Assembly (NCBI GenBank): GCA_017398585.1
Contig: JAFQFS010000126.1
Location: 1 to 56,464 of the forward strand
Direction of reading: 5' to 3'
DNA length: 56,464 nt
Source of the DNA: Clostridia bacterium
GTDB taxonomy: Bacteria > Bacillota > Clostridia > Oscillospirales > CAG-272
A program made the position numbers and the translations under genes. This document shows positions 1 to 56,464 of the stretch, one piece after another (position 1 is the first letter of the stretch; the number at the start of each line of letters is the position of its first letter). The notes under the pieces are model-generated. The model saw nothing but the letters and a program-made list of their open reading frames with translations, made no database searches and was not told where the DNA came from.

Positions 1-288
1 AGTAACACTGTCCGGAATCGTCAGACTTCCCGTAAAGCCGGAACAGTAATAGAATGCAGAATTCCCTATAGAAGTAACACTGTCCGGAATCGTCAGACTT
101 CCCGTAAAGCCGGAACAGTAATAGAATGCAGAATTCCCTATAGAAGTAACACTGTCCGGAATCGTCAGACTTCCCGTAAAGCCGGAACAGTTATTGAATG
201 CATAATTCCCTATAGAAGTAACACTGTCCCCAATCGTCAGACTTCCCGTAAAGCCGTAACAGTTATAGAATGCATAATCCCCAATAGA
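1..288. repeat. 72-bp tandem repeats inside the LRR gene
   Basis: Four 72-bp units. Units 1 and 2 (1-72, 73-144) are identical at DNA level, unit 3 differs at about three bases, and unit 4 (217-288) is more diverged. The array continues off the left edge. The gradient points to recent tandem duplication. Confidence 0.9.
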
Positions 289-678
289 AGTAACTGTATA
301 CCCATCAATCTTTTCCGGAATTACAAGATCACCGGTTACTGTACCCACAAATCCGGTGATCGTTGCCGTCCTTCCGTCCTCATTTACCGAATATTCAAAA
401 TCCCCCGATACCGCGTACAATACCGGTGCTTCTTCTGCGGTTGCCGGCACCGTTTCCGTCAGGTCTGTGTTCGCGTCGGCAGCTTCCGTTTCCGGCGGAA
501 TTTCTTCGGCAAAAATTATTTTCTCCGCCGGAATAACCACATCTGCCGTGCTTTCCGGGGTCAGTTCGAGGATCTGACCGTCAAATATTACCTCTTCTTC
601 CGCCATGGCAAAGATCGGCGCGCTTTGCAGTGTGATCCCTGCGGAAATCAGGAACGCCAGAATTTTCTTCGCTTTCAT
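1..678 (-). CDS. BspA-like leucine-rich-repeat surface protein, 5' part (3' end off window)
   Basis: The minus-strand frame runs open from an ATG at 678 to the window edge (226 codons). GGAGGA stands 5 bases before the ATG. The N-terminus MKAKKILAFLISAG is a signal peptide ending near FAMA. An acidic linker follows, then a segment beginning YAVSGDFEYSVNEDG, then 24-residue repeats of the form SLTIPDSVTSIGNSAFYYC, which is the LRR_5/BspA family (Treponema/Bacteroides surface antigen type). The repeats have an exact 72-bp DNA period (units begin at 1, 73, 145, 217, 289). Such proteins are exported and thought to mediate adhesion or protein binding. The C-terminal anchor is not visible. The family call is firm and the specific role is unknown. 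Confidence 0.85.
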   Translation of the reverse strand, partial: MKAKKILAFLISAGITLQSAPIFAMAEEEVIFDGQILELTPESTADVVIPAEKIIFAEEIPPETEAADANTDLTETVPATAEEAPVLYAVSGDFEYSVNEDGRTATITGFVGTVTGDLVIPEKIDGYTVTSIGDYAFYNCYGFTGSLTIGDSVTSIGNYAFNNCSGFTGSLTIPDSVTSIGNSAFYYCSGFTGSLTIPDSVTSIGNSAFYYCSGFTGSLTIPDSVT

Positions 679-1030
679 TTTATCCTCCATACTTTAACAT
701 ACTTTAAGCCATATCTTTGGAATACAGCAGCCTGTTTTGGAAAAATCTGTTGCCTATATTATACTGCAAAGCAGAAAATTTGTCAATTGCCATGAAATGA
801 GCGAACCGGCATGACTTACGATTTGTTTTTTCAGTTCATTGCTTCATCAGCTCTTTCTGTACAATTTCTTGAAATTCAACATAGAATTCCAAACGGACAA
901 TCCGAGAAAAATAGCGGCGGCTGTTGTCTAACGGTTTGTCTAACGAAATAGCGATAAATTAAAATTGTGAAAATTCCCCTAACAATGCGGGATTCTTAAC
1001 GATTGTAAAAACTGGCGTTTTGAACGTAAA
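679..1030. other. AT-rich intergenic stretch with a short direct repeat
   Basis: No credible gene. It holds the leader of the LRR gene and two copies of TTGTCTAACG (924-933 and 936-945, period 12) about 90 bases before the tRNA-like sequence. Such short direct repeats resemble integrase arm-type sites, but no integrase is in the window. Confidence 0.5.
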
Positions 1031-1031
1031 A

Positions 1032-1129
1032 TGATGAATTATGCGTGGTTAAGAGACTTCCGAAGGGATCATGTCCAGACTGTAAATCTGCTGGCACCGC
1101 CTTCGGTGGTTCGAATCCACCTTCCCCCA
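1032..1129 (+). tRNA. tRNA-Tyr(GUA)-like sequence with aberrant 5' half (possible pseudo-tRNA or attachment-site remnant)
   Basis: The 3' half is excellent. It has an anticodon loop CTGTAAA (1080-1086, anticodon GTA 1082-1084), a class II variable arm GGC-ACC-GCC, a perfect T arm (GGTGG, TTCGAAT, CCACC; 1105-1121), an acceptor strand TTCCCCC (1122-1128) and discriminator A1129. CCA is not encoded. The 5' half is not normal. The expected GGGGGAA partner is absent; the best match TGATGAA (1032-1038) pairs at only 4 of 7 positions. The D-loop-like GTGGTTAA is followed by about 27 bases where roughly 10 are expected before the anticodon loop. A terminator follows. It could be a degraded tRNA or an integration scar; a functional tRNA seems unlikely. 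Confidence 0.5.
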
Positions 1130-1139
1130 TCCCGAAGCG

Positions 1140-1168
1140 AATCCGACACAAGAGGGTCGGATTTTTGT
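1140..1168 (+). terminator. Rho-independent terminator after the tRNA-like sequence
   Basis: Perfect 8-bp stem AATCCGAC/GTCGGATT with an 8-base loop followed by a T run. Confidence 0.8.
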
Positions 1169-1238
1169 TTTCCATTCAAATATAATTTCTATAATTTCAT
1201 CTCACTTTTGTCGTATATTCCGACACTTTCCTTCCGCA

Positions 1239-1275
1239 CAAAAAACGCCCGAAAAAATTTTCGGACGTTTTTTTG
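1239..1275 (-). terminator. Terminator of the first solute-binding protein gene
   Basis: An inverted repeat around AAAATTTTCGG, flanked by A and T runs, lies 17 bases beyond the stop codon of the minus-strand gene. It could act in both directions. Confidence 0.75.
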
Positions 1276-1291
1276 CATTTCTGATTTATGC

Positions 1292-2764
1292 TCAGTTGCC
1301 AAAATTGTAATAATTCTTGACTTCCGCAAATTCCCTTGCGTTGACTTTGCTGATCGCCTTCATGCTGGAGGCAAAGTTGTTGTTGCCGGTACTTGCCATG
1401 GTGCACAGATTGCCGTAAACGGAAGTGCCCCACTGACCAAGTTCATAGAACTTGTTGTTGAACAGAATGTTCAGCATATCCGCCGATTCTTCGTCGCGTA
1501 CATTTTTCGTGAGAATATTCTTCTCGATGGTTGCGGGATAAATCGTATCCGTGGAGTAATATCCCATCACTTCGAGAATCCAGCCGGTACGATCCAGCTC
1601 AAGATTGGTAACCGGGATGCCGTAGGAGGTTCCCCACACGGTATTGTAGGAGGAATAATAGAGTTCCTGTTCTTCCGTGTACTTCGGATACGGCAGTACG
1701 CCGAAATCCTGTTCCATGCTTTCACGGAAGCCGGTGATGTTGCGGACCATTTCACCGAAGAAGAGTGCGCGTCCGCCCGGGAACACCGTGTCCGCCTTTT
1801 CATAACCGAGAGGACCGTCACGGAGGAGCATCGGCTGATAATTTGCATCCAGAAGCGTGGTCATCACTCTGTCCAGCTGATTGTAGAAGCTTTCGGACTG
1901 GTTGATGATGCTTTCGCCCGCTTCATCAAACATGACGACCGGCGTACCGAAACTGGGAAGGATGCGGCACAGCAGACCGCTGTTTTCCGCGAGACCGTAA
2001 CGGTCGTTTTCATCGTAGACCCCGTTGCCGTCCAGATCGGCGGAAGATACGTCCACATACTGAATGAACTTATCATACGTCCATTCCCCGTTGCGCACCA
2101 TCTCATAGGGATATTCCAGCCCCAGGTCTGTGCAGAGGACCTTATTGAAATAGAGACAGGATACGCCGTAATCGTCCAGATAATTAATCATGCCGTTTGC
2201 CATATAGTGGGTTTTGCCGTCGATCGCAATCATTTCGTTCAGTTCATGTTCCCACCATTCGTTCGACAGATCCAGCGTTTTCACATCGTCCAGTTTGTGC
2301 AGGAGTCCGTTGATGGAGGACTGGAACATGAACCATGTACCGATGTCGTATGCGTCATAGGTCGTATCCCCGGCCAGCACCATGTTTTTCAGATCGTTCA
2401 GCACGGTTGTCCAGGAATCGGTGATCCGGCTGGAGGTGATGGAGATATTCAGCTTGTTTTCGGTCAGAAGGTTCCGCTGGTGTACGGCTTCGCCTACGAT
2501 ATCACCGGTAATATCATCGAGGTTGGGGGCACATTCGTCCGCCTCAAGATCCGGCGTGGACCATCCGATATTGAAGGAATATCCGTCAAATTTCACATCA
2601 GCGGGAACGGTGTCAAGCCATGTGGTTTCCGGTTCCGTTTCCCCGACGGAATTGTCTGCCCCGCTCACCGCAGAATTTTCTCCTGCGGCATTTCCGCCGT
2701 CCGAACAGGCATACAGGGACAGCATAAGCGCCGCCAGAATCATCATCGCAAGAGTTCTTTTCAT
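1292..2764 (-). CDS. Extracellular solute-binding lipoprotein (copy 1 of 3 in window)
   Basis: 490 residues. It has a lipoprotein signal peptide MKRTLAMMILAALMLSLYAC (lipobox cysteine at 20), an acidic/Ser-rich linker, then a fold resembling family 1 ABC sugar-binding proteins. Landmarks shared with the genes at 28029 and 34318 are a W-D-x-VP/NLPE entry motif, GEAVHQRN, AGDTTYDAYD, and an EF-hand-like loop DLDGNGVYDEND. It is likely membrane-anchored on the outer face and binds an oligosaccharide, but no permease or ATPase lies next to it. AAAGGA precedes the ATG. It has its own sigma-A promoter and terminator, so it is probably monocistronic. Substrate unknown. Confidence 0.8.
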   Translation of the reverse strand: MKRTLAMMILAALMLSLYACSDGGNAAGENSAVSGADNSVGETEPETTWLDTVPADVKFDGYSFNIGWSTPDLEADECAPNLDDITGDIVGEAVHQRNLLTENKLNISITSSRITDSWTTVLNDLKNMVLAGDTTYDAYDIGTWFMFQSSINGLLHKLDDVKTLDLSNEWWEHELNEMIAIDGKTHYMANGMINYLDDYGVSCLYFNKVLCTDLGLEYPYEMVRNGEWTYDKFIQYVDVSSADLDGNGVYDENDRYGLAENSGLLCRILPSFGTPVVMFDEAGESIINQSESFYNQLDRVMTTLLDANYQPMLLRDGPLGYEKADTVFPGGRALFFGEMVRNITGFRESMEQDFGVLPYPKYTEEQELYYSSYNTVWGTSYGIPVTNLELDRTGWILEVMGYYSTDTIYPATIEKNILTKNVRDEESADMLNILFNNKFYELGQWGTSVYGNLCTMASTGNNNFASSMKAISKVNAREFAEVKNYYNFGN

Positions 2765-2820
2765 CGTTTTTCCTTTCCGGCACCCGGCACGGGATGCCTT
2801 TCACAGTGCAGTATATCAAT

Positions 2821-2849
2821 ATCATACCATAAATTCACACATCTGTCAA
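2821..2849 (-). promoter_or_regulatory. Sigma-A-type promoter for solute-binding protein 1
   Basis: On the minus strand TTGACA (2844-2849), 17-base spacer, TATGAT (2821-2826), about 55 bases before the ATG. Confidence 0.75.
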
Positions 2850-2877
2850 TCATGATTCCGACTCCGGGACATCCATC

Positions 2878-2912
2878 AAAAAAACGTCCGGATGAAACTC
2901 CGGACGTTTTCT
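2878..2912 (-). terminator. Terminator of the dacF-like gene
   Basis: ACGTCCGGA/TCCGGACGT with a 6-base loop, flanked by A7 and T4. On the minus strand it ends in a T run just after the carboxypeptidase stop. Confidence 0.85.
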
Positions 2913-2920
2913 GTTTTCCT

Positions 2921-4312
2921 TTACCACCGCCGTCTCAGCCGGCGTTCACGGATGCTTGCCTTGATGAAGACGTACGCGATCGACAGCACCACCGCCGATA
3001 CCACCGTCGCCTTAAAGAACCGGCTTCCCGTGAAATCCCCAACACGGTCAAGGAAATACAGGAATTCGCTCCGCGTGATGCTCGACGTCGTGATCAGTGC
3101 GCAGCTTCCGAGAATTTCATCTCCGTAGATGACCGTGATCGTTCCGGCTTCCTGACCGGCTTCCACCGGCGCGTCAAGGGTATCTTCGTAGGTATTGTAA
3201 CTGTAACGGATGTCCTTTTTCAGATCCACCGACGCGGGCAGATAGACCGAGATCTCCCGCTCCGGTACCAGCGTCACGTAATCAAGCGTGGACGACAGAT
3301 TCACGTCGATCTCACAGATCATCTGCGACGTCGTCAAAACCTTCTCATAACCGTAGGACATGAATGCCCAGTCCAGCATCCGCTCTGCATTGATGTAGTT
3401 GTAGTACGTTTCGTCATCCCCTTCCGCACCGAGCACAACGGCCAGATACGTCAGGTTGTCCTCCGCGTCCTCCGCAACCGCGCAAAGGGCATATCCGCCC
3501 TGCAGGGTCGCGCCGGCATTCATGCCGACCGCACCTTTATAGAAATAGTCCACGCTGTAATACTTCGAGATCATGCAGTTCCGGTTGTAGATGTTCCGGA
3601 AATCGCACCGGTTCGTCTCTTCCATGACGTATTTCGGCGTCGACGTGATTTCAATGAAGCCCGGGATGCCGTACGCGTATTTCGCGATCGCCGCCGTGTC
3701 ACGCGCGGTCGTCACCATCGAGGAGCTGTGCATCCCGGTCGGGTTGGTGTAGTAGGTGCTGTATGCCCCGATCTCCACGGCTTTGTCGTTCATCATGTTC
3801 ACGAACGTCTCCGTGTCGCCGGCACAGGCATGGGCGAGAATGATCGCCGCGTCGTTCGCGGAATTGATGAGCATGCAGTTCAGCATCTGCTCGACTGTGA
3901 CCACTTCCCCTTCATAGAACCCGATCTTGTTGCCCGAAACTTCGCTGAGCATCGCGGCCGTCACGGTGATCTTCGAATCGAGCCGTCCTTCAAACGTTTC
4001 AAAGGCAACGATCCCCGTCATGATCTTGACCGTGGACGCCGGATACACACGCTCGTCCGCATCGTACTCAAACAAAACCTGATCGTTCTCAAAATTGTAC
4101 AGATATGCCCCCTCAAGCTGTTCCACTTCCGGTCCCGGAAGTTCTTCCGTTTCGGGTTCGGGAAGATCATCCGCGGAGTGTTCCGCCGCACCGACACCTT
4201 CTCCTGCATCTGCGCGCGCCGCAAAAACCGGCAGGATCAGTGCCGGAAACAATAGGAACAACGCTGTCGCGAGCGCAAGTATTTTCTGATTGATCGAAGA
4301 TTTTGTCATCAT
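2921..4312 (-). CDS. DacF-type D-alanyl-D-alanine carboxypeptidase homologue (peptidase S11) with altered third motif
   Basis: 463 residues: signal peptide to about residue 31, acidic linker, S11 penicillin-binding domain, C-terminal beta domain and a C-terminal membrane helix ending in RERRLRRRW. The family trims the terminal D-Ala of peptidoglycan stem peptides at the outer membrane face. SxxK is present (S93-T-V-K96) and SxN is present (S151-A-N153). The third motif, normally KTG in a GATGIKTGYT-like context, reads GAVGMNAGAT, so Lys-Thr-Gly has become N265-A-G267. This may impair or abolish activity. It is the last gene of a probable minus-strand operon, 30 bases after ribF. The start is the first of two adjacent ATGs; the ribosome site is weak. 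Confidence 0.85.
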   Translation of the reverse strand: MMTKSSINQKILALATALFLLFPALILPVFAARADAGEGVGAAEHSADDLPEPETEELPGPEVEQLEGAYLYNFENDQVLFEYDADERVYPASTVKIMTGIVAFETFEGRLDSKITVTAAMLSEVSGNKIGFYEGEVVTVEQMLNCMLINSANDAAIILAHACAGDTETFVNMMNDKAVEIGAYSTYYTNPTGMHSSSMVTTARDTAAIAKYAYGIPGFIEITSTPKYVMEETNRCDFRNIYNRNCMISKYYSVDYFYKGAVGMNAGATLQGGYALCAVAEDAEDNLTYLAVVLGAEGDDETYYNYINAERMLDWAFMSYGYEKVLTTSQMICEIDVNLSSTLDYVTLVPEREISVYLPASVDLKKDIRYSYNTYEDTLDAPVEAGQEAGTITVIYGDEILGSCALITTSSITRSEFLYFLDRVGDFTGSRFFKATVVSAVVLSIAYVFIKASIRERRLRRRW

Positions 4313-4342
4313 TTTTCTACGTTATACTATTCCAAATACCTA

Positions 4343-5293
4343 TTATACCTTACAGAAATCGTTGGTGTACCGTTTCGTGAGACTTTCTCTCGCACGTTCG
4401 CCGTCGCGTGCGATCTGTTCCGCAAGCTCCTCCACGGAGGAAAACTTCGTCTCATCCCGCAGCTTCTCGCAGAAGCTCGTTTTGACAGAGAGATCGTACA
4501 GATCGCCGGAGTAGTCGAAAATATACGTCTCCAGCGTCACGTCGGCGGTATCACGGTTGACGGTCGGGCGGCTGCCGATGTTACAGACCCCGCCGCAGAA
4601 CCGGTGTACTCCGTCCTTGTCCGTGAAACTGACCGTGCAGCTGTAAACCCCGCGGGCCGGAGAGATCCTTCCGGGCGGAATGATCTGGTTGATGGTCGGA
4701 TGACCGATGGTACGGCCGATCCGATGCCCATGCACCACCGGAAGGGTAACGGAATACGAACGGCCGAGCAGCTCCGCCGCTTCGTCCACGCGTCCCGCCG
4801 CGATCAGCGAACGGATCGCCGTGGACGACACGGGACAGCCGTCCTTTTCGAAATGCGGAACGACCGCACAGCCGATCCCGGCCTCCTCTGCAAACCGGCA
4901 GAGGTCGTCCGACGACCACGCAGCACGGCGTCCGAACCGGAAATTGTATCCGCAGACCACCGCCGACGGATGGTACCGCCGTACGATGATGTCGTCGAAA
5001 AAGGTACGTCCGTCAAGATCTTTCAGAGAGTCGAATTCCTCGAATACGGCGTAATCCACGCCGTATTCGCCGAGAAGTGCGCATTTTTCCGCGTTGTCCG
5101 TCAGCACGTCCCCTTTCGGCAGACATCCGAACATCCACGCGGCAACGTTCTTCTTCCCCTCCGCATATTCTGCGGCACGGTCGATCAGGGACCGGTGCCC
5201 GAGATGAACACCGTCAAAATAACCGAGCAGAAAGACCGCACCATCCGGCACGGCGGAAACTTCCTCTCCGGAAGCACAGTTGATGATTTGCAT
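4343..5293 (-). CDS. ribF: Bifunctional riboflavin kinase / FAD synthetase RibF
   Basis: 316 residues, normal length for RibF. The N-terminal FAD synthetase (nucleotidyltransferase) domain carries LGYFDGVHLGHRSLI at about residues 22-36 and the later VVCGYNFRFG motif. The C-terminal flavokinase domain carries GHRIGRTIGHPTIN, VYSCTV and CNIGSRPTV. It phosphorylates riboflavin to FMN and adenylylates FMN to FAD in the cytoplasm. It sits 34 bases after the aldo/keto reductase gene and 30 bases before dacF, consistent with one transcript. No clear Shine-Dalgarno precedes the ATG, so translation may be coupled. No FMN riboswitch is visible. Confidence 0.95.
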   Translation of the reverse strand: MQIINCASGEEVSAVPDGAVFLLGYFDGVHLGHRSLIDRAAEYAEGKKNVAAWMFGCLPKGDVLTDNAEKCALLGEYGVDYAVFEEFDSLKDLDGRTFFDDIIVRRYHPSAVVCGYNFRFGRRAAWSSDDLCRFAEEAGIGCAVVPHFEKDGCPVSSTAIRSLIAAGRVDEAAELLGRSYSVTLPVVHGHRIGRTIGHPTINQIIPPGRISPARGVYSCTVSFTDKDGVHRFCGGVCNIGSRPTVNRDTADVTLETYIFDYSGDLYDLSVKTSFCEKLRDETKFSSVEELAEQIARDGERARESLTKRYTNDFCKV

Positions 5294-5327
5294 ATGTTTT
5301 ACCAGATTCTATCGAAAATCGAAAATG

Positions 5328-6380
5328 TCAGAATACTTTGAGCGCGAACACCGGACAGACCTTTGTACAGTAGCCGCAGCGGACACATTTCGCGTCGTCG
5401 GGTACCGCGCGGTACTTTTTCCGTACCTCATCCGTCCGTTCCGCTCCGATAAAGTCGGACGTGAAATCGTAGGCGGATGGTTCGTCCTCCCAGCCGGTGA
5501 CCTCTTCCAGACGGAGCGCACCGGAGCCGCAGCGTTCCACACACGCGCCGCACCCTTCGCAGTATTCCTCCACATGGAGACTGCGGTGCTTTCCGGCAAG
5601 ACGTGCACGGTCGTCCTCGCTGAACGAACCGGTCTCAAGGAAACGCAGATTCGCATCCACTTCTTCAAAGGACTGCATCCCCACCGCCGCCGCATCAATG
5701 AACGGCTTTTCCAGTACAAACCGGAGAGCGTCCTCCGCGCGGTGACAGAGATGTCCGCCCCCAAGAGCTTTCATGGCAAAAACGCCGATCCCCATCGCAT
5801 GTGCATCTGTGAGGACCTCCGCCATATCGGCTTCGTCCCCGTCCGCGATGCCGATCCCCGCCATGTTGTACAGTGGATGGCAGACGTCGACGGGCATGCC
5901 GAGGTCACGGAGCTTCATCAGCCCGCGCACAGCTGCCGTATGGTGCATCGACGCACCGACAGCACGGACGATCCCACGTTCGCGGCATTCGAAGAGGTAT
6001 TCAAGCGCTTCCATATGACCGCGCAGGGTGTCGATGCTCTCCTGCTCGTGGAGCATGAAGATGTCAATCACGTCGCGGTCCAGCGCACGGCGCGCCTCCT
6101 CGACCGCTTCCACGGCGAGTTCACGGGAATACGCGTAGGTTTTTGTGGAGACAACAACGTCCTCCGGTCTGCGGCAGCGCCTGAGAGCAGCACGGAGGAG
6201 GTCGTAATTTTCATAATACTGAGCGGTGTCGGTAAAATTGATGCCGGAATCAAATGCGTACGCCAGAACGGCGGCGGCCTCGTCGGCAGGCAGTGCCGCC
6301 TGCATTTTCGAGACCGTGAGCGATCCGACGGCAAGTTTCGATACCTCCGGCAGACGATCCGACAGATGCGCGGTGATCAC
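5328..6380 (-). CDS. Aldo/keto reductase with C-terminal 4Fe-4S ferredoxin domain
   Basis: 350 residues from a GTG start. An AKR barrel with DTAQYYENY and DVVVSTKTYA is followed by a bacterial ferredoxin domain with two clusters: CEGCGACVERC and CVRCGYCTKVCP. This fusion is common in Clostridia and is usually annotated as a predicted Fe-S oxidoreductase of the AKR family; the substrate is unknown. The GTG overlaps the TGA of ireB (GTGA), which implies translational coupling. ribF follows after 34 bases. Confidence 0.9.
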   Translation of the reverse strand: MITAHLSDRLPEVSKLAVGSLTVSKMQAALPADEAAAVLAYAFDSGINFTDTAQYYENYDLLRAALRRCRRPEDVVVSTKTYAYSRELAVEAVEEARRALDRDVIDIFMLHEQESIDTLRGHMEALEYLFECRERGIVRAVGASMHHTAAVRGLMKLRDLGMPVDVCHPLYNMAGIGIADGDEADMAEVLTDAHAMGIGVFAMKALGGGHLCHRAEDALRFVLEKPFIDAAAVGMQSFEEVDANLRFLETGSFSEDDRARLAGKHRSLHVEEYCEGCGACVERCGSGALRLEEVTGWEDEPSAYDFTSDFIGAERTDEVRKKYRAVPDDAKCVRCGYCTKVCPVFALKVF

Positions 6381-6631
6381 AGGCCGAGATACTCCTTGAG
6401 CATTGCGGAGAGAAGTTCGTAGCGGTCAATGCGGCGTACCATACTTCTCGCGTTCTTGTAGTTGGTGATGTACGTCGGTTCTTCCGTCAGAATATATTCC
6501 ACGATCTGGTCGATCGGGTTGTATCCGCGTTCGCTGAGCGCTTCATAAACGTTTCTGAGCAGCACCTTGCGCTGTGCGTCGCGGTCTTCTTCGTGAATTG
6601 AGAACGTGATCGTCTTATCCATATCGTTCAT
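6377..6631 (-). CDS. ireB: IreB family regulatory phosphoprotein (UPF0297)
   Basis: 84 residues, matching the whole family length: DKTITFSIHEEDRD, then EALSERGYNPIDQIVEYI and TNYKNARSMVRRIDRYEL. In Enterococcus faecalis IreB is a substrate of the PASTA kinase IreK and modulates cephalosporin resistance; two threonines near the N-terminus are phosphorylated, and T7 and T9 here are candidates. In many Firmicutes it is followed by ruvX and a DUF1292 gene; here an Fe-S aldo/keto reductase follows with a 4-base overlap. A GGAGG site lies before the ATG. Confidence 0.92.
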   Translation of the reverse strand: MNDMDKTITFSIHEEDRDAQRKVLLRNVYEALSERGYNPIDQIVEYILTEEPTYITNYKNARSMVRRIDRYELLSAMLKEYLGL

Positions 6632-6703
6632 GGTTTTCCTCCGTTATAATTAGGTAATAATATTTTCTGAACTGCTGTATACCGGGCTCCGCCGTCCCGT
6701 AAC

Positions 6704-7975
6704 TCAGTACAGCGGATACTTTTCGCAGAGCTTGTTCACTTCGGCACGCACGTACTCCTTCGTGCCTTCGAAATCCTTTGCGGCACAGCCGATGAGATGT
6801 GCGAGAACCTTCATGTCTTCTTCCACCAGACCGCGGCTGGTAACGGCAGGAGTACCGATGCGGACGCCGCTGGTAACGAAGGGAGACTGCGGGTCATTAG
6901 GGATGGCGTTTTTGTTGACGGTGATGTACACTTCGTCGAGACGGCGTTCGAACTCCTTGCCGGTCAGGTCGAACGGACGGAGGTCGCAGAGCATGAGATG
7001 ATTGTCGGTGCCGCCGGAGACAAGATTGAAGCCTTCCGCAAGAAGACCTTCCGCGAGAGCGGCTGCATTCTTCACGATCTGTGCCTGATATTCCTTGAAT
7101 TCGGGCGTGAGTGCTTCACCGAAGGAAACGGCCTTTGCAGCGATGATGTGCATCAGCGGGCCGCCCTGGGAACCCGGGAAAATCGCCTTGTCGATCGCCT
7201 TTGCGAGTTCTTCGCGGCAGAGGATCATGCCGCCGCGCGGACCGCGGAGCGTCTTGTGGGTGGTAGTGGTGACAACATCCGCATACGGTACCGGAGACGG
7301 GTGGAGGCCCGCGGCAACGAGACCGGCAATGTGCGCCATATCTACCATAAAGTACGCACCGACCGACTTTGCGATGCCGGAAATGCGTTCAAAATCGATG
7401 ATTCTCGGATATGCGGACGCGCCGGCTACGATGAGCTTCGGCTTATGTTCGTTTGCGAGGCGTTCGAGTTCGTCATAATCGAGAATACCATTGTCATCCA
7501 CACCGTAGGGAACGAAATTGTAATTCTTACCGGACATATTGACGGGGCTTCCGTGGGTGAGGTGACCGCCGCAGGCAAGGCTCATGCCGAGAACGGTATC
7601 GCCGGTTTCCAGAAGCGCGAAGTAAACGGCGAGGTTCGCCTGTGCACCGCTGTGGGGCTGAACGTTGACGTGTTCCGCGCCGAAGAGTTTCTTGGCACGT
7701 TCGATGGCGATATTTTCGGCTTTATCGACCACATAGCAGCCGCCGTAATAACGCTTTGCCGGATAGCCCTCCGCGTACTTGTTGGTAAGAGGACTTCCCA
7801 TGGCGAGCATTACGGCCTCGGAGACCACGTTTTCAGATGCGATAAGCTCAAGCCCGCCGCGCTGACGTGCGAGTTCCTCGGCAACAACTGCGCCGATTTC
7901 GGGATCGTACCCGTTCAGAGTATCGACCATAGTATTGATGTTCACCGCCGCGTTCTTATTGATAGAAACAGACAT
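6704..7975 (-). CDS. glyA: Serine hydroxymethyltransferase GlyA
   Basis: 423 residues, normal length. A PLP enzyme of fold type I that interconverts serine plus tetrahydrofolate with glycine plus methylene-tetrahydrofolate in the cytoplasm. Landmarks: [12 protein letters not shown] near residue 40, [41 protein letters not shown], and the PLP lysine in [14 protein letters not shown] at K241. GGAGG lies 10 bases before the ATG. It is transcribed on the minus strand, 72 bases before ireB, and may be the first gene of that transcript. Confidence 0.97.
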
Positions 7976-8296
7976 ATTATTTAATTCCTCCGTGATTTCA
8001 TGCTATGCGGAAATAAAAAAATTTCCCACAATATTATTATAACAGCAAATGAATGAAATTGCAATAGAAGGAAGAAACTTTAATTTCGCGGTTCCCGCTC
8101 CGCACCGTGGGCTATACGGAGAATATGTACAAATATTCGCATATTCATCCACGCATATCGCACCGAATGTTGAACGTACCGTAAACTTTGACACCATGAT
8201 TTGTGAACGAAGCCCCGTCCCGTAATATTTCTCTGGTATATTATTTCCATTTTGCATTGTTCTGATAAATATCGCCAAAAATATTTCTGTGTGCTA
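7976..8296. other. Divergent intergenic region between glyA and the MinD-like gene
   Basis: About 320 bases with the glyA leader on the minus strand. I see no riboswitch or T-box core. A 91-codon frame (8003-8278) lacks a ribosome site and recognisable features, so it is not called. Confidence 0.5.
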
Positions 8297-8326
8297 TTGA
8301 CAATATGTCAGTATTGGTGGTATAAT
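8297..8326 (+). promoter_or_regulatory. Sigma-A promoter for the MinD-like gene
   Basis: TTGACA (8297-8302), 18-base spacer, TATAAT (8321-8326). The leader is about 95 bases. Confidence 0.85.
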
Positions 8327-8425
8327 CATTTTAGTATTATGCTAGGTGGGTTCTTCATATTTTTCAGTAGAACCTGCCGTTTTCAAGCCCGTTTTTACTG
8401 ATTCACCAATCCGGAGGTTTCTCTT

Positions 8426-9235
8426 ATGCCGTCATACAGCAGATTGCTTGTCGCCTCTGCCAAGGGCGGTGTAGGCAAAAGCACGACCGCACTCGGTCTT
8501 GCCGCAGCGTTTGCACGAAAAAACAAACGCGTGCTTCTTGCGGATCTCGACATCACCAGCCGCAGCCTTGATATGCTGACGGGTGCGTCCGACCGGACCG
8601 TGCGCGACATCGCCGACCTCCTCACGGATTCCGCAGCGGACATCCGCCGGATGTGCACACAGCCTTTTGAGGAATACCCGAATCTTTCTTTCATTGCCGC
8701 CTGTTCGCCGGATCGTCTGGCCGGACTTGCCGAAAAGTACGGAGTGCGGGAAAACACACTGATCCGCGAAGCGGTTATCCGCCTTCTCAGTTACGGGGAA
8801 TACGACATGCTCATCTGTGACACCGGCGGGGGATGTGAAATTCCCGCAGCCATTGCAGATCTGTTCGGATTCACCGTCATCACCGCAGAACAGAGCATGA
8901 CGTCGGTGCGTGCCGCCGAGTACGCCGCGTCGCGGCTGGAACGTGCGGGAGCGCTGCAGATGCGGCTTGTGATCTGCGGATTTGACCTGACGTCCGTGAA
9001 ACGGGAGAAGCGTGCGGGTGTGATCGAAATGATTGACCGCTGCGCGCTGCCCTGTCTCGGTGTGGTACCGTACGACCGGAAGCTGCAGAAGGCGCAGGAC
9101 AACGGAGAGCTGCCGGACGAACGTTCGCTGTCGGCAATGGCATACGCCAACATTGCCGGACGGATCACCGGGGTAGAGACACCGCTGTTTCACGGGATGG
9201 GGGCATTATACCGCCGGCGTGCGCTGGCGCTGTAG
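8426..9235 (+). CDS. MinD/ParA-like deviant Walker-A ATPase
   Basis: 269 residues. The deviant Walker A motif is SAKGGVGKSTT (lysines 13 and 18), with LLADLDITSRSLDML as the switch I/Walker A' region and DMLICDTGGG as Walker B. This is the MinD/ParA/Mrp P-loop class that dimerises on ATP, often for positioning at the membrane or on DNA. It is orphan: no minC, minE or parB is adjacent and the next gene is the MgsA-like one, 92 bases downstream. The C-terminus (HGMGALYRRRALAL) is short, basic and hydrophobic, but not a clear MinD membrane-targeting helix. GGAGG precedes the ATG. Role unknown. Confidence 0.8.
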   Translation: MPSYSRLLVASAKGGVGKSTTALGLAAAFARKNKRVLLADLDITSRSLDMLTGASDRTVRDIADLLTDSAADIRRMCTQPFEEYPNLSFIAACSPDRLAGLAEKYGVRENTLIREAVIRLLSYGEYDMLICDTGGGCEIPAAIADLFGFTVITAEQSMTSVRAAEYAASRLERAGALQMRLVICGFDLTSVKREKRAGVIEMIDRCALPCLGVVPYDRKLQKAQDNGELPDERSLSAMAYANIAGRITGVETPLFHGMGALYRRRALAL

Positions 9236-9327
9236 GAAACACACAATCATGGCGGCATCTGTTTACATTCTATATATACTGTTAAAAATGAAGCAGACAC
9301 AACTCAAACGAAAGGAATGGAGGAAAT

Positions 9328-9765
9328 ATGGATATTGCACTTATCGCTGACGACACCAAAAAGGAACTTATGACACAGTTTTGCATTGCGTACTGCGGCA
9401 TTTTGTCAAAGCACAACATCTGCGCGACAAGTACAACCGGCAAGTACGTACAGGAAGCAACCGGGCTGGAGATCGAAAAACTGTTATCCGGCGAACACGG
9501 GGGCACACAGCAGATAACATCCCGCATTTCCTACAACGAGATCGACGTTCTGCTGTATTTCCGCAGCACCACACCGAACCTCGGGTACGATGAAAACGAA
9601 AACAATCTGCTTCGTATGTGCGACGTTCACAACGTCCCTGTCGCAACGAACATTGCCACTGCGGAAGTTCTGATCTGTGCGCTTGACCACGGTGATCTTG
9701 ACTGGCGTGAAATCGTCAATCCGCGCTCGGACTACAACCGCCGCAGACGCGGTATGTCGTATTGA
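9328..9765 (+). CDS. Methylglyoxal synthase homologue lacking catalytic residues
   Basis: 145 residues aligning without gaps to MgsA (offset 11 from E. coli numbering as I recall it). Fold landmarks remain: IALIADDTKKELM, ATSTTGKYVQEATG, GGTQQI, CDVHNVPVATNIATAEVLI. MgsA makes methylglyoxal from dihydroxyacetone phosphate. Here E. coli H19 is D8, catalytic D71 of GGDQQ is T60, D91-P92 is S80-T81, H98 is Y87 and D101 is N90; the phosphate-loop TGTTG is TSTTG. Every key residue is replaced while the scaffold is well kept, so this is probably a pseudoenzyme or binds another ligand. A GGAGG site lies before the ATG. It could share a transcript with the MinD-like gene. Confidence 0.85.
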   Translation: MDIALIADDTKKELMTQFCIAYCGILSKHNICATSTTGKYVQEATGLEIEKLLSGEHGGTQQITSRISYNEIDVLLYFRSTTPNLGYDENENNLLRMCDVHNVPVATNIATAEVLICALDHGDLDWREIVNPRSDYNRRRRGMSY

Positions 9766-9819
9766 CGCAGACGCGGTAATTTTCGGAATTCCGCAAATCC
9801 GCGGAACTTTTATCGAATG

Positions 9820-9871
9820 AAAAACGTCTCATATGTACGTGGAACTTCCACACGCATGGGAGGCGGTTTTT
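9820..9871 (+). terminator. Long imperfect terminator hairpin after the MgsA-like gene
   Basis: Imperfect stem of about 23 bp with loop AACTT, centred near 9845, followed by TTTTTATTTT. Confidence 0.7.
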
Positions 9872-10221
9872 ATTTTCGTGAAGTTCAAACTTCACGCTTG
9901 AGTTTAAAAGAAGGAAGAAAAACGTCTGAAGACGTTTTTCAATTTCATTATTCGCCTGCGCGGCGGGCGCCAAAGAGGACCGATCGCGGCCCTCTCTGGA
10001 CGTTCCCCGACCAGAGGAGGTTTCCTCTGGACACCTCTCGCTTCTTCCGCTGAAACGTTATAAGTTCCCCTCGACACGTTTGTTTCGGTGCAGGGGTTGT
10101 GCAGACGCAGCGCTGACCGCGGAGACGGATTTTTTTGTTCACTGCACAGCCGGTTACAGCTATTCACTATTCACTATTAGCTCTTAGCTCCTTTTTAGTT
10201 TTTCTTTTTCTGAGGTTTATC
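9872..10221. other. Hairpin-rich gene-free stretch
   Basis: No credible gene. Three perfect hairpins: CGTGAAGT/ACTTCACG (9877-9896), GAAAAACGTCT/AGACGTTTTTC (9917-9940) and CCAGAGGA/TCCTCTGG (10011-10030), plus an AGAGG/CCTCT pair near 9975-9996. A second terminator or a structured RNA is possible. The YmdB gene leader follows. Confidence 0.5.
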
Positions 10222-11001
10222 ATGCTGAAATTACTCTGTCTGGGCGATGTTGTCGGTACCGAAGGGGTTTCCTACCTCGAATCCGGCGGCAGACTGCGCG
10301 GACTGCGCACAAAATACAACGCCGATCTCGTCATCGTGAACGGCGAAAACTCCGCCGAAGGCAACGGCATCTCGCGGGACTCCGCCGAACGTCTCTACGA
10401 CTGCGGCGCCGACATCATCACCGGCGGCAACCACACATGGAAGCGCCGCGAGATCTACAACATGCTCGACGACGAGGAATATCTGATCCGTCCCGCGAAT
10501 TATCCCGCAGGTGCGGCGGGGATGGGTTACGTTATCGCCGATGTCCGCGGGTACCGCGTTCTTGTGATGAACGTCTGCGGGAATGTGTACATGGAACCGG
10601 TAACACCTCCTGCAGAAGTGGCGGAACGTATTCTGAAAAAAGAATCCGGCCGCTACGACATCGCCGTCTGCGACATCCATGCGGAAGCGACCAGTGAAAA
10701 GCTCTTCTTTGCACGGTATTTCGATGGAAAATTCTCCGCCATTTTCGGCACGCACACGCATGTTCCCACCGCCGACATCTGCATCCTTCCCGGCGGTACC
10801 GGCTACATCACCGACCTCGGCATGTGCGGCTCCATGAACGGCATCCTCGGTGTGAAGACCGAATCCATCGTTCACAAGTTCACCGTCCGCACGCCCGTTC
10901 TGTTTGAACCTGCCAAGGGAAACTGCAAAATCAACGGCGCGTACTTCGAGATCGACGAAGCGAACGGCAGATGCACGAAAGCCGTTCGTGTGGAAGCGTA
11001 A
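10222..11001 (+). CDS. ymdB: YmdB family metallophosphoesterase (TIGR00282-type)
   Basis: 259 residues from the ATG at 10222, chosen because TGAGG lies 6 bases upstream and the protein then starts MLKLLCLGDVVG as the family does; the open frame extends 29 codons further without a ribosome site. Metal-binding motifs are in order: GDVVG, NGENSAEG, GGNHTWKR, DIHAEATSEK, GTHTHVPTAD. Bacillus YmdB hydrolyses 2',3'-cyclic nucleotides and affects biofilm and motility switching; it usually neighbours rny, which is not here. The next gene, a deacetylase, follows after 39 bases. Confidence 0.93.
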   Translation: MLKLLCLGDVVGTEGVSYLESGGRLRGLRTKYNADLVIVNGENSAEGNGISRDSAERLYDCGADIITGGNHTWKRREIYNMLDDEEYLIRPANYPAGAAGMGYVIADVRGYRVLVMNVCGNVYMEPVTPPAEVAERILKKESGRYDIAVCDIHAEATSEKLFFARYFDGKFSAIFGTHTHVPTADICILPGGTGYITDLGMCGSMNGILGVKTESIVHKFTVRTPVLFEPAKGNCKINGAYFEIDEANGRCTKAVRVEA

Positions 11002-11040
11002 ACTCCGTCCTCACTCTATCCGGAAACCTGGTATACAATA

Positions 11041-12243
11041 TTGAAAGAACATCGTACATATTTCATCCTCTCTCTCTTTCTGACCCTTTCGCTCCTCCTC
11101 ACCGCATGCGGTTCGGGGAATCCGAAGACGGAATGGGAACTGTTCCGTTCGGAATTTGCGGGGATCCGTGAATTTTTCACGCTGATTCCCGTTGCATCCG
11201 AGGAATCCGCCCCCGGTCAGACCGCGTCCAAAGACCGCACAACCGCACCTCTCCTGAAAACGTCGCGGCACAAGGAAAATCTTCCGTCCGCCTGGGTTCC
11301 GGAAGTAATCTATGCAGACGTTGCGGATACGGAAAAAATCGGCTACACGACCGTCCCGCACTTCGCATCAAACGATGCGGAAACGGTAACGGCAGCACTT
11401 TCGATGCACGGCATCACGCCGCAGATTGTCACCCGCCGCAACCCCGCACCGGAAAATCACGTTTACGCCATCGAATACGCCGGCTTATCGGACGGTACGG
11501 CGTACTACATCAACACATCCTGCGAGGTAACGCTGTACGTGAGCGCGGAAAAGCCCGTTCTGCCCGCAGCAGCGGCGGACGGTTCGAACGTGGTGTACCT
11601 GTCTTACGACGACGGCCCGACCTACACGGAGACGCTCCGTCTCCTCGACGTTCTTGATACCTACGGAGTCAAGGCAACGTTCTTCGTAACAGGGGAAGCG
11701 GTGCAGAGCTATCCGGCGGCGGCGCGCGCCATCGTCGAGCGCGGTCATCAGATCGGCTGCCACTCCGTCACACACATATACGACAAGATCTATGCCTCCG
11801 TGGAATCGCTGGAGGAAGAACTTCTGCAGTGGGAAGAGATCGTCACGGCGGCGGGGATCACCCTCGATGACGCGCACAAACTGTTCCGCTATCCGGGCGG
11901 CTCAAACAACACCGCCGTCGGCGGCACCGACAAATCAAAAGCGATGACGGACATGCTCGCGTCCCACTCCTACCGTGTGTACGACTGGAACGTCGTCACA
12001 AACGACGCCGTCCTCTACACGGCGCCCTACGGCACGGACACCTACGACTACATCCGCGACACGTTCACCTCCACGTTTGACGCCAAGGTGAGCACAGGCG
12101 AACTTCCCGTCATCATCCTGATGCACGAGACCGTTCCGGAGACGATCGACCTGATGCCTTGGATGATCGAGACTCTGATCGCCCGCGGCTACACGTTCGG
12201 AACCCTCGACAAGATCAGCCCGTGGATGTTCGGAATGGATTAA
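11041..12243 (+). CDS. Polysaccharide deacetylase lipoprotein (NodB domain)
   Basis: 400 residues from a TTG start that gives a clean lipoprotein signal peptide (LLLTAC, cysteine near residue 23); the ribosome site is weak. An N-terminal segment of about 150 residues has no recognised fold. The NodB domain follows: VVYLSYDDGP (motif 1 Asp-Asp pair), HQIGCHSVTH (motif 2 metal histidines), FRYPGGSNN (motif 3) and VIILMHE near the end. It probably deacetylates peptidoglycan GlcNAc/MurNAc or another surface glycan outside the membrane. It lies downstream of ymdB and may be cotranscribed. Confidence 0.88.
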   Translation: MKEHRTYFILSLFLTLSLLLTACGSGNPKTEWELFRSEFAGIREFFTLIPVASEESAPGQTASKDRTTAPLLKTSRHKENLPSAWVPEVIYADVADTEKIGYTTVPHFASNDAETVTAALSMHGITPQIVTRRNPAPENHVYAIEYAGLSDGTAYYINTSCEVTLYVSAEKPVLPAAAADGSNVVYLSYDDGPTYTETLRLLDVLDTYGVKATFFVTGEAVQSYPAAARAIVERGHQIGCHSVTHIYDKIYASVESLEEELLQWEEIVTAAGITLDDAHKLFRYPGGSNNTAVGGTDKSKAMTDMLASHSYRVYDWNVVTNDAVLYTAPYGTDTYDYIRDTFTSTFDAKVSTGELPVIILMHETVPETIDLMPWMIETLIARGYTFGTLDKISPWMFGMD

Positions 12244-12259
12244 TGGGGAATGAAAATTC

Positions 12260-12313
12260 GTGGGGAAACCTTTTTTGAAAAAAGGTTTCCCCACACCCCA
12301 TCCAAAAAACTTT
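12260..12313 (-). repeat. Dispersed palindromic repeat, copy 1
   Basis: Near-perfect hairpin GTGGGGAAACCTTTTTT/AAAAAAGGTTTCCCCAC, then the tail CACCCCATCCAAAAAACTTT. It lies 16 bases after the deacetylase stop with the hairpin first. In all repeat entries strand '-' means the hairpin comes first on the plus strand and '+' means the tail comes first. Confidence 0.9.
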
Positions 12314-12347
12314 ATACGGAAAAGGACAAGGTTTTGTTCTTTTTTTA

Positions 12348-13043
12348 TTACCAATGGCTGTAGTAAAAACGTATGAGATTCTCCGACGGAGTAATCTGCA
12401 CGTAGCCGATTTCGCCGTGGTTGTAGCCGCCGTCCCAGTAGAGGTGGTAGCGGGTGACGCCTTCTTCACTTCTGCCGTAGTCGTTGAGTTCGCACCATTC
12501 CGTGTCCGGACCGGACCATTCCGCGTGTTCTCTGAGAAATTCGTCCCACACTGCAAGGGATTCTTCGTCTGTGGTAAAGGATAGCTCAAACACTTCTCCG
12601 CCCTGCAGAAACTGCGGATAATACAGGAATTCCACGTTCTTCGCGTTTTCCGGAATCTCTTCCGGAAAGATCCCGTCCAGATACTCCTCGTGATCGATGG
12701 AATCGTATGCCCGTTCGTAATAGCGGATATCCGTCGTAGTGGTCGTGAAGGCTTCGAGCGCAACGAAAAATGTCTTCCGAAAGCCCCAGACCCCCAGAAC
12801 AACCGTCAGCAGGATCGTGACGCCCCAGATCACGCCGAGCGGAAAGTGCAGAAGATTCGCAAGAACGCCGAATCCCGCAAGGATCAGCGCGGGCAGAAGC
12901 AGAACCATTGTCCGGGCAACCGGCGGTTCCACCATCGACATCATCATCGCGAACACCAGAAGAAAACAGATCAGCGCAAATACCGCCATCAGAAACGGCA
13001 GAACCGCCCACTCTTTCCAGAGTTTTTTCACGAGTTCCTTCAT
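12348..13043 (-). CDS. Hypothetical membrane protein
   Basis: 231 residues from the ATG at 13043 (AGGAGG 8 bases upstream); the frame extends further without a ribosome site. Three hydrophobic helices occupy about residues 13-38, 45-68 and 70-92, followed by a soluble domain of about 135 residues rich in acidic and aromatic residues (DIRYYERAYDSIDHEEYLDG, FLYYPQFLQGG, LYWDGGYNHGEIGYV). I do not recognise the family. It is convergent with the deacetylase gene and downstream of an XRE regulator on the same strand, which could control it. Confidence 0.75.
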   Translation of the reverse strand: MKELVKKLWKEWAVLPFLMAVFALICFLLVFAMMMSMVEPPVARTMVLLLPALILAGFGVLANLLHFPLGVIWGVTILLTVVLGVWGFRKTFFVALEAFTTTTTDIRYYERAYDSIDHEEYLDGIFPEEIPENAKNVEFLYYPQFLQGGEVFELSFTTDEESLAVWDEFLREHAEWSGPDTEWCELNDYGRSEEGVTRYHLYWDGGYNHGEIGYVQITPSENLIRFYYSHW

Positions 13044-13127
13044 GAGAGCATCCTCCTTTTGCTGTATTCCGTTTCCAGTATACCACAGGTGTAACAGCAT
13101 AGGATGAAGAAAATGTAAACAAACCCG

Positions 13128-14246
13128 TTATTTTCCCGCTTCTTCCAGACGCTTCACCGCAGTCCGGAACCGTTCGTTTTCCCGTACACAGTCGTAGACG
13201 TCCATGCTGCCGATCCATCCGAGATACCGCGCTGGCTTTTTGTATTCCGTATCTGCTGTGTCCCGTCCGTCCCGCACGAATTCCGAACGATCAAACAGCA
13301 CCGACGTGTACAAAAACTTCTCCGGCAGGGCGTCGTACCGCAGCCAGTATTCCACGGATTCCTCAAACGCCGCAAGCCCTTCCTCAATCTTTCCGAGTCG
13401 GAAGAAACTGCGCGCGTTTTCTTCGTATTTGCAGCCGATATTCCACGTCCATCCGCCGAAATCGCCGTCTTCAAACAGCAGACGCAGGATGCCGATAACC
13501 TTTTCGTTCACCATGATTTTCTGCTCCCATGACATCTGCATGTCCTCCGGCACCCAGCCGTTGTACGTGAGCGTGTCGATTTTTGCGAGGAACCAGCCGA
13601 GGTATTCCTGCAGATTCGCCTGACAATGCCGCAGAGCTTCACCGAATCTGCCCCGTTCGAACGCGATATCCTCACGCTTTTCCCCGCGCAGGATGCAGAA
13701 ATCGTCGTTCAGCAGAGCGAGATATTTCTCCTCTTCCTCTCTGGTTTCCGAAATTTCCAGCAGACTGCTCACCGCGCACTGTCGGAAATAATCATCCGTG
13801 CAGCCGGAAAGAATTTTTTCACAGAGAAACCGGATCGTCGGCTTCGTATCGCCGAAGTCCTCCGCATCCCGTCCGCAGACGAGGCTGTTCCGGTACATAT
13901 TGATAATCCGCCAGTCGTACGGGAATTCCGCATACGCGGTTTTCGCGAGGGCGTTTTTCTCCCGTTGGGACTCCTCCGTGCAGAGCATCGTCAGACGTTC
14001 GTACTCTTCCAGATACTCGGCAATCCGCTCTTCCGCACGGATACGGGAATTGCCCATGAGTTCATCAATGGTAACACCGAAATAATTCGCAATCACCGGG
14101 ATCGTCTCGATATCCGGGTACGCCAGACCCCGCTCCCACTTGGAAACCGCCTGAAAGGTCACGCCGAGGAAATCCGCAAGTTCCTCCTGCGTCAGCCCGC
14201 GTTCTCCGCGCAGGCGGCGGACGTTTTCACCGATATAAACATTCAT
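13128..14246 (-). CDS. XRE-family regulator with long helical C-terminal domain (A)
   Basis: 372 residues from the second of two adjacent ATGs (14246), which has the better spacing from AAGGA. An N-terminal HTH_3 domain (IGENVRRLRGERGLTQEEL, then GVTFQAVSKWERG, about residues 3-60) is followed by about 300 mostly helical residues rich in aromatic and acidic positions, resembling TPR-like sensor domains. Two relatives of the same build lie at 19676-20872 and 36117-37127. The target is unknown; the downstream membrane protein at 12348 on the same strand is a candidate. Confidence 0.85.
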   Translation of the reverse strand: MNVYIGENVRRLRGERGLTQEELADFLGVTFQAVSKWERGLAYPDIETIPVIANYFGVTIDELMGNSRIRAEERIAEYLEEYERLTMLCTEESQREKNALAKTAYAEFPYDWRIINMYRNSLVCGRDAEDFGDTKPTIRFLCEKILSGCTDDYFRQCAVSSLLEISETREEEEKYLALLNDDFCILRGEKREDIAFERGRFGEALRHCQANLQEYLGWFLAKIDTLTYNGWVPEDMQMSWEQKIMVNEKVIGILRLLFEDGDFGGWTWNIGCKYEENARSFFRLGKIEEGLAAFEESVEYWLRYDALPEKFLYTSVLFDRSEFVRDGRDTADTEYKKPARYLGWIGSMDVYDCVRENERFRTAVKRLEEAGK

Positions 14247-14401
14247 CATAAATTCCTTTCGGATCCTGTTGAAAAGTAAACAGCGCTGTTTCTGATAAAA
14301 GTATATCAAACCATCAAAACAAAATCAATAATCCATCCGCCGAGCCGGATTCAACGTCCGGTTTAGTCCCCCAGATCTGCACAGACTCTGTTTCCTATCA
14401 T

Positions 14402-14462
14402 AGATTGAAGCTTTTTGAAAGGGGTGTGGGGGAAACTTTTTCTCGAAAAAGTTTCCCCCACA
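14402..14462 (+). repeat. Dispersed palindromic repeat, copy 2
   Basis: Tail AGATTGAAGCTTTTTGAAAG then hairpin TGGGGGAAACTTTTT/AAAAAGTTTCCCCCA. Seen from the minus-strand parvulin gene it lies 15 bases after the stop, hairpin first. Confidence 0.9.
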
Positions 14463-14476
14463 TATCTTTTATTTAA

Positions 14477-15226
14477 TTAAAACTTGTCAACCGGGAAGAG
14501 GAGCTTGAGCTGGTTGATCTTGCTCTGGTAAGCGGCGTTCTGCTTTTCGCCCATGAGAGCTTCCTTGAGCTGTTCGGCAACGTCCTTGTATTCGACGGGC
14601 TTGCCCATGCCCTTGGAAACGAGCTTGATGAGGTGCCAGCCGAACTGGGTCTGTACAGGAGCGGAGAGTTCGCCTTCTTCGAGGGCTTCGCAAGCCGCTT
14701 CGAATTCGGGAACCATCTGACCGTGACCGAATTCACCGAGGGAACCGCCGTTCTGCTTGGACGGGCAGGAGCTGAACTGCATTGCAGCGTCTTCGAAAGT
14801 GAGTTCGCCGGACTTGATCTGTTCTGCGATTTCAGCAGCCTGTTCTTCGGTTTCCACCAGGATGTGGCTTGCGTTGAAGGTCGCCTGCGGTGCGAACTGT
14901 TCCGGATTTTCTTCGAAATACTTCTTCGCTTCTTCGTCGGTAACGCGGACGCGTTCCACTGCCTTCTGAACGGCATATCTGGACAGCATTTCTTCCTTGA
15001 CCTTGGTGAACTGTTCCTTGAATGCGGGCTCACGTTCGTACAGATTCTTCTGTGCGTCCATGAGGAAGAGCTTGCTGTTGATGAGCTGATCGAGAATCAT
15101 CGCTCTGCCCTGCGGATTGTTGTACGCGGACGCTCTCTGACCCATCTGCATGAGCATCATTTCCACGTCCATTTCGGTGATCGGCTTGCCGCCGACGGTT
15201 GCGAGTACCTTTGCTTCGTTGTTCAT
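14477..15226 (-). CDS. Peptidyl-prolyl isomerase, parvulin type, apparently cytosolic
   Basis: 249 residues. An N-terminal SurA/PrsA-like helical segment (AKVLATVGGKPITEMDVEMM) is followed by a parvulin domain at about residues 115-210 with FNASHILVETEEQA, FEDAAMQFSSCPS, GGSLGEFGHGQMVPEFE and FGWHLIKL. No signal peptide or lipobox is present, unlike PrsA, so it probably acts in the cytoplasm as a foldase or chaperone. Copies of the dispersed repeat flank both ends of the gene. No clear Shine-Dalgarno lies before the ATG; the leader consists of the repeat. Confidence 0.9.
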   Translation of the reverse strand: MNNEAKVLATVGGKPITEMDVEMMLMQMGQRASAYNNPQGRAMILDQLINSKLFLMDAQKNLYEREPAFKEQFTKVKEEMLSRYAVQKAVERVRVTDEEAKKYFEENPEQFAPQATFNASHILVETEEQAAEIAEQIKSGELTFEDAAMQFSSCPSKQNGGSLGEFGHGQMVPEFEAACEALEEGELSAPVQTQFGWHLIKLVSKGMGKPVEYKDVAEQLKEALMGEKQNAAYQSKINQLKLLFPVDKF

Positions 15227-15239
15227 AGGAATTATTTTT

Positions 15240-15297
15240 CGCGGGGAAAACTTTTTTGAGGAAAAAGTTTTCCCCGCACCCCTTTCAAAAACCTTTT
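15240..15297 (-). repeat. Dispersed palindromic repeat, copy 3
   Basis: Hairpin GCGGGGAAAACTTTTT/AAAAAGTTTTCCCCGC then the tail ACCCCTTTCAAAAACCTTTT. It is in the 5' leader of the parvulin gene, 14 bases before its ATG. Confidence 0.9.
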
Positions 15298-15401
15298 AAT
15301 ATATTGGGTATACTATGTTTTTAGTATGCCTGATGATTATAACAGATTTTACGCGGGTTTGCAAGGGGTAATAACGAATTGAAAGGGTAAGATTGTCAGA
15401 T

Positions 15402-16121
15402 TCACCCAACCCACAGATTTGTGCTTCTGTTCTCGTTATCGTAGTAGTACAATCCGAAAACCGCCAGTTCCACAAAACGGAACGCCATTCTTCCTTCCAC
15501 GTTATATCCCGTCACGGGGGTACCGTTGACCAGCATCGTTATGTCCGTTTCATATACGCTCATAATTTCGGTACCGACCTCCAGGCTGTCGTCCGCCGTG
15601 ATGATGATCGGATCCCATGTCCCTCCGTAGGTCGACAGGGAAACGCTGCTTGTCCGGTCGGTGTTGTCGTAAACAACATCGAACCCGTAGGAACGCAGGT
15701 CGGCACCGATAATTATCATATTACCGTCCACATTGTAAGCCGGAATTTCCGCACCGTTGATATAGGCTTTGATATCCGTGGTTACGACAGAACCGATTAC
15801 ACCATCCGGCTGCCGGGAATCGGATTGCTCCGGAGTTGTCGCTGCCGCGGTTCCGCCTGTCCATGCAGAAGTATCTGTCCATCCGGAAGAACCGCTGTAC
15901 GACGAATTGTTTTTATATGGACAAACTCCGTTGGTATGAAGATGAGCCGGATAGCCGCCGCAATGATAGTGATAGTATCCAAGCCCGCTTTTGTTCCTGT
16001 TATCCTTATGACCGCCCCTGCTGTCCGTTCTTCCCGAATGTGCGGAAACGGCAGCAGCACTTCCGGCAAGCATCATAATCGCCAGTATCCCTGACAATAC
16101 TCTTTTTGATGTATTTTTCAT
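15402..16121 (-). CDS. Secreted YHYH-motif protein with beta-rich C-terminal domain
   Basis: 239 residues from the ATG at 16121 (AGGAG about 10 bases upstream). A signal peptide (MKNTSKRVLSGILAIMMLAG to SAHS) is followed by the YHYH motif region SGRTDSRGGHKDNRNKSG, YYHYHCGGYPAHLHTNG and CPY, then a Ser/Thr linker. The C-terminal half resembles the copper-amine-oxidase N-terminal-like / stalk repeats (IKAYINGAEIPAYNVDG, TMLVNGTPVTGYNVEG). The clustered histidines and cysteines suggest metal binding. It is transcribed divergently from a small XRE regulator with twin operator-like sites between them. Function unknown. Confidence 0.75.
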   Translation of the reverse strand: MKNTSKRVLSGILAIMMLAGSAAAVSAHSGRTDSRGGHKDNRNKSGLGYYHYHCGGYPAHLHTNGVCPYKNNSSYSGSSGWTDTSAWTGGTAAATTPEQSDSRQPDGVIGSVVTTDIKAYINGAEIPAYNVDGNMIIIGADLRSYGFDVVYDNTDRTSSVSLSTYGGTWDPIIITADDSLEVGTEIMSVYETDITMLVNGTPVTGYNVEGRMAFRFVELAVFGLYYYDNENRSTNLWVG

Positions 16122-16154
16122 TTTTTCGCATCTCCTGTTCATAAAACATTCCGA

Positions 16155-16197
16155 TTATACCAAAACGGGATATTTTTATTATACCGATATGGGATAA
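16155..16197. promoter_or_regulatory. Twin operator-like inverted repeats between YHYH gene and XRE gene
   Basis: Two copies of TTATACC-N5-GGGATA (16155-16173 and 16179-16197), start points 24 bp apart. The first overlaps a minus-strand TATAAT likely serving the YHYH gene; the second overlaps a GATAAT-like box on the plus strand. This is typical of autorepressed divergent XRE promoters. Confidence 0.55.
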
Positions 16198-16219
16198 TAA
16201 TATCAAGAGGTATGTGGAA

Positions 16220-16426
16220 ATGAGATTAAAGGAATTACGTCAAAAACGAAAAATATCACAGGTAAAACTTGCTATGGATTTATCCATGAATCAGAACAGC
16301 ATCAGCCGCTACGAAAATGGCACACGGGAAGCGGATTATAAAACACTGATCCGGTTTGCCGATTATTTCGATGTTTCCATCGATTATCTGCTGGAACGTA
16401 CCGACAACCCGAAAGTCAACCGATAA
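16220..16426 (+). CDS. Small XRE-family repressor-like protein
   Basis: 68 residues from the ATG at 16220, 9 bases after AAGAGG; an in-frame GTG at 16214 is too close to the ribosome site. It is almost entirely an HTH_3 domain: MRLKELRQKRKISQVKLA, MNQNSISRYENGTREAD, FADYFDVSIDYLLERTD. It probably binds the twin operators just upstream and controls itself and the divergent YHYH gene. Confidence 0.88.
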   Translation: MRLKELRQKRKISQVKLAMDLSMNQNSISRYENGTREADYKTLIRFADYFDVSIDYLLERTDNPKVNR

Positions 16427-16466
16427 AAAACGACATGACGTTTGAACACATCATGTCGTTTTTTTG
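16426..16466. terminator. Bidirectional terminator
   Basis: AAAAACGACATGA/TCATGTCGTTTTT with a 12-base loop lies between convergent genes, with A and T runs on both sides. Confidence 0.9.
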
Positions 16467-17099
16467 TTATACCAGATATACAATCACTGCGATCGCGGCG
16501 ATGCACCCGGCGGCGAAAAACAGGTACTGCATAACCTTATACGACATCAGTGCAAAGTCCGACGGCGTAATGTCCCCGTGATACCACATGCGGTGCTTCA
16601 GCGTCTCCATCTGCCAGAGGAATTTCGGACACAGGAAGAACAGCGCCGCCCCGGCATAACAAACGATCCCGAACAGGGATGCGATCCCTGCGTTCTCCAG
16701 TGCACGTCCGATCACTCCCGTATTACCGCCGGTCACCACTCCGCTCACCCCGTCCTCGGTCACATAATACACCGTTCCGGAATTGCCGATCTGATAGGAG
16801 AGATACCCCTCTGCCGCGATCTCCTGTTTTTCCAGTGCATCGTTCCACATCCCGATGACGTTCAGCATCACGATCAGCGCGACGGCGGCAAGGATGCTGA
16901 AAATTCCGAGAAACCTCTCAAGCGGCGACACATAGAAATCCTCCGTCCGCTCGGACATTCCGTACAGCGTATCGGAAAATTCATCCTCCATACGTGCCTC
17001 TTCCTCTGCGGAGACGGGTTTGCCGAGGACCGCACCGCAGTCGAGGCAGGTGTTCCGGTCGTCGCTCTGCACCGCGCCGCATTTTTTGCATTTTTTCAT
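16467..17099 (-). CDS. Zinc-ribbon membrane protein of unknown function
   Basis: 210 residues from the ATG at 17099 (AAGGAG 7 bases upstream); the open frame runs further upstream without support. An N-terminal zinc ribbon MKKCKKCGAVQSDDRNTCLDCG (two CxxC pairs) is followed by an acidic linker and three membrane helices (about residues 67-90, 135-160, 188-208). Such zinc-ribbon membrane proteins are common in Clostridia and uncharacterised. Confidence 0.75.
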   Translation of the reverse strand: MKKCKKCGAVQSDDRNTCLDCGAVLGKPVSAEEEARMEDEFSDTLYGMSERTEDFYVSPLERFLGIFSILAAVALIVMLNVIGMWNDALEKQEIAAEGYLSYQIGNSGTVYYVTEDGVSGVVTGGNTGVIGRALENAGIASLFGIVCYAGAALFFLCPKFLWQMETLKHRMWYHGDITPSDFALMSYKVMQYLFFAAGCIAAIAVIVYLV

Positions 17100-17386
17100 G
17101 ATAAACTCCTTTCTCTTCCTTCCGGTACGATTTCCGTGCCGCGGGAAAAAGAAAAAAAGACGTTTCCGCGCACGGAGAATCGGTGCGAAAAGTCTTGTTC
17201 CATCGTCTCGGATGTCGGATGCCGCGGGCGATACGCCGTACTGACGCGGTATCCGGCACGACCGGAATCCGGTCATGCAGCTACTCCCTTTTGTGGAATA
17301 CAGTATAGCATAGTTTTCTTGTTTTGTCAAGCATCGTATTACACGGGACACAAAAATCATATTTTTCCAATAAAATTCTGAAAACC

Positions 17387-17416
17387 TGTCACATAATCCG
17401 CTGTTTAACCGTCTAA
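17387..17416 (+). promoter_or_regulatory. Candidate ECF sigma promoter (autoregulation)
   Basis: TGTCAC (17387-17392), 17-base spacer, CGTCTAA (17410-17416). The CGTC-type -10 and TGTCAC-type -35 match promoters found before ECF sigma genes in Firmicutes. Confidence 0.5.
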
Positions 17417-17454
17417 TGGGTGAAGATCTTCAAAAAAGAAAAAGGAGGATGCGT

Positions 17455-17970
17455 ATGATGTTCGATGCACAGGCTCTGCTGGCAGGAGACGAGAACGCTC
17501 TGGCCGATGCCGTCGACACATTGTCCCCGGAACTCTACCGCTATGCCGTGGGAATCGTTCTGTCCCGCATGGATGCGGAGGACGCCGTTCAGACCGCCTT
17601 TGTGGCATTGTGGCGGCACCGTGCAGCGGTAAAGGATCCCGCCGGGATACGCGCTTATCTGTACCGGTGTACCTATCGCGCCTGTGTGGATCTGCTCCGG
17701 AAGAACAGGCTGTTTGTTCCGCCGGTACGTCAGGAGGAATCCCCTCTGTCCGTACCGCTTTCGGAAGAAATGACGGCAGCACTGTCCCGGCTGTCCCCCG
17801 TGGAACGTGCAATCGTTTACGAACGCGCCGTCATGGAAACGCCGTATGAGGAACTGGCCGATCATCTGGGGCTCCGCGCGGATAACGTACGCAAGAAATA
17901 CGAACGGGCAAAAAAGAAGCTGGCGCGGTTTCTGCCCGACATGAGAATGGAGGAAAGCGATGAAGGATAA
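17455..17970 (+). CDS. ECF-type RNA polymerase sigma factor
   Basis: 171 residues from the ATG at 17455 (GGAGG 6 bases upstream). Region 2 is ELYRYAVGIVLSRMDAEDAVQTAFVALWRH and region 4 is LSPVERAIVYERAVMETPYEELADHLGLRADNVRKK. It directs RNA polymerase to ECF promoters. Its stop overlaps the start of a membrane protein with anti-sigma architecture by 11 bases, so the two are coupled. An ECF-like promoter lies just upstream, consistent with self-activation. Confidence 0.92.
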   Translation: MMFDAQALLAGDENALADAVDTLSPELYRYAVGIVLSRMDAEDAVQTAFVALWRHRAAVKDPAGIRAYLYRCTYRACVDLLRKNRLFVPPVRQEESPLSVPLSEEMTAALSRLSPVERAIVYERAVMETPYEELADHLGLRADNVRKKYERAKKKLARFLPDMRMEESDEG

Positions 17971-18733
17971 CAGAATAAAAAACGAATTCGCGGCGATGGA
18001 AGTCCCCGACATGAAAACGGGAATTCTGGCGGCGATCCGTCAGAAAAAAGCCGTTTCACACCGCCGCCGGATGCGTCCCGCCGCCATCGCCGTCATCGCG
18101 GCAATGCTCGCGCTGTTCGGGATCACGGTCGGTGCGGGTACAAGCGGGATGCTGAATCTGCAGAACGGAAGCAAATATTCTTTCCTGGATGCGGACGGCA
18201 ATATCGTAAAGCCCACCGGCTTCCACCTGGAAGAGGATGTGGATGTATCGCTGAGCGAAAAGGCACTCGCAAATATCGCACCGTATATCCATCTTCCGAT
18301 CACGGACGACGAGATCATTTCTTATCAGACGAACTCTCCGGAAGAAATGGAAGAATTTCTCGATATGCCGCTGGTTCTTCCCGCGCATATCACATCCAAA
18401 GCAATTCTGTACGAACTGAGAGCTTACGGAACCGACGGCAATGCGGCAACAATCTATCTCCGGGTTCAGACGGAAGACAATCCGGATGCCATGAGCGTCT
18501 ATCTGCGCGGATTTCCCGGTGTAATCATGACCGCCAGTGAACCGGAAATGGAGGACTACACACTTCCCGACGGTACTCCCGTAACAATCGCCGCTGCAAA
18601 ATATCAGGAGGGCGGACTGGTCGCACACGCCCTGTACCGGAAGGACGAAGCGGTGTACCATGTGCGGGTGTTTGAGAACAGCAAACACGAACTGATGGAA
18701 AACGTCAAAGAAGTGCTTGACACAGTGGAATAA
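17960..18733 (+). CDS. Membrane anti-sigma-like protein
   Basis: 257 residues: a cytoplasmic N-terminal segment of about 45 residues, one membrane helix (PAAIAVIAAMLALFGITVGAG), and an extracytoplasmic domain with a C-terminal module like DUF4367 (Y-R-K-D-E-A-V-Y-H-V-R-V; MENVKEVLDTVE). It is coupled to the upstream sigma gene by an 11-base overlap. By position and topology it should sequester the sigma factor at the membrane; no zinc-binding anti-sigma HxxxCxxC motif is seen. The signal is unknown. Confidence 0.75.
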   Translation: MKDNRIKNEFAAMEVPDMKTGILAAIRQKKAVSHRRRMRPAAIAVIAAMLALFGITVGAGTSGMLNLQNGSKYSFLDADGNIVKPTGFHLEEDVDVSLSEKALANIAPYIHLPITDDEIISYQTNSPEEMEEFLDMPLVLPAHITSKAILYELRAYGTDGNAATIYLRVQTEDNPDAMSVYLRGFPGVIMTASEPEMEDYTLPDGTPVTIAAAKYQEGGLVAHALYRKDEAVYHVRVFENSKHELMENVKEVLDTVE

Positions 18734-18735
18734 CG

Positions 18736-18769
18736 CAAAAAGGTGCATGATCCCATGCACCTTTTCCGC
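18736..18769. terminator. Bidirectional terminator
   Basis: AAAAGGTGCATG/CATGCACCTTTT with a short loop, between convergent genes. Confidence 0.85.
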
Positions 18770-18774
18770 ACTTC

Positions 18775-19530
18775 TTACGTTTTACTCATTTTCATGACGA
18801 CTTCCACAGGCAGTACTTTGGCGATGCCGCGGTAAAGCTTATAGAACAGCCGCGGCGTATAGTTGGACTTTCCCTTCCGCGCCGCCTTCAGCGAACCGCG
18901 CGCGACCTTCTTCGGATCGCAGTACGGCAGAACATCGAACGTCTTCGAATTTCCCTTGATTCCGCCGAGGGTGATGAATTCTGTGTCCATCGGACCGGGG
19001 CAGACTGCGGTCGCGGTGATACCGCGTTCACGCAGTTCCTCGCCGATGCCGTACGTGAATGCCGTGACGTACGCCTTTCCGGCACTGTAGACGGTCATAC
19101 GCGCGTTCGGGCAGAACGACGCGATGGACGACACGTTGATGATTGCCGCACCGTAATCCATATACGGGAGCAGCGTGTGCGTGACGGCAGTCAGACCCTT
19201 GAGGTTGAGGTCGATCATCACTGTCTGGTTCGCCAGCTCGCCTTCACCGACGTTTCCGAGAAATCCGCATCCGGAATTGTTGATGAGCAGACGGATGTCG
19301 GGGCGGATCTTCGCGGTATAGTCCGCGAGTTTCCGGTAACTTTCGTCGTCGGTCAGGTCGAGCGGGAAAATGCGGCACTGCACGGGTACACTGCGCGCAG
19401 CCTCCTCCAGTTTTTCGCGGCGGCGCGCGATCAGCCAGTATTCTTCAATTTCCGGATAAAGTTCGGGCAGTGCGGCAAGAAACTCCCGTCCGAGTCCCGC
19501 CGACGCCCCGGTGATTACAGCTACGGTCAT
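18775..19530 (-). CDS. Short-chain dehydrogenase/reductase
   Basis: 251 residues, classical SDR length. The NAD(P) loop is TGASAGLGREF (TGxxxGxG); NNSGCG and INVSSIASF (catalytic Ser) are present, then YSAGKAYVTAF (Tyr and Lys of YxxxK). It resembles the DltE/YdfG-like group of oxidoreductases; substrate unknown. No Shine-Dalgarno is visible before the ATG; a dispersed repeat occupies the leader. Confidence 0.92.
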   Translation of the reverse strand: MTVAVITGASAGLGREFLAALPELYPEIEEYWLIARRREKLEEAARSVPVQCRIFPLDLTDDESYRKLADYTAKIRPDIRLLINNSGCGFLGNVGEGELANQTVMIDLNLKGLTAVTHTLLPYMDYGAAIINVSSIASFCPNARMTVYSAGKAYVTAFTYGIGEELRERGITATAVCPGPMDTEFITLGGIKGNSKTFDVLPYCDPKKVARGSLKAARKGKSNYTPRLFYKLYRGIAKVLPVEVVMKMSKT

Positions 19531-19543
19531 AGTAATGATGTTT

Positions 19544-19603
19544 CTCGGGAAAACTTTTTCGAGAAAAAGTTTTCACCGAACCCTTTCCAAAAAACTTCAA
19601 TCT
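19544..19603 (-). repeat. Dispersed palindromic repeat, copy 4
   Basis: Hairpin CTCGGGAAAACTTTTT/AAAAAGTTTTCACCGA then the tail ACCCTTTCCAAAAAACTTC. It lies 13 bases before the SDR ATG, in its 5' leader. Confidence 0.9.
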
Positions 19604-19675
19604 GTTACAGGAACAGAGTCTGTGCGGATTTGATGGTATAATGATAACATAATTTGAAAGGTTTTGCAAGTTTTT

Positions 19676-20872
19676 TCACGTTTTTCCTTCGCCGACTGCG
19701 CGGAAGCGGCGGAGGACATTCTGAAACCGTTCTTCCTCACGGATTTCGTCGAATATGCGGTCTTCTAGAACGTCCAGCCATTCCGAGACAAAGGTGAGCC
19801 ATTGTTCGTCCGCTTCCAGCGCGAGGGGGTCTTTCTTATCGAACACGATCTGCCGCATGGTCTCGTCCCGCAGGACCGGTTCGCTGCCGTCCTTCCCGCG
19901 CGGAATCTGCAGGATCGACCGTCTGCGTTCGCCCGCTTTCCCTGTGATCCGATCAAACATTTTACAGCGGTACGTCAGCGGTGCATTTTCCGGAAGCGCG
20001 AGCAGGGCTTCGTACAGGGACAGCGCGTCCTCTGCTGCCGCAAACGCCGGCTCACAAAACTCCGCGCCGTTTTTCACATACTGTTTCATCAGCCGCAGAC
20101 CGAGAAACACCCGTTGTCCGAACCAGAGATCGGGAACGCCGTCGCCGGAAACGGGGCGTTTTCCGTCCGCATTCGTTCCCGTGAACAGGTCGATGCAGCG
20201 GAGTGCGGTCTGCGGATCGTCCATATTGGCGAGGAATGTCGTCTGTCCATTCAGGCAAAGCTGGTCGATGTACGCACACTTTTCTTCTTCTCCCCGTGCG
20301 CGGTAGCGTTTGGCAAGCAGGCTGTTCCGCGACAGATCGAGCCATTTTACAGCGTACCGGTCGAGGATCTCCGGGAAATTTGCGTCATCCTCAGCGAGCA
20401 CCAGCCCGAAGATTGCTTCCTCCCGGATGGCATTGTCCTGAAAATTGTTCAGCAGCCATTCCGCCGCCGAACGAAGCTCCCGCATTTCGTCCGGGGCAAT
20501 GTCCGGCGCAAGCCAGCCGATCTGACGGCACAGTTCCTGCGCGATCTGCGGATCGGTGGGGTAGTCCCTACGCATCTGCCGGAGAAGCCGGACGGTCTCC
20601 GCCGTATCTTTTCCCATTTTTTCATACACACGTTCCCAGTCCTCAAGCTTCCGCTGTTCGCGCAGCGCCGCCGTTGCACCGAGCAGCTCGTCCACGGTCA
20701 CACCGAACAGTTCCGCAAGGATGGGCAGAAGCTCCACGTCGGGATAACTCGTGCGCGTCTCCCAGCGGCTCACCGTCTGCACGGACACGCCGAGTTGTTC
20801 CGCAAGCTGTTCCTGCGTGAGATTTTTCCCCGTACGCAGGGTACGCAGATTGTCCGCAAAATTCAGTTTCAT
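19676..20872 (-). CDS. XRE-family regulator with long helical C-terminal domain (B)
   Basis: 398 residues, GGGAGGA before the ATG. The HTH_3 domain (FADNLRTLRTGKNLTQEQL, VSVQTVSRWETRTSYPDVE, FGVTVDELLG) occupies about residues 4-65. A helical region rich in Trp, Arg and acidic residues follows, with sparse TPR-like periodicity. It has the same build as the proteins at 13128 and 36117. No obvious target is adjacent; the SDR gene lies downstream on the same strand. Confidence 0.85.
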   Translation of the reverse strand: MKLNFADNLRTLRTGKNLTQEQLAEQLGVSVQTVSRWETRTSYPDVELLPILAELFGVTVDELLGATAALREQRKLEDWERVYEKMGKDTAETVRLLRQMRRDYPTDPQIAQELCRQIGWLAPDIAPDEMRELRSAAEWLLNNFQDNAIREEAIFGLVLAEDDANFPEILDRYAVKWLDLSRNSLLAKRYRARGEEEKCAYIDQLCLNGQTTFLANMDDPQTALRCIDLFTGTNADGKRPVSGDGVPDLWFGQRVFLGLRLMKQYVKNGAEFCEPAFAAAEDALSLYEALLALPENAPLTYRCKMFDRITGKAGERRRSILQIPRGKDGSEPVLRDETMRQIVFDKKDPLALEADEQWLTFVSEWLDVLEDRIFDEIREEERFQNVLRRFRAVGEGKT

Positions 20873-21020
20873 GAAATCCTCCCGATAAAATCGTTTGTTC
20901 TGCTGACAGTATAGCAGATGTCCGGGACAAATGGAAGATCCGGTTCCGCGATACCGTTTCCCGGAATACGGGAATTTTATAACAGAGGTAAATTTTTTCG
21001 AAGAATTTTCCGTTTAGGTA

Positions 21021-21049
21021 TTGACAAACGCCGCCGGATATAGTATAAT
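21021..21049 (+). promoter_or_regulatory. Promoter of tRNA-Cys
   Basis: TTGACA (21021-21026), 17-base spacer, TATAAT (21044-21049); the tRNA starts 18 bases later. Confidence 0.9.
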
Positions 21050-21067
21050 CTACTTCGTCAGCGAGAT

Positions 21068-21139
21068 GGCGCCATAGCCAAGCGGTAAGGCAGAAGTCTG
21101 CAAAACTTTTATTCCCCGGTCCGATTCCGGGTGGCGCCT
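21068..21139 (+). tRNA. tRNA-Cys (GCA)
   Basis: Complete cloverleaf: acceptor GGCGCCA/TGGCGCC (21068-21074/21132-21138), anticodon loop CTGCAAA (anticodon GCA 21100-21102), T arm CCCGG-TCCGATT-CCGGG, discriminator T21139. CCA is not encoded. It has its own promoter and terminator and lies beside cysK and the Fe-S cluster genes. Confidence 0.95.
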
Positions 21140-21147
21140 TGACACAG

Positions 21148-21180
21148 AGCAGGAACACCGAAAGGTGTGCCTGCTTTTCT
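21148..21180 (+). terminator. Terminator of tRNA-Cys
   Basis: AGCAGG/CCTGCT outer stem with an inner CACC-GAAA-GGTG hairpin, then TTTTCTCTTTTC. Confidence 0.85.
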
Positions 21181-21198
21181 CTTTTCTGCAAAAAAGTT

Positions 21199-21228
21199 TT
21201 GGGTGCAGATTGAATCATCTGCACCCAA
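21199..21228 (-). terminator. Terminator of cysK
   Basis: Perfect 12-bp stem TTGGGTGCAGAT/ATCTGCACCCAA with a 6-base loop. On the minus strand a T run follows. Confidence 0.85.
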
Positions 21229-21231
21229 CTT

Positions 21232-22161
21232 TTATTCAAACATCGCCGTCGAGAGATAGCGGTCGCCCGTATCGGGAAGAAGGACAACGATCGTCTTCCC
21301 CTTGTTTTCCGGGCGCTTCGCGGTCTCGATTGCCGCCCGGAGTGCCGCACCGGAGCTGATCCCCGCAAGAAATCCCTCCGTTCTGCCGAGTATACGTCCG
21401 GTTTCAAATGCCGCTTCGTTCGTCACGGGGATGATTTCATCGTAAATCGCCGTATTCAGCACCGCCGGGACGAAGTTCGCACCGATGCCCTGGATCCCGT
21501 GCGGCCCCGCTTTTCCTCCGGACAGCAGAGGGGACGACGCCGGTTCAACCGCGATCACCTTTACGTCCGGTTTCACGGATTTGAGGAATTCGCCCGTCCC
21601 CGTGATTGTACCGCCCGTACCGACTCCCGCGATGAAGATATCCACTTCCCCGTCCGTATCGCGCCAGATTTCGGGTCCGGTCGTCTTCCGGTGCGCCGCC
21701 GCATTCGCAGGATTGCCGAACTGATCCGGAATAAACGAATCCGGAATGCCGGCGGCCAGTTCCTCCGCCTTCGCGATGGAACCCGCCATGCCGAGCGCAC
21801 CGGGCGTCAGCACCAGTTCCGCGCCGTACGCCTTCATCGTTTTCTGACGTTCCACGGACATGGAATCCGGCATAACGATGATCACGCGGTATCCGCGCGG
21901 CACCGCAACCGCCGCCAGTCCGATGCCGGTATTGCCCGACGTCGGTTCAATGATAACGGAACCGGGCTTCAGGATCCCGCGTTCCTCCGCGTCGCGGATC
22001 ATCTCGTACGCCACACGGTCCTTCGCCGATCCCGCCGGATTGAACGACTCCAGCTTCGCCAGAAGCCGTGCTTCCAGCCCGAATTTTTTCTCAATATTCG
22101 TCAGCTCCAGAAGCGGCGTCCCGCCAATGAGCTGTTCCACGGATGTATAAACCTTAGCCAT
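21232..22161 (-). CDS. cysK: Cysteine synthase A (O-acetylserine sulfhydrylase)
   Basis: 309 residues, normal length. A PLP enzyme making cysteine from O-acetylserine and sulfide in the cytoplasm. GGTPLLEL is near residue 13, the PLP lysine is in NPAGSAKDRV (K47), the substrate loop is TSGNTGIGLA, GTGGTITGTG is the phosphate loop, and the C-terminal ISSGAALRAA is present. GGGAGAG lies upstream. It follows nifU by 148 bases, with a dispersed repeat between, so cotranscription is uncertain, but it fits functionally with NifS as the cysteine supplier. Confidence 0.96.
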   Translation of the reverse strand: MAKVYTSVEQLIGGTPLLELTNIEKKFGLEARLLAKLESFNPAGSAKDRVAYEMIRDAEERGILKPGSVIIEPTSGNTGIGLAAVAVPRGYRVIIVMPDSMSVERQKTMKAYGAELVLTPGALGMAGSIAKAEELAAGIPDSFIPDQFGNPANAAAHRKTTGPEIWRDTDGEVDIFIAGVGTGGTITGTGEFLKSVKPDVKVIAVEPASSPLLSGGKAGPHGIQGIGANFVPAVLNTAIYDEIIPVTNEAAFETGRILGRTEGFLAGISSGAALRAAIETAKRPENKGKTIVVLLPDTGDRYLSTAMFE

Positions 22162-22238
22162 ATTAAAACTCTCCCTGATCGTTTTCCATTGCTCCTATTA
22201 TACTACAGCACCGTACAAAAATCAATTTTTCCCAGTAT

Positions 22239-22294
22239 AAAAGTTTTTGGGGTGGGGTTCGGGGAGTACCTTTTTGTAAAAAGGCACTCCCCGA
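22239..22294 (+). repeat. Dispersed palindromic repeat, copy 5
   Basis: Tail AAAAGTTTTTGGGGTGGGG then hairpin CGGGGAGTACCTTTTT/AAAAAGGCACTCCCCG. Hairpin first as seen from nifU, 16 bases after its stop. Confidence 0.85.
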
Positions 22295-22309
22295 GAAAAC
22301 TTTATTCCC

Positions 22310-22741
22310 TTACAGATGACAGCTTTCGCAGGACTCGCAGTCCGGAAAGACGGTCGGATCGTATTCGATGCCATGACGGTCGTAGTAGTCCTTGAGCGCC
22401 ACTTTGATCGCTTCTTCTGCGAGGACGGAACAGTGGAGCTTGTGCTTCGGGAGTCCGTCGAGGGCTTCCGCCACTGCACGGTTGGTCAGGTTCATCGCGT
22501 CTTCGAGCGGCTTTCCCTTGATCATTTCCGTTGCCATGGAGCTGGATGCGATCGCGGAGCCGCAGCCGAATGTTTCAAACTTCACATCCGTGATGATGTC
22601 GTCTTCGATCTTGAGATATATCTTCATAATATCGCCGCACTTTGCGTTGCCGACTTCGCCGACGCCGTCCGCGTCCTCGATCACGCCCACGTTGCGCGGG
22701 TTCTTGAAATGATCCATTACGGTTGCACTGTATAATGCCAT
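22310..22741 (-). CDS. nifU: Fe-S cluster scaffold NifU/IscU-type
   Basis: 143 residues. IscU-like domain with the three cluster cysteines C35 (AKCGD), C60 (FGCGS) and C104 (LHCSVLAEEA), plus D37; the C-terminus adds CESCESCHL. It receives sulfur from NifS and assembles Fe-S clusters in the cytoplasm. AGGAGG lies before the ATG. It sits 37 bases after nifS and the two should be one transcript. Confidence 0.95.
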   Translation of the reverse strand: MALYSATVMDHFKNPRNVGVIEDADGVGEVGNAKCGDIMKIYLKIEDDIITDVKFETFGCGSAIASSSMATEMIKGKPLEDAMNLTNRAVAEALDGLPKHKLHCSVLAEEAIKVALKDYYDRHGIEYDPTVFPDCESCESCHL

Positions 22742-22778
22742 AAGTTTTCCTCCTGTATCTTATCCGTTCCGATTTGAT

Positions 22779-23966
22779 TTATAATACAAATTCTTTCTTT
22801 CCATTCACTTTGTCTCGCCACAGCGGGGACATATTCCGAAGGTATTCGACAACTTCCGGGATCTTTTCGAGCATTACGTCCACATCCTCGTCGGTGTTTT
22901 CCTCGGAGAGCGACAGTCTGAGCGAACCGTGCGCGATTTCATGCGGACGGCCGATCGCCAGCAGAACATGGCTCGGATCAAGCGAACCGGACGTGCACGC
23001 CGATCCGGACGATGCGCAGATGCCGTATTCGTCGAGCATCAGCAGGAGGCTTTCGCCCTCGATCCCTTCGAAGCACAGATGCACATTCCCGGGAAGCCGG
23101 TTGACCGGATCGCCGTTCAGCGCGGAATGCGGGATTTTCGTAAGACCTTCAATCAGACGGTCGCGGAGTCTCTGCACCTTGCGGTTGTTCTCCTCCATAT
23201 TGGTAACGGCTTCAGTCAGCGCGGCGGTCATTCCGGCGATGCCTGCGAGGTTTTCCGTTCCCGCACGCTTGCCGCGTTCCTGAGCGCCGCCCTCAATGAG
23301 GGTTGCCACCGGGATCCCGCGCCGTACATAGAGAACGCCGACACCCTTGGGGCCGTGGAACTTATGCGCGGACAGCGACAGCATATCGATGTTCTGTTCG
23401 GGAATGTTAATCGGAAGATGTCCGACAGCCTGCACTGCGTCGGTATGGAAATACACACCATGTTCCCGGCAGACCTTCCCGATCTCCGCGATGGGCATCA
23501 CGGAGCCGATCTCATTGTTCGCATACATAACAGTGACGAGGCAGGTATCGAAGCGGATCGCGTTTTTCACCTGTTCCGCCGTGATCGTTCCGGTCGGACC
23601 GACATCAAGCAGCTCGATCTCGTATCCCTGTTTCTCCAGCTTCTTCAGCGTATGCAGGACAGCGTGATGTTCAAACGCGGTCGAGATAATGTGCCGCTTG
23701 TCCTTCCGCTCCCCGTACCGCGCCGCGGTGAGGATCGCCTGATTATCGGATTCGCTCCCGCCGGACGTGAAGTAAATCTCCTGCGCGGTGACGCCAAGCG
23801 TCTTCGCGATGGTTCCGCGGAATTCGTCCAGTGCTTCTGCAGCGTTCTGTCCGACGGTATGGAGGCTCGAGGGGTTCCCGTATATATGTTCAAAGTAAGG
23901 CAGCATCGCGTCAATCGCGGTACGGCTCATTTTCGTGGTAGCAGCATTGTCAGCGTAGATGGTCAT
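22779..23966 (-). CDS. nifS: Cysteine desulfurase NifS-type
   Basis: 395 residues, class V aminotransferase fold. YADNAATTKM at the N-terminus, PLP lysine K202 in LSAHKFHGPKG, active-site cysteine C324 in SGSACTSGSL. It removes sulfur from cysteine as a persulfide for Fe-S assembly. AAGGAG lies 8 bases before the ATG. It is the first gene of nifS-nifU(-cysK), with a promoter and an inverted-repeat operator upstream that a Rrf2/IscR regulator encoded 1.9 kb away could bind. Confidence 0.96.
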   Translation of the reverse strand: MTIYADNAATTKMSRTAIDAMLPYFEHIYGNPSSLHTVGQNAAEALDEFRGTIAKTLGVTAQEIYFTSGGSESDNQAILTAARYGERKDKRHIISTAFEHHAVLHTLKKLEKQGYEIELLDVGPTGTITAEQVKNAIRFDTCLVTVMYANNEIGSVMPIAEIGKVCREHGVYFHTDAVQAVGHLPINIPEQNIDMLSLSAHKFHGPKGVGVLYVRRGIPVATLIEGGAQERGKRAGTENLAGIAGMTAALTEAVTNMEENNRKVQRLRDRLIEGLTKIPHSALNGDPVNRLPGNVHLCFEGIEGESLLLMLDEYGICASSGSACTSGSLDPSHVLLAIGRPHEIAHGSLRLSLSEENTDEDVDVMLEKIPEVVEYLRNMSPLWRDKVNGKKEFVL

Positions 23967-24012
23967 GGAGGATCTCCTTTCTTTTATTAACCTACTAACT
24001 TTCTGTGTTTAT

Positions 24013-24049
24013 AGTATACACCATTAAACCTATAATGTCAATAGGTTTA
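24013..24049 (-). promoter_or_regulatory. nifS promoter with 9-bp inverted-repeat operator over the -35
   Basis: On the minus strand TTGACA (24036-24041), 17-base spacer, TATACT (24013-24018). The inverted repeat TAAACCTAT-N7-ATAGGTTTA (24025-24049) covers the -35 box and is perfect in its 9-bp arms. A TAGGTTA half-site recurs close to the nifS start and in the promoter of the rrf2 gene. Confidence 0.7.
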
Positions 24050-24207
24050 TAAGAAATTCCCGGAAAAATTTTGGGAGTACAGGGGTAACGTTCTTGAGAG
24101 GAACCTTTGCGGAGCCACGAAGTGTCTTTTCCCCTTTCCTCCACCCTTGCAATCTCCCCACCCCTGTGATATAATGAGAGAAAAAACGAAAAGGAGCCAA
24201 ACAAAAA

Positions 24208-25398
24208 ATGACGAACATCGGGACCATCGGCTTCAAGTCGAACGACCACGATCTGAATGACGGATTTGCGTGGGCGAAAGAGCAGGCGCTTGCGTATGCG
24301 CATCACGGAGAAGATCTTGTCGGACTGTGGTATGAAGCCGCGCTGCCTGGACGGGACGCTTTTTGCATCCGGGACGTGTGCCATCAGGCGAACGGAGCAC
24401 ACGCACTCGGACTGGAACACCATACGAAGAATATGCTGCTCCGGTTTGTGCAATCCATCTCGGCAAGCCGCGACTACTGCTGCTTCTGGGAGATCGACAA
24501 ATATTACCGCCCCGCACCGGTGGATTATACATCCGATCAGAACTTCTGGTATAATCTTCCCGCCAATTTCGACCTGCTCGCGTGCTGCCTGCGTATGTAT
24601 AAGCTGACCGGCGACCGCGACTACATCGAAAGCGAGGATTTCCTCCATTTCTACCGGCTGACCGTCGATCACTACATCCGAAAATGGGACACCAACGGCG
24701 ACGGCATCCCCGAAGGTTCCGGCACCAAACGCGGAATTCCCTCGTACGAAGAAGGCGAAGGCGGCGGCTCCGCCCAGATGATCGACCTTCTTGCCGCAGA
24801 AGCTGCCGGTATGAATGCTTATGCCGAAATCTGCGAACTCCTCGGCGAAAACGGTGTGCCTTACCGTAAATGGTCGGAAAGCATCACCGCCGAGATCGAC
24901 CGCTGGTGGGATGCGTCCGATAACCGCTACTTCTATACCAAACGCCCGGACGGTACCCTCGCGCATATCTCCCATATCGCGTCCGAATGGGTTCTCTACT
25001 TCGATGCGGCTTCCGATGAACATAAGCGTGCCGTCACGCTCGACCGTCTCCACCAGCGCGGCATAAACGGCATCAGTGTCGAATGCGGTTCCTACCTCGC
25101 AGAAATCTTCTACCGTTACGGTCAGCCCGATCGCGGCGAACACTGGATCCGCCACTTCACCGCCCCGGGTCTGAAGCGCCGCGAATATCCGGAACTGTCG
25201 TATACCTGCATCGGCGCGTACGTCTTCGGCATGATGGGTGTCACTTACGATGTCAATACCCAAACGATCTCCGCCGCTCCGAAACTTCCCGAAGGTGTCA
25301 CCTCCGCTTCGCTCACCGGACTCCCCGTGTTCGGACGTTTTGCCGATATCACCGTCGAAAACGGCAGCGTCACAGTCACGTACCGCGACGATGCATAA
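24208..25398 (+). CDS. Six-hairpin (alpha/alpha)6 glycosidase-like protein, apparently cytosolic
   Basis: 396 residues without a signal peptide. The pattern LVGLWYEAALPGRDAFCIRDVCHQ, then DNKY-like and YWYNLPANFDLL segments, WDTNGDGIPEG, SYTCIGAYVFGMMG and a C-terminal beta module, fits six-hairpin glycosidases (GH78/GH63-like superfamily), but I cannot assign a CAZy family. It probably hydrolyses imported oligosaccharides. AAGGAG stands 11 bases before the ATG. It lies on the opposite strand between the nifS cluster and its likely regulator gene. Confidence 0.7.
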   Translation: MTNIGTIGFKSNDHDLNDGFAWAKEQALAYAHHGEDLVGLWYEAALPGRDAFCIRDVCHQANGAHALGLEHHTKNMLLRFVQSISASRDYCCFWEIDKYYRPAPVDYTSDQNFWYNLPANFDLLACCLRMYKLTGDRDYIESEDFLHFYRLTVDHYIRKWDTNGDGIPEGSGTKRGIPSYEEGEGGGSAQMIDLLAAEAAGMNAYAEICELLGENGVPYRKWSESITAEIDRWWDASDNRYFYTKRPDGTLAHISHIASEWVLYFDAASDEHKRAVTLDRLHQRGINGISVECGSYLAEIFYRYGQPDRGEHWIRHFTAPGLKRREYPELSYTCIGAYVFGMMGVTYDVNTQTISAAPKLPEGVTSASLTGLPVFGRFADITVENGSVTVTYRDDA

Positions 25399-25410
25399 CG
25401 AAATAAAAGC

Positions 25411-25442
25411 AAAAACGTACGGTTCCACCCGTACGTTTTTTC
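25411..25442. terminator. Bidirectional terminator
   Basis: AAAAACGTACGG/CCGTACGTTTTT stem between the glycosidase and the convergent rrf2 gene. Confidence 0.9.
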
Positions 25443-25455
25443 ATCAATATTTTGC

Positions 25456-25875
25456 TTACGCATCCGCTTCTTCCTTCATCATGTCGGCGAGCGTGACGCT
25501 GTCGAGGTAATCGTCGATGATCTTCCCGAGATTTTCCCAGACGGGCAGCGTCCGGCAGCAGACCGAACGTCCGCACTTCTGCGTGTTGTCGTCCACCAGA
25601 CACGCCACCGGCGCGATGGATCCTTCCACAATGCGCAGAATGCTTCCCACCGTGTATTCCTCCGGCGCACGGTTCAGACGGTATCCTCCGCCCTTTCCGC
25701 GAAGTCCGTCGACAAAGCCGGATTTGGAGAGCGCCGAAATGATGCTCTCAAGATATTTCTCCGAGATCTCCTGACTCTCCGCAACCACCATCAGCGGCAC
25801 GTATTCCCCTTCCGGGTACTGTGCCAGTTCCAGCATCACACGAAGCGCGTAACGTCCTTTCGTTGAGATCAGCAT
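25456..25875 (-). CDS. Rrf2-family regulator, IscR-like with cluster cysteines
   Basis: 139 residues. A winged helix (MLISTKGRYALRVMLELAQ, ISEKYLESIISALSKSGFV, GKGGGYRL) is followed by cysteines C92, C101, C106 and C107, close in spacing to the Fe-S ligands of IscR (C92, C98, C104). This predicts an Fe-S or redox-sensing repressor of the nifS-nifU-cysK genes, in line with the operator over the nifS -35 box. CymR-type control of cysteine metabolism is the alternative, but CymR lacks these cysteines. GGAGGG precedes the ATG. Confidence 0.9.
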   Translation of the reverse strand: MLISTKGRYALRVMLELAQYPEGEYVPLMVVAESQEISEKYLESIISALSKSGFVDGLRGKGGGYRLNRAPEEYTVGSILRIVEGSIAPVACLVDDNTQKCGRSVCCRTLPVWENLGKIIDDYLDSVTLADMMKEEADA

Positions 25876-25907
25876 ACCTTGATTCCCTCCTGTCCTTGTT
25901 TTAACCT

Positions 25908-25936
25908 ATTATACCACAATGTTTATGGGGAATCAA
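25908..25936 (-). promoter_or_regulatory. Promoter of the rrf2 gene
   Basis: On the minus strand TTGATT (25931-25936), 17-base spacer, TATAAT (25908-25913). A TAGGTTA element directly follows the -10, like the one near nifS, suggesting autoregulation. Confidence 0.7.
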
Positions 25937-25944
25937 GAGGTTTT

Positions 25945-26706
25945 TCACAGCTTTTTCCGAAATGCCGGAATTGCCAGCAGATAAACCGCCGCTGTCCACG
26001 CCGAAACGACCGCGAGATGCATGCCGATGCCGTCAAAACTCATCGCGAGCGCCATCCTTCCCGCATCAACGGCGTGTCGGAACGGAAGAAGGTCACACAG
26101 CATCACAAGAACTCCGCTCATATGGCTGAGATCCATCCACATTCCGCCGAGAAACGACGACAGCGAAATGACCACCGACGAGAGCGGCGGGGCTGTCTTG
26201 TCGCTGAACAGAACACCAAACAAAAGCCCGAATCCGATGAACAGCAGTGCCGCCGGAACGGACACCGCCAGAACCGCAGCCATCCCCGCGGGATTCAGCG
26301 AATCTCCCGTGAAAGCCGCGATGCCGAATGCCGTCGCCATGGTGACGCTCCCCTGCAGAACGGCGAGGATCAGCACCGGAATGGTATACCCAAGCAGAAA
26401 ATCTGCGCGGCTCATCGGGGAGATGTACAGCCGCACGAGAAACGCCTCCGTGCGGTCCTTCGACACAAGCAGTGCCGTGAACAGCATGAGAAACGACAGC
26501 CCGAACACATATACAGCAGGCGCGAGGTTGTCGATGCGGAACACCGTCATTTCCGCTTCGGGCGGGATGGATTCGCTCAGAAGAGTCATCACGATCAGCA
26601 TCACGAGCGGAAAGCCGAGCGCGAATACATACGACAACGGATCGCGCAGCAATTCCAGCATGACCCGTTCCGCAAATGCGGAAATCCGGTACATCCGTTC
26701 CTTCAT
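25945..26706 (-). CDS. ABC-2 type transporter permease
   Basis: 253 residues with about six membrane helices (for example LLRDPLSYVFALGFPLVMLIV, YVFGLSFLMLFTALLV, AALLFIGFGLLFGVLF, and one near VVSAWTAAVYLLAI). This is the ABC-2 membrane subunit that pairs with the ATPase encoded just upstream; the two genes overlap by 4 bases. The exported substrate is unknown; drug or lipid export is typical. Confidence 0.88.
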   Translation of the reverse strand: MKERMYRISAFAERVMLELLRDPLSYVFALGFPLVMLIVMTLLSESIPPEAEMTVFRIDNLAPAVYVFGLSFLMLFTALLVSKDRTEAFLVRLYISPMSRADFLLGYTIPVLILAVLQGSVTMATAFGIAAFTGDSLNPAGMAAVLAVSVPAALLFIGFGLLFGVLFSDKTAPPLSSVVISLSSFLGGMWMDLSHMSGVLVMLCDLLPFRHAVDAGRMALAMSFDGIGMHLAVVSAWTAAVYLLAIPAFRKKL

Positions 26707-27446
26707 CGCCGCTCACCGCCTTCCGCCAGTCGGAGAAAGACATTCTCAAGCCGTTCGCCCGCCGCGCTTCCGCTGACAGTACGCAGTTCCGCGAGTGTTC
26801 CGGACGCCTTTACCGCGCCATTCGCCATAACCGCGATTTTATCCGACAATGCCTCTGCCTCCTCCATGTAATGCGTCGTCAGCACAACCGTCACGGACTT
26901 TTTCAGTTCCTCAAGGAATGTCCACAGCTCCCGCCGGGCGATCACGTCCAGGCCGAGCGTCGGTTCGTCAAGGAACAGCACCTTCGGCTCCGTCACGATC
27001 CCCATGCCGATGGACAGCCGGCGCCGCAGACCGCCGGAAAGATGCTTTGATTTCCGTCCGGCAAATTCGCCCATCCCAAGTCGTCCGATAATGTTATCCG
27101 CACGCGCCGCCGCATCGTGAAAACCGTAAATTTTTGCCGTCATGATGAGATTTTCTCGCACAGTCAGGTTTCCCGCCGTGGAAGTCTCCTGAGGCGACAG
27201 TCCGATCAGACGTGCTGCATCCGTACTTCCCGCCGGATATCCGCAGATTTCCGCGTGACCGCCGTCCGGACGAAGCAGTCCGGTCAACAGCCGGATGGTC
27301 GTTGTTTTCCCCGCACCGTTCACACCGAGGAGCGAAAACAGCGTCCCGCGCTCCACATCAAACGATACACCGTCCACTGCTGTGAACGCCCCGAACCGCT
27401 TCACCAGTCCGTCCGCACGGATAGCGATTTCTGATTTTTCAGACAT
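26703..27446 (-). CDS. ABC transporter ATP-binding protein
   Basis: 247 residues from the ATG at 27446 (AGGAGG just upstream). Walker A GVNGAGKTT, Q-loop GLSPQET, signature LSGGLRRRLSIG, Walker B VLFLDEPTLGLD and H-loop TTHYMEEAE are all intact. It is of the daunorubicin-resistance/ABC-2 class and forms an exporter with the next gene. Its start overlaps the end of the XRE-AbrB regulator gene by 8 bases. Confidence 0.94.
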   Translation of the reverse strand: MSEKSEIAIRADGLVKRFGAFTAVDGVSFDVERGTLFSLLGVNGAGKTTTIRLLTGLLRPDGGHAEICGYPAGSTDAARLIGLSPQETSTAGNLTVRENLIMTAKIYGFHDAAARADNIIGRLGMGEFAGRKSKHLSGGLRRRLSIGMGIVTEPKVLFLDEPTLGLDVIARRELWTFLEELKKSVTVVLTTHYMEEAEALSDKIAVMANGAVKASGTLAELRTVSGSAAGERLENVFLRLAEGGERR

Positions 27447-27849
27447 TTCCGCCGCCCTCCTCTTCCTCATCAAACATCTCCACGGACAGCTTCACGAGCG
27501 CCAGTCCGCGCGACTCGTCGCCGAACAGAACCATCATGTCCCCAGGCTTCAGATCGAACACCTCCCGGCACTTTTTCGGGATCACGATCTGTCCGCGTTC
27601 CCCGATCCGGACCGCGCCGAACACATGCTTCGCCGGATCCGGATGTTTTTTCTCAAATGCCAGCACATCCAGCGTGACCCCGAACACATCCGCCATCGTC
27701 ATGCACGCATAAATATCGGGTACCGTCGTCCCATTTTCCCACTTTGCGACCGTCTGCCTGGACACGCCGATCTTTTCCGCCAGCTCCTCCTGCGACAGAT
27801 GCGCTTCCTTCCGGAACCGCTGAATATTTTCACCAATCAAAAAACTCAC
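27439..27849 (-). CDS. XRE-HTH fused to AbrB/SpoVT swapped-hairpin domain
   Basis: 136 residues. An HTH_3 domain (IGENIQRFRKEAHLSQEELA, VSRQTVAKWENG; residues 5-60) is followed by an AbrB-like domain at about residues 82-112 (RIGERGQIVIPKKCREVF, LKPGDMMVLFGDE), with an acidic C-terminus. Both halves bind DNA in their families, so this is a two-domain regulator. It is the first gene of a three-gene operon with an ABC-2 exporter and probably controls it. Confidence 0.88.
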   Translation of the reverse strand: MSFLIGENIQRFRKEAHLSQEELAEKIGVSRQTVAKWENGTTVPDIYACMTMADVFGVTLDVLAFEKKHPDPAKHVFGAVRIGERGQIVIPKKCREVFDLKPGDMMVLFGDESRGLALVKLSVEMFDEEEEGGGNV

Positions 27850-27947
27850 CTCTTTCTGTAATCATTGTACCACAAAAAAGGTGAGCATTCCACATCCATA
27901 ACTTCACATCATACGTTAAGTTTCGGCGCACTTTTATTTTTTCTTAT

Positions 27948-28010
27948 AGATTGAAAGTTTTTGGAAAAGGGTGTGGGAAAACCTTTTTCAGAAAAAGGTT
28001 TTTCCCACAA
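27948..28010 (+). repeat. Dispersed palindromic repeat, copy 6
   Basis: Tail AGATTGAAAGTTTTTGGAAA then hairpin TGGGAAAACCTTTTT/AAAAAGGTTTTTCCCA. Hairpin first as seen from the solute-binding protein gene, about 20 bases after its stop. Confidence 0.9.
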
Positions 28011-28028
28011 AACTTAATTCCTGTTAAA

Positions 28029-29504
28029 TTAACCGGCCTTTTCGATCTGCTTGGTGAGCTTCTTGATTTCTGCATCAACGCTCTTCTGCATGCTCTTGAG
28101 GACGGAACCGAAGTTGCCTGCGAGACCGACGAAGGAGCCCTTGAGGAGCTTCGCTGCGACCTGTTCCTGCCATGCGTTGATACCGAAGTCGAAGTAGATG
28201 CTGTCGAAGCAGATGGAGAGCATTTCAGCGGATTCCGCGTCACGCGCATACTTGGACTTTACAAGAGTTTCGGTGTACTGCGGAACGATGTTCTGCTGGG
28301 TATAGAATGCCATCGCTTCGAGAAGGATACCGACGTTTTCGAGAGCTGCCGGATCGTAAGCCTTCGGGAGAATGGAAAGTTCTGCGCCGAAGGACGGTGC
28401 ATAGTAACGTTCCTGCGTGGAATCGTACTTCGGAACCGGAACGAAGCCTACATTGAAGTCGTAGTCACGGATGCCGGAGAGAGAGTGCGGGTTGCTGGTA
28501 ACGAAGAGGCAGCGGCCGTTCTGGAAGGTGCCTGCCATCATAGCGTCGGTACCGTCCACGTTGGTATTGGTGGTGTTGTACCAGCCGCCGTTCGAGCTGA
28601 GGTCGAGGATGTGCTGCATCTTGGTAACGGAAACTTCATCGGTGGGAAGGTTGAAGAGCGGGTAGCCGTTTTCATCCTGGGTGATGAGAGCAACTTCGGA
28701 ACCGAAGAGCATGCGGAGGAAGTGTTCCTTTACGGAGCTTTCGATACCGAACTGGTCTTCGTTGGTGGTCTGACCGTCGCCGTTGATGTCGAGGTTTGCG
28801 GCGTCTGCCATCGCGTACATATTGTCGATGGTCCATTCGTTGTTCTTTACGTATTCATAGGGAGAAGTGAGGTTCAGCGTGTTCACGATGTCCGCATTGA
28901 AGGCATAACCGCCCGCACGGGAGAGAACGGAAAGGCTGAAGTTGCCAGAAGCCGCGTACTGCTTGCCGCCGATCACGAAAATGGAGGAAGCATAGGGATT
29001 CCACCACTGCTGATCAAGGGAGATGTACGGAATGGTCTGCATATCCGCGAGGTACTGGATCATACCGGTGATCCACAGGTCATAGGTCATGCAGAGATCG
29101 TAGCTGGTGTCGCCGGACATTGCGAGCTGGGAAATCACGTCTGCGCCGACCTGGCTTCTGGTTTCGGTCACGATCTTCGCGCTGAAACGTTCCTGAAGAA
29201 CGTCGGTACGGTTGTAAATCGCGTCGTTGAGGATTTCACCGGTCTGTTCTTCGGCTTCGAGAACGTTGTTTGCCCATGCGAGCCATTCCTGGCTGTGGTG
29301 CAGAATGTTGAGTTCAAAGCCGCCCATGTTGGTTTCCGGCAGACCGTCGGTCAGCACGGTTTCCTCTTCTTCCACAACTTCTTCCGCTGCGGGAGTGTTG
29401 GTATTTGCTGCTGCGTCGTCGCTGTTTGCGGAATTGTCAGAACATCCCGCAAAAGATGCGCCGAGAATCGACAGAAGCAGAAGGACTGCAGTAAGTCTTT
29501 TCAT
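28029..29504 (-). CDS. Extracellular solute-binding lipoprotein (copy 2 of 3)
   Basis: 491 residues; lipoprotein signal peptide with the lipobox cysteine in ASFAGCSDN (residue 20). It shares with its relatives at 1292 and 34318 the entry LPETNMGGFELNI, GEILNDAIYNRTDV, MSGDTSYDLC, and the EF-hand-like loop DINGDGQTTNED. A predicted sugar-binding protein anchored outside the membrane, without ABC partners nearby. AAGGAG precedes the ATG. A dispersed repeat hairpin follows the stop codon and may end the transcript. Confidence 0.82.
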   Translation of the reverse strand: MKRLTAVLLLLSILGASFAGCSDNSANSDDAAANTNTPAAEEVVEEEETVLTDGLPETNMGGFELNILHHSQEWLAWANNVLEAEEQTGEILNDAIYNRTDVLQERFSAKIVTETRSQVGADVISQLAMSGDTSYDLCMTYDLWITGMIQYLADMQTIPYISLDQQWWNPYASSIFVIGGKQYAASGNFSLSVLSRAGGYAFNADIVNTLNLTSPYEYVKNNEWTIDNMYAMADAANLDINGDGQTTNEDQFGIESSVKEHFLRMLFGSEVALITQDENGYPLFNLPTDEVSVTKMQHILDLSSNGGWYNTTNTNVDGTDAMMAGTFQNGRCLFVTSNPHSLSGIRDYDFNVGFVPVPKYDSTQERYYAPSFGAELSILPKAYDPAALENVGILLEAMAFYTQQNIVPQYTETLVKSKYARDAESAEMLSICFDSIYFDFGINAWQEQVAAKLLKGSFVGLAGNFGSVLKSMQKSVDAEIKKLTKQIEKAG

Positions 29505-29629
29505 GTTATTCTCCTTGGTTTTTCAAGATATTTTATTATATGATATTTATCTGAGCGCCATCCCACATTATATATCAGCCCGCGCTTTTTATTGTTAATT
29601 TTTTGTAAAATCTGAAACGCAGTATTTTC

Positions 29630-30391
29630 TTACAGATCCAGCAGCAGCCCGACAGGACAGTGGTCGCTGCCCATGATGTCTGCATAGATCAGAGCGTCCT
29701 TCACACTGCCGCGGATGGAGTCGGAGACAATGAAGTAGTCGATACGCCATCCGGTGTTGCGTTCACGGGACTTGAACATGTAGGACCACCAGCTGTACGC
29801 ACCCGTGCGGTCGGGATACAGATACCGGAAGGTGTCCGTGAAACCCGCGGCGAGAAGCTCGGTCATCTTGCCGCGTTCCTCGTTTGTGAAACCGGCGTTT
29901 CCGACGTTGGTCTTCGGATTTTTCAGGTCGATTTCGTTGTGTGCAACGTTCAGGTCGCCGCAAAGGACGACCGGCTTCTTCTCCGATAAGCCGGAGAGAT
30001 AGCCGCGCAGATCATCCTCGAATACCATCCGGTAGTCGAGACGGGTCAGCTCACGCTGCGCGTTCGGCGTGTACGAGTTCACCAGATAGAATCCCGGATA
30101 TTCGAGCGTGATAAGACGCCCCTCATCGTTGTACTTTCCTTCCTCACCGATGCCGTAAAAGACGTTGTCCGGCTCTTCTTTTGTGAAGACAGCCGTGCCG
30201 GAATACCCCTTCTTCACCGCACTGGAATAGTATGCGAAGTACCCCTCCGGCTCAAAATCCGCCTGCCCGGGCTGCATCTTCGTTTCCTGAATGGAGAAAA
30301 TATCCGCATTCTCCGCCGCGAAAAAGTCCGCAAATCCTTTGCCGAGAACGGAGCGGAATCCGTTCACGTTCCATGATATCAGTTTTTTCAT
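29630..30391 (-). CDS. exoA: Exodeoxyribonuclease III (AP endonuclease)
   Basis: 253 residues, normal for Xth/ExoA. ISWNVNGFRSV at the N-terminus, IQETKMQPGQ (metal Glu), YNDEGRLITLEYPGFYLVNSY region, CGDLNVAHNEIDL, and the C-terminal GSDHCPVGLLLDL with catalytic Asp-His. It repairs abasic sites and has 3'-5' exonuclease activity. Its start overlaps the stop of the upstream DMT transporter gene by 4 bases. Confidence 0.95.
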   Translation of the reverse strand: MKKLISWNVNGFRSVLGKGFADFFAAENADIFSIQETKMQPGQADFEPEGYFAYYSSAVKKGYSGTAVFTKEEPDNVFYGIGEEGKYNDEGRLITLEYPGFYLVNSYTPNAQRELTRLDYRMVFEDDLRGYLSGLSEKKPVVLCGDLNVAHNEIDLKNPKTNVGNAGFTNEERGKMTELLAAGFTDTFRYLYPDRTGAYSWWSYMFKSRERNTGWRIDYFIVSDSIRGSVKDALIYADIMGSDHCPVGLLLDL

Positions 30392-31275
30392 GCCTGTTTC
30401 TCCTTGAATCGGATCTGTGTAAGTACGATGCCCGCGAAGATCAGCGCGCAGCCGAGGTATGCCAGCGGCGCCATGCGTTCATGCAGAATGATCGCACCGC
30501 CGATCGCCGCGAAGACGGATTCCGTCGAAAGAATGATCGACGCCGATGTCGGTTCGGAATACTTCTGCCCGAGCACCTGACAGGTATATGCCACACCGAC
30601 CGACATGAAGCCACAGTACGCGATCGGGATCGCCGCGGATGCAATCGCCGCAAAGGAAATGTCCTCCGTGAAGAGCGCGAGGATCCAGTTGAGCACCGTG
30701 CATACCGCAAACTGTGTCATCGAAAAACGGAGTGAATAGATATTGTCACCGAAATGGTCAATCACCATGATATGCAGTGCAAACACGACTGCGCTCAGCA
30801 CGAGCACCGCGTCCCCTGCCGTGACCGTCAGCGCGCCGCCGTCAAGACAGATCAGACCAAGCCCGACGACACCCAGCACCGCCCCGATCCACGACTGAAT
30901 ATTCGTTTTCTTTCCGATAAAAATGCCGATAATGGGAACGAGAATCATGTACAGCCCCGTGATGAATCCCGATTTTCCGGCGGAGTCGGTCAGACCTACG
31001 CCGACCTGCTGCAGAAACGATGCCAGACACAACAGGGTCCCTGCGACAGCTCCCGATCTGAGCGTCGTCTTCATCTTTGCGTCGTCGTGTTCGTTCTTCT
31101 CAAAGAGAAGAATCACGGGGATCAGTGACAGCGTCCCGAGCAGGAAGCGCGCACCGTTGAACGTAAACGCGCCCACGTAGTCGGCACCGAGCCGCTGCGC
31201 CACAAACGCAAAGCCCCAGACGACCGCCGCCGTCACAAGGAACACTATGCCCTTCGGGGTATTTTTCTTTTCCAT
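30388..31275 (-). CDS. DMT-superfamily transporter (EamA)
   Basis: 295 residues, ten predicted membrane helices in two EamA halves (GIVFLVTAAVVWGFAFVAQ at the start; second half from GAVLGVVGLGLICLDGG). Probably a metabolite or drug exporter; substrate not predictable. Translationally coupled with the exonuclease III gene. Its upstream region is shared with the divergent gene at 31554. Confidence 0.9.
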   Translation of the reverse strand: MEKKNTPKGIVFLVTAAVVWGFAFVAQRLGADYVGAFTFNGARFLLGTLSLIPVILLFEKNEHDDAKMKTTLRSGAVAGTLLCLASFLQQVGVGLTDSAGKSGFITGLYMILVPIIGIFIGKKTNIQSWIGAVLGVVGLGLICLDGGALTVTAGDAVLVLSAVVFALHIMVIDHFGDNIYSLRFSMTQFAVCTVLNWILALFTEDISFAAIASAAIPIAYCGFMSVGVAYTCQVLGQKYSEPTSASIILSTESVFAAIGGAIILHERMAPLAYLGCALIFAGIVLTQIRFKEKQA

Positions 31276-31391
31276 AAATTAATGTCAGCTCCTGTTGAAA
31301 AAATCATACGCGTAATTTACATTATAGCATTTCCACCACCGGCGGTCAATGGCAGAAACCGTAATATTTTCACATAATCCCTCAGTTTTTA

Positions 31392-31420
31392 TGGACATTC
31401 CGCAACTTTTATGGTATAAT
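31392..31420 (+). promoter_or_regulatory. Promoter of the unrecognised gene at 31554
   Basis: TGGACA (31392-31397), 17-base spacer, TATAAT (31415-31420). The predicted transcript starts before repeat copy 7, so the hairpin would be in the leader RNA. Confidence 0.7.
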
Positions 31421-31462
31421 CATTTTTATACGATAAATCTGCACAAACGAAATCCAATATAC

Positions 31463-31522
31463 AGATTAAAGTTTTTTGGAAAGGGTTTGGGGAAACCTTT
31501 TGTGAACAAAAGGTTTCCCCAA
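31463..31522 (+). repeat. Dispersed palindromic repeat, copy 7
   Basis: Tail AGATTAAAGTTTTTTGGAAA then hairpin TTGGGGAAACCTTTTGT/ACAAAAGGTTTCCCCAA. It lies in a 5' leader, ahead of AAGGAGG. Confidence 0.9.
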
Positions 31523-31553
31523 AAAGCATACCCCTATAAAAGGAGGCTCAAAA

Positions 31554-32441
31554 ATGGCGAGGAACAGGCGCAGAACCGGAGATACAGGACAGGCGATACG
31601 CGAGGCGGTCGGCGGGATTTTTTCCTGCGGCGTTTTTTCTCCGAACGATTTCGAGCTTCCAGCGGGAGTGGGGACGCAGCTCTCCATGACCGGCGTAACA
31701 CGTGCGTACGGAAACGCCGGTACCTTTGACGAAACCGCGCTGACAGATGTGCTTTCTTCGTATCCGTCCCTGCGCCGTACCGGACGTGCCTGTCTCGAGA
31801 AATACGCAGCACGCCGCCGGTTCACCGTCCTCTGCGGAAACACCGACCGATGCGTTGCCATCGCCGGATGCATCCGCGAGCTTGTGAGCTGCGGAATCAC
31901 GAAGATCCTCATCACTGCCGACACCAACGAGGAACGCGATAACCTCTGCGAAGCCCTCTCCCTCATGCGCGGCGGGCTTGACGGCGTCTCCGTCACCTGC
32001 TTCGGTGTGAACGACGACAACGCCGGATACCGTTCCGGCTCCGGAATCCGCATCATCGGCAGTCAAATCGTCGTCGACCCGACCCGTCAGTCCCTCGCCG
32101 ACGGACTCGTCTGCAATTTTCTCACATCCGACACGCCCGAGGTCATGGTTCTCGCTCAGCCGTCGTTCACGCGCGGCTGCAACATCATCCGCCGCGGCGG
32201 GGAATTCTCGCTTGCCGCTTATCTAGCAAAAGCCGCTCCCGTCGTGCTGACTTCCTCCGAAACCGTGGACTCCGCGCGCTCGATGTCCGTTTCCTCCTCG
32301 ATTTTCGATCCTCTCGCCGTGATCTGCTTCACCGGTGAAGTCCGTCCCCTTCGCGACGCCGTGATTTTCCGTCCCGAGGATGCCTCCGAAATGAGCACAC
32401 GTCAGAAACCGGATGACGATATGATGCAGCTCGGATTCTGA
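31554..32441 (+). CDS. Unrecognised protein (hypothetical)
   Basis: 295 residues with AAGGAGG upstream. No signal peptide or membrane helix. Alternating hydrophobic and glycine-rich stretches (FTVLCGNTDRCVAIAGCIREL, ITKILITADTNEERDNL, GIRIIGSQIVVDP, VMVLAQPSF, VVLTSS) suggest an alpha/beta nucleotide-binding-like fold, but no P-loop or other diagnostic motif is seen and I cannot name a family. It has its own promoter and terminator and an unusual leader containing the dispersed repeat. Confidence 0.7.
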   Translation: MARNRRRTGDTGQAIREAVGGIFSCGVFSPNDFELPAGVGTQLSMTGVTRAYGNAGTFDETALTDVLSSYPSLRRTGRACLEKYAARRRFTVLCGNTDRCVAIAGCIRELVSCGITKILITADTNEERDNLCEALSLMRGGLDGVSVTCFGVNDDNAGYRSGSGIRIIGSQIVVDPTRQSLADGLVCNFLTSDTPEVMVLAQPSFTRGCNIIRRGGEFSLAAYLAKAAPVVLTSSETVDSARSMSVSSSIFDPLAVICFTGEVRPLRDAVIFRPEDASEMSTRQKPDDDMMQLGF

Positions 32442-32462
32442 TAACCGTTGAACAAAACAAAA

Positions 32463-32494
32463 GCTGCCGTACAGCAATGTGCGGCAGTTTTTTG
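32463..32494. terminator. Terminator between convergent genes
   Basis: CTGCCG/CGGCAG stem followed by TTTTTT. Confidence 0.8.
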
Positions 32495-32517
32495 GTGTTT
32501 CTGCGGTTTTACGTGAC

Positions 32518-33435
32518 TTACGGCAGGGTCTTTCCGGTGGAACGGTAGAGTTCGTACCATTCGTCGTGGGTGATGGTGACATCCGACGCCGCTGCGATCT
32601 GACGGATACGGTCGATGTTGACGGAACCGATGATCGGCTGCATCTTTGCGGGGTGACGGAGAATCCACGCGATCGCCATGCCGGTGGGCGTTACGTTATA
32701 GCGTGCGGCAACGCTGCGGAGAACTTCGTTCAGCTTCGGGAACTTCGGGTTGTCGATGAAACAGCCTTCGAAGAAACCGTACTGGAAAGGAGACCACGGC
32801 TGGATGGTGATGTCGTGGAGACGGCAGTAGTCGAGAACGGAGTCATCGCGGTTGACCGCCGCGCCGTTTTCCATGTTCACGTTGAGACCGGAGTCAATCA
32901 TGGTAGTGTTGGTGAGGCTGAACTGGAGCTGGTTGATGAGGACAGGATTGTCTTCGCCGAGGTACTTGTTCAGCAGCGCGATCTGCATCGGGTTATGGTT
33001 GGACACGCCGAAATGACGCACCTTGCCTTCGTGATACAGCTGATCAAACACTTCCGCAACTTCTTCCGGTTCACAGAGGGTATCCGGACGGTGCAGAAGC
33101 AGGAAATCAACGTAATCCACATTCAGTCTGCGGAGGCTCTTTTCCACACAGGAACGGATATAGTCCTTCGAAAAATCGTAGGAACCGGGCTTGATGCCGC
33201 ACTTGGTCTGGATCAGCATCTGATCGCGGTACGCCGGATTTTCCGCCAGGAACGCGCCGAACTTTTCTTCGCATACCCCGCCGCCGTAAATGTCCGCGTG
33301 GTCAAAGAAGTTGATGCCGCATTCAAGGTCCGTCTTGATGAGGGTGTCGATCTGACTGGCCGTCATGCCGCCGATGCGCATACATCCCTGTGCAACACGC
33401 GATGCCTGCACGCTTGCAAGATTAAAATATTTCAT
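32518..33435 (-). CDS. Aldo/keto reductase, YdhF-like
   Basis: 305 residues. AKR barrel with GINFFDHADIYGGG (catalytic Asp/Tyr), LIQTKCGI (Lys), VDFLLLHRPD (His) and the C-terminal NAD(P) site PIIGSVNIDRI. Closest in pattern to the YdhF/AKR11-type reductases; cytoplasmic, substrate unknown. AGGAG lies 7 bases before the ATG. It is monocistronic by context. Confidence 0.92.
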   Translation of the reverse strand: MKYFNLASVQASRVAQGCMRIGGMTASQIDTLIKTDLECGINFFDHADIYGGGVCEEKFGAFLAENPAYRDQMLIQTKCGIKPGSYDFSKDYIRSCVEKSLRRLNVDYVDFLLLHRPDTLCEPEEVAEVFDQLYHEGKVRHFGVSNHNPMQIALLNKYLGEDNPVLINQLQFSLTNTTMIDSGLNVNMENGAAVNRDDSVLDYCRLHDITIQPWSPFQYGFFEGCFIDNPKFPKLNEVLRSVAARYNVTPTGMAIAWILRHPAKMQPIIGSVNIDRIRQIAAASDVTITHDEWYELYRSTGKTLP

Positions 33436-33510
33436 TTGGTTCTCCTGTTTTTGGGATTTTTTGTATCTATTATATCACAGCGGGTGAGTATGTGCAAGAG
33501 GTTTGTTTTT

Positions 33511-33554
33511 GGGGAACGCGCTTTCTTGAAAGAAAGCTGTGCAAAGAACTTTAT
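33511..33554 (-). repeat. Variant palindromic repeat, left partner of an inverted pair
   Basis: GGGGAACG, hairpin CGCTTTCTTGAAAGAAAGCT, then GCAAAGAACTTTA. It is the reverse complement of the copy at 34106-34155 with few differences. Confidence 0.75.
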
Positions 33555-33665
33555 ACTGCGGCAGCCGGTTTTTGCAGTTTATATGGGTTCGTTTTTAGGG
33601 GGATTTTGGATGGGTCTGTGCGCAGCCATTTAGTTGGTCCCAGCTGACAAAATATAGACATCCAA

Positions 33666-33999
33666 ATCCTGAGGAGTAGTGGAGACGGAAGTCAGGGGCC
33701 GCCGAGACCCTGACTTCCCACGCCGTATAGGTTAACCTCAATATAGTGCAATCGTTAGCAATCTCTCTACGGCGAGTAACTGCCCGCTCGGCTTGGCTGT
33801 CGCCGTCCTCGCTTCTGTCAGTTCTGTCAGCTGACATACGATTTCAACAAACGCAAAGCACGAACGGCGGCAGCCAAGGAGTGCGGTGTTATACTTAAAG
33901 TAGCTGAATTCCATAAGGGCACACTGAATCACGAATACGGAAGGGTCGAGCGCTGAACAAAACGGAGTTTTGAGAAGTCGCTCCACTATTCCTCATGAT
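33666..33999. mobile_element. Candidate MITE-like unit with 19-bp terminal inverted repeats
   Basis: Left end ATCCTGAGGAGTAGTGGAG (33666-33684) matches the reverse complement of the right end CTCCACTATTCCTCATGAT (33981-33999) at 17 of 19 positions. Length 334 bp, no transposase. A perfect 11-bp hairpin lies just inside the left end. No clear target-site duplication was found. Confidence 0.45.
33687..33718. other. Perfect 11-bp hairpin inside the island
   Basis: GGAAGTCAGGG (33687-33697) pairs with CCCTGACTTCC (33708-33718), 10-base loop, no T run. It may be structural RNA or a DNA recognition hairpin. Confidence 0.7.
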
Positions 34000-34105
34000 T
34001 TTTATCACTATATGGCTTCCGCCCGAACGATTTCAGCCGTACTCCACCGAAAATTCCTTCTTTTTCCCCTTCTATATCATATCAGCCCTACAAACCGTCT
34101 GTAGC

Positions 34106-34155
34106 AGATTAAAGTTCTTTGCGGAGCTTTCTTTCAAGAAAGCGACCGTCTCCCC
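34106..34155 (+). repeat. Variant palindromic repeat, right partner of an inverted pair
   Basis: AGATTAAAGTTCTTTGCGGA then the hairpin GCTTTCTTTCAAGAAAGC and CTCCCC. It shares the AGATTAAAGTT tail with the main repeat family but has a different hairpin core. Confidence 0.75.
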
Positions 34156-34317
34156 TAAACTAACGAATTGCACTCACCCCATTACGAATAAATAGTCATC
34201 TTTTAAATTTTTCAACCATTGTTCCAATATCTCTTCATTTTCCAACCGGAATATGTTATAATACAAGCACCTGTTAACAAATATCAATTCAAATATCTTA
34301 TAATTTGGAGGCAATTT

Positions 34318-35823
34318 ATGAAGAAACGCATTCTTGCAATGCTCCTCGCGCTTCTGATGCTGGCGCCCGCTGCGCTGACATCCTGCTCTGAGGGAACCGA
34401 AAACGCTGAAACCACAGCCGCTGATACGTCCGCCGCGCCGACCGCCGGCGAAGAAGCAGCGGAAGAAGTCAATGTCGAAGAACTTTCTCCCGCCGAACAG
34501 CGCGCGCTGATTCCGGACAATCTGCCCGAAATGACGTTTGACGGCCGTTCCTACATCTTTGCGGTTGAAGAAGCAAAGGCATACGAAATCATTTCCGAAG
34601 AACTTACCGGTGAAGCGACTAACGACGCCGTTTACGACCGCAACCTGCGCATCGAAGACCGCTTTGATGTGAAGATCGAGGTCATCCCCACCACCAACCC
34701 CTACGACAACGTGAAAAACGTTGTTACATCCGGTACCTACGCGTATGACATTGCCGGTTTCTGGAACTTCAAGGCGTTCGTGCCGATCATGGCCGGCGTT
34801 CTCTACAACTGGAACGAACTTCCTTATGTTGACCTCACTCAGCCGTGGCACAACCAGCTCGCCAACGATCCCGCAACGATCAACGGCAAGCTTTACGCCA
34901 TCAACAGTGACCTTTCGATCTCCACGCTCCAGTACACCTACGGTATGTTCTTCAACTACAACATCTGGGAAAACTACGGCGTAACCGGTCAGAATCTGTA
35001 CGACATGGTCTTCGACGGTACCTGGACCACCGAAAAGATGCTGTCCCTCACCAGCGGTATCTGGGAAGACACCAACGGTGACGGCGCACACGACCGCAAT
35101 GACATCCACGGCTATTCCGTTTACCTCGGTCTGAACACGACCGACGTATGGCTTGCAGCCTATGACCTTGACGTTGCCACCATCGGTGACGACGGCACAT
35201 TCGAAATCACGTTCTTCAACGAAAAGACCGTCACCGCACTCGAAAAGGCGATCGCCCTCTCCTATGATGAAGTCGGTACATTCCGCAACACGACCGACTG
35301 GCGCGACGTTCCGAGAGCATTCTCCGAAGGCAAGATCGCGATGACCCAGCTCTATTTCGGTGAAACCACCGAATCCCTCGGCGAAATGGAAAACACCTAC
35401 GGCATCCTCCCGCTTCCGAAGTTTGACGAAGCACAGGAAGGCTACTACACCAACGCATGGGACCAGTTCTCCGTCTTCGGTATCCCGCTGACCCTCACCG
35501 ATGCGGACAAGGATGTCACCGGCATCATCTTCGAAGCGCTCTGTGCGGAATCCTACAAGACCGTATTCCCGGCTTACTATGACCAGGCGCTCAAGAGCCG
35601 TTACTCCGCAGAACCCGCGACCGCGGAAATCGTTGACCTCATCATGGCCGGCAGAAAGCTTGAGTTCACCTTCCAGTTCGGTGAAAACCTCTCCTCTCTC
35701 CCGTATATGTTCCGTCAGATGCTCGCAAAGAACTCCACGGACATCGCTTCCACCTTCAAGAAGCAGCAGAAGGCTCTCAACAAGGTAATCCAGAGAGTCA
35801 TCGACGTCTACATGGAAGGCTGA
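34318..35823 (+). CDS. Extracellular solute-binding lipoprotein (copy 3 of 3)
   Basis: 501 residues from the ATG at 34318 (GGAGG 8 bases upstream); an in-frame upstream ATG at 34219 lacks a ribosome site. Lipoprotein signal peptide with the lipobox ALTSC (cysteine 23). Family landmarks: IPDNLPEMTFDGRSY, GEATNDAVYDRN, TSGTYAYDIAG, DTNGDGAHDRND (EF-hand-like). A predicted sugar-binding protein without ABC partners. TATAAT near 34256 is a possible -10 box. A dispersed repeat hairpin follows the stop, and a second terminator lies further on. Confidence 0.82.
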   Translation: MKKRILAMLLALLMLAPAALTSCSEGTENAETTAADTSAAPTAGEEAAEEVNVEELSPAEQRALIPDNLPEMTFDGRSYIFAVEEAKAYEIISEELTGEATNDAVYDRNLRIEDRFDVKIEVIPTTNPYDNVKNVVTSGTYAYDIAGFWNFKAFVPIMAGVLYNWNELPYVDLTQPWHNQLANDPATINGKLYAINSDLSISTLQYTYGMFFNYNIWENYGVTGQNLYDMVFDGTWTTEKMLSLTSGIWEDTNGDGAHDRNDIHGYSVYLGLNTTDVWLAAYDLDVATIGDDGTFEITFFNEKTVTALEKAIALSYDEVGTFRNTTDWRDVPRAFSEGKIAMTQLYFGETTESLGEMENTYGILPLPKFDEAQEGYYTNAWDQFSVFGIPLTLTDADKDVTGIIFEALCAESYKTVFPAYYDQALKSRYSAEPATAEIVDLIMAGRKLEFTFQFGENLSSLPYMFRQMLAKNSTDIASTFKKQQKALNKVIQRVIDVYMEG

Positions 35824-35846
35824 TTTGATTTATAAAATATAGTTTC

Positions 35847-35902
35847 CCGGGGAAAACTTTTTCGAGAAAAAGTTTTCCCCGGACCCCTTTCAAAAAGCTT
35901 TC
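35847..35902 (-). repeat. Dispersed palindromic repeat, copy 8
   Basis: Hairpin CCGGGGAAAACTTTTTC/GAAAAAGTTTTCCCCGG then the tail ACCCCTTTCAAAAAGCTTT, 23 bases after the stop of the solute-binding protein gene. Confidence 0.92.
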
Positions 35903-35942
35903 TTCTGGATAAATGGACGAAGTTTGTACAGATTTGAAGAGA

Positions 35943-35981
35943 AAAGACCCTGCGGTTTTTCCGTGGGGTCTTTGTTTTTCT
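35943..35981 (+). terminator. Terminator upstream of the XRE regulator
   Basis: AAAGACCC..CGG/CCG..GGGTCTTT stem followed by GTTTTTC. Confidence 0.8.
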
Positions 35982-36024
35982 GCGGACTCAACTCCGGGTT
36001 TGTTTTATCTCATAAAATGCGATA

Positions 36025-36053
36025 TGGTCAAAACGGAATTTTACCGGTATAAT
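36025..36053 (+). promoter_or_regulatory. Promoter of the XRE regulator at 36117
   Basis: TGGTCA (36025-36030), 17-base spacer, TATAAT (36048-36053). Confidence 0.65.
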
Positions 36054-36116
36054 AGAGTCGTAAGCTTACAGAGAACGAAAACCACAGAAAAAAACTACGG
36101 AAAAGGAGAAAAAAAC

Positions 36117-37127
36117 ATGACAATCGGTGAAACCATCCGCAAAATGAGACGCGCACACGATATTACGCAGGAAGACCTCGCGGAACTGCTGCACATTACC
36201 CCGCAGGCGGTCAGCCGCTGGGAAACCGACGCGACGACGCCGGACGTGGGCAGTCTGATGGGACTTGCGAGAATTTTCGACTGCACGACGGACGAGCTGC
36301 TCGGGATGAACGCTGTGAAGAAGGAAGACCGGATCAAAGAGTACAAAGAACTCGTTCACGAAGCCTCCCTCAGCGGCGAACCCAACGGCGAAAAGGTCAT
36401 CGCCATCTGCCGCGATGCTCTGCAGGAATTCCCCGGCGACTTCGAACTGATGCGACAGCTTTCCTTCCAACTGTATTATTTTTCCAATTATTATGAAGAA
36501 ATCGATCCGGAAAAGCATCAGTCCATGATGAACGAATCCATCACACTGCTGGAGTACATTACCGCACACTGTACCGACAGCATGATTCTCGCCGATTCCT
36601 GCCGTCAGCTCCACGGTCACCTGAGCCTTATGGGCAGAACGGAAGAAGCGAAAAAATACCTCAGTTATTTTTCCGGCATCGGCAACAGCCGTGAAGTAAT
36701 CGAATTTGAAGTCGGAGAACCCTCGGAATACCAACTGATCTTTCAGCTTGTGTATAATCTCCAGTTTTACAATGCACTCAGAATGCACGACCGAAAAAAG
36801 ACACCCGAACAGCAGGTCGAAATCGCGCATCAGCTTGAAGGTCTTTACTCCGCTTTCGGCATGAAAGGGAGGTACTGGCTGTATACGCCCCTCGCATGGG
36901 CATACGCGGGAATCGGAGATGCTGAAAAAACACTGCTCAATCTCAGAATCGCCGCAGTCACCGCAGCGGAACGGGACAATCCCGAAGACAGTCAGTATCA
37001 GACCGTCATCCGGAACAGTCCCAAAGACAACCGTGACGAAGTTGCCGAAGAACTTTCCGACTCCCGCTACGACTTCGTCCGCGATACCCCCGAATTCGCG
37101 GAAATCCTCGGAATTATTACAAAATAG
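36117..37127 (+). CDS. XRE-family regulator with long helical C-terminal domain (C)
   Basis: 336 residues from the ATG at 36117 (AAAAGGAG 8 bases upstream). HTH_3 domain (IGETIRKMRRAHDITQEDLA, ITPQAVSRWETDATTPD, FDCTTDELLG; residues 3-60), then a helical domain with TPR-like segments (YKELVHEASLSGE, CRDALQEFPGDFELMRQL, LAWAYAGIGDAEKTLLNL). It lies 117 bases before a two-gene ABC exporter on the same strand and is its likely regulator. Confidence 0.88.
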   Translation: MTIGETIRKMRRAHDITQEDLAELLHITPQAVSRWETDATTPDVGSLMGLARIFDCTTDELLGMNAVKKEDRIKEYKELVHEASLSGEPNGEKVIAICRDALQEFPGDFELMRQLSFQLYYFSNYYEEIDPEKHQSMMNESITLLEYITAHCTDSMILADSCRQLHGHLSLMGRTEEAKKYLSYFSGIGNSREVIEFEVGEPSEYQLIFQLVYNLQFYNALRMHDRKKTPEQQVEIAHQLEGLYSAFGMKGRYWLYTPLAWAYAGIGDAEKTLLNLRIAAVTAAERDNPEDSQYQTVIRNSPKDNRDEVAEELSDSRYDFVRDTPEFAEILGIITK

Positions 37128-37161
37128 TTATTTCTAAACCACCTTAAATTCCCCCGCTTCC

Positions 37162-37190
37162 TTGCAGTACCTCCGGAAATGTGGTATAAT
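37162..37190 (+). promoter_or_regulatory. Promoter of the ABC exporter genes
   Basis: TTGCAG (37162-37167), 17-base spacer, TATAAT (37185-37190), 54 bases before the GTG start. Confidence 0.75.
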
Positions 37191-37244
37191 TAAAAAAACA
37201 CAATCGTTTTGTAATAATTCACATCATTCACCGGAGGCACTGCT

Positions 37245-38966
37245 GTGAAGCACATCCTGTCCTACATCCGCCCGTTTGTCGGAAAGATGATGATCGGATT
37301 CTCCATCAAGTTCATCGGCACCATCATGGACCTGTTCCTGCCGATGCTCCTCTCCATCATCCTCGACGACATCGTCCCCACCGGGAACAAGCGAGCCATC
37401 TTCCTCTGCGGCGGACTCATGGTCGTCTGCTCGATCATTGCCATCCTCGGCAACATCGGCGCGAACCGCATGGCCGCCCGCGTCGCCCGCGACACCACAG
37501 AAAAGATCCGCAACGACCTCTTCCGTCGGATCTCCTACCTCTCCGCCCGTCAGCTCGACGAGTTTACTGTTCCCTCCCTTGAAAGCCGTCTGACGTCCGA
37601 TACGTACAACATCCACCAGATGGTCGGCATGTTCCAGCGTCTCGGCGTGCGTGCCCCGCTGCTGCTCATCGGCGGCATCATTGTCGCGGCATCGCTTGAG
37701 CCGGTTCTGACGCTCGTCCTCGTCGCGATTCTTCCGTTCATCAGCTTCTTCGTCTACTTCATCTCCCGCCGTGGGATCCCGCTGTACAATACCCAGCAGA
37801 TCGAAACCGACAACATGACCCGCGTCGTGCGTGAAAACGCTCAGGGTGTCCGTATCATCAAGGCGCTCTGCAAGGAAGACGCCGAAAAAGCCCGCTTCGA
37901 CGAAGCAAACCTCAACCTCAACCGCGCCGAAAAGAAGGCGGCGTTCAACATGGCACTCACCAGCCCGCTCATGAACCTGTTCATGAACCTCGGGCTCGTT
38001 GCCGTCATTCTCGTGGGCGCATACCGCGTCAACTCCGGTGCATCCGGTGCGGGTGCGATCATCGCGTTCATGTCCTACTTCACCATCATCCTCAACGCGA
38101 TGATGAGCGTCACACGTATGTTCATCATGGCATCGAAAGGCATCGCATCCGCGAACCGCATCGGCGAAGTCCTCGACACGCCGTACGATATGACCGCGGA
38201 CGAATCCTACGCCGGCAAAAAGGGGTCCCACAAGATCGAATTCGATCACGTCAACTTCTCCTACAACGGCGTGAAAAATAACCTCTCCGACATCAGCTTT
38301 ACTCTCGAAAAGGGGCAGACCCTCGGTATCATCGGCCCGACGGGCGCCGGAAAAACCACGCTCATCGCCCTGCTCATGCGCCAGTATGACGTAACGGAAG
38401 GTTCCGTCCGCATCGACGGTGTGGACGTGCGCGCGATGGACCGTGCGGATATTTCGAAAAAATTCGGCGCGGCGTTCCAGAACGACTTCCTGTTCGCCGA
38501 CACCATCCGCTCGAACATCGACTTCGGACGCGGTCTGACGGATGAACAGATCATGACCTCCGCGAAACACGCGCAGGCGGAAGCGTTCATCGGAGAAAAG
38601 GAAGGCGGACTCGACTACGAACTGACCATCAAGGGAGCAAACCTCTCCGGCGGTCAGAAGCAGCGCGTCATCCTCAGCCGTGCGCTGGCGGGCATGCCCG
38701 AAATTCTCGTCCTTGACGACAGCTCCAGCGCGCTCGACTACGCGACCGACGCACGACTCCGTCAGGCGCTCCGCGACAACTACGACGGCAACACCACGTC
38801 CGTCATTGTCGCACAACGTGTTTCATCGATCAAACACGCCGACCTGATTCTCGTTCTTGAGGACGGTCGGATCACCGGCAGCGGCACACACGAGGAACTC
38901 CTCGAAAACTGCCCGCTCTACCGGGAAATCAGCGATTCACAGATGGGAGGTGCTCTGCTTGAATAG
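37245..38966 (+). CDS. ABC exporter half-transporter 1 (degenerate Walker B)
   Basis: 573 residues from a GTG start with CGGAGG upstream. Six-helix exporter membrane domain (ABC transporter type 1) to about residue 310, then the nucleotide-binding domain: Walker A GPTGAGKTT (about residue 366), signature LSGGQKQRV, Walker B VLDDSSSALD. The catalytic glutamate after the Walker B aspartate is D492. This is the known pattern of the degenerate half of heterodimeric exporters such as BmrCD/LmrCD/TM287-288. The stop overlaps the TTG start of the partner gene by 8 bases. Confidence 0.95.
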   Translation: MKHILSYIRPFVGKMMIGFSIKFIGTIMDLFLPMLLSIILDDIVPTGNKRAIFLCGGLMVVCSIIAILGNIGANRMAARVARDTTEKIRNDLFRRISYLSARQLDEFTVPSLESRLTSDTYNIHQMVGMFQRLGVRAPLLLIGGIIVAASLEPVLTLVLVAILPFISFFVYFISRRGIPLYNTQQIETDNMTRVVRENAQGVRIIKALCKEDAEKARFDEANLNLNRAEKKAAFNMALTSPLMNLFMNLGLVAVILVGAYRVNSGASGAGAIIAFMSYFTIILNAMMSVTRMFIMASKGIASANRIGEVLDTPYDMTADESYAGKKGSHKIEFDHVNFSYNGVKNNLSDISFTLEKGQTLGIIGPTGAGKTTLIALLMRQYDVTEGSVRIDGVDVRAMDRADISKKFGAAFQNDFLFADTIRSNIDFGRGLTDEQIMTSAKHAQAEAFIGEKEGGLDYELTIKGANLSGGQKQRVILSRALAGMPEILVLDDSSSALDYATDARLRQALRDNYDGNTTSVIVAQRVSSIKHADLILVLEDGRITGSGTHEELLENCPLYREISDSQMGGALLE

Positions 38967-40767
38967 AGGCGGTCCGAGAGTTGCCAGACCCGAAGACGTC
39001 GTGGTCGGCAACGTCAGCAAAAAGAAGCTGAAGGTTCTCCTTCGGCTCGGCAGATACATGATCCATGCGAAGTGGGGCTACCTCGCCGCGCTCGCACTCT
39101 CGGTTTTATCGAATCTTCTCTCCCTCATCGGTCCGAAGCTGTCCGGCTACGCCATTGACGCCATCGGGATTGAGGCGGGCAGGGTCGATTTTGACACGGT
39201 CGTATTCTACTGCATCCTCATGCTCATCGCGTACATGGTCTCCAGCCTGACCGCGTACGGGCTGCAGCTTGTGATGATCAACCTCTCGCGCGGCATCGTC
39301 CGCCGGATGCGCGAGGACATCTTCGCGAAGCTCATGAAAATGAAGGTCGAATATTTCGACAAAAACCAGACGGGCGACATCATCTCCCGTATCTCCTACG
39401 ACATCGACACCATCAACGCGACCCTCTCGAACGACCTCGTCCAGATCGCGGCGAGCCTTGTCACGATCATCGGCTCGCTCGTCATGATGCTGTCGATCTC
39501 CCCGACGCTCTGTCTCGTCTTCGCAGTGACGGTTCCGCTGTCCATCCTCACCAGCTCGAAGATGGCGAACACGTTCCGTCCCCTGTTCCGCGCACGTTCC
39601 GGCAAGCTCGGCGAGCTGAACGGCTACGCGGAGGAATGTCTCTCCGGTCAGAAGACCGTCCGTGCGTACAGCGCAGAGGAAACGATGGTTTCCCGCTTCG
39701 CCGTACGCAACAAGACCGCCGCCGACGCCTACTTCAAAACAGACTATTACGGCACCATGGTCGGCCCGACGGTCAACTTCATCAACAACATCTCCCTGAC
39801 GCTCGTTTCGGTATTCGGCTCCCTGCTCTATCTTGCGGGCGGCATCTCGATCGGCAACGTGTCGTCGTTCGTGCTCTACTCGCGCAAGTTCAGCGGTCCG
39901 ATCAACGAGACTGCGAATATCATCAACGAACTCCAGTCGGCGGCAGCCGCTGCGGAACGTGTCTTCCGTCTCCTTGACGAGGAGGAAGAACTTCCGGATG
40001 ACGCGGACGCGGTCGAACTCGGAAAACAGATTCCCGTCAAGGGTCAGGTCGATGCGGAACACGTGGACTTCGGCTATTCGAAGGACAAGCAGATCATCCA
40101 TGACCTGTCGATGAACATCAGGCCCGGCATGACAGCGGCGATCGTCGGTCCGACGGGCGCCGGAAAAACGACAATCATCAACCTGCTCATGCGCTTCTAC
40201 GACGTGGACGCCGGTGCGGTGAACCTCGAAAAAACGGACATCCGCCATGCGGTGCGTCCGTCGGTGCGCCGTTCGTACACGATGGTACTTCAGGACACCT
40301 GGCTGTTCAGCGGCACGATCGCGGACAACATCGCGTACGGCTCAACGCGCGAAGTCAGCCGTGAAGAAATCGAAAAAGCCGCACGTGCGGCAGGCATCCA
40401 CTCGTTCATCGAGGGACTTCCGCACGGTTACGACACGATTCTCACGGACGAAGGCGTCAACATTTCGAAGGGGCAGAAACAGCTCCTCACCATCGCCCGT
40501 GCGATGATCTCGAACGCGCCGGTGCTGATTCTCGACGAAGCGACGTCGAACGTCGACAGCATGACGGAAATGCGTATCCAGACGGCAATGGGCGAGTTGA
40601 TGGAAGGACGCACGTCCTTCGTCATTGCGCACCGCCTGTCGACCGTCAAAACAGCGGATGTGATCTTCGTCCTCAAGGACGGACGCGTCATCGAACACGG
40701 CTCACACGACGAGCTGATGGAGCAGAAGGGATTCTACTACTCCCTGCACTCCGCACAGTTTGCGTGA
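38959..40767 (+). CDS. ABC exporter half-transporter 2 (catalytic Walker B)
   Basis: 602 residues from a TTG at 38959, chosen because GGGAGG lies 8 bases upstream inside the end of the partner gene; the open frame extends upstream as an overlap artefact. Membrane domain with a longer cytosolic N-terminus (residues 1-45), then the nucleotide-binding domain with Walker A GPTGAGKTT, a non-canonical signature ISKGQKQLL (S to K), and an intact Walker B glutamate E527 (LILDEATSNVD). Together with half 1 this gives one degenerate and one active ATP site. Predicted multidrug or peptide/lipid exporter. Confidence 0.95.
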   Translation: MNRGGPRVARPEDVVVGNVSKKKLKVLLRLGRYMIHAKWGYLAALALSVLSNLLSLIGPKLSGYAIDAIGIEAGRVDFDTVVFYCILMLIAYMVSSLTAYGLQLVMINLSRGIVRRMREDIFAKLMKMKVEYFDKNQTGDIISRISYDIDTINATLSNDLVQIAASLVTIIGSLVMMLSISPTLCLVFAVTVPLSILTSSKMANTFRPLFRARSGKLGELNGYAEECLSGQKTVRAYSAEETMVSRFAVRNKTAADAYFKTDYYGTMVGPTVNFINNISLTLVSVFGSLLYLAGGISIGNVSSFVLYSRKFSGPINETANIINELQSAAAAAERVFRLLDEEEELPDDADAVELGKQIPVKGQVDAEHVDFGYSKDKQIIHDLSMNIRPGMTAAIVGPTGAGKTTIINLLMRFYDVDAGAVNLEKTDIRHAVRPSVRRSYTMVLQDTWLFSGTIADNIAYGSTREVSREEIEKAARAAGIHSFIEGLPHGYDTILTDEGVNISKGQKQLLTIARAMISNAPVLILDEATSNVDSMTEMRIQTAMGELMEGRTSFVIAHRLSTVKTADVIFVLKDGRVIEHGSHDELMEQKGFYYSLHSAQFA

Positions 40768-40778
40768 AATGAAATTTC

Positions 40779-40834
40779 TCGGGAAAACCTTTTTTTCGAA
40801 AAAGGTTTTCCCGAACCCTTTCCAAAAAACTTTA
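40779..40834 (-). repeat. Dispersed palindromic repeat, copy 9
   Basis: Hairpin TCGGGAAAACCTTTTT/AAAAAGGTTTTCCCGA then the tail ACCCTTTCCAAAAAACTTT, 11 bases after the exporter stop. Confidence 0.92.
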
Positions 40835-40853
40835 AACGAATTGGATAAAAAAG

Positions 40854-40888
40854 AATACCCGGAGTTTTTGACTCCGGGTATTTTTTAT
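40854..40888. terminator. Bidirectional terminator
   Basis: AATACCCGGAGT/ACTCCGGGTATT with a 5-base loop, flanked by A and T runs, between convergent genes. Confidence 0.9.
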
Positions 40889-41118
40889 TCGGTGATTCGT
40901 TTGTACGGGCGCGGGTCGTCGGTCAGTTCGAGTATGTAGTCCGTTGAGGTATTGTAGAGTTTCGCGAGACGGCGGAGAAGATCGGTCGGAATGTCACGAT
41001 ATCCCTTTTCATATCTCATATATTGGTTTGTATGAATCCCAAGATATTCCGCTACATCCTTCTGAAATAAATCGTGATCTTCCCGCAAATCACGCAATCT
41101 TCGATAATAATTATCCAT
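40885..41118 (-). CDS. Small XRE-family regulator
   Basis: 77 residues from the second of two adjacent ATGs. HTH_3 domain: YYRRLRDLREDHDLFQKDVA, IHTNQYMRYEKGYRDIP, LYNTSTDYILELTDD. It is divergent from the DUF6809-like gene; a strong promoter and an 11-bp palindrome stand between them. Probably a local repressor. Confidence 0.87.
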   Translation of the reverse strand: MDNYYRRLRDLREDHDLFQKDVAEYLGIHTNQYMRYEKGYRDIPTDLLRRLAKLYNTSTDYILELTDDPRPYKRITE

Positions 41119-41145
41119 CATTCTTCCTCTGCCTGCATTTTTATA

Positions 41146-41174
41146 TTGACATTATAGTATAAAATGTGTATAAT
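41146..41174 (+). promoter_or_regulatory. Strong promoter of the DUF6809-like gene
   Basis: TTGACA (41146-41151), 17-base spacer, TATAAT (41169-41174): both boxes perfect. Confidence 0.88.
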
Positions 41175-41180
41175 ACTCCT

Positions 41181-41206
41181 ATCAATCTACCAAACGGTAG
41201 ATTGAT
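41181..41206. promoter_or_regulatory. 11-bp palindrome at the transcription start (operator or leader hairpin)
   Basis: ATCAATCTACC-AAAC-GGTAGATTGAT, perfect arms, beginning 7 bases after the -10 box. Confidence 0.7.
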
Positions 41207-41228
41207 GACCAAAATAACGGAGGTATAA

Positions 41229-41498
41229 ATGGACATACTCGAAGAATTCTACTACACCTGCATCGAACCGAAGCCGCGTTCCGCCGCCTATCACCGGGAA
41301 GCCCGCGAGGTATACGAACTGTACGAACGCAACAAGGAAAAACTGCTCGCCACCCTCAACGACGAGCAGAAGGAACGCTTTCAGAAATTCGAAGACTGCC
41401 TCAACGAATGGCGCGTGATCGACGACCGCTACAGCTTCCTCACCGGATTCCGTACCGGCGCGCGCATGATCGCGGAATCTCTCAGCGAGGAAATATAA
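41229..41498 (+). CDS. DUF6809-like small helical protein
   Basis: 89 residues with CGGAGG upstream. All-helical and charged, with the pattern LEEFYYTCIEPK, LYERNKEKLLATLNDEQKE, YSFLTGFRTGARMIAESL, which resembles the DUF6809 proteins common in Clostridia and their mobile elements (family from memory, moderate confidence). Function unknown. Paired divergently with an XRE regulator. Confidence 0.65.
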   Translation: MDILEEFYYTCIEPKPRSAAYHREAREVYELYERNKEKLLATLNDEQKERFQKFEDCLNEWRVIDDRYSFLTGFRTGARMIAESLSEEI

Positions 41499-41506
41499 AA
41501 AAACAA

Positions 41507-41601
41507 AAAAAGACAAAGTATCTGCAAATCGGAGGAAACAATACTTCTGTGAACCGCACAGCCGTTCTATTTCTTTAAATTTGTACGTACTTTGTCTTTT
41601 T
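41507..41601. terminator. Long-loop inverted repeat between DUF6809-like gene and lacZ
   Basis: AAAAAGACAAAGTA (41507-41520) and TACTTTGTCTTTTT (41588-41601) are perfectly complementary over 14 bp but separated by 67 bases. It may be a terminator for both strands. Confidence 0.5.
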
Positions 41602-41610
41602 CTTTTCGTA

Positions 41611-41668
41611 TAAAGTTTTTTGGAAAGGGTCCGGGGAAACCTTTTTTTCAAAAAAGGTTTCCCCGGGA
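41611..41668 (+). repeat. Dispersed palindromic repeat, copy 10
   Basis: Tail TAAAGTTTTTTGGAAAGGGT then hairpin CCGGGGAAACCTTTTTT/AAAAAAGGTTTCCCCGG. Hairpin first as seen from lacZ, 10 bases after its stop. Confidence 0.92.
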
Positions 41669-41678
41669 ACATCATGTC

Positions 41679-44753
<3,075 letters not shown>

Positions 44754-44762
44754 CTATTATAC

Positions 44763-44791
44763 ATTATAACATAAAGCAATAGAAAGAACAA
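44763..44791 (-). promoter_or_regulatory. Promoter of lacZ
   Basis: On the minus strand TTGTTC (44786-44791), 17-base spacer, TATAAT (44763-44768), about 35 bases before the ATG. Confidence 0.7.
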
Positions 44792-44805
44792 GAGGGAAAT
44801 AAAAT

Positions 44806-44838
44806 GAAAGGGAACTTTTGAAAAAAGTTCCCCTTTCA
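44806..44838 (-). repeat. Short palindromic relative of the dispersed repeat / terminator
   Basis: GAAAGGGAACTTTTG with AAAAAAGTTCCCCTTTC: hairpin only, no tail. It serves as the probable terminator of the secreted protein genes. Confidence 0.65.
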
Positions 44839-44854
44839 CTATTATTACATTATA

Positions 44855-45418
44855 TTACGGTACAGTTCCATCGACATCTTCATCTGAGTATTTATCGACG
44901 TATCCTTCAACATTACAATTATCCTCAAAACCCAGATACCATCCTATTGCACCAGTCTCTACCTTATATACTGCGGTACTGTTAGCAGGTACATTAAAGC
45001 TACACAATTCACTTCCCTGTGCATTATAAACGTTGACAGTCTGACGGGTCAACAACTTAAAATTGGTGACACTCACTAAATAATTTGTATATCCTGAAAA
45101 TTTATAAAGTGTATAAAGCTCTCCACTTTCAGATGAACCCGCAAATTCATATGCTCCCTTCAGGGCAACATTCCAATAGTTGGTTGGAACTGTAAGGTCT
45201 CGTGTGGAATAGGAATATATATTTCCTTGATCCCTGCCATTTTCCACCAACGTTTCGTTAGGATAGACATATACTACTCCAGAAAGCATATCTTCAACTG
45301 GAACTTCATTATATGAATCAACATATACTATCTGAACTTCAGATTCAGTGGCAAATACTGTCGAGGACATGGTTAATAATGTTATTATTAACATTAACAT
45401 CAAAACGGCTTTTTTCAT
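44855..45418 (-). CDS. Small secreted protein, paralogue of the next
   Basis: 187 residues; signal peptide MKKAVLMLMLIITLLTMSST to VFA. An N-terminal region of about 60 residues is unique; the C-terminal 110 residues match the protein at 45441 (W-N-x-A, GxYxFxGSS, LYTxYxFSG, VTN, SFxVPA, GxIxWYLxF). A beta-rich fold is likely. The gene is AT-rich relative to its surroundings. It starts 22 bases after the paralogue's stop, forming a two-gene unit. Function unknown. Confidence 0.75.
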   Translation of the reverse strand: MKKAVLMLMLIITLLTMSSTVFATESEVQIVYVDSYNEVPVEDMLSGVVYVYPNETLVENGRDQGNIYSYSTRDLTVPTNYWNVALKGAYEFAGSSESGELYTLYKFSGYTNYLVSVTNFKLLTRQTVNVYNAQGSELCSFNVPANSTAVYKVETGAIGWYLGFEDNCNVEGYVDKYSDEDVDGTVP

Positions 45419-45440
45419 TGATAACTCCCTTCACTTTTGT

Positions 45441-45860
45441 TTAATCAGCAGATGAAATAGTTCCAGAAATATCACAGCCCTTCGGTATGATTGGATTAAC
45501 ATAGAATTCAAGATACCAAATATAACCAGCATCAAATGTATAAACATAATTTGATTCACCTGCCGGAACCGAAAAACTCTCAAACTCTTTACCATCCGAT
45601 GCTCTACGAACTTTTACCTTCTGAGCATGATCCGCATCATTTGTAATTGTAATAGTATAACTATCACATCCACTGAACCGATAATTTGTATACAGAGTTT
45701 GATTGTCAGTGCTTCCGCTAAACGGATAGGTGCCAGCTGTAGCAATATTCCATGTAGCAGTGGGATAACTGGTTCCTCTAGGTTCTCCTGCACTACAAAC
45801 AGAAATAAGCACCAAACATATTGCCAATGAAATAAACAATACAGAAATAATTTTTTTCAT
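45441..45860 (-). CDS. Small secreted protein
   Basis: 139 residues with AGGAGG upstream; signal peptide ending near SVCSAGE. The mature part is one copy of the domain shared with the protein at 44855 (ATWNIATAGTYPFSGS, LYTNYRFSGCDSYTITITN, SFSVPAGESNYVYTF, IWYLEFY). No recognised family. It sits in the AT-rich patch downstream of the second sigma/anti-sigma pair on the same strand. Confidence 0.75.
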   Translation of the reverse strand: MKKIISVLFISLAICLVLISVCSAGEPRGTSYPTATWNIATAGTYPFSGSTDNQTLYTNYRFSGCDSYTITITNDADHAQKVKVRRASDGKEFESFSVPAGESNYVYTFDAGYIWYLEFYVNPIIPKGCDISGTISSAD

Positions 45861-46015
45861 AATATCCTCCTATGGTATATTTAGTCTTAGTTGTTTTATT
45901 GAGATATTTTTTCTAAAATCATTCCCCTTCCCACATCATTTATAGTTACTGTCAACTTTCACATATTTCAGATTTATTTTATACTAAGTCCTGCGCACTG
46001 ACTTAATATCTTATT

Positions 46016-46435
46016 TTACGGGCATTCGCCGGTTCCCGTATCCGATACCGTTTCGCTGGACGAATCGGAATAAACCGTCGCGTTCAGCACCGCTTTGTAC
46101 TCGCGTCCGCTTTTTGCTTCAAAGTTTTCTGTCACTTTTAATCTCGTAGAATTCACATCAAACTCCCAGCCCTGATCGTCTTCGACCCATACACCAAGCC
46201 AGTTTTTGTAGTAAAAATCTACAGTAGCCGTAATGCGTGTAACAGATGACGTCCCTATCACACTAATTGAAACTGTTCCATCTGTACCATCGAAATTAAT
46301 AGTACACGATGCTGTATTCGTGTACAGCCACAACGGTGAAATCATACCGTTTCCGACAGCCGCAGAGACCGAAGTAATACACAATATTGTCATTACCAAC
46401 GCCAGAAAAACAGAAACATAAGATTTTGCTTTCAT
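46016..46435 (-). CDS. Small secreted Ig-like protein
   Basis: 139 residues with GGAGGAGGG upstream; signal peptide MKAKSYVSVFLALVMTILC to VSA. The mature chain begins AVGNGMISPLWLYTNTASC, a pattern seen in small secreted Clostridia proteins, followed by beta-strand-rich sequence with SVTRITATVDFYYKN, EDDQGWEFDV and GREYKAVLNATVYSD. Probably a single Ig-like or cell-surface domain; no function known. Unrelated in sequence to the two genes that follow it. Confidence 0.72.
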   Translation of the reverse strand: MKAKSYVSVFLALVMTILCITSVSAAVGNGMISPLWLYTNTASCTINFDGTDGTVSISVIGTSSVTRITATVDFYYKNWLGVWVEDDQGWEFDVNSTRLKVTENFEAKSGREYKAVLNATVYSDSSSETVSDTGTGECP

Positions 46436-46573
46436 AAGACCCTCCTCCTTTCTTTTTGTCTTTGTATATTAAACCGTTTCATCTTTCAAAATCTGTTGAA
46501 CTTTCTTTCAAAAAAATTCCGAAAAATTTATCTTTGTTATATTACACCAAATATAACCCAAAAAATCTATACA

Positions 46574-46607
46574 AAAAGCCGAACGATAATCTTACCGTTC
46601 GGCTTTT
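46574..46607. terminator. Terminator after the second anti-sigma gene
   Basis: AAAAGCCGAACG/CGTTCGGCTTTT stem with a 10-base loop, right after the anti-sigma stop on the minus strand. Confidence 0.85.
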
Positions 46608-46610
46608 CAT

Positions 46611-47327
46611 TTACGGATATAATCCTTCCGCTATTTTTATTACCTCATCCAAATTCAATTCAATATCATACGTCATGATACTATATTTGTGTGTCTCGTC
46701 TTTCCATGTCAGTGTATATGTAACGATATCATCCTTATACTGAATTAAAAGAGCTGTATATCCATTGATTTCAATATATGAAAATTCCGCATTTCTGTTA
46801 TTATACAATACATTATCTGATAAATAAGTATCCTGTGTAATACACAGTGCTTCTATTCCATCTTTTGTATAGAATATACTGTTCTCATAATCCGATCGAT
46901 ATACCTCCGACACTTCATACCCTTCCGGAATATACGAAGGTTCCTTCACTTCGGTCAGCTTTTCGGAATTCCTCCACTCGCCGTCATCCAAGCGTACATC
47001 CACATACTCTTCAAACATCTCCACCACCGCGCCGAACAGCGCCGCACGAATTGGCTCAATCATCATGGATGCACCAAATAATACAGAGCATACCGCAAGA
47101 ACAACAACTGCTGCCCGCCGAAGACTGTTCATCCATATTGGAACATCGCGCGTGTCTCGCTGATGGTTTGCCGCCGCAATCTTCCGCTGGATTTTTTTCT
47201 CCGTTTCAGCGGAAAGACCATTGAAATGATCCGGCAGATTCCTTACGTACTCTACATCCTCATCGATCAGCGTATCTCCCGCAAGCAAAATCAGCACATC
47301 CAGACGATCTATCTCTCTTGATTTCAT
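46611..47327 (-). CDS. Membrane anti-sigma-like protein with DUF4367-type domain
   Basis: 238 residues: cytoplasmic N-terminus of about 65 residues, one membrane helix (RRAAVVVLAVCSVLFGASMM), and a C-terminal domain of DUF4367 type (PSYIPEGYEVSEVYRSD, ITQDTYLSD, INGYTALLIQY, VTYTLTWKDETHKYSI). The start overlaps the sigma stop by 4 bases (ATGA). By position it should hold the sigma factor at the membrane. Confidence 0.82.
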   Translation of the reverse strand: MKSREIDRLDVLILLAGDTLIDEDVEYVRNLPDHFNGLSAETEKKIQRKIAAANHQRDTRDVPIWMNSLRRAAVVVLAVCSVLFGASMMIEPIRAALFGAVVEMFEEYVDVRLDDGEWRNSEKLTEVKEPSYIPEGYEVSEVYRSDYENSIFYTKDGIEALCITQDTYLSDNVLYNNRNAEFSYIEINGYTALLIQYKDDIVTYTLTWKDETHKYSIMTYDIELNLDEVIKIAEGLYP

Positions 47328-47884
47328 ATTTTTCCTTTCAGCAGTTTCTTCAAACGCGCTTTCGCATCTCTGTAACGCAGATCAACCGCATTGGGCGTAA
47401 TATTCAATATTGTTGCTATACGTTTGGAAGGATATCCGAGAATCAGCCGCATTTTAATGATTTCACGATCCTTCTCCGATAACATCCGTAAACATTTTCT
47501 CACAATTTCAACGGTTTCATTTGTTATAACAATATCCTCCAGATTATAATCGCAGTCCTGAATATCTGTATTCTGTTCCTCATCCCCGCTTTCGTCCTTT
47601 TTCAGATGTTTCAATTGTACCTGTCTTTTCCGCAGAAGGTCAATCGCCCGATTCTTCGTATAGACAACAAGAAGGCTGATAATTTCTCTTTCCGATTTTT
47701 CTTCGAAATATTCAATATCTTCAATCACTTTTATCATAACAGTGTTTACAATTTCTTCGGAGTCTTCGTGATTTCCAGTAATATCAAACGCAATATTGTA
47801 CATTTGCTTCTTGTATACACTATAAATATGGCTGATAAAATCCTTTTGATCTTCTGATAATGTTTCTAAAAGGACATAAAACAA
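47324..47884 (-). CDS. ECF-type RNA polymerase sigma factor (second pair)
   Basis: About 186 residues from a proposed TTG at 47884, 10 bases after GAGGAGG; no ATG lies nearby, and the open frame upstream enters the fucosidase gene. Region 2: YSVYKKQMYNIAFDITGNHEDSEEIVNTVM; region 4: LSEKDREIIKMRLILGYPSKRIATILNIT. The start is 20 bases after the fucosidase stop. The start codon choice is uncertain; the family is not. Confidence 0.85.
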   Translation of the reverse strand: MFYVLLETLSEDQKDFISHIYSVYKKQMYNIAFDITGNHEDSEEIVNTVMIKVIEDIEYFEEKSEREIISLLVVYTKNRAIDLLRKRQVQLKHLKKDESGDEEQNTDIQDCDYNLEDIVITNETVEIVRKCLRMLSEKDREIIKMRLILGYPSKRIATILNITPNAVDLRYRDAKARLKKLLKGKI

Positions 47885-47903
47885 AGATACAGATTCCTCC
47901 TCT

Positions 47904-49136
47904 TCATTTTGCCAGCTGCCGCAGGACATCGTCCATGTCTGAGGGAGCAAATTCCAACCGCAGGATGATCACTTCGTCCGTCAGCCGGTTCACGGGAATT
48001 CCGGAAATCCGCAGATATTCCGGCCGCACCGCCGCATTTCCACCGAAAAATGTCGGCAGATATTCCACGGAGGCACGGACGTCCTCTCCCGTATTCAGCA
48101 CCGACGCGTGCACCGGCTTCACTGTCAGCGGACGCATCCGAACCGCCGAACTCTGCGGCACCGCCGGCAGATGCACGTACAGGCAGTTTCCCTTCCGCGT
48201 CATGCCGTACGGGATGTCTTTATGATACACGAATTCCGCGTCCATATAACTTTCACAGACCGTTTTATACCAGGCTCCGACCGCCCGCACCGACTCTGCC
48301 GCTTCCGCGGGAATGCTTCCGTCGGGCATCGGTCCCACGTTAAGGAGATAATTTCCGCCCTTTGTCATGATCCGATCGACCGATTCCATGAGGAACCGGT
48401 GGGAATAGTAATCCTCGTCCGCACGGTATCCCCACGCCTGCACGCCGACCGACTGACACGCTTCCGTCAATCCCGCAAACGGTTCGGACGGGACGGTGCG
48501 CTCGGGTGTCCGGTAATCGCCCTTCGAATAGCCGCGGTCGTTGATAAGAATTCCCGGCTGCAGGCTCCGGACATATTCGTTGATCGATTCGTCCGTTTCC
48601 GCCGGATCGTCCGGCGGAATGTCCCAGAACAGCGCGTCGATTTTTCCGTAGTTTGTGAGAAGCTCGCCGATCTGCGCTTTCAGATAGTCTTTATATCGTT
48701 GTTCATCGGGGGTATCGCCGGGATTCGGCTCAGGCAGACGGTGATGCCGCCCGTCGTTGACCGAGAACGGACAGTGCCAGTCGGGCAGCGAATAATACAG
48801 CGCGAGCTTCATGCCGGTCTTCGCACAGCCGTCCGACAGTTCGCGCACCAGATCTCGTCCCGTATAATGCGTGACGGAATAGTCCGTGTACGCGGTGTCC
48901 CACAGACAGAATCCATCGTGGTGCTTCGCCGTGAAGCAGACGTAGGTCATCCCAGCATCCCTCGCAAGAGACAGCCACTGCTCCGTGCAGTCCGGTGCGG
49001 GACAGAATTTTTCCGCATAGCGGATGTATTCCTCTTTCGGAATTCCGCGCCGCCACTGTTCCTGTTCATGCCATCCGCCGACGGCATAAATCCCGTAGTG
49101 AAGAAAAAGACCAAACCGGTCGTCCCGAAACAGCAT
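47904..49136 (-). CDS. Alpha-L-fucosidase, GH29
   Basis: 410 residues from the ATG at 49136 (GGAGG 6 bases upstream). GH29 barrel: RFGLFLHYGIYAVGGWHEQ, CFTAKHHDGFCLWDTAYTDY, KLALYYSLPDWHCP, and the probable nucleophile D172 in DALFWDIPP; the later NYLLNVGPMPDGSIP is typical of the family. The C-terminal portion is short. No signal peptide, so it releases fucose from imported glycans in the cytoplasm. It follows a methyltransferase gene by 12 bases. Confidence 0.9.
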   Translation of the reverse strand: MLFRDDRFGLFLHYGIYAVGGWHEQEQWRRGIPKEEYIRYAEKFCPAPDCTEQWLSLARDAGMTYVCFTAKHHDGFCLWDTAYTDYSVTHYTGRDLVRELSDGCAKTGMKLALYYSLPDWHCPFSVNDGRHHRLPEPNPGDTPDEQRYKDYLKAQIGELLTNYGKIDALFWDIPPDDPAETDESINEYVRSLQPGILINDRGYSKGDYRTPERTVPSEPFAGLTEACQSVGVQAWGYRADEDYYSHRFLMESVDRIMTKGGNYLLNVGPMPDGSIPAEAAESVRAVGAWYKTVCESYMDAEFVYHKDIPYGMTRKGNCLYVHLPAVPQSSAVRMRPLTVKPVHASVLNTGEDVRASVEYLPTFFGGNAAVRPEYLRISGIPVNRLTDEVIILRLEFAPSDMDDVLRQLAK

Positions 49137-49154
49137 AGCCAACCTCCGTTTTCG

Positions 49155-49916
49155 TCAGCCGTTTTTTCTTGCCGTAATGTACCAGCGTTCGCAGGTGTCT
49201 CCGGGAACTTCGAAATCATACCCCGCGGCCACGTTCACCAGCTCCAGCCCGCAGGCTTCGAGCGCATTCCGGATCGAACGCATTCCGTAGGCACGTTCGC
49301 GTTCCTCACCGTCCGTCCGTTCCCATGTACCATCTTCGTTTTCCTCGTACACGGTGAGATAAAAGGTAACGACGTCGCCTTTTTTGTTGAGACGGTTCCG
49401 CCAGCAGCACATGACGCCGTCGTCCTCAAGGATATAATCCCGGTCGGCGTAGGTGGTTTTGAATTTATACGGCGTATTCAGGTCGAACAGAAACAGTCCG
49501 CCCGGATTGAGATAATTCGAAACAAGAGCGAAGCAGGCCAGAAGATCGTCGCGGTTTGTGAGATGGTTGATGCCGTCAAGACAGCAGACAATGTGATCGA
49601 CGGTGCCGTACAGTTCGAACGAACACATATCACCGCAGAGGTACAGGATTTTTTCCAGTCCGGCATCCCGTGCGCGTGCGTCGGCTTCCGCGAGCATATC
49701 TTCGGAAAGATCGAGCGCGGTCATGTCGTAGCCCCGCTTTGCAAGTTCAATGGTCATCGTCCCCGTGCCGCAGCCGAGATCAAGAATGGACGCACCGGGC
49801 GTCTTTGTCCCGAACCGTTCGATGCAGGCTTCCAGAAAATCCGCCCACGCCGCATAATCCACGGTATCGTTCAGCCGGTCGTAAACCGGTGCGAGTGCAC
49901 TGTATCCGTCAGCCAT
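49155..49916 (-). CDS. Class I SAM-dependent methyltransferase
   Basis: 253 residues. The SAM-binding glycine loop is ILDLGCGTGTMTIELA, followed by the acidic end of strand 2 in ALDLSEDMLAEAD and IVCCLDGINHL. Similar to uncharacterised Firmicutes methyltransferases beginning with YSALAPVYDRLND. Substrate unknown. Its start overlaps the end of yerC by 8 bases. Confidence 0.9.
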   Translation of the reverse strand: MADGYSALAPVYDRLNDTVDYAAWADFLEACIERFGTKTPGASILDLGCGTGTMTIELAKRGYDMTALDLSEDMLAEADARARDAGLEKILYLCGDMCSFELYGTVDHIVCCLDGINHLTNRDDLLACFALVSNYLNPGGLFLFDLNTPYKFKTTYADRDYILEDDGVMCCWRNRLNKKGDVVTFYLTVYEENEDGTWERTDGEERERAYGMRSIRNALEACGLELVNVAAGYDFEVPGDTCERWYITARKNG

Positions 49917-50247
49917 TGTCCGTATCCTCCGCGTCCGCTTTCACCGGCGGCTCCACGCCCGCTTCGTCCAGACGGCGCAGAACTTCGCTGTACCCGTCGC
50001 TGCCGTATTTCAGGCAGCGGTTGATGCGGCTGATGGTAGCGGTACTGAGTCCGGTCTTTTCGGTAATTTCGGTATAGACACGGTTTTCGGCGAGCATTTT
50101 CGCGCCGCACATCCGCTTCGCCATTTCCGATACTTCCTTGATGGTACACAAATCGTCAAAAAAATTGTAGCAGTCGTCGAGCGACTGAAGGGAAAGGATT
50201 GCCTGAAAGAGATAATCCTTCATTTCATCCCGTTTCTGATGCGCCAT
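49909..50247 (-). CDS. yerC: YerC/YecD family TrpR-like DNA-binding protein
   Basis: 112 residues. TrpR-like helix-turn-helix: LCTIKEVSEMAKRMCGAKML, YTEITEKTGLSTATISRINRCL. The family is widespread in Firmicutes and poorly characterised; it is predicted to bind DNA. GGAGG precedes the ATG. It is coupled to the methyltransferase gene. Confidence 0.93.
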   Translation of the reverse strand: MAHQKRDEMKDYLFQAILSLQSLDDCYNFFDDLCTIKEVSEMAKRMCGAKMLAENRVYTEITEKTGLSTATISRINRCLKYGSDGYSEVLRRLDEAGVEPPVKADAEDTDNG

Positions 50248-50349
50248 AGTTCCTCCGTTGACGGATGGTTCCGCCCGTTGTAATTGTGTTTCTATTATAC
50301 CGTATCGGTTTAATAAAGTAAAGTGCGAACGGCAAAATTGTCCCGGAAA

Positions 50350-50383
50350 ACAAAAAATCCCCGCAGACGATTTGTCTGCGGGG
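50350..50383 (-). terminator. Terminator of rplS
   Basis: CCCCGCAGAC/GTCTGCGGGG with a 5-base loop; a T run follows on the minus strand. Confidence 0.88.
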
Positions 50384-50405
50384 AAATTTCTGTGCAGTTT
50401 TCGAA

Positions 50406-50753
50406 TTACTTTTCGATGAGTTCCTTAACCTTGGAGCTCTTACCAACTCTGTCGCGGAGGTAGTACAGCTTCGCACGGCGAACCTTACCGTGACGGATAA
50501 CTTCAACCTTCGCTACGTTGGGAGAATAAAGCGGGAAGGTCTTTTCTACGCCTACGCCATATGCTACGCGGCGAACAGTAAAGGTGGAACCAACACCAGC
50601 GTTGTGTCTTGCGATTACGGTGCCTTCAAAAAGCTGGATTCTTTCGCGAGCGCCTTCCTTGATCTTGTTGTGAACGCGGATGGTATCACCTACGTTGAAC
50701 TGATGGGGGCATTCGACGAGCTGCTCATTAGCAAAAATTTCGAGCTTGTTCAT
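50406..50753 (-). CDS. rplS: Ribosomal protein L19
   Basis: 115 residues from the ATG at 50753; an upstream in-frame TTG is rejected because the GGAG site lies between. Typical L19: [71 protein letters not shown]. It bridges the 30S/50S interface. It is transcribed alone from its own promoter, separate from the usual trmD neighbourhood. Confidence 0.96.
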
Positions 50754-51035
50754 GATGTGTTTCTCCAATTTCTCAATAATTTCTGAAATTCAGAACGTTC
50801 GTGCGGAGCTTCGCAGAGGACCGTTCCCGCTGTGCCGGTACTTCTTCCCTTTGCACATGCGAAAGTTATTATATCACACTTCTTTCCGTTTGGCAACCCT
50901 TTTTCGAAAGATTTTTCCACTTGTTTTCTGATCTCTGCACCAAATTTACAATTTGTTTACATTTAAAATTATTGTAACTTTATTCTGTTGTTTTTGTAAA
51001 ATGCGCCGAATCCTCTTGACAATTTCAAATTCTTC
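50754..51035. other. Divergent rplS/rpoB intergenic region with rplS leader
   Basis: The rplS leader is about 110 bases and GC-rich near its start; an L19-type autoregulatory leader is possible but not shown. No gene is seen. Confidence 0.5.
50868..50896 (-). promoter_or_regulatory. Promoter of rplS
   Basis: On the minus strand TTGCCA (50891-50896), 17-base spacer, TATAAT (50868-50873). Confidence 0.8.
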
Positions 51036-51064
51036 TTGACTTTCCTTCTTTTCCGTGATATAAT
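51036..51064 (+). promoter_or_regulatory. Promoter of rpoB(C)
   Basis: TTGACT (51036-51041), 17-base spacer, TATAAT (51059-51064). The leader to the rpoB ATG is about 160 bases. Confidence 0.85.
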
Positions 51065-51229
51065 CGTATACTGATATAGCCTCGCCTTGACGGCGTTTGC
51101 TGTATTTTATTACATTATTATATATGGAATCACGGGAAAATTCTCCCCGGATCCGTATGGCAGAAACACAAGTCAATCCCTTTTTAGATTAAAGAACATC
51201 CCACTAACATTGAATGGAGTGATAGCTCG

Positions 51230-54200
51230 ATGGTAAAACCTCAAAGAGTAGGAAAGAACATACGAATGAGTTTCTCCAAGATCGATGAGCCTCTGCAGAT
51301 GCCGAACCTCATCGAGATCCAGAAGGAGTCATTCAACTGGTTTCTTGAAAAAGGACTTATGGAAGTCCTCGAAGATGTTTCCCCTATTACGGACTACTCC
51401 GGCAACCTGTTCATCGACTTTGTCGGTTATTCGCTTGATTCCAAGCCGAAATACCCCGTCGAAGAATGCAAGGAACGTGACGTAAACTACGCCGCTCCTC
51501 TGAAGGTGGACGTCCGTCTCACCAACAAGCTCACCGGTGAAGTAAAACAGTCCTCCATCTTCATGGGCGACTTCCCGCTCATGACCGAAAAGGGTACCTT
51601 TGTCATCAACGGTGCGGAACGAGTTATCGTCTCCCAGATCGTCCGTTCCCCCGGCATCTATTACGACAGCACCATTGACAAGTCCGGTAAGCGCCTCTAT
51701 ACCGCTACCGTTATCCCCTACCGCGGCGCATGGCTTGAATACGAAACCGACGCAAACGACGTTTACTACGTCCGTATCGACAAAAACCGCAAGCTTCCCG
51801 TCACCATCCTCATCCGTGCCCTCGGCATCCAGACCCGTGAAGAAATCGAAGAAGTCTTCGGTACCGAAGTAAAGCTTCTCAACACTCTCGAAAAGGACAC
51901 CTGCGAAACCAAGGCGATCGAAAACAAGTCCTCCATCCGCGACGAAGCGCTCAAGGAAATCTACACCAAGCTCCGTCCGGGCGAACCTGCGATCGTTGAA
52001 TCCGCAGAGATCCTCATGAACGGTCTCTTCTTCGATCCCAAGCGCTATGACCTCTACCCCGTCGGCCGTCACAAGTACGACAAGAAGCTCGCCCTCGGCC
52101 AGAGACTTGCAGGCTACAAGCTCTCCAGACCCGTCGTCAGCCCGATCACCGGTGAAATCCTCTGCGAGGACGCGTTCGAAAACGGCCGCGTTCTTACCGT
52201 GGAAGAAGCTCTGGAAATCGAACGTGCCGGCGTATGCGAAGTTTACCTCGAACTCGAAGATGCAACCGAAGTCAAGGTATTCTCCAACGGCGCCGTTGAC
52301 CCGGTTTACATCCTCGGTTACGACCTCACCTCCTCCGGTGTTGCCGAAAAGTGCCGTCTCGATGTCCTTCTCGACATCATGAACAATTGCGGCGGCGACG
52401 AAGACGCCATCCGCAAGGAAGCAAAGCGCCGCATCGCGGAACTCTGCCCGAAGCACATCACCCGTGAAGATATCCTCTCCTCCATCAACTACCTGCTCGC
52501 CCTGTCCCACGACATCGGTACCACCGACGACATCGACCACCTCGGCAACCGTCGTCTGCGTTCCGTCGGCGAACTCCTTCAGAATCAGCTGAGAATCGGT
52601 CTTGCACGTATGGACAAGATCGTCAAGGAGAGAATGAATATCCAGGACAACGAATCGCTGTCCCCCCAGACCCTCATCAACATCCGTCCCGTTGTTACCG
52701 CAATCCGTGAATTCTTCGGAAGCTCCCCGCTTTCCCAGTTCATGGACCAGAACAACCCTCTCGCGGAACTGACCCACAAGAGACGTCTTTCCGCACTCGG
52801 CCCCGGCGGTCTCTCCCGTGACCGTGCATCCTTCGAAGTCCGTGACGTTCACTACACGCACTACGGCAGAATGTGCCCGATCGAGACCCCTGAAGGTCCG
52901 AACATCGGTCTGATCTCCTACCTCGCAACCTACGCGAAGATCTCCAAGTACGGCTTCATTGAAGCTCCGTACCGCAAGGTCGTTCACGAAACCATGGAAG
53001 ACGGTACCGTCCGTCACCGTGTCACCGACGAAATCGAATACATGACTGCGGACATCGAAGACAACCACATCGTCGCTCAGGCAAACGAACCCCTCGACGA
53101 CAACATGTGCTTCAAGAACGCAAAGGTCGTTGCAAGAAGCCGCGCGGAAATCCTTGAAGTGGACCCCTCCAAGATCACTCTTATGGACGTTTCCCCGAAG
53201 ATGGTCGTTTCCGTTGCCACCGCAATGATCCCCTTCCTTGAAAACGATGACAACTCCCGTGCGCTCATGGGTTCGAACATGCAGAAGCAGGCTGTGCCGC
53301 TCCTTACCACCGACTCCCCGATCGTCGGTACCGGTATGGAATACAAAGCTGCCGTAGACTCCGGCGTTGTCGTAGTCTGCGAAAACAGCGGCTGGGCGGA
53401 AAGCGTTACCGCGGACGAAATCGTCGTTCACTGCGATGACGGTCACAAGGACACTTATCGTCTCATCAAGTTCAAGAGATCCAACCAGGGTACCTGCGTC
53501 AACCAGAGACCCATCATCAATCAGGGTGACCGCGTCGAAGCCGGTCAGATCATCGCCGACGGTCCTTCCACCTCCGACGGTGAAATCGCCCTCGGTAAGA
53601 ACGCCCTCATCGGCTTCATGACCTGGGAAGGTTACAACTACGAAGACGCCGTTCTTCTGAACGAACGCCTCGTGCGCGACGACGTTTACACCTCCATCCA
53701 CATCGAAGAATATTCTCACGAAGCACGCGACACCAAGCTCGGTCCGGAAGAAATCACCCGTGAAATCCCGAACGTCGGTGACGACGCGCTCAAGGACCTC
53801 GATGCGAGCGGTATCATCAAGAAGGGTACCGAAGTACGCGCGGGCGATATCCTCGTCGGTAAGGTAACCCCGAAGGGTGAAACCGAACTGACCGCGGAAG
53901 AACGCCTGCTCCGTGCCATCTTCGGCGAAAAGGCACGCGAAGTAAGAGATACCTCTCTCCGCGTTCCGCACGGCGAAAACGGTACGATCGTAGACGTCAA
54001 GGTATTCACCAGAGAAGCAGGCGACGAACTTCCTCCGGGAGTCAACAAGGTCGTCCGTGTCTATATCGCACAGAAGCGTAAGATTTCCGTCGGCGACAAG
54101 ATGGCAGGCCGTCACGGCAACAAGGGTGTCGTATCCCGCATCCTCCCGCCGGAAGACATGCCCTTCCTGCCCGATGGCACTCCGCTTGACATCGTGCTCA

Positions 54201-55165
54201 ACCCGCTGGGCGTTCCGTCCCGAATGAACATCGGTCAGGTGCTTGAAGTTCACCTCGGCATCGCGGCAAAGAAGCTCGGCTGGAAGATCATGACCCCCGT
54301 ATTCGACGGTGCAACCGAAGCGGATATCTCCGAATGTCTCAAACTCGCAGGTCTCGACCGTGCAGTTCTCCCAAACGAAAACGTGACCGGTAAGAACCTG
54401 TTCGAAGAATCCTTCGACGCAGCGACCGGCATGCGCGACCTCCGCCCGATCACCGGCGAAGAACGTGAAGACGATGCTCACCTCGAACAGCTCCGCCAGA
54501 ATGGCAAGCTCCGCGTGGTAGACGGCAAGTCTATCCTGTATGACGGACGCACCGGCGTTCCGTTCGACAACCCGGTTACCGTCGGCATCATGTACTACCT
54601 CAAGCTCCACCACCTCGTTGACGATAAGATCCACGCACGTTCCACCGGTCCTTACTCCCTCGTTACCCAGCAGCCTCTCGGCGGTAAGGCACAGTTCGGC
54701 GGTCAGCGTTTCGGTGAAATGGAAGTATGGGCGCTTGAAGCATACGGCGCAGCTTACACTCTTCAGGAAATCCTTACCGTGAAGTCCGACGATACCATCG
54801 GTCGTGTCAAGACCTACGAAGCAATCGTCAAGGGTCAGAACATCCCGACTCCGGGCGTTCCGGAAGCATTCAAGGTCCTCGTCAAGGAACTTCAGTCCCT
54901 CGCACTTGACATCCGTGTCCTCGGCGAAGACGGCGAAGAAATCGAACTCGCTTCCATCGGCGACGAAGATATCCCGAGCCCGAACATCGTTTCCGACGGC
55001 AATGAAGTCACCGAAGAAGACGTCGGCACCGCAGTCGAAACCGACGATATGTACAAGTCCTTCCAGGACGAAACGTTCGACGAAGAACCCGACGACAGCG
55101 TCATGTTCGCAGCGGAACGCGGCGAATTCTCCTTCGACGACGACGGCCTCGGAGATTACGAATAA
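51230..55165 (+). CDS. rpoB: DNA-directed RNA polymerase subunit beta
   Basis: 1311 residues, slightly long for Firmicutes because of an acidic C-terminal extension after the usual end (roughly the last 90 residues, rich in Asp/Glu). All beta landmarks are present: the rifampicin region near residue 502 ([20 protein letters not shown], wild-type by comparison with E. coli), GPNIGLI, the [11 protein letters not shown] segment, [13 protein letters not shown] with the active-site lysines, and [26 protein letters not shown] lies before the ATG. It has its own promoter and is not preceded by rplJL. Confidence 0.99.
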
Positions 55166-55182
55166 TTCACAAAAAATGGTTT

Positions 55183-55239
55183 TCGGGAAGGAACTTTTTT
55201 AAAAAAGTTCCTCCCCGACCCCCTCTTCAAAAACTTTTA
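55183..55239 (-). repeat. Dispersed palindromic repeat, copy 11 (rpoB-rpoC spacer)
   Basis: Hairpin TCGGGAAGGAACTTTTTT/AAAAAAGTTCCTCCCCGA then the tail CCCCCTCTTCAAAAACTTTT. It lies 17 bases after the rpoB stop, before rpoC. Confidence 0.9.
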
Positions 55240-55336
55240 AACTGAACAGGATAACAACGTTTGGGTATAAATTTACTGTATCTCAGATACCGTTTATCCG
55301 ATAAAGGTTTTTGAATACCTGAATGACAATTGGTTC

Positions 55337-55355
55337 TGTAAGGATGATCCTTACA
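55337..55355 (+). other. Small perfect hairpin before rpoC
   Basis: TGTAAGGA-TGA-TCCTTACA, 8-bp stem, in the 220-base rpoB-rpoC spacer about 30 bases before the rpoC start. No T run. It may influence rpoC translation or be a processing site. Confidence 0.5.
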
Positions 55356-55370
55356 ATTAAATATATATAG

Positions 55371-56464
<1,094 letters not shown>

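Follow-up and report, generated by a model that had tools for sequence, protein, structure and literature searches.

Loss of catalytic residues in an MgsA-like protein encoded beside a MinD-like ATPase in Clostridia: a candidate pseudoenzyme derived from the mre-min operon

The window analysed here is the whole stretch of 56,464 nucleotides (positions 1 to 56,464, forward strand) of contig JAFQFS010000126.1, from the Clostridia bacterium assembly GCA_017398585.1 (Oscillospirales; CAG-272). On its forward strand it carries a MinD-like gene followed by a gene for a homologue of methylglyoxal synthase (MgsA, MGS), with the following features:

8426..9235, + strand: gene of a MinD-like ATPase with a deviant Walker A motif, 269 aa
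9194..9232, + strand: codons of the basic C-terminal tail of the MinD-like gene, family pattern PLFxGM..L.(R/K)RR.L.L
9236..9327, + strand: intergenic gap between the MinD-like and the MgsA-like gene, 92 bp, with a GGAGG ribosome-binding site directly 5' of the ATG
9328..9765, + strand: gene of the MgsA-like candidate pseudoenzyme, 145 aa, recognised by MGS fold and sequence homology
9427..9441, + strand: codons of the former phosphate loop TSTTG, equivalent to TGTTG 45-49 of E. coli

A sequence-only reading of this DNA had described an MgsA homologue with its catalytic residues replaced, 92 bp downstream of a MinD-like gene, and this description was confirmed in the window. In E. coli numbering the replacements are H19D, D71T, D91S, P92T, H98Y and D101N, and thus include H19 (oxyanion), D71 (general base) and D91, H98 and D101, all with catalytic or substrate roles in the enzyme (PMC1877815, PMC7843640). 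K23, T45, T47, T48, S65 and G66 are retained, and the sole change in the phosphate-binding set K23/TGTTG/S65/G66 is G46>S. The protein scores 121.7 bits with the model NF003559, above its cut-off of 84, and 121.2 bits with TIGR00160, below the cut-off of 146.9. We take it to be oligomeric, and hexameric by homology. The neighbouring ATPase keeps K13GGVGK18ST, D40, D42 and D132, and at 101 (101.4) bits it lies below the MinD cut-off of TIGR01968 (212.9); the classical MinD amphipathic helix is absent from its C-terminus by sequence, and a short basic tail, GMGALYRRRALAL, is found instead.

In what follows, locus names begin with L and genome names with G, G000 being the window's own genome, which is 74% complete. 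Orthologues of the MgsA-like protein are present in 52 of 59 relatives and in 192 of 197 genomes of the order (completeness floor 90%, G000 counted too). Within the genus, most genomes carry a protein 90-94% identical to that of the window, one a protein at 84% and another one at 100%. Asp stands in place of H19 at each of the 22 genus loci read (L001-L022), where D71, D91, H98 and D101 are replaced as well. TIGR00160 matches 22 of the 25 genus genomes and none passes the cut-off; the three genomes with no match are 66-80% complete, and a sub-cut-off match was obtained in each of the five genus genomes with completeness of 90% or more and contamination of 5% or less. In G024, a 12.7-bit chance match is the only one besides the sub-cut-off match.

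Judged by these replacements, the window protein very probably makes no methylglyoxal. That it is still a weak methylglyoxal synthase is a highly improbable reading: it would fit the preserved fold and most phosphate contacts, the passing of the looser NCBI model NF003559 and the finding of no other MgsA copy in 48 of the 62 sampled genomes whose H19/D71/D91 triad is broken, but D71, H19, H98, D91 and D101 are all gone and every genus match falls short of TIGR00160. Since NF003559 accepts degenerate proteins as methylglyoxal synthase, annotation may credit gut Clostridia with methylglyoxal pathways too often. The named isolate Gemmiger formicilis MCC627 (L101, 4224-5402) holds a MinD-MgsA pair with D71>A, H98>S and D101>N, and this protein passes the cut-offs of both NF003559 and the strict TIGR00160 despite these losses; it marks a risk of mis-annotation even at the strict cut-off and makes a handy test protein.

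The losses extend far beyond the genus. For the order beyond the genus, we hand-picked 89 genomes so as to cover many genera, 24 of them from the window's family. D71 is missing from 61, H19 from 35, D91 from 14, D101 from 66 and H98 from 71 (nine of these being alignment gaps), while K23 is retained in 88, T45 in 88, T48 in 89 and G66 in 84. D71 is changed to Glu in 24 of the 89, and such proteins might, by their sequence, keep weak activity. Among 80 non-redundant D71-less sequences the mean frequency of the top residue is 0.38 at catalytic and substrate sites, 0.78 at phosphate sites and 0.71 elsewhere, against 0.83, 0.95 and 0.79, respectively, in 21 intact sequences. Within the phosphate set of the 80, T47 is retained in 35 and S65 in 29, and K23, T45, T48 and G66 in about 93% or more. 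The substitutions are thus shared by orthologues, as the sequence-only reading had proposed to check, and a lone mutant was rejected on the ground that the losses run through the genus and much of the order.

A tree built on 131 columns, with the active-site columns removed, four long or odd rows left out and the short rows L156 and L161 excluded from the alignment, is poorly resolved (57 of 110 forks open). D71 changes 16 times on the full tree, and 13, 5 or 4 times when forks below 80, 90 or 95 SH-aLRT are collapsed; the tree alone does not separate loss of D71 from gain. By the tree, MgsA chemistry would have been lost more than once. Intermediate stages exist: the min-linked protein of G058 (L030/L145) has H19>S, D71>G and H98>F and keeps D91-P92 and D101, and is one of several that are useful for ordering the losses.

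The pair was then compared for selection within the genus. Over 25 genus loci the MGS-like gene has a median dN/dS of 0.027 and the MinD-like gene one of 0.27, ratios that are rough because dS is near saturation and the usable pairs are few (130 and 160 of 300, respectively); the MGS-like protein evolves about ten times more slowly than its neighbour. Sites that vary within the genus make up 6 of 14 in the pocket and 24 of 131 elsewhere (Fisher p 0.04), and since variation is enriched in the former pocket, it is the scaffold that selection holds. The argument of the sequence-only reading that an intact scaffold speaks against random decay is borne out by this strong purifying selection (dN/dS about 0.03). 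Its proposal of a recruited pseudoenzyme also gains support from the substitutions in 22 of 22 genus loci, from the 0 of 25 genomes over TIGR00160 and from the same selection: catalytic residues lost, fold kept and purifying selection across the clade, the marks of a pseudoenzyme, are all found here. Apart from the lost residues themselves nothing favours a decaying relic or a lone mutant, a reading to which we give next to no credence; the relic was rejected on the high identity at near-saturated dS, the low dN/dS and the orthologues in nearly all relatives and genomes of the order. The window protein is almost certainly under selection for something other than methylglyoxal synthesis, and as its catalytic residues are lost and the rest is nearly unchanged, this is probably a new, non-enzymatic job.

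The variable pocket sites are 36, 54, 60, 80, 87 and 90 in window numbering, which speaks against one conserved ligand, and in the genus comparison no conserved set of ligand contacts beyond K12, T34, T37, G55 and their neighbours is evident. The ligand-binding sensor suggested in the sequence-only reading is a possible role only: K23, T45, T48 and G66, which contact phosphate, persist in most of the order, but a conserved new ligand is not apparent. These data bear on another explanation, in which the old pocket of a re-tooled enzyme would catalyse a different reaction on a phosphorylated substrate with new residues such as D8, S80 and T81. In its favour, D8 is invariant across the genus, Asp occupies this position in D71-less sequences more often than any other residue (33 of 80), and K12, T34, T37 and G55 are kept; however, the six pocket sites vary even inside the genus, and in the 80 D71-less sequences no site carries a new residue, differing from the intact enzymes, at 80% or more, so that a conserved replacement catalytic set was rejected. 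We regard a re-tooled enzyme as improbable.

A canonical mgsA elsewhere in the genome, the possibility raised in the sequence-only reading, could in principle have accompanied the loss, and none over TIGR00160 was found in the 25 genus genomes. Second copies at a distance from the mre- or min-linked one were also read, 23 in all, none with a MinD-like P-loop ORF in the retrieved stretch. H19, D71, D91, H98 and D101 are all retained in 22 of them (L133-L137, L245-L247, L249, L251, L254-L265); the exception, L267 of G302, is of a C-terminally extended type and has D71>G, P92>A, H98>S and D101>N. Because the unlinked copy is canonical in 22 of 23, the min-linked copy of those genomes is probably kept for something besides making methylglyoxal. 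Where the H19/D71/D91 triad is broken, a further canonical copy occurs in 14 of 62 genomes, against 3 of 24 with an unbroken triad, which is no significant excess (p 0.38); this count omits G302, G326 (second copy unread) and G341 as unclear. The second matches of G218 and G341 are only fragments. The idea that a canonical copy elsewhere explains the loss was therefore not upheld, either in the genus or in the order.

One genus genome, G001, holds two MGS-like loci on contigs C102 and C113 (L019 and L146; also L048 and L049). Its second copy, L146, is again of the degenerate kind with its own MinD-like gene; L048 and L049 both adjoin a MinD-like gene and GlyA, as a duplication or a mixed bin would give.

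The genomic origin of the pair is seen in Clostridia outside the order. At L173 the gene order is mreC-mreD-mrdA-minC-minD-minE-rodA-mgsA, the active site being intact, and in L171 (G083) and L166 (G064) mreB-mreC-mreD-mrdA-minC-minD-minE is followed by a degenerate mgsA. Pfam identifies MreC, PBP, MinC, the MinD-type ATPase, MinE and MGS in L171, and MinC, the MinD-type ATPase, RodA and MGS in L173; MinE was found in all three genomes, and the remaining gene names were assigned by eye. G083, which is one contig and given as 100% complete, has the degenerate copy only, while G064 and G116 combine a degenerate min-linked copy with an unlinked copy over the TIGR00160 cut-off; both unlinked copies keep all five residues, that of G116 with P92>T. 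Because MgsA belongs to an mre-min operon in other Clostridia, the window's MinD-like gene is a remnant of a min operon, and the MinD-MgsA pair descends from the clostridial mre-minCDE-rodA-mgsA operon. The sequence-only reading had spoken of an orphan MinD-like ATPase paired with the MgsA-like gene: the pairing is indeed conserved, and the ATPase is better described as an operon remnant than as an orphan.

MinE was found in 0 of 59 relatives (35 of the 59 genomes are at least 90% complete; G000 is at 74%), and the same MinE model matches 56 of 118 genomes of the class, a sample with some members of the order in it. MinC_C over its cut-off was likewise found in 0 of the 59, with one weak match, in G040. 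Of 28 loci with D71 kept, 20 have PBP2 (mrdA) no more than 4.5 kb upstream, against only 15 of 57 with D71 lost (p 1e-4, not corrected for kinship), so that most degenerate pairs are no longer part of the mre operon; where PBP2 is absent, 31 of 42 D71-lost loci have a MinD-like gene with an intact P-loop next door.

How firmly the two genes stay together was counted in 171 partly redundant loci of the order. A MinD-like gene with an intact P-loop lies directly upstream in 131 of them, so a partner gene conserved beside the ATPase, the mark of ParA/MinD partner pairs, is found here, and orthologues keep the MinD-like neighbour in most loci, not in all. In nine further loci the MinD-like protein falls outside the P-loop pattern: the P-loop is lost in L083, L084, L085, L086, L096 and L225 and altered in L202, L189 differs in the first Lys only, and in L182 the motif is intact but preceded by a long N-terminal extension. 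No MinD is found within 1.5 kb in 27 loci (17 with D71 lost and 10 with D71 kept, seven of the latter being the Monoglobus-type L102-L108), and four loci lie at contig ends. The pairing is thus conserved and not obligate, an obligate MinD pair is weakened, and the MGS-like gene outlasts its MinD neighbour. Of the 168 loci where an intact-P-loop MinD precedes the MgsA-like gene, 159 have a gap of 4-176 bp between the two; the other nine, with minE in between, have one of 299-330 bp.

In the MinD-like proteins that have lost the P-loop (L083:4162-4977, L084:4183-4980, L086:3196-3996, L085:4261-4983, L096:4174-4956 and, for L225, ORF 2238-2978 of its reverse strand), the lysine or serine of the motif is gone, as in KGGVGVGF, so that both members of these pairs look like pseudoenzymes. 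L192 and L196 have a degenerate MGS-like gene, without minD, 175-178 bp downstream of a long ORF (678 and 718 aa) that by eye resembles an IspH/LytB-ribosomal S1 fusion.

The MinD end also differs between the two settings. Counted on an alignment, 21-23 residues follow the VP motif in nine MinE-linked loci (six genomes), with a readable amphipathic helix; in 131 loci of the order the count is 3-12 residues in 49, 14-19 in 72 and 23-36 in 10. Tails of 14-19 residues are mostly basic and are the usual form in the window's family, and those of 23-36 residues are long and polar. None of the 14 tails of at least 18 residues in the order resembles the classical helix by eye, and the hydrophobic-moment score of tails of this length is 0.37-0.66, a range that does not discriminate. 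The basic tails could be re-evolved membrane anchors, or a new tail that binds the membrane or a partner.

Taking into consideration the loss of the catalytic residues, the conserved fold and the conserved pairing, the explanation we put forward, tentatively and at somewhat less than even confidence, is that the window protein is a conserved non-catalytic, regulatory descendant of the operon MgsA, maybe binding a phosphate ligand, that acts as adaptor or regulator of the MinD-like ATPase. The ancestral MgsA lay inside a clostridial mreBCD-mrdA-minCDE-rodA-mgsA operon; in the order MinC, MinE and the classical membrane-targeting helix of MinD are missing, and MinD and MgsA mostly stayed together. 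MgsA then lost the general base D71 and other catalytic and substrate-recognition residues, and kept the fold, the conserved C-terminal segment GDLDWRE and the phosphate-cradle anchor (K23, T45, T48, G66). The product would be a small oligomeric regulator that contacts the MinD-like ATPase in place of MinC and MinE and that may bind, but not convert, phosphate or a phosphorylated metabolite. For its parts, the MinD-like ATPase may be the main partner, with a likelihood just short of even, and retained phosphate-ligand binding is conceivable and a little more doubtful.

Several observations count against this explanation. The persistence of the MGS-like gene without a nearby MinD, and the broken P-loop of the six MinD-like proteins named above, both tell against MinD as the partner; the roughly ten-fold slower evolution of the MGS-like protein is odd for two proteins that mainly bind each other; and a second canonical copy that is not significantly commoner with a broken triad, together with the degenerate L267, weighs against the explanation as a whole. 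In the main rival, the pseudoenzyme would be a metabolite- or phosphate-sensing regulator of another partner, a protein of cell-wall elongation or carbon flux, and the proximity of minD would be an operon leftover. Survival without MinD or beside a MinD-like protein with no P-loop, the phosphate cradle kept in most of the order and the difference in evolutionary rate all agree with it, as does the MGS-like gene of Monoglobus L102, which stands directly behind mreC-mreD-mrdA without minD (names by eye). A parallel is the reported binding and regulation of B. subtilis MgsA by Crh; according to PMC10714963, Crh regulates MgsA, and raised methylglyoxal levels reportedly influence division. However, on leaving the mre operon the gene usually leaves together with minD, as the 31 of 42 loci above attest, and we consider a MinD-independent regulator rather unlikely.

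If the MinD-like ATPase is indeed the partner, the adaptor explanation can be taken one step further. An MgsA captured in the mre-min operon and repeatedly stripped of catalysis would act on a soluble MinD-like ATPase as an oligomeric regulator gated by a metabolite, and so constitute a third class of MinD partner. It would replace MinC and MinE and couple upper glycolysis, through a phosphate ligand such as DHAP or through phosphate, to division or elongation. We offer this extended form as a speculation and think it unlikely; if true, it would span a large order of gut Clostridia, plus the loci beside minE in other Clostridia. Whichever partner applies, a metabolic enzyme inside the clostridial cell-shape and division operon very probably loses its chemistry while strongly selected. 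This makes it directly testable whether MgsA acts without catalysis in Min or elongation biology, and hints that catalytically intact MgsAs of min operons may also have a second job. What is described here adds a new branch, of probable pseudoenzymes, to a known family (MgsA) set in a known operon (mre-min). In a literature search that covered few subscription journals, we found no paper that links MgsA with MinD or describes MgsA pseudoenzymes, and none on a ParA/MinD-type ATPase with an MgsA-derived partner.

Compared with known systems, the window protein stands closest to MgsA itself (EC 4.2.3.3; B. subtilis 6f2c, E. coli 1b93, C. difficile cdMGS), from which it differs by lacking H19, D71, D91, P92, H98 and D101, by its score below the TIGR00160 cut-off and by a degenerate state that is conserved over the clade. 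The Crh-MgsA precedent for growth control in B. subtilis concerns an active enzyme, unlike the window protein. The MGS-like regulatory domain of carbamoyl-phosphate synthetase (CarB/CPS1) is part of a large enzyme and shares 11-19% identity, whereas the window protein is free-standing and far nearer to MgsA. With the ATPase-cargo pairs of the ParA/MinD family (McdA, FlhG, ParC and others) the locus shares an ATPase gene beside a conserved partner gene, an arrangement from which, according to PMC10241942, cargo has been deduced by gene neighbourhood. With MinCDE (TIGR01968), for which PMC4905992 gives background on the C. difficile system, it shares a MinD homologue with the same deviant Walker A motif and a min operon as genomic ancestor; it differs in that the relatives have neither MinE nor MinC over cut-off, in the sub-cut-off score of the MinD-like protein, and in its C-terminus, where the classical membrane-targeting helix is missing by sequence and most of the MinD-like family has a short basic tail.
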